33,934 nucleotides of DNA from an uncultured Deferribacterales bacterium. Lineage in GTDB: Bacteria > Chrysiogenota > Deferribacteres > Deferribacterales > Mucispirillaceae. Both the position numbers and the translations under genes were made by a program. The DNA lies in assembly GCA_947853665.1 (NCBI GenBank), contig CANTXF010000067.1, positions 1-33,934 of the forward strand. Reading direction: 5' to 3'. The notes below the pieces were generated by a model, which saw nothing but the letters and a program-made list of their open reading frames with translations, did not search any database and had not been told where the DNA came from. Below are positions 1 through 33,934 of this stretch, piece after piece; positions within the stretch are counted from its first letter, which is position 1; each line of letters begins with the position of its first letter.

Positions 1-687
1 ATAGCGGCGGAAAAGCCGGATATGGTGCTTTTTACGGGAGACGTGGCCTCAAACAGCCACAATTTTCTCCATTTTCTTTATCAGACGGTAATAGAGCACA
101 GAATATGGAAAGACGCCGAATATTATCCCACCAGGGGAAACCACGAGGACGATATATTTTATTACGACCTGTTTTTCGACCTGCCGGAAGGAAAGACTTA
201 TTATTCTTTCGACAGAAGCGGAATGCACTTTATAGTGCTCGACGTTATAGACGTTTATTCGCCTGTGGACGAAAAACAGCTCGACTGGCTCAAAAATGAT
301 CTGGAAGCCAATAAAGATAAGCCCATATCCGTATCCCTGCATCTGCCACTTTTTACATCCGGCAAATACGAGCCTTACGACGCGCCCTATCTTACGGATT
401 TATTTAAACGGTACGACGTGCTTTTCGTTTTCTGCGCCCACGTTCATTCATACGAAAGGTCCCTTTTTGAAGGCACAAACTATGTTGTAACGGCGGGAGG
501 CGGAGCACCCCTATACCCCGCCACGAGAGAAAATCCGTATAAAGTCGTAAGAGAGCAGAAAAACCACTACTGCGTGCTTACGAGAAACGGAAGCGAATAC
601 ACCCTTACGGTAAAAGACATAGAAGGAAATATAATAGACACCGTAACGACCTCCGCGGAAGCGAAAAGAAAAGCCTCCGGCGGTTAA
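1..687 (+). CDS. Calcineurin-like metallophosphoesterase, purple acid phosphatase type (5' partial)
   Basis: The reading frame is open from the first base, so the gene starts upstream of the window; the ATG at 22 is internal. Visible motifs follow the metallophosphoesterase order: a GD pair (LFTGDVAS), GNHED, a His in SLHLPLF, and AHVHSYERS near the C-terminal side, which matches the GHxHxYER block typical of purple-acid-phosphatase-like enzymes. These residues would hold a two-metal centre hydrolysing phosphate esters. The first block (DxH) lies outside the window. The C-terminus ends in a short basic tail without a membrane anchor. Whether it is exported cannot be judged because the N-terminus is missing. 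The substrate is unknown. Confidence 0.85.
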   Translation: MAAEKPDMVLFTGDVASNSHNFLHFLYQTVIEHRIWKDAEYYPTRGNHEDDIFYYDLFFDLPEGKTYYSFDRSGMHFIVLDVIDVYSPVDEKQLDWLKNDLEANKDKPISVSLHLPLFTSGKYEPYDAPYLTDLFKRYDVLFVFCAHVHSYERSLFEGTNYVVTAGGGAPLYPATRENPYKVVREQKNHYCVLTRNGSEYTLTVKDIEGNIIDTVTTSAEAKRKASGG

Positions 688-831
688 GGCAAAAACGAAC
701 CGCCCGCTTTCCGCTCCGCAAAATATGCCGGCAAAGGCGGCTGGCGTGATATAACCGGCAAAATAACTTTTCCCATACGGGTTTACAGGCCCTTTCAAAA
801 AGCCGCCGGCGGGGAGCCTGCCTTAAAACCG

Positions 832-860
832 TTGCCAAAATCTTATTCAGGCATTATCTT
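832..860 (+). promoter_or_regulatory. Putative sigma-70-type promoter for the LRV-repeat gene
   Basis: TTGCCA at 832-837 and TATCTT at 855-860 are separated by 17 bases, placing a start site about 15-20 bases before the ATG at 885. The -10 box is imperfect. The rest of the 688-884 gap holds no gene that I can see. Confidence 0.4.
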
Positions 861-884
861 TAAATTATAAATTCGGAGCGGGCT

Positions 885-3137
885 ATGGCGTTATTCGGCG
901 GCGATAACGGTTTTACCGAACGCATATCGGAAAGTTTCGGAAAATTCGGCATTAAAATGGAGCGCTGGGAAAAAGGCGGCGTTAAAAATGCCCTGCGCCT
1001 GGATATGTTCGACACTATCCACGATTCCAAATATATAGCCGTGGCGGTAAAATCCTCCCACGGTAAAAACGCGCCCGCCCTGTGGAACGACATAATCGAA
1101 AAAGACCTTATACCGGCCGCGGCGGCTTCGGGAGAAGAACCGGCAGCCGCTCTCATAATACCGTCCAAGGATGCGGACACGGTAATAGAAATGTGCCGCA
1201 AAAGATATCTTACTCCCACGGTTTACCAGCTTTTTCCCGGCTACGTGGTGGCCGGGTTTCAAAAAAGGGATATGGCAAAGCTGCTCTCGGAGCATGAAAA
1301 AAGCGCAGACAACTCCGGCCAGGAAAAACCGGCGGATAAAGCGGAAAAAGACGCGGACTCCCCGGAAAAAGGCGGAGCGGAAGAAGTTCTCGGCGGGCAG
1401 GCGGGCAAAAAACCCGGTAAAACGGCCGGATCATCCGGGCAAAAGCAATCGGAAACTCAAGCCGCGCCTAAAACAACCTCGCCTTTGGGAAAAAAGCTGG
1501 CGGCGGCTGCCCTTTTGGGCGTTACGTTAGGCCTTATGCCTCTTGGGGCTAAAACCGTTATGGATAAGCTTTCCTCAAACAAAGAGCAGGAGGAGGAAGC
1601 CGCAGCGGACCGTGCGGCAGTGGAAAAGTATTTCAACGGCATAAAAAACGGCACGCCGGAAAACATGGAGCTTTTAAAATATATAGCGTCAAACCCGCAG
1701 CTTGCCAGAGAGGAGCTGGAAAGGCTAGCCGATACTCCCGTGGGCACGGAAGCGGCTAAAAATCCCGCCGCTCCGGAAAATATAATAGAAAAAGCGGCCC
1801 TTTCGGCAAACGAGGATAAACGCGCCGCGGCGGCGGAAAACCCGGCCGCACCGGAAGCCCTTCTGCGCCGCCTCAGCGCTGACCCGTCCCCTAAGGTAAG
1901 AAGCGCTGCGGCAAGGAACCCGGCCATACCAAGGGACGTTATGCAGAAGCTGGCGAAAGACGAGCCGGAAGTACGCGAAAGCCTGCTTGAAAACAATATG
2001 CTGCCGCCGGATATTCTTGATACGATAACATCCGGAGCATCCGCAAGCTGCGATTTCAACAGAAAGCTCATGGCCAATCCATGCATAGACCCGGCGGCGC
2101 TGGCGTATAATGCCGATAATCCGGATTCCTGCATAAGAGAAGGTGTTGCGGCAAATCCCAACACTCCGCCGGAAGTTCTGGCGGGCCTTACGGACGACCC
2201 TCTTCCAAAAGTGAGGGAAGCCGCCTGGAAAAACGCTAAAATCCCCCGTGATAAAATATCCTCCATATTCATGCCCCGCTGGACTCCGGATGAAAAAAAC
2301 ATAAAGCTGGAGGAAGCAAGAAAAGCGGCTCTTGAAAACCCGGCGGCGGATAAAGGCGCCATGCGGAAAGCGGTTTTCATAGACCCTGAAAAATACGCCG
2401 GGCACGTGGCTAAAAACCCTTCCGCTCCGGCGTCGCTTATAAACAGGCTTAAAAGCTTATCGGACGGCTCCGGCGGTCTCAGAAAGTTTATATCCGACGC
2501 GATGGATATGAAAAACGACCCCGAAACCATCGAAAAAATTAAAAACCTGGCCGCCGGATACGGCGGAGACCCGAGCGTGCCTCTGCGCAAGACGCTGAAC
2601 GCCGGGTTCGCGAAAAACGTTTACGACCCCTACCGCCTTATACAGGATATGAGGCGCTTTCCCAACCCGGACGGCATGAAGGACGGGCCGGTAAAATTCA
2701 CCCCGGAAAACGCTTCCGGGAAATATACGGGAATACCGCAGGCGGAAGGCCTCGCCGTAAGGAAATATTCCATGGACGATTTCGGAAACATTCCGGAACG
2801 TTTTTCCGATCTGCCTATGCCTGAAAGGCGCCCCGACGACCAATTCCAGCCGGAAGCAGAAAAAGCTGCGTTTGAAGCCGCGGACGCCATAGTGGACGGT
2901 ATAATGGAAAACGTGCTGCCCGCTTTTATGCCCGGCAAAGACGGAACCGCCGCGAAAAATTCAAAAAAATCTTCAGGCTCCCCCTCAGGGGCGCAGGCAG
3001 AAACCGCAGGAGGAATAGGAGCCTCAAGCGGCGGCGGAAGCTACGGCGGAAACCCGGCGCATATACCGGAAGGCTCCCCGGAATGGCTCTTTCAGAACGC
3101 CTGCGAACGTATTGACGTACTGCAAAGTATGTTTTAG
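885..3137 (+). CDS. Membrane-tethered protein with leucine-rich-variant (LRV/HEAT-like) repeats
   Basis: A 750-residue protein of unknown function. Residues 1-140 form a compact domain I do not recognise. Residues 140-200 are a Lys/Glu/Pro/Ser-rich linker. Residues about 202-222 are a single hydrophobic segment (AAAALLGVTLGLMPLGAKTV), probably a membrane anchor. From about residue 260 to 460 come helical repeats of the form NPAxPxxLLxxLxxDPxxxVRxAAAxN, recognisable as LRV-type repeats, a solenoid related to HEAT/Armadillo. The C-terminal 290 residues carry a few more degenerate repeats (ENPAADKGAMRKA, KNPSAPASLINRL), then a Pro-rich and a Gly/Ser-rich tail. The Cys-rich Fe-S module of the Azotobacter LRV protein is not evident. 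The ATG at 885 follows a weak GGAG. The next gene starts only nine bases after the stop, so they are probably co-transcribed. A protein-binding scaffold role is inference. Confidence 0.7.
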   Translation: MALFGGDNGFTERISESFGKFGIKMERWEKGGVKNALRLDMFDTIHDSKYIAVAVKSSHGKNAPALWNDIIEKDLIPAAAASGEEPAAALIIPSKDADTVIEMCRKRYLTPTVYQLFPGYVVAGFQKRDMAKLLSEHEKSADNSGQEKPADKAEKDADSPEKGGAEEVLGGQAGKKPGKTAGSSGQKQSETQAAPKTTSPLGKKLAAAALLGVTLGLMPLGAKTVMDKLSSNKEQEEEAAADRAAVEKYFNGIKNGTPENMELLKYIASNPQLAREELERLADTPVGTEAAKNPAAPENIIEKAALSANEDKRAAAAENPAAPEALLRRLSADPSPKVRSAAARNPAIPRDVMQKLAKDEPEVRESLLENNMLPPDILDTITSGASASCDFNRKLMANPCIDPAALAYNADNPDSCIREGVAANPNTPPEVLAGLTDDPLPKVREAAWKNAKIPRDKISSIFMPRWTPDEKNIKLEEARKAALENPAADKGAMRKAVFIDPEKYAGHVAKNPSAPASLINRLKSLSDGSGGLRKFISDAMDMKNDPETIEKIKNLAAGYGGDPSVPLRKTLNAGFAKNVYDPYRLIQDMRRFPNPDGMKDGPVKFTPENASGKYTGIPQAEGLAVRKYSMDDFGNIPERFSDLPMPERRPDDQFQPEAEKAAFEAADAIVDGIMENVLPAFMPGKDGTAAKNSKKSSGSPSGAQAETAGGIGASSGGGSYGGNPAHIPEGSPEWLFQNACERIDVLQSMF

Positions 3138-3146
3138 TATAAACCT

Positions 3147-3710
3147 ATGCTTACCCGCGCGTGCAAAAAGGACAGACAGCTTTTTCTTTCCGCCGTAAAA
3201 AGGATAATGGGCTCCATGGGTCTTAAAATACTGGAGCGTGGCCTGGATTACGGAACGGAGAAACCGGACATGGTTGCGGTATATCCGGACAAGCAAAAAT
3301 ATTATATAGTGGAAGCACTTTCTCTGGACTGTTTCGAACAGCCCTCCCCCCGTCTTTACGCGAAAGACGCCTGCCAGGATTACAGAGATTACTGCAAAAG
3401 GCTGTTTTCCGGAAACGAAGCGGAGGCCGCCGCCGCTGCCGCAGTTATATGCGACCTGTCCTCCGGCATAGAGGCTTTTTCATATAAAGCCGTAGGGCCG
3501 CATATATTAAACGCCATGTCAAGATACGCGTCTCTCGCCGTACCGCCGGAAAAAACTGATGAAGTATGCGGCGTTCTGGAAAAACTGGGCCTTGATTTCA
3601 GAAGCCTGGATATACTGGACGATTTTACACTTATACTCATATCAAGACAAGACACGGAAAAGCTCTCGGAAAAGAAAAAATTTATAGGCTTTATGCTGGC
3701 TAATCGATAA
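3147..3710 (+). CDS. Conserved-looking hypothetical protein, partner of the LRV-repeat gene
   Basis: A 187-residue soluble protein that I do not recognise. It has no signal peptide or membrane segment. The stretch EKPDMVAVYPDKQKYYIVEA (PD, then a beta strand ending in Glu) has the spacing of the core of PD-(D/E)xK nuclease folds, but the ExK lysine is absent, so a nuclease assignment is only speculative. It lies nine bases after the LRV-repeat gene and probably belongs to the same operon. Its last 11 bases overlap the 3' end of the convergent gene on the minus strand. Confidence 0.6.
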   Translation: MLTRACKKDRQLFLSAVKRIMGSMGLKILERGLDYGTEKPDMVAVYPDKQKYYIVEALSLDCFEQPSPRLYAKDACQDYRDYCKRLFSGNEAEAAAAAAVICDLSSGIEAFSYKAVGPHILNAMSRYASLAVPPEKTDEVCGVLEKLGLDFRSLDILDDFTLILISRQDTEKLSEKKKFIGFMLANR

Positions 3711-5457
3711 CGTTGGGCTTCAGGGCCATATATTCCGCCTCGCTCATGCGGGAAACGGTTTCGTATTCCCTCCTGTAAGCGGCTTCCAAAGCCGCGTCCA
3801 TAAGAGAAGCGTCGAGAACGCACAAGACGAAATTCTGACCCGCCGGAGACACCCACCTGTCCGCTATATTTATGACGCCGTCCAGAGAATTTGCCGCGGA
3901 AGAAGCCGTCATCCACAAAAATCTTTTGGCGGTTTCAGCGTTTTCTATTTCCGACGCTTTTTTGCCTTCCACCAGTTTTTTTATCATTTGGCGCGCGGCC
4001 GCGTCCTTTATCTGCTTTTTCGCGCTTTTAACCGCGGTTTTTTCATCCGACGCGCCGGCCACAACGTTATAGGGAGGCAGGCTCTTACGGTTCGCAAACC
4101 AGGACGGCACGGAGGAGGGAGCCATTTCCGCGGCAAGTTCCGGAGCTTCCACCGGCTCTACGAATGGCGCGGAAGGAGCCTTTACGCCGCCTGTAAAATC
4201 CGCCGCCTGCGGATAGGCTATTTCCGGCCCGGCTGGATTTTTTGCGGCAAACGGCCCGTCAACTACTCCGGCAGAGGGAACTTCTGCCCGACGCGGCTCT
4301 TTTGGAAAAGCCGGATTTGACGCCCGGCCAGGCCCTGACGGAGCTGATGCTTCCGGCTCCCGGTAGGAAACGGATTCAGGCGCGTATACTCCGGAAACCA
4401 TAGCGGCCACGGGAGCGCATACCTTGCGCTGGTCTGGAAAAGAAACGTCCCCGCCGCCCGTTATCATATCCATAAGAGACGCGTTGACTCCGGGAATGGC
4501 CCTGTCCGGCGGAAGAAACAGGGAGCCTTTTTCGGTAACGTTTACCGTGGCCGTCTGGAGGCCGGTTTTTACGTCGAAAAGCCTTATATGGTTTTTAACG
4601 AACAACCCGGCGAACCCGGCTCCGCCGCTGCCGGCTATTTTTCCAAAACCGTCGCTCAGGCTGAAAATACGCTTCATGGAAGGGTAATCGTAAATATGGA
4701 CGTAAGGCCCGGAAACGACCGTCAGACGGCCAGACAGACCGTCCGGAACAATAGAATCCGCCTTTATGGGAGACACGCGGGAAACCGAGGCCCTGTCGCC
4801 CCGCATAAAATAAATTCCGTCCCCCGAAGCTATAAGAAAACCGTTTTTCTTAGAATCGGAAGCGATATCGTTTACTGGCGAAGACATATCGGTTCTGCCG
4901 AGCAGAGCGCCGGAAAAAGACCAGGCTGTAATAATTCCGTGCCTTTCCGCCACTAAAAGAACCTTTTCGTCTCCGCTGGGCAGCACAGCGGAAACCGGCC
5001 CGGAAAATTCCTTGGTAAAAATATGCTCCAGACCTTTTTTGCCGAAACGGAAAAGAGCTGCGGAGGCTCCGTCCGTGGCGGCTATAAATTCGCCGGTAAG
5101 GTCCTGGGATATTTTTTTTACCGGACCGGAAAAAGCCCCGTCCCACTTCCAGGCGGCCCTGCCCGAAAGCATATCGTAAAGTACGAGGCTTCCGTCCACG
5201 CCGGAGATAAGATAAGACGGAACGTATGCCGAAAGAGCAGCGGCCGTAATCCTGCCGTCTATGATAAAGCGCTCCGTATCACGGCATTCGGTTAAAGATG
5301 TTTTTATTACGGAGGTTTTATTATCCGGCGCTTCCGATACGGAAACAAGGCTCTGGTAAACGGGAGAATAACCGGCCGATATTATATCCGGCAAAGCCCG
5401 GCAGGGATTAAAAACAAATAAAAGAAAAAAAACGGACGCCGCCGGAATAATCCTCAT
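3700..5457 (-). CDS. Secreted beta-propeller-like protein with LPP20-like C-terminal domain
   Basis: A 585-residue exported protein. Residues 1-21 are a Sec signal peptide (basic start, hydrophobic VFFLLFVF, then CRALP). Residues about 50-340 are short repeats with strand-turn patterns such as GSLVLYDMLSGRAAWKWDG and HIRLFDVKTGLQTATV, which resemble WD40/PQQ-type propeller blades. Residues 340-450 are a Pro/Ala-rich linker. The last 120 residues (KKQIKDAAARQMIKKLVEGK onward) are helical and resemble the LPP20/FlgT-N-like fold found in envelope lipoproteins. No lipobox is seen, so the protein is probably periplasmic. It overlaps the convergent gene at 3147-3710 by 11 bases. No strong RBS precedes the ATG. 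Family membership is inferred from pattern only. Confidence 0.6.
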   Translation of the reverse strand: MRIIPAASVFFLLFVFNPCRALPDIISAGYSPVYQSLVSVSEAPDNKTSVIKTSLTECRDTERFIIDGRITAAALSAYVPSYLISGVDGSLVLYDMLSGRAAWKWDGAFSGPVKKISQDLTGEFIAATDGASAALFRFGKKGLEHIFTKEFSGPVSAVLPSGDEKVLLVAERHGIITAWSFSGALLGRTDMSSPVNDIASDSKKNGFLIASGDGIYFMRGDRASVSRVSPIKADSIVPDGLSGRLTVVSGPYVHIYDYPSMKRIFSLSDGFGKIAGSGGAGFAGLFVKNHIRLFDVKTGLQTATVNVTEKGSLFLPPDRAIPGVNASLMDMITGGGDVSFPDQRKVCAPVAAMVSGVYAPESVSYREPEASAPSGPGRASNPAFPKEPRRAEVPSAGVVDGPFAAKNPAGPEIAYPQAADFTGGVKAPSAPFVEPVEAPELAAEMAPSSVPSWFANRKSLPPYNVVAGASDEKTAVKSAKKQIKDAAARQMIKKLVEGKKASEIENAETAKRFLWMTASSAANSLDGVINIADRWVSPAGQNFVLCVLDASLMDAALEAAYRREYETVSRMSEAEYMALKPNVID

Positions 5458-5521
5458 AAAATATTTTATAAAGCAAAACCATTATGGCCGCAATAAATAA
5501 TAAATAGAGCGCAACCCTTTC

Positions 5522-5550
5522 TTGAAAAAGGGAAAGGCAGACAATAATAT
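5522..5550 (+). promoter_or_regulatory. Promoter of tspO
   Basis: TTGAAA at 5522-5527 and TAATAT at 5545-5550 with a 17-base spacer. A small hairpin, CCCTTT/AAAGGG at 5515-5532, overlaps the -35 box and could be an operator or chance. Confidence 0.5.
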
Positions 5551-5571
5551 TTAAAAAGAGGTTTATTTATC

Positions 5572-6042
5572 ATGGACAAAAAAAATTTTATATCGTTTAT
5601 CGTATGCTTCGTTATCTGTTTTACGGCTGGAATTATAGCCTCCTATCCGGTAAGCGGCAGCCAGGTATGGTACGAAACACTAAGCCTTTCCTACCTTAAC
5701 CCGCCGGAATGGCTTTTCGGGCCCGTATGGGGCGTGCTGTATCTTCTTATGGCCGTTGCGGTATGGCTTGTAACAAAAAGACGCGCAAATCCGTATTACC
5801 CCGCCGCGGTCATTCTTTTTGCCGTACAGCTGGTGCTGAACGTGGCATGGACGTACATATTTTTCGGAGCGATGAATCCCGAATACGCCTATATAGAAAT
5901 ACTGCTGCTGGACGCGGCCGCCCTTTTAACCGCCGTGGTATTCGGCAGAATATCGAAAGCCGCCCAATGGCTGATGCTGCCTTATATTATATGGCTTGGG
6001 CTTGCAACTTATCTTAACTGGCACGTAATGTACTACAATTAA
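5572..6042 (+). CDS. tspO: TspO/MBR family tryptophan-rich sensory membrane protein
   Basis: A 156-residue inner-membrane protein with five predicted transmembrane helices, the usual length for the family. The family block NPPEWLFGPVWGVLYLLMA is intact at residues 43-61, followed by the Trp/Asn-containing fourth helix (VQLVLNVAWTYIFF) and YLNWHVMYYN at the end. TspO proteins bind porphyrins and related ligands and act in tetrapyrrole, redox or stress responses; the role here is not shown by context. The start is supported by AGAGG about ten bases upstream of ATG 5572. The gene appears monocistronic: its own promoter lies upstream and the hairpin array follows. Confidence 0.95.
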   Translation: MDKKNFISFIVCFVICFTAGIIASYPVSGSQVWYETLSLSYLNPPEWLFGPVWGVLYLLMAVAVWLVTKRRANPYYPAAVILFAVQLVLNVAWTYIFFGAMNPEYAYIEILLLDAAALLTAVVFGRISKAAQWLMLPYIIWLGLATYLNWHVMYYN

Positions 6043-6080
6043 AACCCGGCCGAAGCCGGACGTATGGCAAATATTGATAA

Positions 6081-6160
6081 TACCGGTTCCTCCGTGTAAA
6101 AAACGGAAGCCGCTTAATATAACCGGCTCCTTTTATACGCGCGGGGCGAAACAGAGCAAA
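6081..6160. repeat. Degenerate left edge of the hairpin array
   Basis: Contains imperfect inverted repeats: CCGGTT at 6083-6088 with AACCGG at 6121-6126, and an inner CTCCGT/ACGGAA pair. The A-rich lead and T-rich exit match the array units to the right, but the linker words are not preserved. It may also act as the tspO terminator. Confidence 0.4.
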
Positions 6161-6435
6161 AACGGGAGCGGGTTTATTTATCCCCGCTCGTTTTCTATCC
6201 ATCAAAACGGGAGCGGGTTTATCTGTCCCCGCTCCTTTGGGAGCAAGCTCGGATCAGAAAAGCGGGACGCGCAATATTTGTCGCGCGTCGCTTTCTGTCC
6301 ACCAAAGCGGGACGCGCATAATCTGTCGCGCGTCGCTTGAGAGCAAGCTCGGAATAGAAACGTCTGCACTAATAAAGCAGACGTTTTCTGTCCACCAACA
6401 TCCGCAAAAAATAAAGCGGATGTTTTCTGCCCTCA
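6161..6435. repeat. Array of paired hairpins: two covarying 100-base units plus a third pair
   Basis: Unit X (6161-6260) and unit Y (6261-6360) are each exactly 100 bases and align without gaps. Each has a hairpin, linker L1 (TTCTRTCCAYCAAA), a second hairpin with the same stem, and linker L2 (GAGCAAGCTCGGAAYAGAAA-like). Stem cores are GAGCGGG/CCCGCTC in X (6166-6172 with 6183-6189; 6211-6217 with 6228-6234) and GACGCGC/GCGCGTC in Y (6266-6272 with 6283-6289; 6311-6317 with 6328-6334). All four loops are 10 bases. In three of the four hairpins a GG on the 5' side is bulged between the core and a 3-4 base outer stem. A third pair follows: AACGTCTGC/GCAGACGTT (6360-6384) and AACATCCGC/GCGGATGTT (6397-6424), with loops ending in TAAA. 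Each hairpin is flanked by A on the left and T on the right, as in bidirectional terminators. It lies in a 543-base gap with no credible gene. Confidence 0.85.
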
Positions 6436-6521
6436 AAGCGGCGTCCTTATGAAATAATTACCTTTTTACAATCTTTTGCCCGGCAGGTAAAACGCCCGGA
6501 ATGATTAAGGCAAAATAACGC

Positions 6522-6548
6522 TTGACTTACCCCCCCCCGTGCTATTAT
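6522..6548 (+). promoter_or_regulatory. Promoter with a nine-C homopolymer in its spacer
   Basis: TTGACT at 6522-6527 and TATTAT at 6543-6548 flank a 15-base spacer that includes a run of nine C (6530-6538). The predicted start site is about 30 bases before the lipoprotein ATG at 6586. With 11 C the spacer would reach the 17-base optimum, so slippage in the tract would change promoter strength. Confidence 0.6.
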
Positions 6549-6585
6549 GCGCCATGTCGTTTAAAAATATTTAAGGGGGTATTTT

Positions 6586-7146
6586 ATGTCTGAAAAAATT
6601 TTGTTCTTTATACTGCTCTGCCTGAGCGTATTTGCCATAGCGGGCTGTAATTCGTCCGACGACGTGAAAATGATGCGCAAGGACGAATTCATACAGCTTG
6701 TTAACGGAAAAGATGCAGCCGACACGCTTAATCTGGGGGAGCAGGTAATGCCGGATATCTATAACGATAATCCGTACAGGAAAATCCCTTCCATAAATGT
6801 CTCCAACACCAACGGAGAAGATTCTCTTGTAATAATATTCAATATAAACGAAAGCTCCTATCATATAGCGGAGGAAGCGGAAACAGTGCTTAAAACGGGC
6901 GCCGATAATCAGCCGGTGGCTCTGGCCCTGTACCTTGGCGGCAAATTAACCCCTGGAGAAACTTATAAGGGGAGCTTTGTCGTAATTACCGTGCCCCAGA
7001 GTAAAATGGAATATTTCAATTATATTTCGGAGGAGCAGATGTACGCGTTATACGCCGATTATCTGGGAGATAAATACGAATACGAATTTATCGCTTCGGA
7101 AAAGGATATAATTTACTCCGGCAGAGGCGGTGAAAATATTAACTGA
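6586..7146 (+). CDS. Lipoprotein of unknown function with a possibly phase-variable promoter
   Basis: A 186-residue lipoprotein. Residues 1-20 are a signal peptide II (ILFFILLCLSVFAIAGC) with lipobox AIAGC and acylated Cys20; the following NSSDD is compatible with outer-membrane sorting. The mature part is acidic and beta-rich, with Tyr/Glu-rich segments toward the C-terminus (YISEEQMYALYADYLGDKYE). I do not recognise the family. The RBS AAGGGGG sits about eight bases before ATG 6586. It is preceded by the poly-C promoter and followed by a strong terminator, so it is a single-gene unit. Confidence 0.75.
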   Translation: MSEKILFFILLCLSVFAIAGCNSSDDVKMMRKDEFIQLVNGKDAADTLNLGEQVMPDIYNDNPYRKIPSINVSNTNGEDSLVIIFNINESSYHIAEEAETVLKTGADNQPVALALYLGGKLTPGETYKGSFVVITVPQSKMEYFNYISEEQMYALYADYLGDKYEYEFIASEKDIIYSGRGGENIN

Positions 7147-7175
7147 TTGTCATTCCTTCCTTTTATATTAAAAAA

Positions 7176-7210
7176 AGCGGCCGGCAAGTTATGCCGGCCG
7201 CTCTTTTTTT
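7176..7210. terminator. Rho-independent terminator after the lipoprotein gene
   Basis: An 11-bp perfect stem AGCGGCCGGCA/TGCCGGCCGCT (7176-7186 with 7192-7202), loop of five, T-run 7204-7210 on the plus strand and A-run on the other side, so it can work in both directions. Confidence 0.9.
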
Positions 7211-7258
7211 ATAATCTGCGCTGTTTAGCCTAAAAGCAGTAAAATTCAGCAAGGTAAT

Positions 7259-7288
7259 AAACTGCCGCCTGAAATCATGCGGCAGTTT
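7259..7288 (-). terminator. Hairpin after nifJ, probable terminator
   Basis: A 10-bp stem AAACTGCCGC/GCGGCAGTTT with a 10-base loop, 18 bases beyond the nifJ stop. The T-run on the minus strand is short (GTTTATT). Its layout (AAC stem GTT, 10-base loop) resembles the array hairpins at 6360-6424. Confidence 0.6.
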
Positions 7289-7305
7289 ACGACGGACAAG
7301 TTTTA

Positions 7306-10300
7306 TCAGTCCTGCTTTTTAATACCGGCAAAATCGATTTTTTCCGCAAGCTGGCGAAGCACTCCGTCCCTTCTGGCCCGTTTTATGTCCGCAAGCTTTA
7401 CCATATCCTCATATTTGGAGGAATCGAGCTTTTTGGTAATTCTGAAACGGTTTTCCCCGGCCATAAAGGCGGAAAGGTCTCCAGTGGGAGGCCTGCTGTC
7501 TATCTGAAGCGGATTTTTGCCTTCGTCCATCAGAGCAGGGTTAAACCTAAGCAAAGGCCAGTAACCCGCCTGAACGGCTTTTCTCTGCTCCTCCACGCCG
7601 GTAGTCATATTTATGCCGTGGGCTATGCAGTGGGAATAAGCTATTATAAGAGACGGGCCGTCAAAAGCCTCTGCTTCGGTAAAAGCCTTTATACACTGCA
7701 CCGGATTGGAGAGAGAAACCTTAGCTACGTATATGCTGCCGTAAGTCATGGCTATCATGGCAAGGTCTTTTTTCTCGTGAGTTTTGCCGGATATGGCAAA
7801 CTTGGCGGAAGCCCCTATCGGCGTGGATTTAGAAGCCTGCCCGCCGGTATTGGAATAAACCTCCGTATCGAGAACCAGCACGTTTACGTTTTCGCCGCCG
7901 GCAAGCACATGGTCGAGGCCGCCGTAGCCTATATCGTAAGCCCAGCCGTCGCCGCCCAGCACCCAAACGGACTTAGGCGCAAGATAATCGGCTATGCTTA
8001 AAAAATCCTCCGCTTCCTGAGTTTTAACTGACCTGAGCTTTTCTTTAAGCTCCTTGATCCTGCCCCTTTGAAGCTCGATATTATGCTGGCCGGAAAGGTC
8101 CGCGTTCATAATATCATCCGCCAGAGAACCAAGGCTCTCTTTAAAAGACTCAAGATACTGCCTTGCCTTAAGGCTGAAATAATCCGCCGCGAGCCTCATA
8201 CCGTAGCCGAATTCCGCATTATCCTCAAAAAGCGAGTTGGACCATGCCGGGCCTCTGCCGTCCGACCTGGCGCAGTAGGGCGTGGTGGGCAGGTTGCCTC
8301 CGTAAATGGAGGAGCAGCCCGTAGCGTTCGCAATAAGCAGCCTGTCCCCGAAAAGCTGGGTAAGGAGTTTAATGTAAGGCGTTTCGCCGCAGCCGGCGCA
8401 GGCGCCTGAAAATTCAAAATGATGGGGGGCAAGCTGGCTGCCTTTAAGGGTGGTTTTATTATAAGCGTCTTCGGGCAGCTCGGGTATGGTAAGAAAGAAA
8501 TTGAAATTGGCGGTTTCCTGCTCGCGCAAAGGTATCTGCGGGGCCATTTCAAGAGCCTTTTTAGTGGGGTCCTGCTTGCTTACGGCCGGGCAGTTGTACG
8601 CGCAGGCGCCGCAGCCCGTGCAATCCTCAGGGGCTACCTGTACTGTGGCCTCAAGAGAGGCGAATTCCTTACCCCTTGCCTCCGTATGCTTAAAAGAAGC
8701 GGGAGCGTCTTTAAGGACGCCTTTATCGTAATATTTCATACGCACGGCGGAATGGGGGCACACAAAGGAGCATATTCCGCACTGTATGCATATATCCGGG
8801 TCCCATACGGGTATATTTACGGCTATATTGCGTTTCTCGAAGCGGGACGTGCCTATGGGCCACGTTCCGTCGGCAGGCATTTCGGAAACTTTTATCTCGT
8901 CCCCTTTGTTTTCCACAAGTTTGGCGGTTACCTGGCGCACGAAAACCGACGCCCTGCCATCCGTAAGGCAGCCGTTTATAAGGCGGCAGGCCTCGCCTGA
9001 AGGCTTAAAGTCCGCCGGATAGTTTACTTCCGCAACCATTTCCGCCCCGGCGTCCGCGGCGGCGGAGTTTTTGGCCACTATTTCGTCTCCGTATTTGCCG
9101 TAGGTTTTCTTTATGGCGTTTTTTATGGAGCCGAGAGCCTTCTCTATTGGTATTATGCCGGAAATCTTGAAAAACGCCGTCTGGAGTATTACGTTTATAC
9201 GGGAGCCCAGACCCAGATCCTCCGCTATTTTGACCGCGTCCACTACGAAAAAGCGGGCCTTTTTAGCGACTATCTCAGATTTTACCTTATCCGGTATGGC
9301 GTTCCAAACTTCCTCCGCCGGGTACTGGCTGTTAAGCAGAAATAATCCGCCCTCCTTAAGCTGGGAAAGAATATCGTATCTTTCAAGAAAGCTGAAATTA
9401 TGGCACGCTATGAAATCCGCCTTCTGCACGAGGTAGGAGCTTTTTATGCGCCTGTCCCCGAAGCGGACGTGGGACGTGGTCATGGAGCCGGCCTTTTTGG
9501 AATCGTACACGAAATAAGCCTGGGCGTTTTTGCCCGTCTCGCCGAAAATAATTTTAGCCGTGTTTTTGTTGGCTCCCACTGTTCCGTCGGAGCCAAGGCC
9601 GTAAAACATGGCGTTATATACTCCGTCGGACGGAATAACCCATTCCGGGTCGAAATCGAGGGAAGTATTGGTAACGTCGTCGTCTATGCCCACCGTAAAG
9701 GCGTGCTTCGGCTCGGCGGCTTTAAGGTTATCGTAAACGGCTTTTACCATAGCCGGGGTAAAATCTTTGGAACCCAGGCCGTACCTTCCGCCCACTATAA
9801 GCGGGTATTCAGTAAAAGACGTGATTTTGCGGGCCATAGCTTCGCCCACCGCAGTGCGCGCTATAAGGTAGAGAGGTTCGCCAAGGGAGCCTGCCTCTTT
9901 CGTCCTGTCGAGAACGGCCATTGCTTTTACGGAAGCGGGTATGGCTTTTATAAAATCCTCCAGCGGGAAAGGCTGGAACAGGCGTATCTTTATAACGCCG
10001 GTCTTTTCTCCAAGGCCGTTAAGATATTCGCAGGTTTCCTCGGCCACGTCGGCCCCGGAACCCATTATAACGATCACCCTCTCTGCGTCCGGCGCGCCGT
10101 AATATTCCGCAAGGCCGTATCTGCGCCCGGTCATCGCAGCGAATTTTTCCATTTCCTCTTTCATCAGGGCCGGAACGGAATCCACATATTTATTTACCGT
10201 CTCCCTGCCCTGAAAAAACACGTCGGGATTCTGGGAGGTGCCCTTTATGGACGGTCTGTCGGGAGAAAGGCTGCGTGAGCGGTGCTCCCTTACAAGGCCG

Positions 10301-10890
10301 TCGTCTATCATCTCTTTCATATCTTCCCGGGAAAGCTCCTCCACTACGGCAAGCTCGTGAGAGGTGCGGAAGCCGTCGAAAAAATGAAGCACGGGCACTC
10401 TGCTGCGCAGAGACACGGCCTGCGCGATAAGGGCTCCGTCCATAACCTCCTGAGGGTTGGAGGAAGCAAGCATTGTCCATCCGCAGGAGCGGCACGCCAT
10501 AACGTCCGAATGATCCCCGAAAATGGAGAGAGCCTGGGCAGCAAGAGCCCTTGCGCTCACATGGAATACAGTCGGCGTAAGTTCGCCGGCTATTTTATAC
10601 ATATTGGGTATCATAAGCAGAAGCCCCTGGGAAGCCGTGAAAGTAGTAGTCATGGCTCCCGCGCTCAAAGCCCCGTGAACAGTTCCGGCGGCTCCCGCTT
10701 CAGACTGCATCTCGGTAACTATCGGCACCGTGCCCCATATATTTTTTTCGCCCGCGGCGCTTTTTTCGTCCGCTATTTCTCCCATAACGGATGAGGGGGT
10801 AATAGGATATATCGCTATCACCTCGTTTACGGCGTGGGCTACGTGGGCGGCGGCCATGTTGCCGTCCATAATGGATTTTTTGCGTGGCAT
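7306..10890 (-). CDS. nifJ: Pyruvate:ferredoxin (flavodoxin) oxidoreductase, single-chain
   Basis: A 1194-residue homodimeric-type PFOR, normal length. It oxidises pyruvate with CoA to acetyl-CoA and CO2 and reduces ferredoxin in the cytoplasm. Visible in order: the N-terminal YPITPSSVMGEIADE domain I motif, a central gamma domain, two 4Fe-4S ferredoxin motifs (CIQCGICSFVCP near residue 702 and CTGCGACAYNCP near 757), the proximal-cluster Cys pair CAGCGET, and the thiamine diphosphate motif GDGWAYDIGYGG near 982 ending in SNTGGQAS. The start is ATG 10890 (MPRKKSIMDGN). A TTG four codons upstream is in frame, but the GGAGG RBS lies inside that extension, so it is not used. It has its own promoter and stands alone. 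Confidence 0.97.
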   Translation of the reverse strand: MPRKKSIMDGNMAAAHVAHAVNEVIAIYPITPSSVMGEIADEKSAAGEKNIWGTVPIVTEMQSEAGAAGTVHGALSAGAMTTTFTASQGLLLMIPNMYKIAGELTPTVFHVSARALAAQALSIFGDHSDVMACRSCGWTMLASSNPQEVMDGALIAQAVSLRSRVPVLHFFDGFRTSHELAVVEELSREDMKEMIDDGLVREHRSRSLSPDRPSIKGTSQNPDVFFQGRETVNKYVDSVPALMKEEMEKFAAMTGRRYGLAEYYGAPDAERVIVIMGSGADVAEETCEYLNGLGEKTGVIKIRLFQPFPLEDFIKAIPASVKAMAVLDRTKEAGSLGEPLYLIARTAVGEAMARKITSFTEYPLIVGGRYGLGSKDFTPAMVKAVYDNLKAAEPKHAFTVGIDDDVTNTSLDFDPEWVIPSDGVYNAMFYGLGSDGTVGANKNTAKIIFGETGKNAQAYFVYDSKKAGSMTTSHVRFGDRRIKSSYLVQKADFIACHNFSFLERYDILSQLKEGGLFLLNSQYPAEEVWNAIPDKVKSEIVAKKARFFVVDAVKIAEDLGLGSRINVILQTAFFKISGIIPIEKALGSIKNAIKKTYGKYGDEIVAKNSAAADAGAEMVAEVNYPADFKPSGEACRLINGCLTDGRASVFVRQVTAKLVENKGDEIKVSEMPADGTWPIGTSRFEKRNIAVNIPVWDPDICIQCGICSFVCPHSAVRMKYYDKGVLKDAPASFKHTEARGKEFASLEATVQVAPEDCTGCGACAYNCPAVSKQDPTKKALEMAPQIPLREQETANFNFFLTIPELPEDAYNKTTLKGSQLAPHHFEFSGACAGCGETPYIKLLTQLFGDRLLIANATGCSSIYGGNLPTTPYCARSDGRGPAWSNSLFEDNAEFGYGMRLAADYFSLKARQYLESFKESLGSLADDIMNADLSGQHNIELQRGRIKELKEKLRSVKTQEAEDFLSIADYLAPKSVWVLGGDGWAYDIGYGGLDHVLAGGENVNVLVLDTEVYSNTGGQASKSTPIGASAKFAISGKTHEKKDLAMIAMTYGSIYVAKVSLSNPVQCIKAFTEAEAFDGPSLIIAYSHCIAHGINMTTGVEEQRKAVQAGYWPLLRFNPALMDEGKNPLQIDSRPPTGDLSAFMAGENRFRITKKLDSSKYEDMVKLADIKRARRDGVLRQLAEKIDFAGIKKQD

Positions 10891-10955
10891 TAATCCCTCC
10901 AAAAAACTTGTATTTTCAATCCCGTTAAACTTTATTCGTCGTCTGGCAATCTTAT

Positions 10956-10984
10956 ATTATAACAACCGCTATAATCAACGTCAA
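10956..10984 (-). promoter_or_regulatory. Strong promoter of nifJ
   Basis: On the minus strand, TTGACG (10984-10979) and TATAAT (10961-10956) are separated by 17 bases. The leader is about 60 bases. This is one of the best consensus promoters in the window. Confidence 0.8.
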
Positions 10985-11143
10985 TGGAAATAGAACGTGT
11001 CCGCCAGTTTAGGCGGAAAACGGCGAAAGCTGCGGCGAGCGGAAGCCGGCAGCGGGCGGACGGGAAAACGGAGAACAGAACGCTAAACTCTTAGGCGGCA
11101 GGTTTCGCCGGATAAGGTTTTTAAAGTAAATAAAGCAACAAGT
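10985..11143. other. Intergenic stretch between divergent nifJ and mlaE with hairpins
   Basis: No gene is visible. It contains TCCGCC/GGCGGA at 11000-11017 and a larger imperfect GC-rich hairpin near 11039-11063 (GCTGCGGC with GCCGGCAGC). These could be remnants of the dispersed hairpin elements or a small RNA, but no promoter plus terminator pair was found to support an RNA gene. Confidence 0.35.
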
Positions 11144-11173
11144 TTGTTGCCTCCGGCATATTTTCGCTATAAT
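11144..11173 (+). promoter_or_regulatory. Promoter of the mla operon, very close to the start codon
   Basis: TTGTTG at 11144-11149 and a perfect TATAAT at 11168-11173 with an 18-base spacer. Expected transcription start is about 11180, only a few bases before ATG 11183, which would give a leaderless or nearly leaderless mRNA. Confidence 0.55.
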
Positions 11174-11182
11174 ATGAACTCT

Positions 11183-11962
11183 ATGTATAACTTCGTATTC
11201 AATATCGGCGCGGCGATAATCAACATCGCCGGCTTTTTTGTGGGACACAGCAAGTTCTGCATAAAAGTCTGCGTGCGCGGAATACTGGGCTCCAGGTTTT
11301 CAAACCCGGCTGTCTTTATGGTAACCGTAAGGCAGATATATTTCGCAGGCGTCGAATTGTTTTACATAATGACTTTCACATCCCTGATCCTCGGCATGGC
11401 CCTTGTAGGCGGATTAAGCAAATCCCTGATACTGCTGGGCGCAAGAGATTCCATAGGAACAGTGCTGCTCGTGGTTATCATACGTTCTGCGGCCCCTCTC
11501 GTAACGGGGCTTCTGCTGGTTTTAAGAACGTCCACCGCCCTGCTTATGGAAGTGGGGCTTATGAAATACAACAGGGAGCTTATATCCCTTGAAGCTATGA
11601 ATATAGACCCTTACGCCTACGTTTATTTTCCCAGGGTGCTGGCAAGCATAATCTCAATGGTGGTGCTGGCGACTTATTTTTCAGTTCTTTCCATAATAGG
11701 CGGCTACACCCTTCTGAGCTTCCAGCTTGACACTACCTTAGACAGCATACTTAAACAGGTTATATACGAAGTAAGCCTGTCCGACGTGGGGAGCTTTCTG
11801 TTCAAAACGGTGCTTATAGGGTTTCTGATAGGCTCCATACCGATATATACGGCCCTCGAAGCCAAAGGCGCCCAGACTGATATAATAAAATCCTTCGTTT
11901 ACGGCATGATAAGGCTTTTTTTCGCCTTTATAATCGTAATGGTGCTGGGTGAATTTATATGA
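11183..11962 (+). CDS. mlaE: MlaE-type permease of a phospholipid ABC transporter
   Basis: A 259-residue inner-membrane protein of the MlaE/YrbE family, standard length. After an amphipathic N-terminus (VRQIYFAGVELFYIMTFTSL) it has several transmembrane helices and the family features: a GxxLV-like turn after the first helix, the PLVTGLLLVLRTSTALLMEV segment, an EAMNIDPYAYVYFPRVLA block, and a C-terminal hydrophobic helix. MlaE works with MlaF (ATPase) and MlaD (MCE) to move phospholipids between inner and outer membrane. A longer frame from TTG 11144 is open, but that codon is the -35 box; ATG 11183 is preferred. Its stop overlaps the next start as ATGA. Confidence 0.92.
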   Translation: MYNFVFNIGAAIINIAGFFVGHSKFCIKVCVRGILGSRFSNPAVFMVTVRQIYFAGVELFYIMTFTSLILGMALVGGLSKSLILLGARDSIGTVLLVVIIRSAAPLVTGLLLVLRTSTALLMEVGLMKYNRELISLEAMNIDPYAYVYFPRVLASIISMVVLATYFSVLSIIGGYTLLSFQLDTTLDSILKQVIYEVSLSDVGSFLFKTVLIGFLIGSIPIYTALEAKGAQTDIIKSFVYGMIRLFFAFIIVMVLGEFI

Positions 11963-12480
11963 AAGAAAAATATCTCGTCACGGTACCGAACAACCTTGCC
12001 GCCAACCGGCTTCAGGATAAAATATCCGCAGCCTACAAATGGAGCGAAGCTGCCATTGTGTCCTACAATCTGCCGCTGCTCTCCGCCCTTTCCGTGTGCG
12101 AGAACATAATGCTGCCCCTCAACTATTCCGAACGTATGACAAGACGGCAGGCGGAGCCCATAGTGGAAGGCCTTCTGCACAAATTCGGCATGGAACAGGC
12201 TTTACATTACAGGCAAAAAAGATTAAACGATTATGAAATACTTATAGTAAAATTTCTCAGGGCAATAATGAGATGCCCGGAGCGGGTGGTGTTCGTAATG
12301 CCTCACAACATGATACCCTCCGAAGACTACGCCAGCTTTACCGTATTCGCCGACGCGCTTACGGATTTTGAAATAACCGTCATCGAGCATGAAAACTTCG
12401 CTGGCGACTATCTGGAAACAAATTTCATGGAGACTTCACAGGAAAAATGGGAGACCCTCGTTTTAAAAACCTCGAAATAA
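11959..12480 (+). CDS. Degenerate MlaF-like ABC ATPase subunit lacking catalytic motifs
   Basis: A 173-residue protein in the position where mlaF normally lies, between mlaE and mlaD. The stretch LPLLSALSVCENIMLPL aligns with the segment after the Q-loop in MlaF-type ATPases (xALFxxLTVxENVxxPL), and FLRAIMRCPERVVFVMPHNM aligns with the ARAxxxxPxxxxFDEP Walker B region. There is no Walker A (GxxGxGKS), no LSGGQ (RLNDYEILIVKFLRA sits there), and the Walker B DEP is replaced by VMPH. It is also about 80 residues shorter than MlaF. It starts within the mlaE stop (ATGA) and ends 34 bases inside mlaD, so it is kept in the operon and is not obviously a pseudogene. It may be a structural, non-ATPase subunit with the true ATPase encoded elsewhere. 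Confidence 0.65.
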   Translation: MKEKYLVTVPNNLAANRLQDKISAAYKWSEAAIVSYNLPLLSALSVCENIMLPLNYSERMTRRQAEPIVEGLLHKFGMEQALHYRQKRLNDYEILIVKFLRAIMRCPERVVFVMPHNMIPSEDYASFTVFADALTDFEITVIEHENFAGDYLETNFMETSQEKWETLVLKTSK

Positions 12481-13463
12481 AAGTCGGCATATTCGTGCTT
12501 TTCGCCGTTGCCACACTTATCGCAGTAATAATAGGCGTGGGCATAAGCAGGGATATTTTCGTTAAAAAGATATACGTAAGCGTCTATACGGAAACGGGCG
12601 ACGACTTAAGCAAGGGTATGCCGGTAAAATACTCCGGCTTCGCCATCTCCCGGGTGGACAGCGTAAGCCTGCAGGACGACGGGCGGGTGGTAATGAGCAT
12701 AGGCATACCCACGAGATACGCCAAGTGGATACGGCAGGACTCCATATTTAAGCTGGGAGCCCAGAATATTATCGGCAGCAACTTCATATCCATACTTACC
12801 AACCTGCAGAGCGAATCGCCTGTGGTAACTAGCGGGGACCAGTTTATGCTTATAAGGGATCAGGGTCTCCAGGCCATAATAGACAAAGCCATGCCGGTGC
12901 TTGAAGATCTTAAGGAAATCGTTTCCAACGTAAATATAATCCTTGGCCGCGTGGCGGACGAAAACGGCGACGTAAGCAAGCTGCTGCGGGGCATGGGCGC
13001 GCTGGGCGAGGATATAAGCAACAAGGAAGGCTCTCTCGGTTTTCTCGCCCGCTCCGACTATGTGGAAAAAGAAATAATAAAATTTCTCGAAGACCTGCGC
13101 TCTTTCAGCGAAAAGGCCGTAAAAGTCGCGGAAAACGTAGAGGGCGGCAGCCTTACCCTTAACGACGCTTTAACTAAAATAGACGATAAATCGGAGCCGA
13201 TACTCTCAGGCACCCTGAACGCCGTGCAGGAAATAGAAGATATGGCGAGGATACTGAAACCATCCGTGGAGCGGCTCAACGAGATAACCCTCCAGCTTGA
13301 AAGGGCCTCCAAAAACGCCGCGGACGGCACGGAAAATCTGGACGCGTTAAGGGCGGAAGTACAGTCCATTGTGGAAACAGGCAACGAACTGCTGCTTAAA
13401 ATAGAAAACACGTGGCCTTTAAGCATAGGCAACAAAACTCCGAAACAGGTGCCGCTGCAATGA
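12447..13463 (+). CDS. mlaD: MlaD-type MCE domain protein, membrane-anchored substrate carrier
   Basis: A 338-residue protein. Residues about 11-31 form a single N-terminal anchor (VGIFVLFAVATLIAVIIGVG), followed by an MCE domain: KIYVSVYTETGDDLSKGMPVKYSGFAI-type strands near 40-70 and LGAQNIIGSNFISILTN near 105. Residues 140-320 are a long helical region with heptad-like spacing. MCE proteins form hexameric rings that conduct lipids across the periplasm. The RBS AGGA precedes ATG 12447, which overlaps the upstream frame by 34 bases. Its stop overlaps the start of the next lipoprotein (ATGA at 13460), supporting translational coupling. Confidence 0.93.
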   Translation: MGDPRFKNLEIKVGIFVLFAVATLIAVIIGVGISRDIFVKKIYVSVYTETGDDLSKGMPVKYSGFAISRVDSVSLQDDGRVVMSIGIPTRYAKWIRQDSIFKLGAQNIIGSNFISILTNLQSESPVVTSGDQFMLIRDQGLQAIIDKAMPVLEDLKEIVSNVNIILGRVADENGDVSKLLRGMGALGEDISNKEGSLGFLARSDYVEKEIIKFLEDLRSFSEKAVKVAENVEGGSLTLNDALTKIDDKSEPILSGTLNAVQEIEDMARILKPSVERLNEITLQLERASKNAADGTENLDALRAEVQSIVETGNELLLKIENTWPLSIGNKTPKQVPLQ

Positions 13464-14155
13464 CGAAATATAAACTTGCAGCCGCGGCGGTTTTAACGGC
13501 CCTTTTAGCCGCCTGCTCCTCAAAGCCGGAACCGAACGATATGAACGTGGGGCTTACGCTTACGAACAGAGCTGTAAATTACGAGCTTCAGGGAGACGTA
13601 AGCATGGCGGCCTATACATATAACAGGGCCTTGGCCAAATTCAGGGATATGGGCCGGTTCTGCGATATGTCCCGTGTTTCCCTGCTTATGTATACCGTGG
13701 AGCCGGGAGAGGAAAACGAAAGCAAGCTGGAAGATGCGGCGGCTTTCGCCGCGCTTGGTTCCTGCGCGGAAGAAACCAATATAATAAATTTTCTTAAAGG
13801 TAAGGATTACGATTATTCCTCCCTTCAGGAGCCTTACAAATCCGCGGCGAAATTCTGGCGGAATAAGGATACAGGCCCGCTTAAAAGCCTTGCGTCCTCC
13901 GGAAGCACAAGCGACGCGATAAGAAGCTCCGTTTACAGAATAATCGCCAGATACCTTCTGGAAAAGGAGCCGGAAGAAGCTATAAAATACGCGGAGGAAG
14001 CCAAAAAGACGGACGGCAGAAACGCGTGGACAAAAAACATACTGGCCGACGAAGAAATAATACTGGAAGCCTCCGGGAACCTCGGCCTTAACACCGATAC
14101 GATAGCGGAGCGCATAAATATACTGAAACAGGCCCTGGAGGAAAAAAGCAAATGA
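13460..14155 (+). CDS. Mla-operon lipoprotein with TPR-like helical repeats
   Basis: A 231-residue lipoprotein. The signal peptide LAAAAVLTALLAAC ends in lipobox LLAAC, then SSKPEPND. The mature part is helical with TPR-like phrases (NYELQGDVSMAAYTYNRALA; EEAIKYAEEAKKTDGRNAW). A GTG-started upstream extension is open but would bury the signal peptide, so ATG 13460 in the mlaD stop is chosen. Its place in the operon suggests an outer-membrane or periplasmic part of the lipid transport system, perhaps in place of MlaC or the MlaA-side proteins, but there is no sequence similarity to those that I can see. Confidence 0.7.
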   Translation: MTKYKLAAAAVLTALLAACSSKPEPNDMNVGLTLTNRAVNYELQGDVSMAAYTYNRALAKFRDMGRFCDMSRVSLLMYTVEPGEENESKLEDAAAFAALGSCAEETNIINFLKGKDYDYSSLQEPYKSAAKFWRNKDTGPLKSLASSGSTSDAIRSSVYRIIARYLLEKEPEEAIKYAEEAKKTDGRNAWTKNILADEEIILEASGNLGLNTDTIAERINILKQALEEKSK

Positions 14156-15051
14156 AGATTTTATCCGTCATTATGGCTTTTTCCGCGGCGGCGGTCCTTT
14201 ATTCATGCGGCAGCTCCGACGATACGGAATGGATATCCCGGAGCGACTGGGGATATAACAGCCTGTATTCGGGCAACGCGGCGGAGGCCGAGCCTAAAGA
14301 TATATACGCCGTTAAGGAAATAGCCGCGCCTCTTGTGGATGCTATAAACTTCGGCAACGGAATATATAACAGCGCCGCGCGCATAATGATGCCCGATATC
14401 CGCGACAGCGAGGCCGTCAATATTTACGGGGAGCTTAAAACGGACAACGGCTCCTGCTATCCGGAGAGAGACAACGGCACCCGGGAATATCTGGTATGGC
14501 CCGAAACAGTAACGAACGCCGAAAGCGATATCGCCTTTAAAAACTACTGCGTGGAAAACGCGCTGACATACGGAAACATGACGGTAATAAACGACAACGC
14601 CACGATAAGGTTGGAAATAACGGAGGATAACGGAACTATCTCCGAAATGAAGCATATACAGTCCGACAATCTGTCGGTAAAGATAATAAGAAACCCGTCG
14701 TCCTTATCGGATAACTATACTTTCAGGGGATATATAGACAACTTGGTCAGCGCTACGGACAACGGAACGGTTAAATCAGACAACCTTACGATAGGCGCAG
14801 ATATGCCGGAAAACGAGACCGTACTCCGTTTTGATATGGAGACGGCCAAAATTTCCCCCGATACGAAAACAATTACGTTTTACTATCCCTTTTACGGATA
14901 TGTTACGGCGGATATATCGGGTATTGCCGACAACGTTCAGGATAACGACCAGATAACCATACGGTATAAAAGCGGAGGATATAACGGAGGAAGCTGCACC
15001 TTCACCCCTGCGGAAATAGACACGGACGAATTCGACTGTAAAAGCAAATAA
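14152..15051 (+). CDS. Lipoprotein of unknown function at the end of the mla operon
   Basis: A 299-residue lipoprotein with signal peptide II (VIMAFSAAAVLYSC) and lipobox LYSC; GSSDD follows. The mature part is acidic, very Asp/Asn/Thr-rich and beta-like, with repeated NDNGT/SDNLT motifs. I do not recognise the family. The start overlaps the preceding stop (ATGA at 14152-14155). It ends five bases before the stop of the convergent gene. No clear hairpin terminator is present in the gap. Confidence 0.65.
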   Translation: MKILSVIMAFSAAAVLYSCGSSDDTEWISRSDWGYNSLYSGNAAEAEPKDIYAVKEIAAPLVDAINFGNGIYNSAARIMMPDIRDSEAVNIYGELKTDNGSCYPERDNGTREYLVWPETVTNAESDIAFKNYCVENALTYGNMTVINDNATIRLEITEDNGTISEMKHIQSDNLSVKIIRNPSSLSDNYTFRGYIDNLVSATDNGTVKSDNLTIGADMPENETVLRFDMETAKISPDTKTITFYYPFYGYVTADISGIADNVQDNDQITIRYKSGGYNGGSCTFTPAEIDTDEFDCKSK

Positions 15052-15056
15052 ACGGG

Positions 15057-15872
15057 CTATTGAAGGCTTATGCGTTTGACCAGGGTAACTTCGTTGCCCT
15101 TTTCGTTATAGCTGATCTCATCGAAATACATACGGGCTATGAATATACCCCTGCCGTGCAGCTTTAAAAGACGCTCCGTGTCCGTCGGGTCTGGGATTCT
15201 GGACGTGTCGAAACCGTCTCCCCCGTCCTTTATAAGGATAGTGAGAAGGCCGTCCGTGCAGTTTAAAGAAACGGCGGTTTTGCGGGAGGAATATTTGGGG
15301 TTTTTCATCCTTTCCGCAAGAAGGGAGTAGTAGGTGCCGTTTTCGGTGCTTTCCATCTTTTCGTGGCCCGTTATGGCCAGGTTGCCGTGCTCCATAGCGT
15401 TCGTTATCATTTCCGACACGCCCACGCGCACTTTTTCAAGCTCCGAAAAGCTGAAGAAAAACGGAAGCTCCCCCGTCATTGCGCATACGATACGGTCTAT
15501 ATTGTTATAGTCGTTTTCAAGCAGATACTCCTTGGAAATTACTACTGGAGTAACGGAGGGAGCGTAATTGCAGATAAGGCTGCCGTGATATATGGAGTCT
15601 AAAAGCATACGAAGATGGTGAATCCCGAAGGCTTCTTTAAGGTAGTAGGCGCCGCTTTCCGGCTTATCGTCGGAAATTATGCATAAAGGCACGGAAGAGC
15701 CTGCGAAGCCGTCACGCGCGAGCTTATCGTCCGTAATAAAGAACACGGGGGAATCGCCTGCGGAAAGGGTCGGCTTATCCGAAGCCACAAGGGCAAAACG
15801 CTCCTGCTCGCAAAAAACGGCCACCTTAGCCAGGTGTTCTTCATTGCGTATATACGCAAGGATTTTTTTCAT
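15057..15872 (-). CDS. RsbW/SpoIIAB-like ATPase (HATPase_c_2) with N-terminal response-like domain
   Basis: A 271-residue protein. The C-terminal half has the GHKL ATP-binding motifs: N box EMITNAMEHGN, G1 box DGGDGFD and G2 box GRGIFIAR. This is the anti-sigma-factor/serine-kinase type that binds ATP and phosphorylates or sequesters partners in partner-switching systems. The N-terminal 120 residues (KILAYIRNEEHLAKVAVF; PVFFITDDKLARDG; VPLCIISDDKP) have alternating strands and helices like a degenerate receiver domain. An upstream ATG at 15932 is in frame, but promoter-like boxes (TTGTTG, 17 bases, TATGTT on the minus strand, about 15911-15883) lie between the two starts, favouring ATG 15872. 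No partner sigma or STAS gene is adjacent. Confidence 0.7.
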   Translation of the reverse strand: MKKILAYIRNEEHLAKVAVFCEQERFALVASDKPTLSAGDSPVFFITDDKLARDGFAGSSVPLCIISDDKPESGAYYLKEAFGIHHLRMLLDSIYHGSLICNYAPSVTPVVISKEYLLENDYNNIDRIVCAMTGELPFFFSFSELEKVRVGVSEMITNAMEHGNLAITGHEKMESTENGTYYSLLAERMKNPKYSSRKTAVSLNCTDGLLTILIKDGGDGFDTSRIPDPTDTERLLKLHGRGIFIARMYFDEISYNEKGNEVTLVKRISLQ

Positions 15873-15942
15873 GGGATTGTTATAACATAAAAGGGAAATT
15901 AAAGTCCAACAAAATATCTTGATATTCGACATCAGCAGTTTA

Positions 15943-15998
15943 CCGGTTTCATACCGGCCGTTTCATTTTTGAATAAAACGGCAGAGCGTACCGCGCTC
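15943..15998. repeat. Three small consecutive hairpins in a divergent intergenic region
   Basis: CCGGT/ACCGG (15943-15957), GCCGTTT/AAACGGC (15957-15982) and GAGCG/CGCTC (15984-15998) follow one another with almost no spacing. They sit between divergently read genes and could be operators or a decayed hairpin element; the linker words of the 6161-6435 array are absent. Confidence 0.35.
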
Positions 15999-16049
15999 CG
16001 GTATTGATTTATGGGGCGGAATAATTATAAAATCCGGCGGGGTGAATAT

Positions 16050-17006
16050 ATGAAAATATGCTATCAGTGCAGGCTGTTTTTCAGAGAGCTTTTTATTTTT
16101 ATTCTGACGGCTTACGCGGTTTTTTCAGCGTTCCATATACCGTGGCCAGCCGTATTCGCCGTAGCCGCCCTGCCAGTATTCGTGTCCTTCGGAACGTTAA
16201 GCTGCGCTCTCGGAGGCTTAAGGGCGCTAATACCAACGGCCGCGCTGTCGTTTTTTTCCGCAAACCCCTTTGCCGTGTATCTGCCTCTTTTGACCTGGGC
16301 CCTTCCGACCCTGGCCGTAAGAAGCGGCAGGCGCTGGGCACAGGCGGTATCGGCGATATTTACGGCGGCGTGGATATGCCTTTCATTCCTGGGAGAAATA
16401 TCATGGGCCGACACATTGTTCATAATATCCTCCGCTCTGACTCTCTTTTTCGCGCTGCCACTTTTAAAAGGAAAAACCGAAAGGCTGAAAAATATAGATA
16501 TAATAGTAAAAAGCGTTACGGGAAATACTATGCGGGCGGCGGAAAAATTTGCTGACGGAGCCCTTTCCGTATCGGAAGGGAAAATAAATATAATAAAGTG
16601 GGAAGAAAACAAGCCGGAAATGGAAGCCGTAACGGGCGACGGCCTGGCGATCGCGTTTCCCGTGCACCTTTTCGGCACGGGGAGAAAATTTCTGGCAGAT
16701 ATGATAAAAAAACTTCCCGCGGGAAACGGAAAACCCGCCTTCATACTATACACCGCGTCCCTTTATCCCGGCGCGGCGGCCTTCGTTCTGTGGGCGGCAC
16801 TTTCGTTTAAAGGCTACCGCGTAAAGGGAACCCTATGGGAAGCGACCGGCCCTTTAAAAATAAAAAGCCTTTCGGAAAAAACTGCCGAACATGAAAACGG
16901 GATAATATTTGAAGCCGGGGGAGACTTCGCCGACGGCTGGCCCTGCGGAGAGCCGCTTATAATACCGCCCTCGCCTCTCTTTATTCTGGGGCTGCTTAAA
17001 AAATAA
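16050..17006 (+). CDS. Polytopic membrane protein fused to a flavodoxin-like domain
   Basis: A 318-residue protein. Residues 10-145 contain about five transmembrane segments (FFRELFIFILTAYAVFSAF, PAVFAVAALPVFVSFGTL, LPLLTWALPTLAV, AIFTAAWICLSFLG, FIISSALTLFFALPLL). Residues about 153-300 look like a flavodoxin-like fold: a GNTMRAAEKFADG phosphate-loop-like start, AIAFPVHLFGTGRKFLADMI and FILYTASLYPGAAAFVLWAAL, matching the flavodoxin half of EFR1-type ferredoxins. No 4Fe-4S motif is present. The start ATG 16050 follows GGGGTGA at good spacing; an ATG at 16011 has none. A membrane-bound redox role is inference from the fold. Confidence 0.6.
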   Translation: MKICYQCRLFFRELFIFILTAYAVFSAFHIPWPAVFAVAALPVFVSFGTLSCALGGLRALIPTAALSFFSANPFAVYLPLLTWALPTLAVRSGRRWAQAVSAIFTAAWICLSFLGEISWADTLFIISSALTLFFALPLLKGKTERLKNIDIIVKSVTGNTMRAAEKFADGALSVSEGKINIIKWEENKPEMEAVTGDGLAIAFPVHLFGTGRKFLADMIKKLPAGNGKPAFILYTASLYPGAAAFVLWAALSFKGYRVKGTLWEATGPLKIKSLSEKTAEHENGIIFEAGGDFADGWPCGEPLIIPPSPLFILGLLKK

Positions 17007-17007
17007 A

Positions 17008-17028
17008 GGCCGGTTAAGGAAACCGGCC
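17008..17028. terminator. Bidirectional terminator between convergent genes
   Basis: Eight-bp stem GGCCGGTT/AACCGGCC with a five-base loop. On the minus strand it is followed by TTTATTTTTT, so it mainly ends the cheX-M16 transcript; a weaker T-rich tail exists on the plus side. Confidence 0.8.
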
Positions 17029-17035
17029 GTTATAT

Positions 17036-18397
17036 TTATTTTTCCGCTTTAAAGCCCTTGGGCACCGTTTCTCCGAAATACATAGGCCCGGCCGTAAGCC
17101 TTTTGGCGGCTTCCGCCACGTCCTTAACGGTAACGGCTTCTATACCCTTGCGGTAATTCAGATAATATTCCTTCATATCCAGGATATAGGCGAAACCTAT
17201 ATCGTTTGCCAGGGAAGAAACGTTTTCCGACTGGAAAACGGATTGGCTTTTAAGCCTGTTTTTGGCCTTTTCCACACGGGCGGGGTCCAGCTTGCCGGAG
17301 GCTACGTCCTTCAGTACGGCAAGAGCCTCATTTTTAAAAGCCTCGCCGTTGCCAGGCTTCATTACGGCAAATATTCCGAACACGCCGTTATACCTGTTGA
17401 ACATAGACATATCGCTGGTATATACGACGATATTTTTATCCACTTTCAATATCTGGTTCAAAAGGGAGTATTCACCGCCGGAGAGAACCTCGGAAAGGAC
17501 TTCGTCCGCATAAACGGTCTTTAAGCTCTGGGCGCCTTCCGGAAAGCCTATAACGGCGTATTCCACGTTTACGTCCGCCTCGAAAGTCCTGCGGACGGGC
17601 TTGGTAAAGGTCGTTTTATTGCCGCCCTCGTATCTTTTGCCAGGAGCCACGTCTCTGGTTTTGGAAAAATACCTTTCGGCAAGCTCCTTAACCTTTTCCT
17701 TATCTATATCCCCCACAACGACGAGTATAATATTGCTGGGGTGGTAAAATCTGTTATAATAGGCAAGGAGCTTTTCTCTGGTAAGGGCTTTTACAGTTTC
17801 CGGCTTTCCTATAACCTGCATTTCGTAGGGAGTGCCGCCGAAAAGGCTTTCCATAAGGTCCTGCCACATTTTGTAGGAAGGGTCGTCATATTTCCTGTTG
17901 ATCTCCTGCAGCACCACGGGTTTTTCCTTTTCTATCTCCTCCGGGATGAAAAGAGCGTCGAAAACCATATCGCTTACGACCTTAAATGCGGCTTCCGCCT
18001 CGGCCGTGGGTATGGTTACGTAGTAATTAGTAACGTCCATGCTGGTAAAAGCGTTGTTGCTGCCGCCTCTTGCGTCCAGATAGGAGTCTATCTCGCCGGG
18101 TTTGAAATTTTTAGTGCCTTTAAAAAGTATATGCTCTAGAAAATGGGAAATGCCCGATATTTCCGGCGTTTCGTTGACGGAGCCTGTCTTTATCCACGAC
18201 TGGACGGAAACGACCTTTACGCCGGGCACCTTTTCATAAACGACGGTAACGCCGTTATCAAGTTTAAACTCCGCTGGTTCAGCCATTACACTCTCCGGTT
18301 CAGCTAAAAAAATAAATGAAAAGAGGGCAACAGCCATTGCCCCCGCCTTAATACAAACCGTTTTCTGCACGGATAACGCGAAAAACTTTTTAATCAT
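17036..18397 (-). CDS. M16 family zinc metallopeptidase, exported
   Basis: A 453-residue peptidase of the M16B (processing-peptidase/YmxG-like) group. The inverted zinc motif HFLEH is at residues 85-89, with the downstream helix IEKEKPVVLQEINR supplying the third ligand Glu. The length matches single-module M16B enzymes. Residues 14-39 are hydrophobic (AGAMAVALFSFIFLAEPESV, then MAEPAEF), consistent with a Sec signal peptide. The C-terminal half keeps the second-domain pattern (GGEYSLLNQIL; ARVEKAKNRLKSQSVF). These enzymes usually degrade peptides or work with an inactive partner; no partner is adjacent. The start overlaps the cheX stop by eight bases, with AGAGGA as RBS, so the two are coupled. 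Confidence 0.9.
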   Translation of the reverse strand: MIKKFFALSVQKTVCIKAGAMAVALFSFIFLAEPESVMAEPAEFKLDNGVTVVYEKVPGVKVVSVQSWIKTGSVNETPEISGISHFLEHILFKGTKNFKPGEIDSYLDARGGSNNAFTSMDVTNYYVTIPTAEAEAAFKVVSDMVFDALFIPEEIEKEKPVVLQEINRKYDDPSYKMWQDLMESLFGGTPYEMQVIGKPETVKALTREKLLAYYNRFYHPSNIILVVVGDIDKEKVKELAERYFSKTRDVAPGKRYEGGNKTTFTKPVRRTFEADVNVEYAVIGFPEGAQSLKTVYADEVLSEVLSGGEYSLLNQILKVDKNIVVYTSDMSMFNRYNGVFGIFAVMKPGNGEAFKNEALAVLKDVASGKLDPARVEKAKNRLKSQSVFQSENVSSLANDIGFAYILDMKEYYLNYRKGIEAVTVKDVAEAAKRLTAGPMYFGETVPKGFKAEK

Positions 18398-18866
18398 TGT
18401 CCTCTCTGGGCTTAAGGGCCACTTCTATGGCGAAGCACTCGTCGCCTACATAAAATTTGACGCCCACGCACATAATATTGCTTGGACGGTTTATAGTGTG
18501 ATTTTTGCCGGTTATCACGTTGGGTATGCCGATATTGTATTTATAACCCTGCTCGGCGAAAACCCTTTTGGAGCCGCCCGCTATCATGTTGACGAATTCG
18601 CCTACGGCGTCGACGACATCCTTGGACATTTCCGTCTTGTCTTCTCCGAGAAAGCCGGAAACTATTTTAAGAGCTAAGGATTCGGGAAAACTTACGACGA
18701 CGAAGCCGGACATTTTACCGGCAATGCCTATAACCCCTGATATATCGTAGGCCATTTTATCGTCCTGTTTAATATAAATCTCGCCTTTTCTCGCTTCCAC
18801 GTTCGCCATGGTGGACAGAACGTTCAGAGTGGCGGTTATAAAGGGGTTAATCATTTCAGCTTTCAT
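18390..18866 (-). CDS. cheX: CheX-type chemotaxis phosphatase (CheC/CheX/FliY family)
   Basis: A 158-residue cytoplasmic protein with the family active-site helix DVVDAVGEFVNMIAGGSK, in which Glu90 and Asn93 of ExxN match the residues that dephosphorylate CheY-P. The N-terminal INPFITATLNVLSTM helix and the ISGVIGIAGKMSGFVVVSFP strand pair also match CheX. The length is typical. RBS AGGAG lies six bases upstream of ATG 18866. It is not next to other chemotaxis genes but is co-transcribed with an M16 peptidase. Some CheX-like proteins act outside classical chemotaxis. Confidence 0.88.
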   Translation of the reverse strand: MKAEMINPFITATLNVLSTMANVEARKGEIYIKQDDKMAYDISGVIGIAGKMSGFVVVSFPESLALKIVSGFLGEDKTEMSKDVVDAVGEFVNMIAGGSKRVFAEQGYKYNIGIPNVITGKNHTINRPSNIMCVGVKFYVGDECFAIEVALKPREDND

Positions 18867-18946
18867 TATATGCTCCTGGTTATAAAACTATACAAAATCA
18901 GCGACCGTTAAATATAATGTAAACGGAACGCAATGTCCACAAAGAA

Positions 18947-21571
18947 TTAAGAAGCCACTACGGAATAAAACTTTTCCAGGGCTTCGTCCAGTTTTGCCAC
19001 GTCTTTCGCGCCGGCCTGGGCCATATCGTCCTTGCCTCCGCCGGAGCCTCCGGCAGTTTTTGCCACTTCCTTAACTATGGCTCCGGCTTTAAACCTGCCG
19101 GTAAGATCCCGGCTCACTCCGCACACGAAAATAAGCTTGCCGTCCGTTTCGCCGCCTACAAGAACCACCCCGGAACCGAGCTTATCGCGGACGGCGTCGG
19201 CCATATTCCTCATGCCTTCGGCAGAAGCCATATTGAGCTTAACGGAAACGGCCTTCACACCGTTTATATCCCTGGCATTCTCCGCCAGCTTGCCCGCCGC
19301 TCCCGCGGCCAGCTTTTCAGATGCCTCCCTTTTATGGCGCTCGTTTTCCTTTACGCTTTCCATAAGGGCGGATACCCGCGGGAAAATTTCGTCGGACGAG
19401 CATTTCAGCGCGGAGGAGAGCTTTTTATTTATGTTCTCTGCTTCGTTAAGGTATTCCAGAGCCTTCATGCCCGTAAGGGCTTCGATACGCCGCACTCCGG
19501 AAGCCACGCTGCCTTCGCTTATTATCTTAAAAATGCCTATGGAGCCGGTATTGTCCGTATGGCAGCCGCCGCACAGCTCTATGGAATACCCGGCAACTTC
19601 CACCACCCGTACTATATCGCCGTATTTTTCACCGAAAAGGGCCGTGGCGCCGGAATCCACCGCGTCCTGAATATCTTCCACCCGTTTGCGTACCGGCAGA
19701 TTCTCGAATATTACCCTGTTGACCTCTTTTTCTATATTGGCGATCTCTTCCTGAGTAAGGGGGGAGGAATGGGTAAAATCAAACCTGAGCCTTTCCTCCG
19801 TAACCATGGAACCGGCCTGCCTTGCATGCCCGCCAACAAACTTCTGCAGAGCCTTGTGCAGCAGATGGGTGGCGGTATGGTTCCGCTCTATAAGCCGCCT
19901 GCGCCCGCCGTCCACACGTCCGGTCACTATCTGGCCTTTGGCGATGCGGCCTTTTTCGACCGCGCCCCTGTGGATTATCATATCCCCAACTTTAAGGGTA
20001 TTCTCCACGCGGAAAACGTTGCCGTTTATCTCAAGAAAGCCCGTATCTCCCACCTGGCCTCCGCCTTCCGGATAGAACGGGGTAACTTCCAGGATAACGT
20101 CGGCGTCTTCTCCCTCCGAAACGACCTCCACCTCGTCGCCGCCCTTAACTATGGCGGCGACGGGAACGGACGCCTCAAGGGAGGCGTATCCCCAGAATTC
20201 GCTTGAGATGCCGCCGCTAAGCTTTTTAAGCACGTCAGGTATTCCGGCAGAAGAAACGCCCAGGCCGGAGCGTTTGGCCCTTTCCTGCTGGCGGGCCATG
20301 CAGGCCTCGAAGCCTGCCGTATCGAGAACGTAACCCGCGTCGGAAGCGATATCCTCCAGCAGGTCCACAGGGAACCCGTGGGTGTCGTAAAGCCTGAAAA
20401 TATCCTCGCCATTTATTATTTTATCCTTTGACGAGGCGGGGAGTATTTCCTCGTTTATAAGCTTCATGCCGGAGGATAGTGTTCTGCCGAAAGCCGTTTC
20501 TTCCGTTTCAACGGCTTTTTCTATGTAAGCCTTTTTATCGGCAAGCTCCACGTAGTGGTTTTTCATGAAATCCACCACGAAAGAGCATACCTTATAGAAA
20601 AATTCCTTTTCAAAGCCCAGCATTTTACCGTGCCTCATAGCCCGGCGCATAATACGCCTCAGCACGTATCCCCGGCCCTCGTTGGAGGGAAGGACGCCGT
20701 CCGCAATAAGAAAGGTGGCGCTTCTTGAATGGTCGGCGATCACCCGCATGGAAACGTCGTCGGCTTCGTCTTCCCCGTATTTTTTGCCGGAAAGCTCCGC
20801 GGTAAAATCTATGATGGGCCTTATAAGGTCGGTTTCGTAGTTGCTGGTTTTGCCCTGAACCACGGCGGCTATGCGCTCCAGCCCCATGCCCGTGTCTATG
20901 GAGGGCTTCGGCAGAGGGTGAAGCACGCCGTTTTCATCCCTGTTATACTGCATGAAAACAAGGTTCCATATTTCAAGGTGTCTGTCGCAGTCGCAGAAAG
21001 GGTCGCAGTCAGGCCTGCCGCAGCCGACGCCCTCGCCCTGGTCAATAAATATTTCGGAGCAGGGGCCGCAGGGGCCCGTATCGCCCATTTGCCAGAAATT
21101 ATCCTTTTCTCCCTTTCTTATTATTCTGGAAGAATGCAGACCTATTACCTTGTGCCATATATCGAAAGCCTCGTCGTCGTCCCTGTATATAGTGACGAAA
21201 AGCTTTTCCGCCGGAAGGCCCAGCTTTTCCGTAAGGAAGGTCCAGGCGAACTTTATGGCGTCCTCTTTAAAATAATCGCCGAAAGAGAAGTTGCCCAGCA
21301 TTTCGAAAAACGTATGGTGGCGCGCCGTGCGGCCGACGTTTTCAAGGTCGTTGTGCTTGCCCCCCGCCCTTACGACCTTCTGGCAGCTGGCGGCCCGCTT
21401 ATAGCTGCGGACCTCCTTGCCGAGAAATATATCTTTAAACTGATTCATCCCCGCGTTGGCAAAGAGAAGCGTAGGGTCGTCGTGAGGCACCAGGCTGGAC
21501 GACGGCACAACGGTATGCCCCCTCTCCGCGAAATACGTCAAAAAAGCGGTTCTGATATCGCTGCCTTTCAT
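18947..21571 (-). CDS. alaS: Alanyl-tRNA synthetase
   Basis: An 874-residue class II synthetase that charges tRNA-Ala, full length. In order: catalytic domain starting RTAFLTYFAERGHTVVPSSS with FANAGMNQFKD and the class II motif 3 region (GMGLERIAAV), tRNA-recognition helices, the editing domain with zinc ligands HTATHLLH near residue 565 and CGGCHT near 665, and a short C-terminal oligomerisation domain ending GGSGGGKDDMAQAG. RBS AAGGAG lies eight bases before ATG 21571. The leader (21572-21706) contains an A/T-rich promoter-like stretch and an imperfect hairpin at 21614-21633 (GCGG...CCGC), possibly regulatory. Confidence 0.98.
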   Translation of the reverse strand: MKGSDIRTAFLTYFAERGHTVVPSSSLVPHDDPTLLFANAGMNQFKDIFLGKEVRSYKRAASCQKVVRAGGKHNDLENVGRTARHHTFFEMLGNFSFGDYFKEDAIKFAWTFLTEKLGLPAEKLFVTIYRDDDEAFDIWHKVIGLHSSRIIRKGEKDNFWQMGDTGPCGPCSEIFIDQGEGVGCGRPDCDPFCDCDRHLEIWNLVFMQYNRDENGVLHPLPKPSIDTGMGLERIAAVVQGKTSNYETDLIRPIIDFTAELSGKKYGEDEADDVSMRVIADHSRSATFLIADGVLPSNEGRGYVLRRIMRRAMRHGKMLGFEKEFFYKVCSFVVDFMKNHYVELADKKAYIEKAVETEETAFGRTLSSGMKLINEEILPASSKDKIINGEDIFRLYDTHGFPVDLLEDIASDAGYVLDTAGFEACMARQQERAKRSGLGVSSAGIPDVLKKLSGGISSEFWGYASLEASVPVAAIVKGGDEVEVVSEGEDADVILEVTPFYPEGGGQVGDTGFLEINGNVFRVENTLKVGDMIIHRGAVEKGRIAKGQIVTGRVDGGRRRLIERNHTATHLLHKALQKFVGGHARQAGSMVTEERLRFDFTHSSPLTQEEIANIEKEVNRVIFENLPVRKRVEDIQDAVDSGATALFGEKYGDIVRVVEVAGYSIELCGGCHTDNTGSIGIFKIISEGSVASGVRRIEALTGMKALEYLNEAENINKKLSSALKCSSDEIFPRVSALMESVKENERHKREASEKLAAGAAGKLAENARDINGVKAVSVKLNMASAEGMRNMADAVRDKLGSGVVLVGGETDGKLIFVCGVSRDLTGRFKAGAIVKEVAKTAGGSGGGKDDMAQAGAKDVAKLDEALEKFYSVVAS

Positions 21572-21706
21572 AATATCTCCTTAAAATTCACGTAGCCACG
21601 CGCCCGGCGGCGCAGCGGTCTTTTTAAAAACCGCCGAATTTTTATAATAGCATACCGGTAAAAAAATTAACATATCAAAATTAACTGCGGAAGCGGAGCG
21701 GAAGGT

Positions 21707-22012
21707 TCACGGATTTTCGCGGGAGAGGTTTTTAAGATACTCCTCCCACTCAAGCGGAAGCATGTATTTTTTTTCGCTGTTGCATTTCTTGCAGGCCGGC
21801 ACGATGTTTCCTTTAGTGGACTTTCCGCCGCGTATCAGAGGCACGATATGGTCCATGGTTATTTCCTCCGGAGGGAATTTGCCGCCGCAGTAATAACACA
21901 CGCCCTTATCCGCAAGGGATTTCCACCATTGTTTGCGCCTGAGTTCGCGGGCTTTGGCCTTTTCCCTGGCTATTTCTCCGGGCGACGCCTCCGGCACAAA
22001 AAAGAAATCCAT
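21707..22012 (-). CDS. Small HNH endonuclease domain protein
   Basis: A 101-residue protein made of a basic N-terminal helix (REKAKARELRRKQWW) and a zinc-stabilised HNH domain: CxxC at Cys39/Cys42, catalytic DH at 54-55, Asn69, then CxxCN at Cys74/Cys77. This is the compact free-standing HNH form common in bacterial and phage genomes. RBS GGAGG is nine bases before ATG 22012. No methylase, restriction partner or phage genes are nearby, so the biological role is open. It lies upstream of alaS on the same strand; the divergent pckA promoter overlaps its RBS. Confidence 0.85.
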   Translation of the reverse strand: MDFFFVPEASPGEIAREKAKARELRRKQWWKSLADKGVCYYCGGKFPPEEITMDHIVPLIRGGKSTKGNIVPACKKCNSEKKYMLPLEWEEYLKNLSRENP

Positions 22013-22017
22013 AAAAG

Positions 22018-22046
22018 TTGACCTCCGAACAATATTGTAATATAAA
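22018..22046 (+). promoter_or_regulatory. Promoter of pckA
   Basis: TTGACC at 22018-22023 and TATAAA at 22041-22046 with a 17-base spacer. The -35 box overlaps the ribosome binding site of the divergent HNH gene. The predicted leader is about 80 bases. Confidence 0.65.
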
Positions 22047-22076
22047 CTATAAATGGATCTGTGTTCAATATAAAAG

Positions 22077-22118
22077 AAAGACCGACAATCCAGAAGTTCC
22101 GGTAATCCGGTCTTTTTT
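22077..22118 (+). terminator. Terminator-like hairpin in the pckA leader (possible attenuator)
   Basis: AAAGACCG (22077-22084) pairs with CGGTCTTT (22108-22115) and runs into six T. It is placed between the pckA promoter and its GGAGG RBS at 22126-22130, so transcripts from that promoter must pass it. It could terminate early or be an attenuator; no leader peptide or known riboswitch was recognised. Confidence 0.6.
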
Positions 22119-22135
22119 CAAAAAAGGAGGCTATC

Positions 22136-23740
22136 ATGAGCACTTACGCTGCGTCACCGGATTATCTTAAAGCATACGGCATAAACGGCCCTAAAGCCAT
22201 TTATCTGAATATGCCCACGGAAGCTCTTTACGAAGAGGCCATAAAACGGGGAGAAGGCAGCCTTGTCAAAGGCGGCGCAATGGTTTTCAACACCGGCCAG
22301 CACACGGGCCGTTCGGCAAAGGACAAATTCGTCGTAAAAGAACCTTCCTCCGAAAAAGACGTAAACTGGGACAGCTCCGCGGCTACCGCGGCCACTCCGG
22401 AGCAGTTCGACAAATTATATAACGACATGATGGATTTCTGCAAAGGTAAAGAGCTTTTCGTGCAGGAGCTATATGCCGGAGCGGACGAAAGCTGCCGCCT
22501 TAAAGTGCGCGTGATAGGCGAATTCGCATGGCACAATATGTTCGCCCGCAATATGTTCATAGAAGAAGAAAACCCCGAAAAGCTCAAAAATTTCCAGGCT
22601 GATTTTACAGCCATATATCTGCCCAATTTTCAGGCGGACCCGGCCAAATACGGCACGAAATCCAATACTGTAATAATGCTTAACTTCGCCAGGAAGGTTG
22701 TACTTATAGCCGGTACCTGCTACGCAGGCGAGCTTAAAAAATCCATATTCACCGTAATGAACTACTACCTGCCCAAGCAGAAAATAATGAGCATGCACTG
22801 CTCCGCAAATATAGGCGAACAGGGCGACACCGCCATATTCTTCGGCCTTTCCGGCACGGGCAAAACCACCCTTTCATCTGACCCTAAAAGAAAGCTCATA
22901 GGCGACGACGAACACGGCTGGAACGACAAAGGCGTCTTTAACATAGAGGGCGGCTGCTACGCCAAGGTTATAAAGCTTTCCAAGGAAATGGAGCCGGATA
23001 TATACAGAACCACCCACTCTTACGGCACCATACTTGAAAACGTCGTTTTCGACCCGGTAAGCCGCGAAATAGACCTGGACAGCGACAAATTCACGGAAAA
23101 CACCCGCTCCTCCTATCCTCTTTCCCAAATGCCCAGAACGGCAGAAGGGAACAGAGGCGGACATCCTAAGAACATAATATTCCTTACTTACGACGCTTTC
23201 GGCGTCCTGCCTCCCGTAGCCAAGCTGGACATGAACCAGGCCATGTATCATTTCGTATCCGGCTATACGGCTAAAGTGGCCGGCACCGAAAAAGGCGTGA
23301 AAGAGCCTTCCGCCACCTTCTCCACCTGCTTCGGAGAACCTTTTATGGTATTCCACCCGTTTTATTACGCGAAAATCCTCGCCGACAAAATGAAAGAGCA
23401 CGGAGTAAACGCCTATCTCGTAAACACCGGCCTTTTCGGCGGCAAATACGGCGTTGGGCAGCGCTTTTCCATAAAGGACACAAGGGCCATAGTAAACGCC
23501 ATTCTGGACGGCTCCGTGGATAAAGGCGGCTTCCATAAGGACCCGGTTTTCGGCTTCGGCATACCGAACGAAATCCCCGGCGTCAATAAGGAAATCCTCG
23601 ACCCGACCAAAGGCTGGGCCGATAAAAACGAATACGACACCGCTCTGAAAAACCTGGCCGAACAGTTTATAAACAACTTTAAAAAATATCCGGCCAACGA
23701 AATGACGGACGAAGTCATGAAGGGCTCGCCGAAAATCTAA
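22136..23740 (+). CDS. pckA: Phosphoenolpyruvate carboxykinase (ATP)
   Basis: A 534-residue cytoplasmic enzyme interconverting oxaloacetate + ATP and PEP + CO2 + ADP, normal length. The kinase P-loop GLSGTGKTTLS is at about residues 241-251, followed by the metal/substrate segment GDDEHGW. Other family blocks visible are NTGQHTGRSAKDKF near the N-terminus, RKVVLIAGTCYAGELKKS, the ENTRSSYPL segment with the substrate Arg, and NTGLFGGKYGVGQRFS. RBS AAGGAGG lies seven bases before the ATG. The gene stands alone between its own promoter and a strong terminator. Direction in vivo (gluconeogenic or fermentative) cannot be told from sequence. Confidence 0.98.
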   Translation: MSTYAASPDYLKAYGINGPKAIYLNMPTEALYEEAIKRGEGSLVKGGAMVFNTGQHTGRSAKDKFVVKEPSSEKDVNWDSSAATAATPEQFDKLYNDMMDFCKGKELFVQELYAGADESCRLKVRVIGEFAWHNMFARNMFIEEENPEKLKNFQADFTAIYLPNFQADPAKYGTKSNTVIMLNFARKVVLIAGTCYAGELKKSIFTVMNYYLPKQKIMSMHCSANIGEQGDTAIFFGLSGTGKTTLSSDPKRKLIGDDEHGWNDKGVFNIEGGCYAKVIKLSKEMEPDIYRTTHSYGTILENVVFDPVSREIDLDSDKFTENTRSSYPLSQMPRTAEGNRGGHPKNIIFLTYDAFGVLPPVAKLDMNQAMYHFVSGYTAKVAGTEKGVKEPSATFSTCFGEPFMVFHPFYYAKILADKMKEHGVNAYLVNTGLFGGKYGVGQRFSIKDTRAIVNAILDGSVDKGGFHKDPVFGFGIPNEIPGVNKEILDPTKGWADKNEYDTALKNLAEQFINNFKKYPANEMTDEVMKGSPKI

Positions 23741-23758
23741 AATCACGCAAAAACGCTT

Positions 23759-23784
23759 AAAAACCCGCCTTAAGGCGGGTTTTT
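23759..23784. terminator. Terminator after pckA
   Basis: A perfect 26-base palindrome, arm AAAAACCCGCCTT and its complement, giving an A-rich left and T-rich right flank; works in both directions. Confidence 0.9.
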
Positions 23785-23835
23785 AGCTTAAACACACCGG
23801 ACGGCCGACTATCAGGGACAGGCTCCGGCCTCTTT

Positions 23836-23864
23836 AAGATAAATTTGCGGGCCATATTTATCTT
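23836..23864. promoter_or_regulatory. Inverted repeat overlapping the superoxide reductase promoter
   Basis: Perfect nine-base arms AAGATAAAT (23836-23844) and ATTTATCTT (23856-23864) with 11 bases between them. The right arm enters the -35 box at 23863. A repressor or redox-sensor operator is likely; the regulator is not identifiable. Confidence 0.5.
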
Positions 23865-23890
23865 GCCAAAGCAGATGAATATGGTATTAT
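23863..23890 (+). promoter_or_regulatory. Promoter of superoxide reductase gene
   Basis: TTGCCA at 23863-23868 and TATTAT at 23885-23890 with a 16-base spacer, about 40 bases upstream of the ATG. Confidence 0.55.
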
Positions 23891-23928
23891 TTTTATAAGG
23901 ATATTTTTCAAATACGGAGGTTATAAAA

Positions 23929-24306
23929 ATGTCACTTTCAGATTCCATAAAAAACGCCGATTTCAAGGCGGAAAAGCACGTTCCCGTTATAGAGGTAATC
24001 AGAAAAGACGGCGACTACACAATAGTAGGCGTAAAAGTGGGCAAAGAAATACCCCACCCCAACACCACGGAGCATTTTATCGCCTGGATAGACCTTTACT
24101 ATAAAGGCGAAGGCGATAAATTCATACAGCATCTGGGCCGGGCCGATTTCTCCGCCCACGGCGCCTCTGCCGAGGGAGCAAACCAGGGAGACCTTTATAC
24201 CGAGCCGTCGGCTTCTTTCAGATTTAAAGCCCTTAAACCCGGAAAGCTGACCGCCGTAAGCTACTGCAACATTCACGGCCTTTGGGAATACGAAACGGAT
24301 ATATAA
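23929..24306 (+). CDS. Superoxide reductase (neelaredoxin, class II desulfoferrodoxin)
   Basis: A 125-residue cytoplasmic protein with only the catalytic Fe centre (His4Cys). Ligands are visible as His17 (EKHVP), His43 (PHPN), His49 (EHF), Cys113 and His116 (CNIHG); the active-site pair Glu15-Lys16 is present. It lacks the N-terminal desulforedoxin-like Cys4 domain, which separates neelaredoxin from desulfoferrodoxin. It reduces superoxide to hydrogen peroxide without making oxygen, suiting an anaerobe. RBS GGAGG lies about nine bases upstream. It has its own promoter, operator-like inverted repeat and terminator. Confidence 0.95.
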   Translation: MSLSDSIKNADFKAEKHVPVIEVIRKDGDYTIVGVKVGKEIPHPNTTEHFIAWIDLYYKGEGDKFIQHLGRADFSAHGASAEGANQGDLYTEPSASFRFKALKPGKLTAVSYCNIHGLWEYETDI

Positions 24307-24418
24307 GATCCGCGACGGTACATTTGTTTTTGACGGCTGATAAGCATTATCATAATTATTTACCATAACTATCTGCGTTAGGGGATAGCCGCCAAAATTT
24401 ATATTACGCTTATAGGCC

Positions 24419-24447
24419 AAAGGGCGCGGATATATTCCGCGCCCTTT
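24419..24447 (+). terminator. Terminator after the superoxide reductase gene
   Basis: A 12-bp perfect stem AAAGGGCGCGGA/TCCGCGCCCTTT with a five-base loop, followed by CTGTTTTTT. The rest of the 24307-24530 gap holds a small hairpin (GCCGTT/AACGGC, 24462-24479) and no recognisable riboswitch. Confidence 0.85.
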
Positions 24448-24530
24448 CTGTTTTTTCGATTGCCGTTGATAAAAACGGCTCTCTATGATAATCTTCAATC
24501 TTATCAACCCTATATAAAAAGGTATAAACG

Positions 24531-27500
24531 ATGTTTAAAGACTTTGCCCGATCGCGTATCGTACTTTTTGACGGAGCCATGGGAACGGCCATACAGAAAG
24601 CGGACCTGCCGGATGAAATCTGGGAAGGGAAAAACGGCTGCAACGAATTTCTGAATATTTCCTCGCCGGAGACAATTCTGGCCATACACAGGCGATATTT
24701 TGAAGCCGGTGCGGACGTGGCCGTAACAAACACCTTCGGCGCAATACGCTCCGTCCTTGCGGAATACGGCCTTGAAAACTCCGTTTCCGAGATAAATAAA
24801 AAAGCCGTGGAAACGGCAAGAAAGGCCGCCTGCGGCATGGAAAACAAATTCGTGGCCCTTTCCGTCGGGCCGGGAACGAAACTCGCGAGCCTTGGGCACA
24901 CATCCTACGGCGAGCTTTACGCTCAATACGCCGAGCAGGCGGAAGCAGGCATAGACGCGGACCTTTTTATAGTGGAAACGGCGCAGGATATGCTCCAGAT
25001 GAAAGCCGCCGTCAACGCGTGCAGGGACGCCGCCGCAAAATACTCCAAGGATATGCCCGTAATAGTGTCTTTTACCGTAGAGCAGAATAACGCCCTGCTT
25101 ACCGGCTCCGACATAAGCGCCGTAGCCGCGGTAATGGGCGGGCTTAACATATACGCCCTGGGCCTTAACTGCGCTATGGGCCCCGATATGATGAAAGCGC
25201 CCCTTTCCAAGCTGGCCGGATGCTGGGGAGGCAGGCTCTATCTTTCCCCTAACGCAGGACTGCCTGAAACGGTGGACGGCAAAACGGTGTACCCTATGGA
25301 CGATGAGAATTTCGGCGCGGTAATGGAGGATATTTTATCCCGCTTCCCGGTAAGGATAACGGGAGGCTGCTGCGGAACGGACGAAACCCACATAAGGGCA
25401 CTGCGGAGCATAATAGATAAAAATCCGGCACGCAGGGAAACGGATTATAAATATCCGGGCCTTGCGGCAAGCCTGTATACGGCAGTATCTCTGGAACAGT
25501 CCCCCGCCCCCGCAATGATAGGCGAAAGAGCCAACGCCACAGGCTCTAAAGCGTTCCGGGAGCTTCTGCTTGCGGAGGATATAGACGGCATAACGGCCCT
25601 GTGCAAAAATCAGGAGGAAGGCGGGGCCCATTTTATAGACCTTTCCCTGGCCTACGCCGGCAGGGACGAAAGGCGGGATTATAAAAGCGTTGTTCCCGCC
25701 CTTAACGGGGCCCTTACCGCTCCGCTCGTTATAGACTCCACCGACCCGGACACCGTTATCGCCGCGGCGGAAAGATATTCCGGCAAGCCCGTGATAAACT
25801 CCGTTAACCTTGAAGACGGCGGCGTAAAAATGCGGAAAATGCTGGACGCGGTAAAAAAACACCCGGCCTGCGTGGTGGCCCTTACCATAGACGAAAACGG
25901 CATGGCCCAAACCTGCCGGGAAAAAACCGCCGTCGCGGAGCGGATTTATAAAACATGGACGGAAGAATACGGCTTCCCCCCGGAAGACCTTATAATAGAC
26001 GCCCTTACCTTCTCCATCGGTTCAGGGGACGAAACCTTAAACTTCGCCGCCCTTGAAACCCTGAGCGCAATAAAGGAGATAAAAGCACGTCTTAAAGGCG
26101 TAAAAACCGTGCTGGGGGTAAGCAACGTGTCTTTCGGCCTGTCTCCCGCATCCAGACCGGTGCTTAACTCGGTATTTTTAAGCGAAGCCGTAAAAGCCGG
26201 CCTCGATATGGCCATAGTGCACGCGTCGAAGCTGATCCCCGCTTCAAGCGTGTCCGGAGAGGATATGAACGTCTGTCTTAACCTGATAAACGGCAAAAGC
26301 GGCTCTCTTACGGCGTTTATCGAGCATTTCGCCTCCCATAAGGCTCTGGAAGAGGAGGATAATAAAATACTTCCTCCGGAGGAAGCCCTGCCGATGAAAA
26401 TAATCAAGGGAGACAAATCCGGCCTGGGAGAGCTTATAGATAAAGCGGCGGAGAATATGCCGGCGGAAGATATCATCAATAAGATGCTCTTTCCCGCCAT
26501 GCAGAAAGTAGGCGAGCTTTTCGGCGAGGGTAAAATGCTGCTTCCTTTCGTGCTTCAGTCGGCCGAAACCATGAAAGCCGCCGTGTCGCTTCTTGAGCCG
26601 CGCCTGAAAAAAACGGAAGGCACGTCGAAAGGTACGGTAATACTGGCCACGGTGCAGGGAGACGTCCACGACATAGGCAAAAACCTTGTGGATATAATAA
26701 TGTCCAATAACGGTTTTAAGGTGCACAATCTCGGCATTAAGGTGCCCGTATCGGATATGATAAAAAAAGCCATAGAAACGGGGGCTTCCGCCATAGGCAT
26801 GAGCGGCCTGCTGGTAAAATCCACAAAAATAATGAAAGAGAATCTTGAAGAAATATCCAAAACTCTGCCGGATATAAAAATAATGCTCGGCGGAGCGGCC
26901 CTTACGGGGAAATTCGTAAACGAAAGCTGCGCCCCCATCATGCCGGACAAGGTATTCTACTGCCGGGACGCCTTCGACAACATCGCCGCCATGAACGGCA
27001 AAAGAAAACCTGCCGGTATTACGGAAGCAAAACCGGTAATCCGGGAAAAACCGGCGGAAAATACCGCGGCAAGGGACGGCGTAGAGGCTGCGGACATACC
27101 TTCCGCACCGTTTTTCGGCGTAAAAGAGCTTGAAAACGTGGATATGGAAGACGTATTCGGCTACGTCAACAAAGCGTCCCTATTCTCCGGCAGCTGGGGC
27201 TATAAGAAAAAAGGCCCTAAAGACGGGGAATACGACGAAATGCTGAAAAAAACCGTCATCCCGGAATACGAAGCCCTGAAAAACCGCATAATAAAAGAAA
27301 AAGCCGCGGAGCCTAAGGTAATATACGGATATTTTAAGGCCAGGAAACGGGATAACGCCGTTGAGCTGTTTTCGGAGCATACGGAATATCCGGCGCTTAC
27401 GCTCCGCTTTCCTGTAAGGAAAACGCCCCCGTTCGTATCCATAGCAGACTATTTCTACGAAGGCGGGGATAAATTCGACGTTATGCCGGTGCAGATAGTA

Positions 27501-27875
27501 ACTCTAGGGCCCAAGCCTGTGGAATACTGCAAAAAGCTGTTCGCCTCCGATAATTATAAGGATTATTATATGGCTCACGGCCTTTTTACGGAGCTTACGG
27601 ACGCGCTGGCGGAATTTGTACATAAAAGGATAAGAAAAGAACTGCTTATAGACGAAAGCGACGCCAAAAGCATAGACGGGATACTGGCAGGCAAATACAG
27701 AGGCAGGCGTTACAGCTTCGGCTACCCCATGGCTCCCGACCTGGAAAATAACGCGTCCCTGGCCTGCCTGCTGGGAGCCGAACGCATAGGGGTGGAAGTA
27801 AACGGCCTTTATCAGATGGTGCCGGAATACACCACGTCCGCAATAGTGGTACATCACCCGGCCGCCGTATATTAG
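24531..27875 (+). CDS. metH: Cobalamin-dependent methionine synthase
   Basis: A 1114-residue four-module enzyme methylating homocysteine from 5-methyl-THF via methylcobalamin. Homocysteine domain: DGAMGTAIQ near residue 13 and the zinc Cys pair GGCCGT near 279 with an upstream Cys in LGLNCAMGP. Pterin-binding domain: GERANATGSKAFRELL to about 600. B12 cap and Rossmann domain: DVHDIGKNL near 711, with the cobalt-ligand His, and GMSGLLVKST. C-terminal reactivation domain about 864-1114 with RRYSFGYPMAPDLEN, the AdoMet site (family RxxxGYxxxPD). Slightly short of the E. coli enzyme but all modules are present. RBS AAGG precedes the ATG. No cobalamin or SAM riboswitch is seen in the short leader. 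Confidence 0.97.
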   Translation: MFKDFARSRIVLFDGAMGTAIQKADLPDEIWEGKNGCNEFLNISSPETILAIHRRYFEAGADVAVTNTFGAIRSVLAEYGLENSVSEINKKAVETARKAACGMENKFVALSVGPGTKLASLGHTSYGELYAQYAEQAEAGIDADLFIVETAQDMLQMKAAVNACRDAAAKYSKDMPVIVSFTVEQNNALLTGSDISAVAAVMGGLNIYALGLNCAMGPDMMKAPLSKLAGCWGGRLYLSPNAGLPETVDGKTVYPMDDENFGAVMEDILSRFPVRITGGCCGTDETHIRALRSIIDKNPARRETDYKYPGLAASLYTAVSLEQSPAPAMIGERANATGSKAFRELLLAEDIDGITALCKNQEEGGAHFIDLSLAYAGRDERRDYKSVVPALNGALTAPLVIDSTDPDTVIAAAERYSGKPVINSVNLEDGGVKMRKMLDAVKKHPACVVALTIDENGMAQTCREKTAVAERIYKTWTEEYGFPPEDLIIDALTFSIGSGDETLNFAALETLSAIKEIKARLKGVKTVLGVSNVSFGLSPASRPVLNSVFLSEAVKAGLDMAIVHASKLIPASSVSGEDMNVCLNLINGKSGSLTAFIEHFASHKALEEEDNKILPPEEALPMKIIKGDKSGLGELIDKAAENMPAEDIINKMLFPAMQKVGELFGEGKMLLPFVLQSAETMKAAVSLLEPRLKKTEGTSKGTVILATVQGDVHDIGKNLVDIIMSNNGFKVHNLGIKVPVSDMIKKAIETGASAIGMSGLLVKSTKIMKENLEEISKTLPDIKIMLGGAALTGKFVNESCAPIMPDKVFYCRDAFDNIAAMNGKRKPAGITEAKPVIREKPAENTAARDGVEAADIPSAPFFGVKELENVDMEDVFGYVNKASLFSGSWGYKKKGPKDGEYDEMLKKTVIPEYEALKNRIIKEKAAEPKVIYGYFKARKRDNAVELFSEHTEYPALTLRFPVRKTPPFVSIADYFYEGGDKFDVMPVQIVTLGPKPVEYCKKLFASDNYKDYYMAHGLFTELTDALAEFVHKRIRKELLIDESDAKSIDGILAGKYRGRRYSFGYPMAPDLENNASLACLLGAERIGVEVNGLYQMVPEYTTSAIVVHHPAAVY

Positions 27876-27923
27876 CGCAGCGCGGCAAAGGCCGCCGGGC
27901 GGCGCCGGTTTAAAAAGCCCTAA

Positions 27924-28676
27924 TTACGGGCAGACGAGGCTTTGAGCCTTTACTGCAAATTTTTCGTAAGGCTCGAATATTACCCCGTCCTCATTTATGG
28001 AGGCTCCCGGAACAGTAAGAGCGTCGGGGTCCATAACGGCCGCCGTGTCGTTTATTTTACGCATTTTCACGGTAACTGGCACGTCCCCCAGAGAAGCGCA
28101 TGAAGCTACGCCGCCGTTTTCGTCGAGGGACGCAACGATTTTATCGGAAACAGTCAGATTTACCGTAAGTATTTTAGTGGCGTTATCGTAAGTCATATAA
28201 AAGGAAGATGCGGGATAATCCTCCGTAAAAAGAAGATTGCGCCCTTTTACGCCGGTAACGCCGTTATTTATATTTACGCCGCCCTCCGTAATATTGGCGG
28301 CGGGAACCGGCTCGTAAGCCGTATATTGGTAAACCTCGGCGGGAGCCTCCCTTATAAGAAGCGCGCGCAGAAGCTGGAGCTGGGTTTTCAGGGCGTAGGT
28401 TTCGTTATCTTTATTTATAACTCCGTAACCGCCCACAAGATAAACGGTTTCGCATGAGCCGGATAAAGACGCCGCCTGGCAGTCGTTGGAAAGAACGCGA
28501 CCCGCCGCGGAAGTTTCAAAAAAATCTATCTGATAAGAACCGGTGAGAGTATCCGCCGCCGTCAGGTCTATCGGGGTGATCTTAACGGAAGAATCGTCCC
28601 CGCCGCTGGAACAGCCGTAAAGCGCAAGAGCGCACAGCGCGGTATATATAAAAAGCGGCAGTATTCTTTTATTCAT
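27924..28676 (-). CDS. Lipoprotein with one copy of a DxLxGxYxIxxF domain
   Basis: A 250-residue lipoprotein. Signal peptide with lipobox ALYGC, then SSGGDDSS. The mature part is a single domain beginning DTLTGSYQIDFF and including NDC, a KTQLQL strand, a TAYEPVPAA strand, GVKGRNLLF and a closing VTVKMRKIND block. The same blocks occur twice in the neighbouring protein at 28828-30207, so these are paralogues. No known family recognised; beta-rich, likely surface or periplasmic. ATG 28676 is chosen because GGGAG lies nine bases upstream; an ATG five codons earlier has no RBS. Confidence 0.75.
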   Translation of the reverse strand: MNKRILPLFIYTALCALALYGCSSGGDDSSVKITPIDLTAADTLTGSYQIDFFETSAAGRVLSNDCQAASLSGSCETVYLVGGYGVINKDNETYALKTQLQLLRALLIREAPAEVYQYTAYEPVPAANITEGGVNINNGVTGVKGRNLLFTEDYPASSFYMTYDNATKILTVNLTVSDKIVASLDENGGVASCASLGDVPVTVKMRKINDTAAVMDPDALTVPGASINEDGVIFEPYEKFAVKAQSLVCP

Positions 28677-28737
28677 TGGTATTTCTCCCATATCTCCCCG
28701 GCAAAAAGCATAAAAATAATATTAACAGGCAGGAAGT

Positions 28738-28765
28738 ATTTTAGCGATTATCCCGATATTATCAA
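28738..28765 (-). promoter_or_regulatory. Promoter of the single-domain lipoprotein gene
   Basis: On the minus strand TTGATA (28765-28760), a 16-base spacer and TAAAAT (28743-28738). The spacer shares the GGRATAATCG core with the promoter at 30285-30312. Confidence 0.6.
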
Positions 28766-28778
28766 TAAAAAATAAAAA

Positions 28779-28796
28779 GGGGCGCATAAGCGCCCC
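28779..28796 (-). terminator. Terminator after the two-domain lipoprotein gene
   Basis: Seven-bp GC stem GGGGCGC/GCGCCCC with an ATAA loop; followed on the minus strand by TTTTTATTTTTT. Confidence 0.75.
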
Positions 28797-28827
28797 CCCA
28801 TATTATTTGTTATTAATAATTAATATA

Positions 28828-30207
28828 TTAATTCTCAACGTTTGTCGGATTAGCAACAAAACCGGAAAAAGCATTGTTGCCATCGCCATCATCATAATTT
28901 TCAACGAACAAAACGTTCGGATCTAAAGTGGAAGGGTTATTATTTACCTTCACTGCGTCCACACGTGTGTGAGCATCAAGCTTTAACATTCCCCCCAAAA
29001 CACTTTTATCCTTTAATGTCATGCTTACATGAAACGTACCGTCGGAATTTATGGAAAATTCAAAAGGAGACTGTCTGTTCCATGTATTTTCAATAAGGTT
29101 ACGCCCGGTAACGCCAACAACCGCTCCAGTACCAGCATTGCTCGGATTGGTAACGGGAACAGCCTCATATACAGTAACCTGATATGTATCGTTAGCAGCA
29201 AGAGCGCCCATGGTTTTAAAATAAGGGCCGTACATTTGGAGTTTGCTGGTCGCATATAAATTACCGTCTTTTTCTTCAACTACTAATTTACCGCCCAGAA
29301 TCTGCGTTCCTGCCGAGCACATCGACATAGTATCGGCATACTGAATACCCAAATCGGACTGTTTCATTTTATCGCAATCAGTTGAAATTATTGCAAATGG
29401 ATTTCCTTCCCTATCCGCCACGGTGCCAAAGTAAGAAATATTATACGTGCCAACCAATGTTTCGGGTTTAGCCATATCTGGAACAGTAACCCAAACGCCA
29501 TTGTCGAAATTACCGGCGAAACCAGCAATTGAGTCGTCCACAAGCGTATTGGGGTCAAGGGGGTTACCGGAGTCGTTGCTCACCTTGCGTAACACTACCT
29601 TAGTAACTGTGGGTACCGGGCTGCTCAGATCAATAGTGGAAACTATATTGCCTCCGGCATCAACGGAAAAACTGAACGACGCGGCGCTGTCAGAAGTCAT
29701 TTCAATCATATTGCGGCTCTCAACGCCTTCAACAACGGTTCCGCTTTTATTTATATTTTTATTAACGGCGTCGATGGAATCGGCGTTTACCGGAGCGTAA
29801 GCGGTATAATTATATTTGCTCGAAGCGGCCATGCTTCCGTAAACAGGATCCTCAAAAATACCGCCCCAAAGCTGTATTTTCGTGGTTACGGAATATTTGT
29901 CTCCGTTTTTGGTTATGGTAGCCATACCTTTCATGCTGGCGTTGGCGGAAGGCTCGCAGGAAACGGCCCCCAGGTTTTGTTTAGCGTAATCGCAGTCGCT
30001 CGTTATCTCCATAGTAAGCGTGGAAATTGTGGCGCTTGAAAGAAAATAGTCAATCTCGTAAGTGCCCACTAGAGTATCGGGCGATTCAAGATCTACCGGC
30101 GTGTAGGCAAGCGGAGCCGGGCCGTCGTCATCGCTGCTGCCGCATCCGGTAATTATAAAAGAACACAAAGCCGCCAGAACGACGGACAATAACAACTTCT
30201 TCTTCAT
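28828..30207 (-). CDS. Lipoprotein with two tandem copies of the DxLxGxYxIxxF domain
   Basis: A 459-residue lipoprotein. Signal peptide LLLSVVLAALCSFIITGC with lipobox IITGC, then GSSDDD. Copy 1 starts at DTLVGTYEIDYF, copy 2 at ETLVGTYNISYF. Both continue with an SDC/TDC motif, a Cys 15-20 residues later, a (T)KIQLWG/SKLQMYG strand, TAYAPVNA/TVYEAVPV, VESRNMIE/VTGRNLIE, and a closing VTKVVLRKV/VDAVKV strand before LDPN. The paired Cys suggest a disulfide in each domain. ATG 30207 has GGGAGG upstream; an earlier ATG would put 24 polar residues before the signal peptide. Fewer ATA codons than neighbours, slightly unlike the rest of the window. Function unknown. Confidence 0.75.
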   Translation of the reverse strand: MKKKLLLSVVLAALCSFIITGCGSSDDDGPAPLAYTPVDLESPDTLVGTYEIDYFLSSATISTLTMEITSDCDYAKQNLGAVSCEPSANASMKGMATITKNGDKYSVTTKIQLWGGIFEDPVYGSMAASSKYNYTAYAPVNADSIDAVNKNINKSGTVVEGVESRNMIEMTSDSAASFSFSVDAGGNIVSTIDLSSPVPTVTKVVLRKVSNDSGNPLDPNTLVDDSIAGFAGNFDNGVWVTVPDMAKPETLVGTYNISYFGTVADREGNPFAIISTDCDKMKQSDLGIQYADTMSMCSAGTQILGGKLVVEEKDGNLYATSKLQMYGPYFKTMGALAANDTYQVTVYEAVPVTNPSNAGTGAVVGVTGRNLIENTWNRQSPFEFSINSDGTFHVSMTLKDKSVLGGMLKLDAHTRVDAVKVNNNPSTLDPNVLFVENYDDGDGNNAFSGFVANPTNVEN

Positions 30208-30284
30208 TAACGTTTTCCTCCCTGGAAAGAGCAGGCTACCGCGCGTTTGCCAGAAAGCCTTACCCCTATTTTGAAGCAAGAAGC

Positions 30285-30312
30285 ATTGTAACGATTATTC
30301 CGCCGTTGTCAA
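30285..30312 (-). promoter_or_regulatory. Promoter of the two-domain lipoprotein gene
   Basis: On the minus strand TTGACA (30312-30307), a 16-base spacer and TACAAT (30290-30285). Near-consensus. The spacer matches that of the paralogue promoter at 11 of 16 positions. Confidence 0.75.
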
Positions 30313-30405
30313 TTTTATTTTAAAGCAGGCGCTTTCAAATTTATCCTGTATACAAAATTGCCCGGCACATTACCGAGAGTACGGTTTTATTGATGCAGCC
30401 GGCCG

Positions 30406-30693
30406 TTATTTGCCGAATAAACCGCTGTGCGTACCGGTGCGGGTTAAAGTAAGTACCAATACGCCGCCCTCAATCCGATAAATCAATAACCAATCCGGCT
30501 CAATATGGCATTCTCCATATCCGGTTCGATTGCCTGATAAAGCGTGGTCTCCATTTCTTTCCGGGAGCGGCTCCTATGGCGAGAGCGGTAATCACACCGT
30601 CCGGCAGCCTTATATTTAACCCGCGCTTCATCGCCGACTTGTAATCTTTTTTGAATTGCATGTCTGGCTAACGGTGTATTTTGTTTTCTTCAT
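30406..30693 (-). pseudogene. YafQ/RelE-type toxin remnant with two frameshifts
   Basis: Three successive frames together read as a YafQ-family mRNA interferase. The start gives MKKTKYTVSQT, the next frame MQFKKDYKSAMKRGLNIRLP, and the third HALSGNRTGYGECHIEPDW followed by LLIYRIEGGVLVLTLTRTGT and HSGLFGK. The His in ECHIEPDW and the C-terminal TRTGTHS match active YafQ toxins, but no single frame spans them, so the gene is dead unless recoded. The ATG overlaps the antitoxin stop as ATGA, the usual order for dinJ-yafQ modules. Confidence 0.85.
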
Positions 30694-30965
30694 GCTTTAA
30701 GATCTTCGAACAGCTCATCAAGACTGGTATATCCTCTCACCAAATGGTCTTTCGCTATACGCTCCGCTTCTGACATTGCAGCGAGAGTTTCTTTATTGGG
30801 CCTCTCCAGTTTTACCTCGAAAGGAAAACCGCCCTCACGGAGAGATTGGCGGAGAAATACATTTATCGCGGTAGTCAGATTTATACCCAGTTCCCCATAA
30901 AGCGTTTAGCACTGCTTTTTGATCTCGCTGTTCATACGGACGCTGAAATTTATCGTATCTGCCAT
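30690..30965 (-). pseudogene. DinJ/RelB-type antitoxin with an in-frame stop
   Basis: The frame reads MADTINFSVRMNSEIKKQC, then TAA at codon 20, then TLYGELGINLTTAINVFLRQ, SLREGGFPFEV and so on to DELFEDLKA, 92 codons in all. The family consensus has Glu at the stop position, so one base change (GAA to TAA) explains it. The N-terminal ribbon-helix-helix DNA-binding strand and helix are otherwise typical of DinJ. RBS AGGAG is well placed. The reading frame restarts at no obvious RBS after the stop. Confidence 0.88.
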
Positions 30966-30999
30966 AATACAATCTCCTTTTGCGCTCTAATACACAGAC

Positions 31000-31040
31000 T
31001 ATATATATCCTTTGCATTGCATTATCAATGCAATGCAAAG
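31000..31040 (-). promoter_or_regulatory. Promoter and perfect palindromic operator of the decayed toxin-antitoxin pair
   Basis: Arms CTTTGCATTGCATT (31010-31023) and AATGCAATGCAAAG (31027-31040) are perfectly complementary over 14 bases around a three-base centre. On the minus strand TTGATA (31028-31023) and TATATA (31005-31000) with a 17-base spacer form a promoter whose -35 lies in the palindrome centre. This is the expected place for an autoregulatory DinJ operator. Confidence 0.75.
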
Positions 31041-31059
31041 TTTATTCATAGGCGTTTAT

Positions 31060-31506
31060 CTATATATAGTACATACCGCTTTCAGCTTCCCTTAATTCAA
31101 TAGTTTTTTTCGCGAGTACATCCAGTGTTTTTGAGGCAAGAAAACCGCTTATAACTCCGTCCAGCTCCATCCACATATCCTTCGCAGGGCAAACGCCCGC
31201 CCTTACGCATTTCTCGCCCGGTTTCACGCAGTCCACAGGCGCAATGTCCCCTTCAAGAGCCTTTACAATATCAAGCGCCGCTATGTCCACGGCCTGCCTG
31301 CCCAGCCTGTATCCGCCGTTGGCGCCCCTTTCGGAAACTACGAGACCGGCGGCTTTCAAGGGGATTACCAGCTTTGAAAGATATTTTTCGGAAATACCCT
31401 GGGCGGAGGATATCTCTTTAAGAAAAACGGGCCTGCCGCAGCCTTCCCTTGCGGCAAGCTCCGTCATAAACCTTAAACCGTACCGGCTTCTCGTGGAAAA
31501 TTTCAT
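31060..31506 (-). CDS. Rrf2 family transcription regulator with three conserved cysteines
   Basis: A 148-residue winged-helix regulator. The start MKFSTRSRYGLRFMTELA and the recognition region SEKYLSKLVIPLKAAGLV then SERGANGGYRL are diagnostic of Rrf2. Cys93, Cys100 and Cys106 form a CX6CX5C group at the site where IscR/NsrR bind an Fe-S cluster, so a cluster-binding redox or sulfur sensor is likely; CymR, the cysteine regulator, lacks it. It is the third gene of the cysK-metY-rrf2 set: its ATG directly follows the metY stop. It probably regulates this sulfur operon, possibly including itself. Confidence 0.92.
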   Translation of the reverse strand: MKFSTRSRYGLRFMTELAAREGCGRPVFLKEISSAQGISEKYLSKLVIPLKAAGLVVSERGANGGYRLGRQAVDIAALDIVKALEGDIAPVDCVKPGEKCVRAGVCPAKDMWMELDGVISGFLASKTLDVLAKKTIELREAESGMYYI

Positions 31507-32796
31507 CTACCGGCCCAAAGCCTGGTCTATATCGGCGATTATATCATCTATATGTTCAAGGCCCACGGAAAGGCGCACAAGCTCCGGCTTTAACCCCGAC
31601 GCTTCCTGCTGCTCCGCGGACATCTGCGAATGGGACGTGCTCGCAGGATGAAGGGCCAAAGATTTGGCGTCTCCCACGTTGGCAAGGTGGGAAAACAGCT
31701 TTAAAGAGTTTATAAACCTTTCTCCGGCGGCTCTTCCGCCCTTTACCCCGAAAACCACCATCCCGCCGAAGCCGTTTTTAAGGTATCTGCGTGCCAAAGC
31801 GTGGGAAGGGTCGCTCTCAAGACCGGGATACCTTACCCATTCTACCTTGGGGTGCCCCGCAAGATATTCGGCCGTTTTCATTGCGTTGGAGCAGTGGCGT
31901 TCCATCCTGAGCGGCAGGGTTTCGATACCCTGCATAAATATCCACGCATTGTCCGGCGAAAGGCACGCGCCCAGGTTCCTTAAAGGCACGGTTCTTACCC
32001 TCAGGGCAAAGGCTAAAGGAGCCAGGGCTTCTGGCAGGTCGTAAGCCCAGCGTAAACCGTGATAGTTAGGGTCCGGCTCCGTAAAAAGCCTGAATTTGCC
32101 GCCATTTTTCCAGTCGAACCGGCCTGAATCGGTAATTATGCCCCCCAGAGCGGAACCGTGGCCGCCGTACCATTTCGTAAGCGAATTTACGACGATATCC
32201 GCTCCGTGTTCGATGGCTCTCATAAGATACGGGGTGGAAAAAGTAGCGTCTACAATAAGGGGAAGCCCGTGCCTGTGAGCGATACCGGCAATAGTTTCAA
32301 TATCCGCCACGTCGAGAGACGGATTGCCTATGGTTTCTATATAAATAAGCTTAACTTTATCATTTATAGCTTTCTCAAAGCTATCCGGGTCTTTAATATC
32401 GGCAAAACGCGTCTTTATGCCGAATTGAGGCAATATGGCGTCGAACATCGTATAAGTGCCGCCGTAAAGATTGCTTGCGGAAACTATCTCGTCCCCCTGA
32501 GAGGCGATTGTTATAATCGCGTAATGTATGGCGCTGGTTCCGCTTGCCACGGCGACGGAAGCGGCCCCGCCCTCCAGCAGAGTGACTCTTTCTTCGAGAG
32601 CTGCCACGGTGGGGTTTGTAAGACGCCCGTAAATATTGCCAAGCTCCCGCAGGCCGAAAAGGGCGGCCGCCTGAGCCGTGCTTGTAAAAACGAAAGAGCT
32701 GGACCGGCATACGTCCAGCCCTCTTGCCCGCGTAACCGGGTTCACGTCCTGACCGCCGTGAACGGCCAGAGTTTCAAAACGATAATCGCCTTTCAT
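31507..32796 (-). CDS. metY: O-acetylhomoserine aminocarboxypropyltransferase (sulfhydrylase)
   Basis: A 429-residue PLP enzyme of the Cys/Met metabolism family; the length fits the MetY group rather than the about 380-residue MetB/MetC group. It makes homocysteine from O-acetylhomoserine and sulfide. Motifs: FETLAVHGGQDVNPVT at the start, YGRLTNPTVAALEERVTLLE, the PLP lysine in NSLTKWYGGHGSALGG, and SLALHPASTSHSQMSAEQQ near the C-terminus. Most homologues have SATKW where this has SLTKW. RBS GGAGGAG is upstream; the start is four bases after the cysK stop. The homocysteine product feeds metH at 24531. Confidence 0.95.
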   Translation of the reverse strand: MKGDYRFETLAVHGGQDVNPVTRARGLDVCRSSSFVFTSTAQAAALFGLRELGNIYGRLTNPTVAALEERVTLLEGGAASVAVASGTSAIHYAIITIASQGDEIVSASNLYGGTYTMFDAILPQFGIKTRFADIKDPDSFEKAINDKVKLIYIETIGNPSLDVADIETIAGIAHRHGLPLIVDATFSTPYLMRAIEHGADIVVNSLTKWYGGHGSALGGIITDSGRFDWKNGGKFRLFTEPDPNYHGLRWAYDLPEALAPLAFALRVRTVPLRNLGACLSPDNAWIFMQGIETLPLRMERHCSNAMKTAEYLAGHPKVEWVRYPGLESDPSHALARRYLKNGFGGMVVFGVKGGRAAGERFINSLKLFSHLANVGDAKSLALHPASTSHSQMSAEQQEASGLKPELVRLSVGLEHIDDIIADIDQALGR

Positions 32797-32799
32797 CAG

Positions 32800-33723
32800 T
32801 TACTCCTCCCCGAATAACCATGTGCTTAAATAACGCTCGCCCGAATCCGGCAGCAGCGCGACTATATTTTTGCCTTTGTTTTCCGGACGCTCCGAAAGGT
32901 TTATAGCGGCCCGCAGTGCGGCTCCCGACGATATGCCTATAAGCAGGCCTTCTTTTTTCGCGGCCTCACGGGACGTTTCCCCGGCGGCTGAATCTTCTAT
33001 CCGTATTATTTCGTCAATAACGCCCCTATCGAGAACTTCCGGTATAAACCCGGCTCCTATCCCCTGTATCTTATGAGGCCCGGGCTTTCCTCCCGAAAGC
33101 ACGGGAGAGGCGGCAGGCTCCACCGCAACGACCTTAACGGACGGCTTTTTCTCTTTTAAAACCTGGCCGACGCCCGTAATGGTGCCGCCGGTGCCTACGG
33201 CGGATACGAAAATATCAACGGTTCCGTCAGTATCGTTCCAGATTTCAAGGGCCGTCGTTTTCCTGTGGGCTTCTTTATTGGCCGGGTTGGAAAACTGCTG
33301 AGGCATATAAGCGCCGGAGGTATTTTTAACGATTTCCTCCGCCTTTTCCACGGCCCCCTTCATGCCTTTGGCGCCTTCGGTAAGCACTATCTCCGCCCCC
33401 AGGGCTTTAAGCAGCTTCCTCCTTTCCACGCTCATGGTTTCAGGCATTGTAAGAATCACCCTATAACCCCTTACGGCGGCGACGAAAGCAAGCCCTATGC
33501 CCGTATTGCCGCTTGTAGGCTCCACTATAAGGCCGCCGGGCTTAAGGAGCCCCTTTTTCTCCGCGTCCTCTATCATGGCGAAGCCTACCCTGTCCTTAAC
33601 GCTGGAAAGAGGGTTAAACATCTCCAGCTTGGCGTATATATCAGCCTCCCCGTCGTTAAGTTTATTGATTTTTACAAGAGGGGTATTTCCTATAAGTTCC
33701 GTAATGTTATTCGCTATTTTCAT
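32800..33723 (-). CDS. cysK: Cysteine synthase A (O-acetylserine sulfhydrylase)
   Basis: A 307-residue PLP enzyme making cysteine from O-acetylserine and sulfide. IGNTPLVKI near residue 11, the PLP lysine Lys43 in [11 protein letters not shown], the substrate loop [12 protein letters not shown], the phosphate-binding [10 protein letters not shown] and the C-terminal [11 protein letters not shown] are all present, and the length is standard. A TTG four codons upstream is in frame, but GGAGG overlaps that extension, so ATG 33723 is the start. First gene of the cysK-metY-rrf2 operon. Confidence 0.97.
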
Positions 33724-33760
33724 AATAACCTCCAATCTCTACCATTTAGGTCTAGTTAGA

Positions 33761-33788
33761 TATGTATCATATAAAAGGCAAATGTCAA
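33761..33788 (-). promoter_or_regulatory. Promoter of the cysK-metY-rrf2 operon
   Basis: On the minus strand TTGACA (33788-33783), a 16-base spacer and TACATA (33766-33761). ATATG/CATAT around the -10 and a CTAG-centred stretch just downstream could be a binding site for the Rrf2 protein; this is unproven. Confidence 0.6.
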
Positions 33789-33833
33789 TCATTTTCGGAA
33801 GATGCCGCCCGATACGGGCAAAAGAATATCCGC

Positions 33834-33934
33834 CGGTAAATTGGATGCGTCACGTTTTGGTGGATAGAAAAAATATGCTTTATTTATGCAGATGTTTCTA
33901 TTCCGAGCTTGCTCTCAAGCGACGCGCGACAAAT
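33834..33934. repeat. Inverted second copy of the hairpin array (cut by the window end)
   Basis: Read on the minus strand, 33931-33894 is identical over 38 bases to 6324-6361 (half of a Y-type hairpin, linker L2 and the first base of the next hairpin). It is followed by a third-pair type hairpin with mismatched stem (loop ATAAATAAA) and linker L1 (TTCTATCCACCAAA, 33867-33854), after which the similarity fades. The array continues beyond the window. Confidence 0.85.

Follow-up and report, generated by a model that had tools for sequence, protein, structure and literature searches.

A nine-C tract in a promoter spacer as a candidate phase-variation switch of a lipoprotein gene in a Deferribacterales bacterium

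The 33,934-nucleotide stretch of Deferribacterales DNA analysed here (the window) carries a promoter-like site at 6522-6548, TTGACT-TACCCCCCCCCGTGC-TATTAT, in which the two hexamers are separated by a spacer that holds a run of nine C. The question raised by this locus is whether changes in the length of the run switch the lipoprotein gene behind it. A sequence-only reading had proposed a phase-variable promoter of the type known from opc and porA, and this proposal finds strong comparative support, because 9-mers form a discrete class in the genome, because the promoter architecture occurs only in this bacterial family, mostly in front of lipoprotein genes, and because tract length differs between orthologous promoters. 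Judged from these sequence comparisons, the C9 tract very probably acts as a simple-sequence-repeat switch within a promoter of the sigma-70 type, and on the best reading the window gene would belong to a large contingency repertoire.

The promoter site and its gene

Both the nine C bases between TTGACT and TATTAT (C at 6530-6538) and the 15-base spacer (6528-6542) had been counted correctly in the earlier reading, to which the extended −10 TG at 6540-6541 is an addition (Table 1). The site was missed by a generic promoter scan because that scan takes only spacers of 16-18; the site lies 38 nt upstream of the lipoprotein gene. C/G runs in the window number 126 of length 4, 27 of length 5, seven of length 6, one of length 7 and one of length 9, with no second run of at least 8 anywhere in the window, where the longest A/T run is 8. 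A search for RNA structure in the leader gave no signal (z = −0.16), and an Rfam search of the window returned no match.

Table 1. Features of the C-tract promoter, its gene and the flanking genes in the window
Feature	Position	Strand	Basis or remark
TspO gene	5572-6042		Upstream neighbour; Pfam TspO_MBR
−35 hexamer TTGACT	6522-6527	+	5/6 against consensus; read from sequence
Promoter spacer TA-C9-GTGC	6528-6542	+	15 nt, non-C part 6 nt; sequence
C9 tract, presumed slippage site	6530-6538	+	One of 64 genome tracts of at least 9
Extended −10 TG (TGn; here TGC-TATTAT)	6540-6541	+	Sequence
−10 hexamer TATTAT	6543-6548	+	5/6 against consensus; read from sequence
Ribosome-binding site AAGGGGG	6573-6579	+	Sequence
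Lipoprotein gene, 186 aa, without known family	6586-7146	+	Lipobox IAGC, Cys21 at 6646-6648
Intrinsic terminator, 11-pair stem and T run	7176-7212	+	
Pyruvate:ferredoxin oxidoreductase-like gene	7306-10902	Opposite strand	Downstream neighbour

Because an intrinsic terminator follows it, the lipoprotein gene constitutes a one-gene unit. For pyruvate:ferredoxin oxidoreductase, the best named match in a search, at 63%, was in a Deferribacterales MAG. The encoded protein begins with a short signal peptide ending in a lipobox cysteine (MSEKILFFILLCLSVFAIAGC), the feature by which bacterial lipoproteins are recognized, and its earlier designation as a lipoprotein is borne out by this peptide and by the IAGC lipobox with Cys21. 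The window promoter is thereby predicted to drive an envelope- or surface-type protein. The 186-aa protein matched nothing in Pfam or NCBIfam, and no relatives of it were found in 60 related genomes, genome_contigs or viral_contigs; since the gene is without an ortholog, its own tract length is not comparable between species. A weak match to the lipoprotein L048, which stands behind another C9 promoter, was obtained at E = 0.002 in a set of 9,084 sequences and is a hint only, and an AlphaFold2 model from the single sequence reached a mean pLDDT of 40, which is unusable.

A hairpin repeat that is dispersed over the genome (AAAACGGGAGCGGG...CCCCGCTC; 62 matches) and often located at contig ends is present in the window at 6100-6400, a short way upstream of the C9 promoter, and at 33857-33934. 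It also adjoins the C9 tract at C29:143.

C-spacer promoters in the genome and its relatives

Five further C9 promoters were found in the same genome (L035, L036, L048, L063 and L081), that of L063 being a perfect TTGACA-15-TATAAT, and four others (L047, L056, L087 and L088) have G instead of C on the coding strand. Spacers are mostly 15, with 16 in L035 and 14 in L088, which has G8; in L047 and L087 a spacer of 15 fits only with a weak −10. In six of the own-genome members the start codon lies 37-47 nt past the tract. The downstream products comprise four lipoproteins (the window gene, L036, L048 and L087, the last with PKD domains), a probable outer-membrane barrel below the Pfam cut-off (L063), a phosphoethanolamine-transferase-like protein that matches Pfam Sulfatase and falls below NCBIfam cut-offs (L056), a mannose-1-phosphate-guanylyltransferase-like protein (L047), a nitrous-oxide reductase (L035) and, less surely assigned, Obg (L081) and a dehydrogenase-like gene product (L088).

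The pattern TTGACN{1,7}C8N{1,6}TANNNT was searched in 60 genomes, with the reversed pattern as a control. It matched seven times in the own genome and 3-11 times in each of nine of the ten genomes of one sister genus. No match came from the tenth (57% complete), from the other sister genus (four genomes) or from any other family among the 60 genomes; the reversed pattern matched once in total. Across these 60 related genomes, the C-spacer promoter architecture is found only in the bacterial family of the window.

The most frequent form is TTGACATT-C9-ATGATATAAT. The 66 tabulated promoters are retrieved sequences with recurring orthologs and not 66 independent events; 53 of them have a tract length of 9, six of 8, six of 10 and one of 11. 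With the C tract left out, the spacer adds up to 6 nt in 53 of the 66, divided before and after the tract as 2+4, 3+3, 4+2 or 1+5, and this constancy of the total despite the varied split argues that total spacer length, not a sequence block, matters. A spacer of 15 is the commonest in the class (46/66), and the extended −10 TGn is present in 47/66. A lipobox follows at least 42 of the 60 promoters with a called downstream ORF, and the 60 downstream proteins sort into 12 related groups and 15 singletons.

Tract length varies between orthologous promoters. C8 (L262, L243) stands against C9 (L279) upstream of proteins that are 92-94% identical, C10 (L228) against C9 (L277) at 83% identity, and C11 (L231) against C10 (L278) at 50% identity. 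Such differences show change over species time, population-level switching being a separate matter.

Two lipoproteins encoded elsewhere in the window (27924-28691 and 28828-30279) are homologous (E to 1e-25) to sister-genus lipoproteins whose promoters have C8, C10 and C11 spacers. Upstream of the window copies stands a promoter-like TTGACA-16-TACAAT without a C tract, and this gene family looks switched in the sister genus and unswitched here.

The chief alternative to a length-dependent switch is that the most frequent form is a fixed recognition element for a regulator or a special sigma factor, with selection holding the tract at 9 and the genes forming an ordinary lipoprotein regulon. Length 9 and spacer 15 do dominate, occurring together in 44/66 promoters, the sister-genus flanks are near-uniform (TT...ATGA or GTGA), and lipoproteins are most of the targets. 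However, coding-strand G also serves in the four own-genome promoters named above, some members with a tract of 8, 10 or 11 are otherwise intact, orthologs differ in tract length, and the same peak at 9 is found in coding tracts (described below), where no promoter is read and both frame states occur. A fixed element is therefore considered unlikely.

Tracts across the genome and in reductase genes

The genome (2.43 Mb), of which the window is contig 67, contains 64 C/G tracts of at least 9, where 4-5 are expected, so that the earlier remark that no other such homopolymer was present stands for the window and fails if extended to the genome. Exactly 9 was found 60 times, 10 three times and 11 once, and exactly 8 nine times, the counts having been resolved from overlapping matches (142 to C8/G8 and 69 to C9/G9). 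Markov models of order 2 and order 3, with the window as training sequence, predict 3.2-3.9 exact 9-runs and 16-18 exact 8-runs for the whole genome; an order-1 model predicts 31.5 exact 9-runs and fits the observed fall-off of runs poorly. In 243 kb of retrieved sequence plus the window, runs fall from 234 at length 5 to 27 at 6 and one at 7, followed by 60 at 9, these stretches having been picked for their tracts, with only the fall-off at 5-7 as the unbiased part. Because 60 9-mers are observed against 3-4 expected while 7-mers are nearly absent, the 9-mers represent a discrete class, and the tract in the window is of a length in excess of what the genome background predicts.

The placement of tracts is likewise uneven. 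Of 142 strand-tracts, 10 have a TTGAC that ends 0-7 nt ahead of them, where the composition of the 48 nt alongside predicts 0.55, and the arrangement TTGACT-C9-TATTAT is not chance. It is possible to suppose that mutational bias makes C/G tracts everywhere, that some fall in promoters and that the tract at 6530 is without selectable effect, and many other tracts do lie at places without evident switch function. This excess between −35 and −10 over random placement, together with the conserved spacer total and the lipoprotein targets, nevertheless makes such an origin very improbable. Hardly credible at all is the idea that errors of assembly or base calling cap homopolymers at 9. In its favour, almost every tract is exactly 9 and the assembly consists of 68 contigs. 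Against it, one sister genome that forms a single contig likewise peaks at 9 and includes several tracts of 8, 10 and 11, the own genome does have tracts of 10 and 11, and a cap would not explain the rarity of 7-mers and 8-mers.

Loss of mismatch repair as the cause of the tracts is countered by the presence of mutS1 in the own genome and in most relatives. Against a switch stands the narrow length peak (60 of 64 at 9), which could mean that the tract is rather stable.

Many of the tracts outside the promoter class fall within coding sequence. The largest group among these is found close to the lipobox in proteins about 900-1250 aa long that have a Tat-type motif (SRRxFxK). The typical form is YGCSKDDGGEIIY-G9, with the tract usually just past the lipobox and, in L208, just before it. 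The proteins carry Molybdopterin and Molydop_binding domains and match a DMSO/selenate reductase A-subunit model below its cut-off; by these matches they are predicted DMSO-reductase-superfamily enzymes. In the own genome six are in frame (L203-L208, all G9) and six out of frame (L209-L213 with G9 and L073 with G10). Sister-genus orthologs carry this tract at the matching position, the loci from relatives being L282-L294, and one reductase has G10 and is in frame in the genome G010, whereas four sister genomes have G9 out of frame. Another sister genus possesses the reductases, and its C9 tracts are mostly few. Because ON and OFF frames both occur at 9, this length is probably a mutational balance point, not a chosen state.

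Sorting of all tracts by codon score proved too crude for the remaining tracts and was set aside. In six cases (L043:2001, L061:2001, L080:2001, L083:2001, L085:2001 and L086:2001) a C9/G9 is no more than about 10 codons away from the point where a long ORF stops, and in L043, L061 and L080 another frame runs on over 167-521 codons, which suggests that the tract splits genes there.

Proposed mechanism and relation to known systems

A switch of the kind favoured here would operate through slipped-strand mispairing at replication, by which one C is gained or lost. With a non-C total of 6, the number of C would set the distance between −35 and −10 at 15 nt for C9, 16 for C10 and 17 for C11, and the altered spacer would change the rate of transcription of the lipoprotein gene, giving rise to a mixed population of cells differing in lipoprotein amount. 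The scheme presumes a high slippage rate at 6530-6538 and expression that tracks spacer length. Ordinary TTGACA/TATAAT sites common to two sister genomes have spacers of 15 (n = 2), 16 (n = 4), 17 (n = 4) and 18 (n = 1), and because these are mostly 16-17, C9 would be expected to be the lower state and C10-C11 the higher; C9 as the weak state and C11 as the optimum are a matter of arithmetic. An optimal spacer of 16-17 is the likelier, and 15 is also possible. An extended −10 can tolerate poor −35/−10 spacing. Because this element, so common in the class, may give activity at a spacer of 15, the switch would probably be graded rather than all-or-none.

Homopolymers between −10 and −35 are known switches of porA, fetA and opc in Neisseria meningitidis and are thought to act through altered sigma-factor binding (PMC2791445). 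The window locus resembles these systems in the position of its homopolymer and in the apparently surface-type product of its gene, and shares a C-tract with opc in particular (PMC3960869); a difference in tract length between orthologs was seen only in other members of its class. In contrast to the Neisseria genes, the present ones belong to another phylum and other gene families, and they form a near-identical promoter class of 3-11 per genome, mostly before lipoproteins, with C9 as the mode, a spacer of 15 and usually an extended −10. At the Neisseria nadA gene, repeat number likewise tunes transcription, as is proposed here, but that repeat lies upstream of the promoter and distal to it, rather than within its spacer, and acts by way of a repressor and RNA polymerase contacts (PMC2791445).

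Campylobacter jejuni has 29 polyG/polyC tracts, mainly within reading frames, three of them being intergenic (PMC4965091). The present genome is similar in having many C/G tracts in a small genome and coding tracts that would switch the frame. It differs in that about ten tracts are promoter spacers and that the main coding set consists of molybdopterin reductases, not surface-structure genes; MutS, a further point of comparison, is present in the genome of the window.

Three features set the present lineage apart from these systems: a family-wide promoter design whose total spacing stays constant, the employment of that design for lipoproteins, and the set of reductases. The main text of the genome paper on Mucispirillum schaedleri, which is probably of the same family, contains neither 'phase' nor 'homopolymer' (PMC5285517), and a literature search of incomplete coverage found no report of phase variation in this lineage. 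With somewhat more confidence than doubt, the family, probably of gut-associated Deferribacterota, can be proposed to harbour a large unreported contingency system in which TTGACAnn-C9-nTGnTATAAT promoters (tract plus 6 nt) randomly tune lipoproteins, and a dozen exported molybdopterin reductases are switched at random by G9 frameshift tracts behind the lipobox. If this is true, single cells would differ both in their surface and in the electron acceptors that they can respire, and random switching of reductases would amount to metabolic bet-hedging that is not confined to the surface. The constancy of tract plus 6 would provide an unusually clean natural series relating spacer length to promoter strength, in a lineage far from Neisseria and Campylobacter that has about 60 tracts of a kind found in more than one genus.

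Among the relatives, the genomes G037, G055 and G024 gave 417, 208 and 53 C9 matches, respectively, and no match to the C-spacer promoter pattern. A sequence of the same form, TTGACA-ATA-C9-AGG-TATAAT with a 15-nt spacer, was also observed at L281:36-62, on an IMG/VR contig of 5001 bases with microvirus-like ORFs.

Follow-up and report, generated by a model that had tools for sequence, protein, structure and literature searches.

The mlaE2 operon

The window analysed here, the whole stretch of 33,934 nucleotides, is one of the 68 contigs of a 2.43 Mb source genome that is 97% complete. It carries an operon with the gene order mlaE2-X-mlaD2-T-gene 5, in which neighbouring genes overlap at every junction (Table 1). 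The mlaE2 frame is open from 11144, and the ATG at 11183 was chosen to agree with the starts of its orthologues. The mlaE2 product passes PF02405 with 135.2 bits (cut-off 22.5) and the mlaD2 product passes PF02470 with 38 bits (cut-off 25.1). Gene X lies in the mlaF position, and the tight coupling claimed for it in a first-pass annotation, an ATGA junction with mlaE on its left and an overlap with mlaD on its right, was borne out, with mlaD2 starting 34 nt inside X. T is conserved beside mlaD2 in the phylum loci compared. Homologues of gene 5 adjoining T were detected in no loci but those of the family to which the window belongs, that of Mucispirillum and its kin.

Table 1. Features of the mlaE2 operon in the window
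Feature	Position	Strand	Basis and remarks
mlaE2, divergent second MlaE permease	11183..11962	+	259 aa; PF02405 E 3.2e-39; orthologue starts; model pLDDT 72.1
Coupling-helix stretch MKYNRELISLEAMNIDPYAYVYFPR, mlaE2 codons 127-151	11561..11635	+	Alignment with canonical MlaE stretch; expected docking site of X
X, 173-aa pseudo-ATPase (very probable) at the mlaF position	11959..12480	+	ORF, orthologue profile, motif scoring, predicted fold, dN/dS
ATGA shared by the mlaE2 stop and the X start (ATG)	11959..11962	+	Same in 38/38 phylum loci
X codons 38-58, post-Q-loop segment	12070..12132	+	Best-conserved part of X
ABC signature position in X	12223..12237	+	LNDYE in place of LSGG-
Walker B position in X	12283..12303	+	VVFVMPH in place of hhhhDEP
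mlaD2, single MCE domain and long C-terminal part	12447..13463	+	PF02470 E 2e-9, residues 41-117
T, TPR-like lipoprotein, N-terminus MTKYKLAAAAVLTALLAAC	13460..14155	+	TPR_12 E 1.5e-5, under curated cut-off; ATGA overlap with mlaD2
Gene 5, lipoprotein-like, 299 aa	14152..15051	+	ATGA overlap with T

An ABC-type subunit and its missing ATP site

The ancestry of X was probed using a combination of sequence profiles and structure prediction. When X is searched alone, its similarity to ABC proteins reaches just E 2.1e-4 against NCBIfam and the best PDB chain in a sequence search has E 0.026, while a Pfam search of the single sequence gave no ABC match. The Pfam matches that were obtained (Mo25, Tospo_nucleocap and LRR_NXF) were scattered and under their cut-offs, and were set aside. 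A profile of 18 X orthologues reaches E 1.2e-9 with ABC ATPases of solved structure, positions 9-152 of the profile corresponding to MJ0796 64-212, and the match is collinear from ahead of the Q-loop to past the H-loop. An AlphaFold model of X built from 12 sequences (pLDDT 87.5, pTM 0.86) returned 391 PDB matches at E <= 0.001 in Foldseek, the best 50 of which are all ABC ATPases, and a VIA structural alignment of the model gave Z values of 16.3-14.6 among the 50 matches listed. Residues 1-162 of X superpose on residues 33-219 of E. coli MlaF with a Z of 16.0 and an rmsd of 2.7 over 159 aligned residues. The predicted fold is that of an ABC nucleotide-binding domain (NBD), with a RecA-like core and a helical subdomain. 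The orthologue profile and the fold rule out that X is an unrelated small protein, and the weak collinear ABC similarity remarked on in the first-pass annotation proves to be real.

The model retains the strand that precedes the P-loop, helix 1, the strand leading to the Q-loop, the helical subdomain, the signature helix, the Walker B strand and the H-loop strand. The P-loop itself, the first antiparallel strands (MlaF 1-32) and the C-terminal tail past MlaF 219 are missing. Because the losses at the P-loop and at both ends go with retention of these core elements, X is not a simple truncation. A full-length mlaF masked by a wrong start or a frameshift was also considered and rejected, as the stop-to-stop frame of several orthologues is just 174-181 codons and the start lies at the ATGA overlap in all 38. 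The NCBIfam equivalog model for MlaF, NF008809, is absent from the matches of X; this model is strict, because even the genome's own canonical MlaF (253.7 bits) is under its cut-off of 441.

Motif scoring indicates that the ATP site has been lost throughout the X family. Walker A (GxxxxGK[ST]), the LSGG signature and Walker B with its catalytic Glu (hhhhDE) each occur in 0/38 X orthologues, compared with 30/30, 29/30 and 30/30 of the canonical MlaF controls, respectively. Regular expressions for Walker A, GK[ST], LSGG, xSGG, hhhhDE and DEP all matched 0/38, and the loose pattern [GA]xxxxGK matched one orthologue by chance. Where canonical MlaF has GPSGTGKS, Q, LSGGM, DEP and H, X of the window has no P-loop, Y, LNDYE, VMP and H. 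These results agree with the absence of Walker A, LSGGQ and Walker B reported from the window sequence, and we consider it very probable that the MlaE2 system has in X a conserved subunit derived from an NBD and dead towards ATP.

It had been suggested that X could be the dead half of a lopsided heterodimer in which an intact ATPase forms the live half. ABC exporters offer examples of such pairs. The dead halves of known pairs, however, retain one of two complementary motifs, whereas neither Walker A nor LSGG is left in X; by this logic an X:MlaF pair would complete neither composite ATP site, which makes the heterodimer very improbable.

X is found in 38 of 50 genomes of the phylum (Deferribacterota), across seven families (f1, the window's own family with Mucispirillum, and f2, f3, f6, f7, f8 and f9); Denitrovibrio and Seleniivibrio are named relatives in the same phylum. 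The 12 genomes without X comprise f4 (4), f5 (2), f10 (3), two of the three f3 genomes and one genome that is 57% complete. A second, low-scoring MlaE (35-170 bits) occurs in exactly the 38 genomes with X, where a canonical MlaE (>= 227 bits) accompanies it in every case, and each of the 30 canonical loci read holds a full mlaEFD with an intact MlaF. The source genome likewise has a canonical mlaE-mlaF-mlaD elsewhere. The order MlaE2, X, MlaD2, T is constant across all 38 phylum loci read, the E-X-D order being kept with no phylum relative having a full-length mlaF at the X position. The mlaE2/X junction is ATGA in 38/38 loci, compared with 5/30 canonical mlaE-mlaF junctions. Two full-length ABC ATPases from f5 (L097 and L098) that score on the X profile were rejected as intermediates, with no MlaE or MlaD detected adjoining them. 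In two f9 loci from 1.3 Mb genomes (L101 and L102), MlaE2 is very divergent (PF02405 35-39 bits), and X, MlaD2 and T are all present. Several other families (L103-L108, L111, L112 and L114-L117) have an ORF of 116-156 codons behind T.

The median dN/dS of X, calculated by Nei-Gojobori from the pairs with dS <2 only (35/36, 6/6 and 13/55), is 0.10, 0.16 and 0.11 in three groups. The medians are lower for MlaE2 (0.06-0.07) and MlaD2 (0.05-0.06), but those of X are still far below 1, indicating that X is under purifying selection. Conservation is uneven along the protein, as residues 38-58 average 2.98 bits versus 2.27 overall, a value reached by 0.6% of windows of equal length.

A decaying pseudogene would be suggested by the absence of the whole module from 12 of the 50 genomes and by the sole broken X of the 38 (L019, in the 99% complete genome G041), which has an in-frame TAG near codon 143 that is either a sequencing error or a fresh loss. 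The dN/dS medians, the invariant ATGA junction, the narrow length range of the other 37 copies (162-179 aa) and the occurrence of X in a second phylum as well as in seven families all contradict decay, and we give a pseudogene next to no chance. The first-pass interpretation was thus correct in part: the mlaF position of X, its ABC-derived origin, its lack of motifs and the argument against a pseudogene were upheld, while the heterodimer was not.

The E2 clade of MlaE permeases

The X and MlaE2 profiles were each run against 384 genomes. Outside the phylum, the X profile picked two genomes (G280 and G142) in which a divergent MlaE overlaps, by GTGA, a 142-aa X-like protein. In this second phylum, MlaE2 is found in 20/28 genomes with a short X adjoining in 20/20, and Walker A is present in 0/20 of these X proteins. 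MlaD2 lies behind X in 8/20 loci within the stretches read, and T comes next in all 5 loci checked on longer stretches outside genus g112. Within g112 (L155-L166), mlaE2 is paired with an X of 141-142 aa and no mlaD2 or T was found adjoining; in this genus mlaD2 may lie elsewhere or have been lost.

The MlaE2 profile matched 30 genomes outside the phylum. Candidates were picked by this profile and not by the state of their ATPase; in 8 of the 30 genomes the MlaEs fell into the ordinary (E1) clade, and 22 (22/334 outside genomes) have an MlaE of the E2 clade. The partners in these 22 are ABC-like proteins at all stages of decay. Walker A is retained while the signature and the Walker B Glu are gone in G066, G213, G137, G219 and G199. 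Walker A is gone from proteins of 212-285 codons (trimmed frame) in G309, G172, G195, G324, G383, G189, G092, G055, G203, G187 and G334. X stands at the far end of this reductive series.

A maximum-likelihood tree of 82 MlaE rows separates ordinary MlaE from the E2 clade with support of 100/100. The rows include 8/30 canonical, 14/38 phylum E2 and 9/20 second-phylum E2 sequences plus the outside loci, following removal of duplicates (L249, L251, L252, L256, L257, L261 and L270). On the ordinary side, 36 of the 39 rows could be assigned an adjacent ATPase, and 36/36 have Walker A, Q, signature, DE and H, with SIG, SVG, SLS and SGC counted as intact signatures; the three E1 rows left out (L237, L259 and L263) have no adjacent ATPase in the stretch read, the frame considered for L259 being that of another protein. 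All 43 rows on the E2 side have an ABC-like neighbour, and this is degenerate in 42/43, with 34 lacking Walker A and 40 lacking the Walker B DE. Because many genomes have one MlaE on each side of the tree, a genome-wide artefact is ruled out as the cause of this difference.

Loss does not define the E2 clade as such, since one member has a complete ATP site and two have nearly complete ones. The complete site belongs to L235 (genome G278), whose ATPase has all five motifs and whose MlaE sits on the longest branch (2.45), so that its placement is unsure; this locus is the key to the ancestral state of the clade. L231 and L214 retain Walker A, Q and DE (3/5 motifs). L231 comes from a single-contig genome (G352) in which the only MlaE detected is of the E2 clade, and its ATPase has lost the glycine of the signature and the His of the H-loop. 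The base of the clade is an open fork, and the supported nodes give one clear separate loss of Walker A: L218, without Walker A, stands beside L231, which has it, with support of 100/99. At least one Walker A loss outside the two X phyla is therefore separate. By parsimony, the E2-clade ancestor would have borne an ATPase. The mlaE2-X pair of the window belongs to an entire clade of MlaE permeases, spread over several phyla, with degenerate or dead ATPases.

Probable docking, energy source and related systems

The MlaE2 model has the MlaE fold (6xbd_H, Z 21.4 over 245 aa). Its pLDDT of 72.1 is modest, and the four further models of MlaE2 had values of 50.8-60.4. The helix order is as in MlaE, with a helix at 119-138 between TM2 and TM3. 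The coupling-helix stretch of MlaE2 is retained and resembles that of MlaE1 in alignment; within MlaE2 it is not unusually conserved, as 14% of windows of equal length score as high. Residues 38-58 of X correspond to the face of an ABC transporter that receives the coupling helix of the permease. In the accessible text of PMC7790496, the MlaE coupling helix mediates the contact with MlaF, and its position matches the helix in the model. Given the conserved 38-58 segment together with the coupling-helix stretch, helix order and fold of MlaE2, X probably docks in the same manner as MlaF.

The following mechanism is proposed. X would be a shortened NBD that has no ATP site and that has retained the core fold and the surface that meets the permease. 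An X homodimer would sit beneath the MlaE2 dimer, hold the permease together and fix it in the nucleotide-free, MlaD-facing shape. Together with T, MlaE2-X-MlaD2 would then form an ATP-independent lipid conduit between the inner and the outer membrane, running next to the separate ATP-driven mlaEFD of the same cell. T may be its partner at the outer membrane, and the arrangement would resemble that of the ATPase-free PqiABC and LetAB. Flow would be set by lipid supply and demand and would probably be outward. Since Walker A and the signature are both gone and no pairing builds an ATP site, the complex should stay nucleotide-free, and the MlaE2 machine probably works without ATP. According to the available portion of PMC10212509, MlaE without nucleotide opens towards MlaD, and in E. 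coli-type complexes lipid passes from MlaD to MlaC without ATP while ATP hydrolysis stops the transfer; this spontaneous transfer in the nucleotide-free, MlaD-facing state suggests a passive conduit. A structural pseudo-ATPase under MlaE2 in a passive, supply-driven lipid conduit is the most likely of the readings considered, although taken whole it is evenly poised between right and wrong. Several points weigh on it. Some E2-clade members have a complete or nearly complete ATP site, and the coupling-helix stretch of MlaE2 is no conservation peak. The former P-loop strand and helix in the X model would have no obvious use were X only a lid, and a shared ATPase is always at hand, given the canonical MlaE in 38/38 genomes and an MlaF that is intact in all 30 of the canonical loci read.

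The last point leads to an alternative in which MlaF from the canonical operon drives MlaE2, leaving X to act as an adaptor, to aid assembly or to regulate; an adaptor for an ATPase encoded elsewhere was also raised in the first-pass annotation. Several Mce systems are said to share a single ATPase, MceG. Among the best 30 of 50 ABC ATPases of the source genome there is one MlaF-like protein (471 bits, next 203), and the coupling-helix stretch is similar in MlaE2 and MlaE1. With its NBD fold and conserved permease-facing segment, however, X should occupy the very site that MlaF needs. Moreover, GGAEGVGKATT, conserved in the cytoplasmic TM4-TM5 loop of MlaE1, is gone from MlaE2, and other phyla show stepwise decay of the partner at the mlaF position rather than outright dropping. 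A shared motor is the main rival explanation, though an unlikely one.

The passive conduit also competes with an active complex that draws on an ion gradient, or on some unknown partner, and in which X gives structural support. ATPase-free MCE systems do exist, as the PqiA and LetA systems (PqiABC and LetAB) are described without an ATPase in the accessible text of PMC12436622, but MlaE2 has the MlaE fold and is no relative of PqiA or LetA, and another energy source is improbable. A further alternative is that X acts as a dominant-negative regulator, pairing with canonical MlaF or binding MlaE1 to lower the canonical system. In the part of PMC6365058 available, a Walker A mutant of Acinetobacter baumannii MlaF is dominant negative. 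In contrast to what such a role would suggest, X is tied to MlaE2 and not to MlaE1, occurring in the same 38/50 genomes and the same operon, and it aligns to MlaF 33-219 only, with the C-terminal tail missing; we regard this regulatory role as highly improbable.

If the passive conduit is extended to the whole clade, an ancient MlaE lineage in at least three phyla would have repeatedly given up ATP, its subunit decaying in place from a full ATPase to a docking relic of 142-175 aa. The result would be a motor-less, passive lipid bridge beside, and perhaps opposite to, the ATP-driven Mla, and thus a candidate outward phospholipid route. This broader proposal is tentative and may well prove wrong. 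Searches of an open-licence full-text library, including ones for a dead or Walker-less MlaF, listed no description of this system, and MlaE permeases with degenerate or dead ATPases apparently constitute a wider, undescribed class. ABC transporters are defined by their ATPase; if the proposal is true, a clade that discards the whole ATP site but keeps the NBD fold, its gene position and its permease surface would show that an NBD can also serve purely as structure and that lipid bridges of the MCE type can do without ATP. Annotation pipelines that infer ATP-driven lipid import from mlaE-mlaD would be wrong for the E2 clade. Which way Mla transport runs and what powers it are matters of dispute, as stated in the excerpted text of PMC10212509, and genomes with live and dead systems side by side would make this dispute directly testable.

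Compared with the MlaFEDB/MlaEFD systems of E. coli, A. baumannii, P. aeruginosa and Veillonella, the operon has the same combination of an MlaE-type permease, an MCE protein and an ABC-fold subunit at the mlaF position. It differs in that the ABC subunit is without Walker A, signature, Walker B, the region of MlaF 1-32 and the tail after 219, that a TPR-like lipoprotein follows mlaD, and that mlaE2 belongs to a clade of its own. Mycobacterial Mce1 likewise has a permease of the MlaE fold (8fed_I, Z 21.1 over 240 aa). The Mce1 ATPase is encoded apart from its operon and is live, and we know of no pseudo-ATPase in Mce1. The Brucella Mla-Pqi chimera, Mpc, is also similar, combining an MlaE-like permease with an MCE needle protein and an outer-membrane lipoprotein; its ATPase is homologous to MlaF according to the available part of PMC12436622, whereas the subunit described here is very probably dead. 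PqiABC and LetAB resemble the MlaE2 system as MCE systems whose inner-membrane part has no ATPase, and Pqi also has an outer-membrane lipoprotein (PMC12436622, in the text accessible). PqiA and LetA, however, are not MlaE, and PqiB and LetB contain several MCE domains, compared with the one in mlaD2, for which the Pfam search found no multiple MCE domains and a single MlaD match at residues 41-117. Finally, in contrast to PqiABC and LetAB, the MlaE2 system retains a relic of the ATPase.
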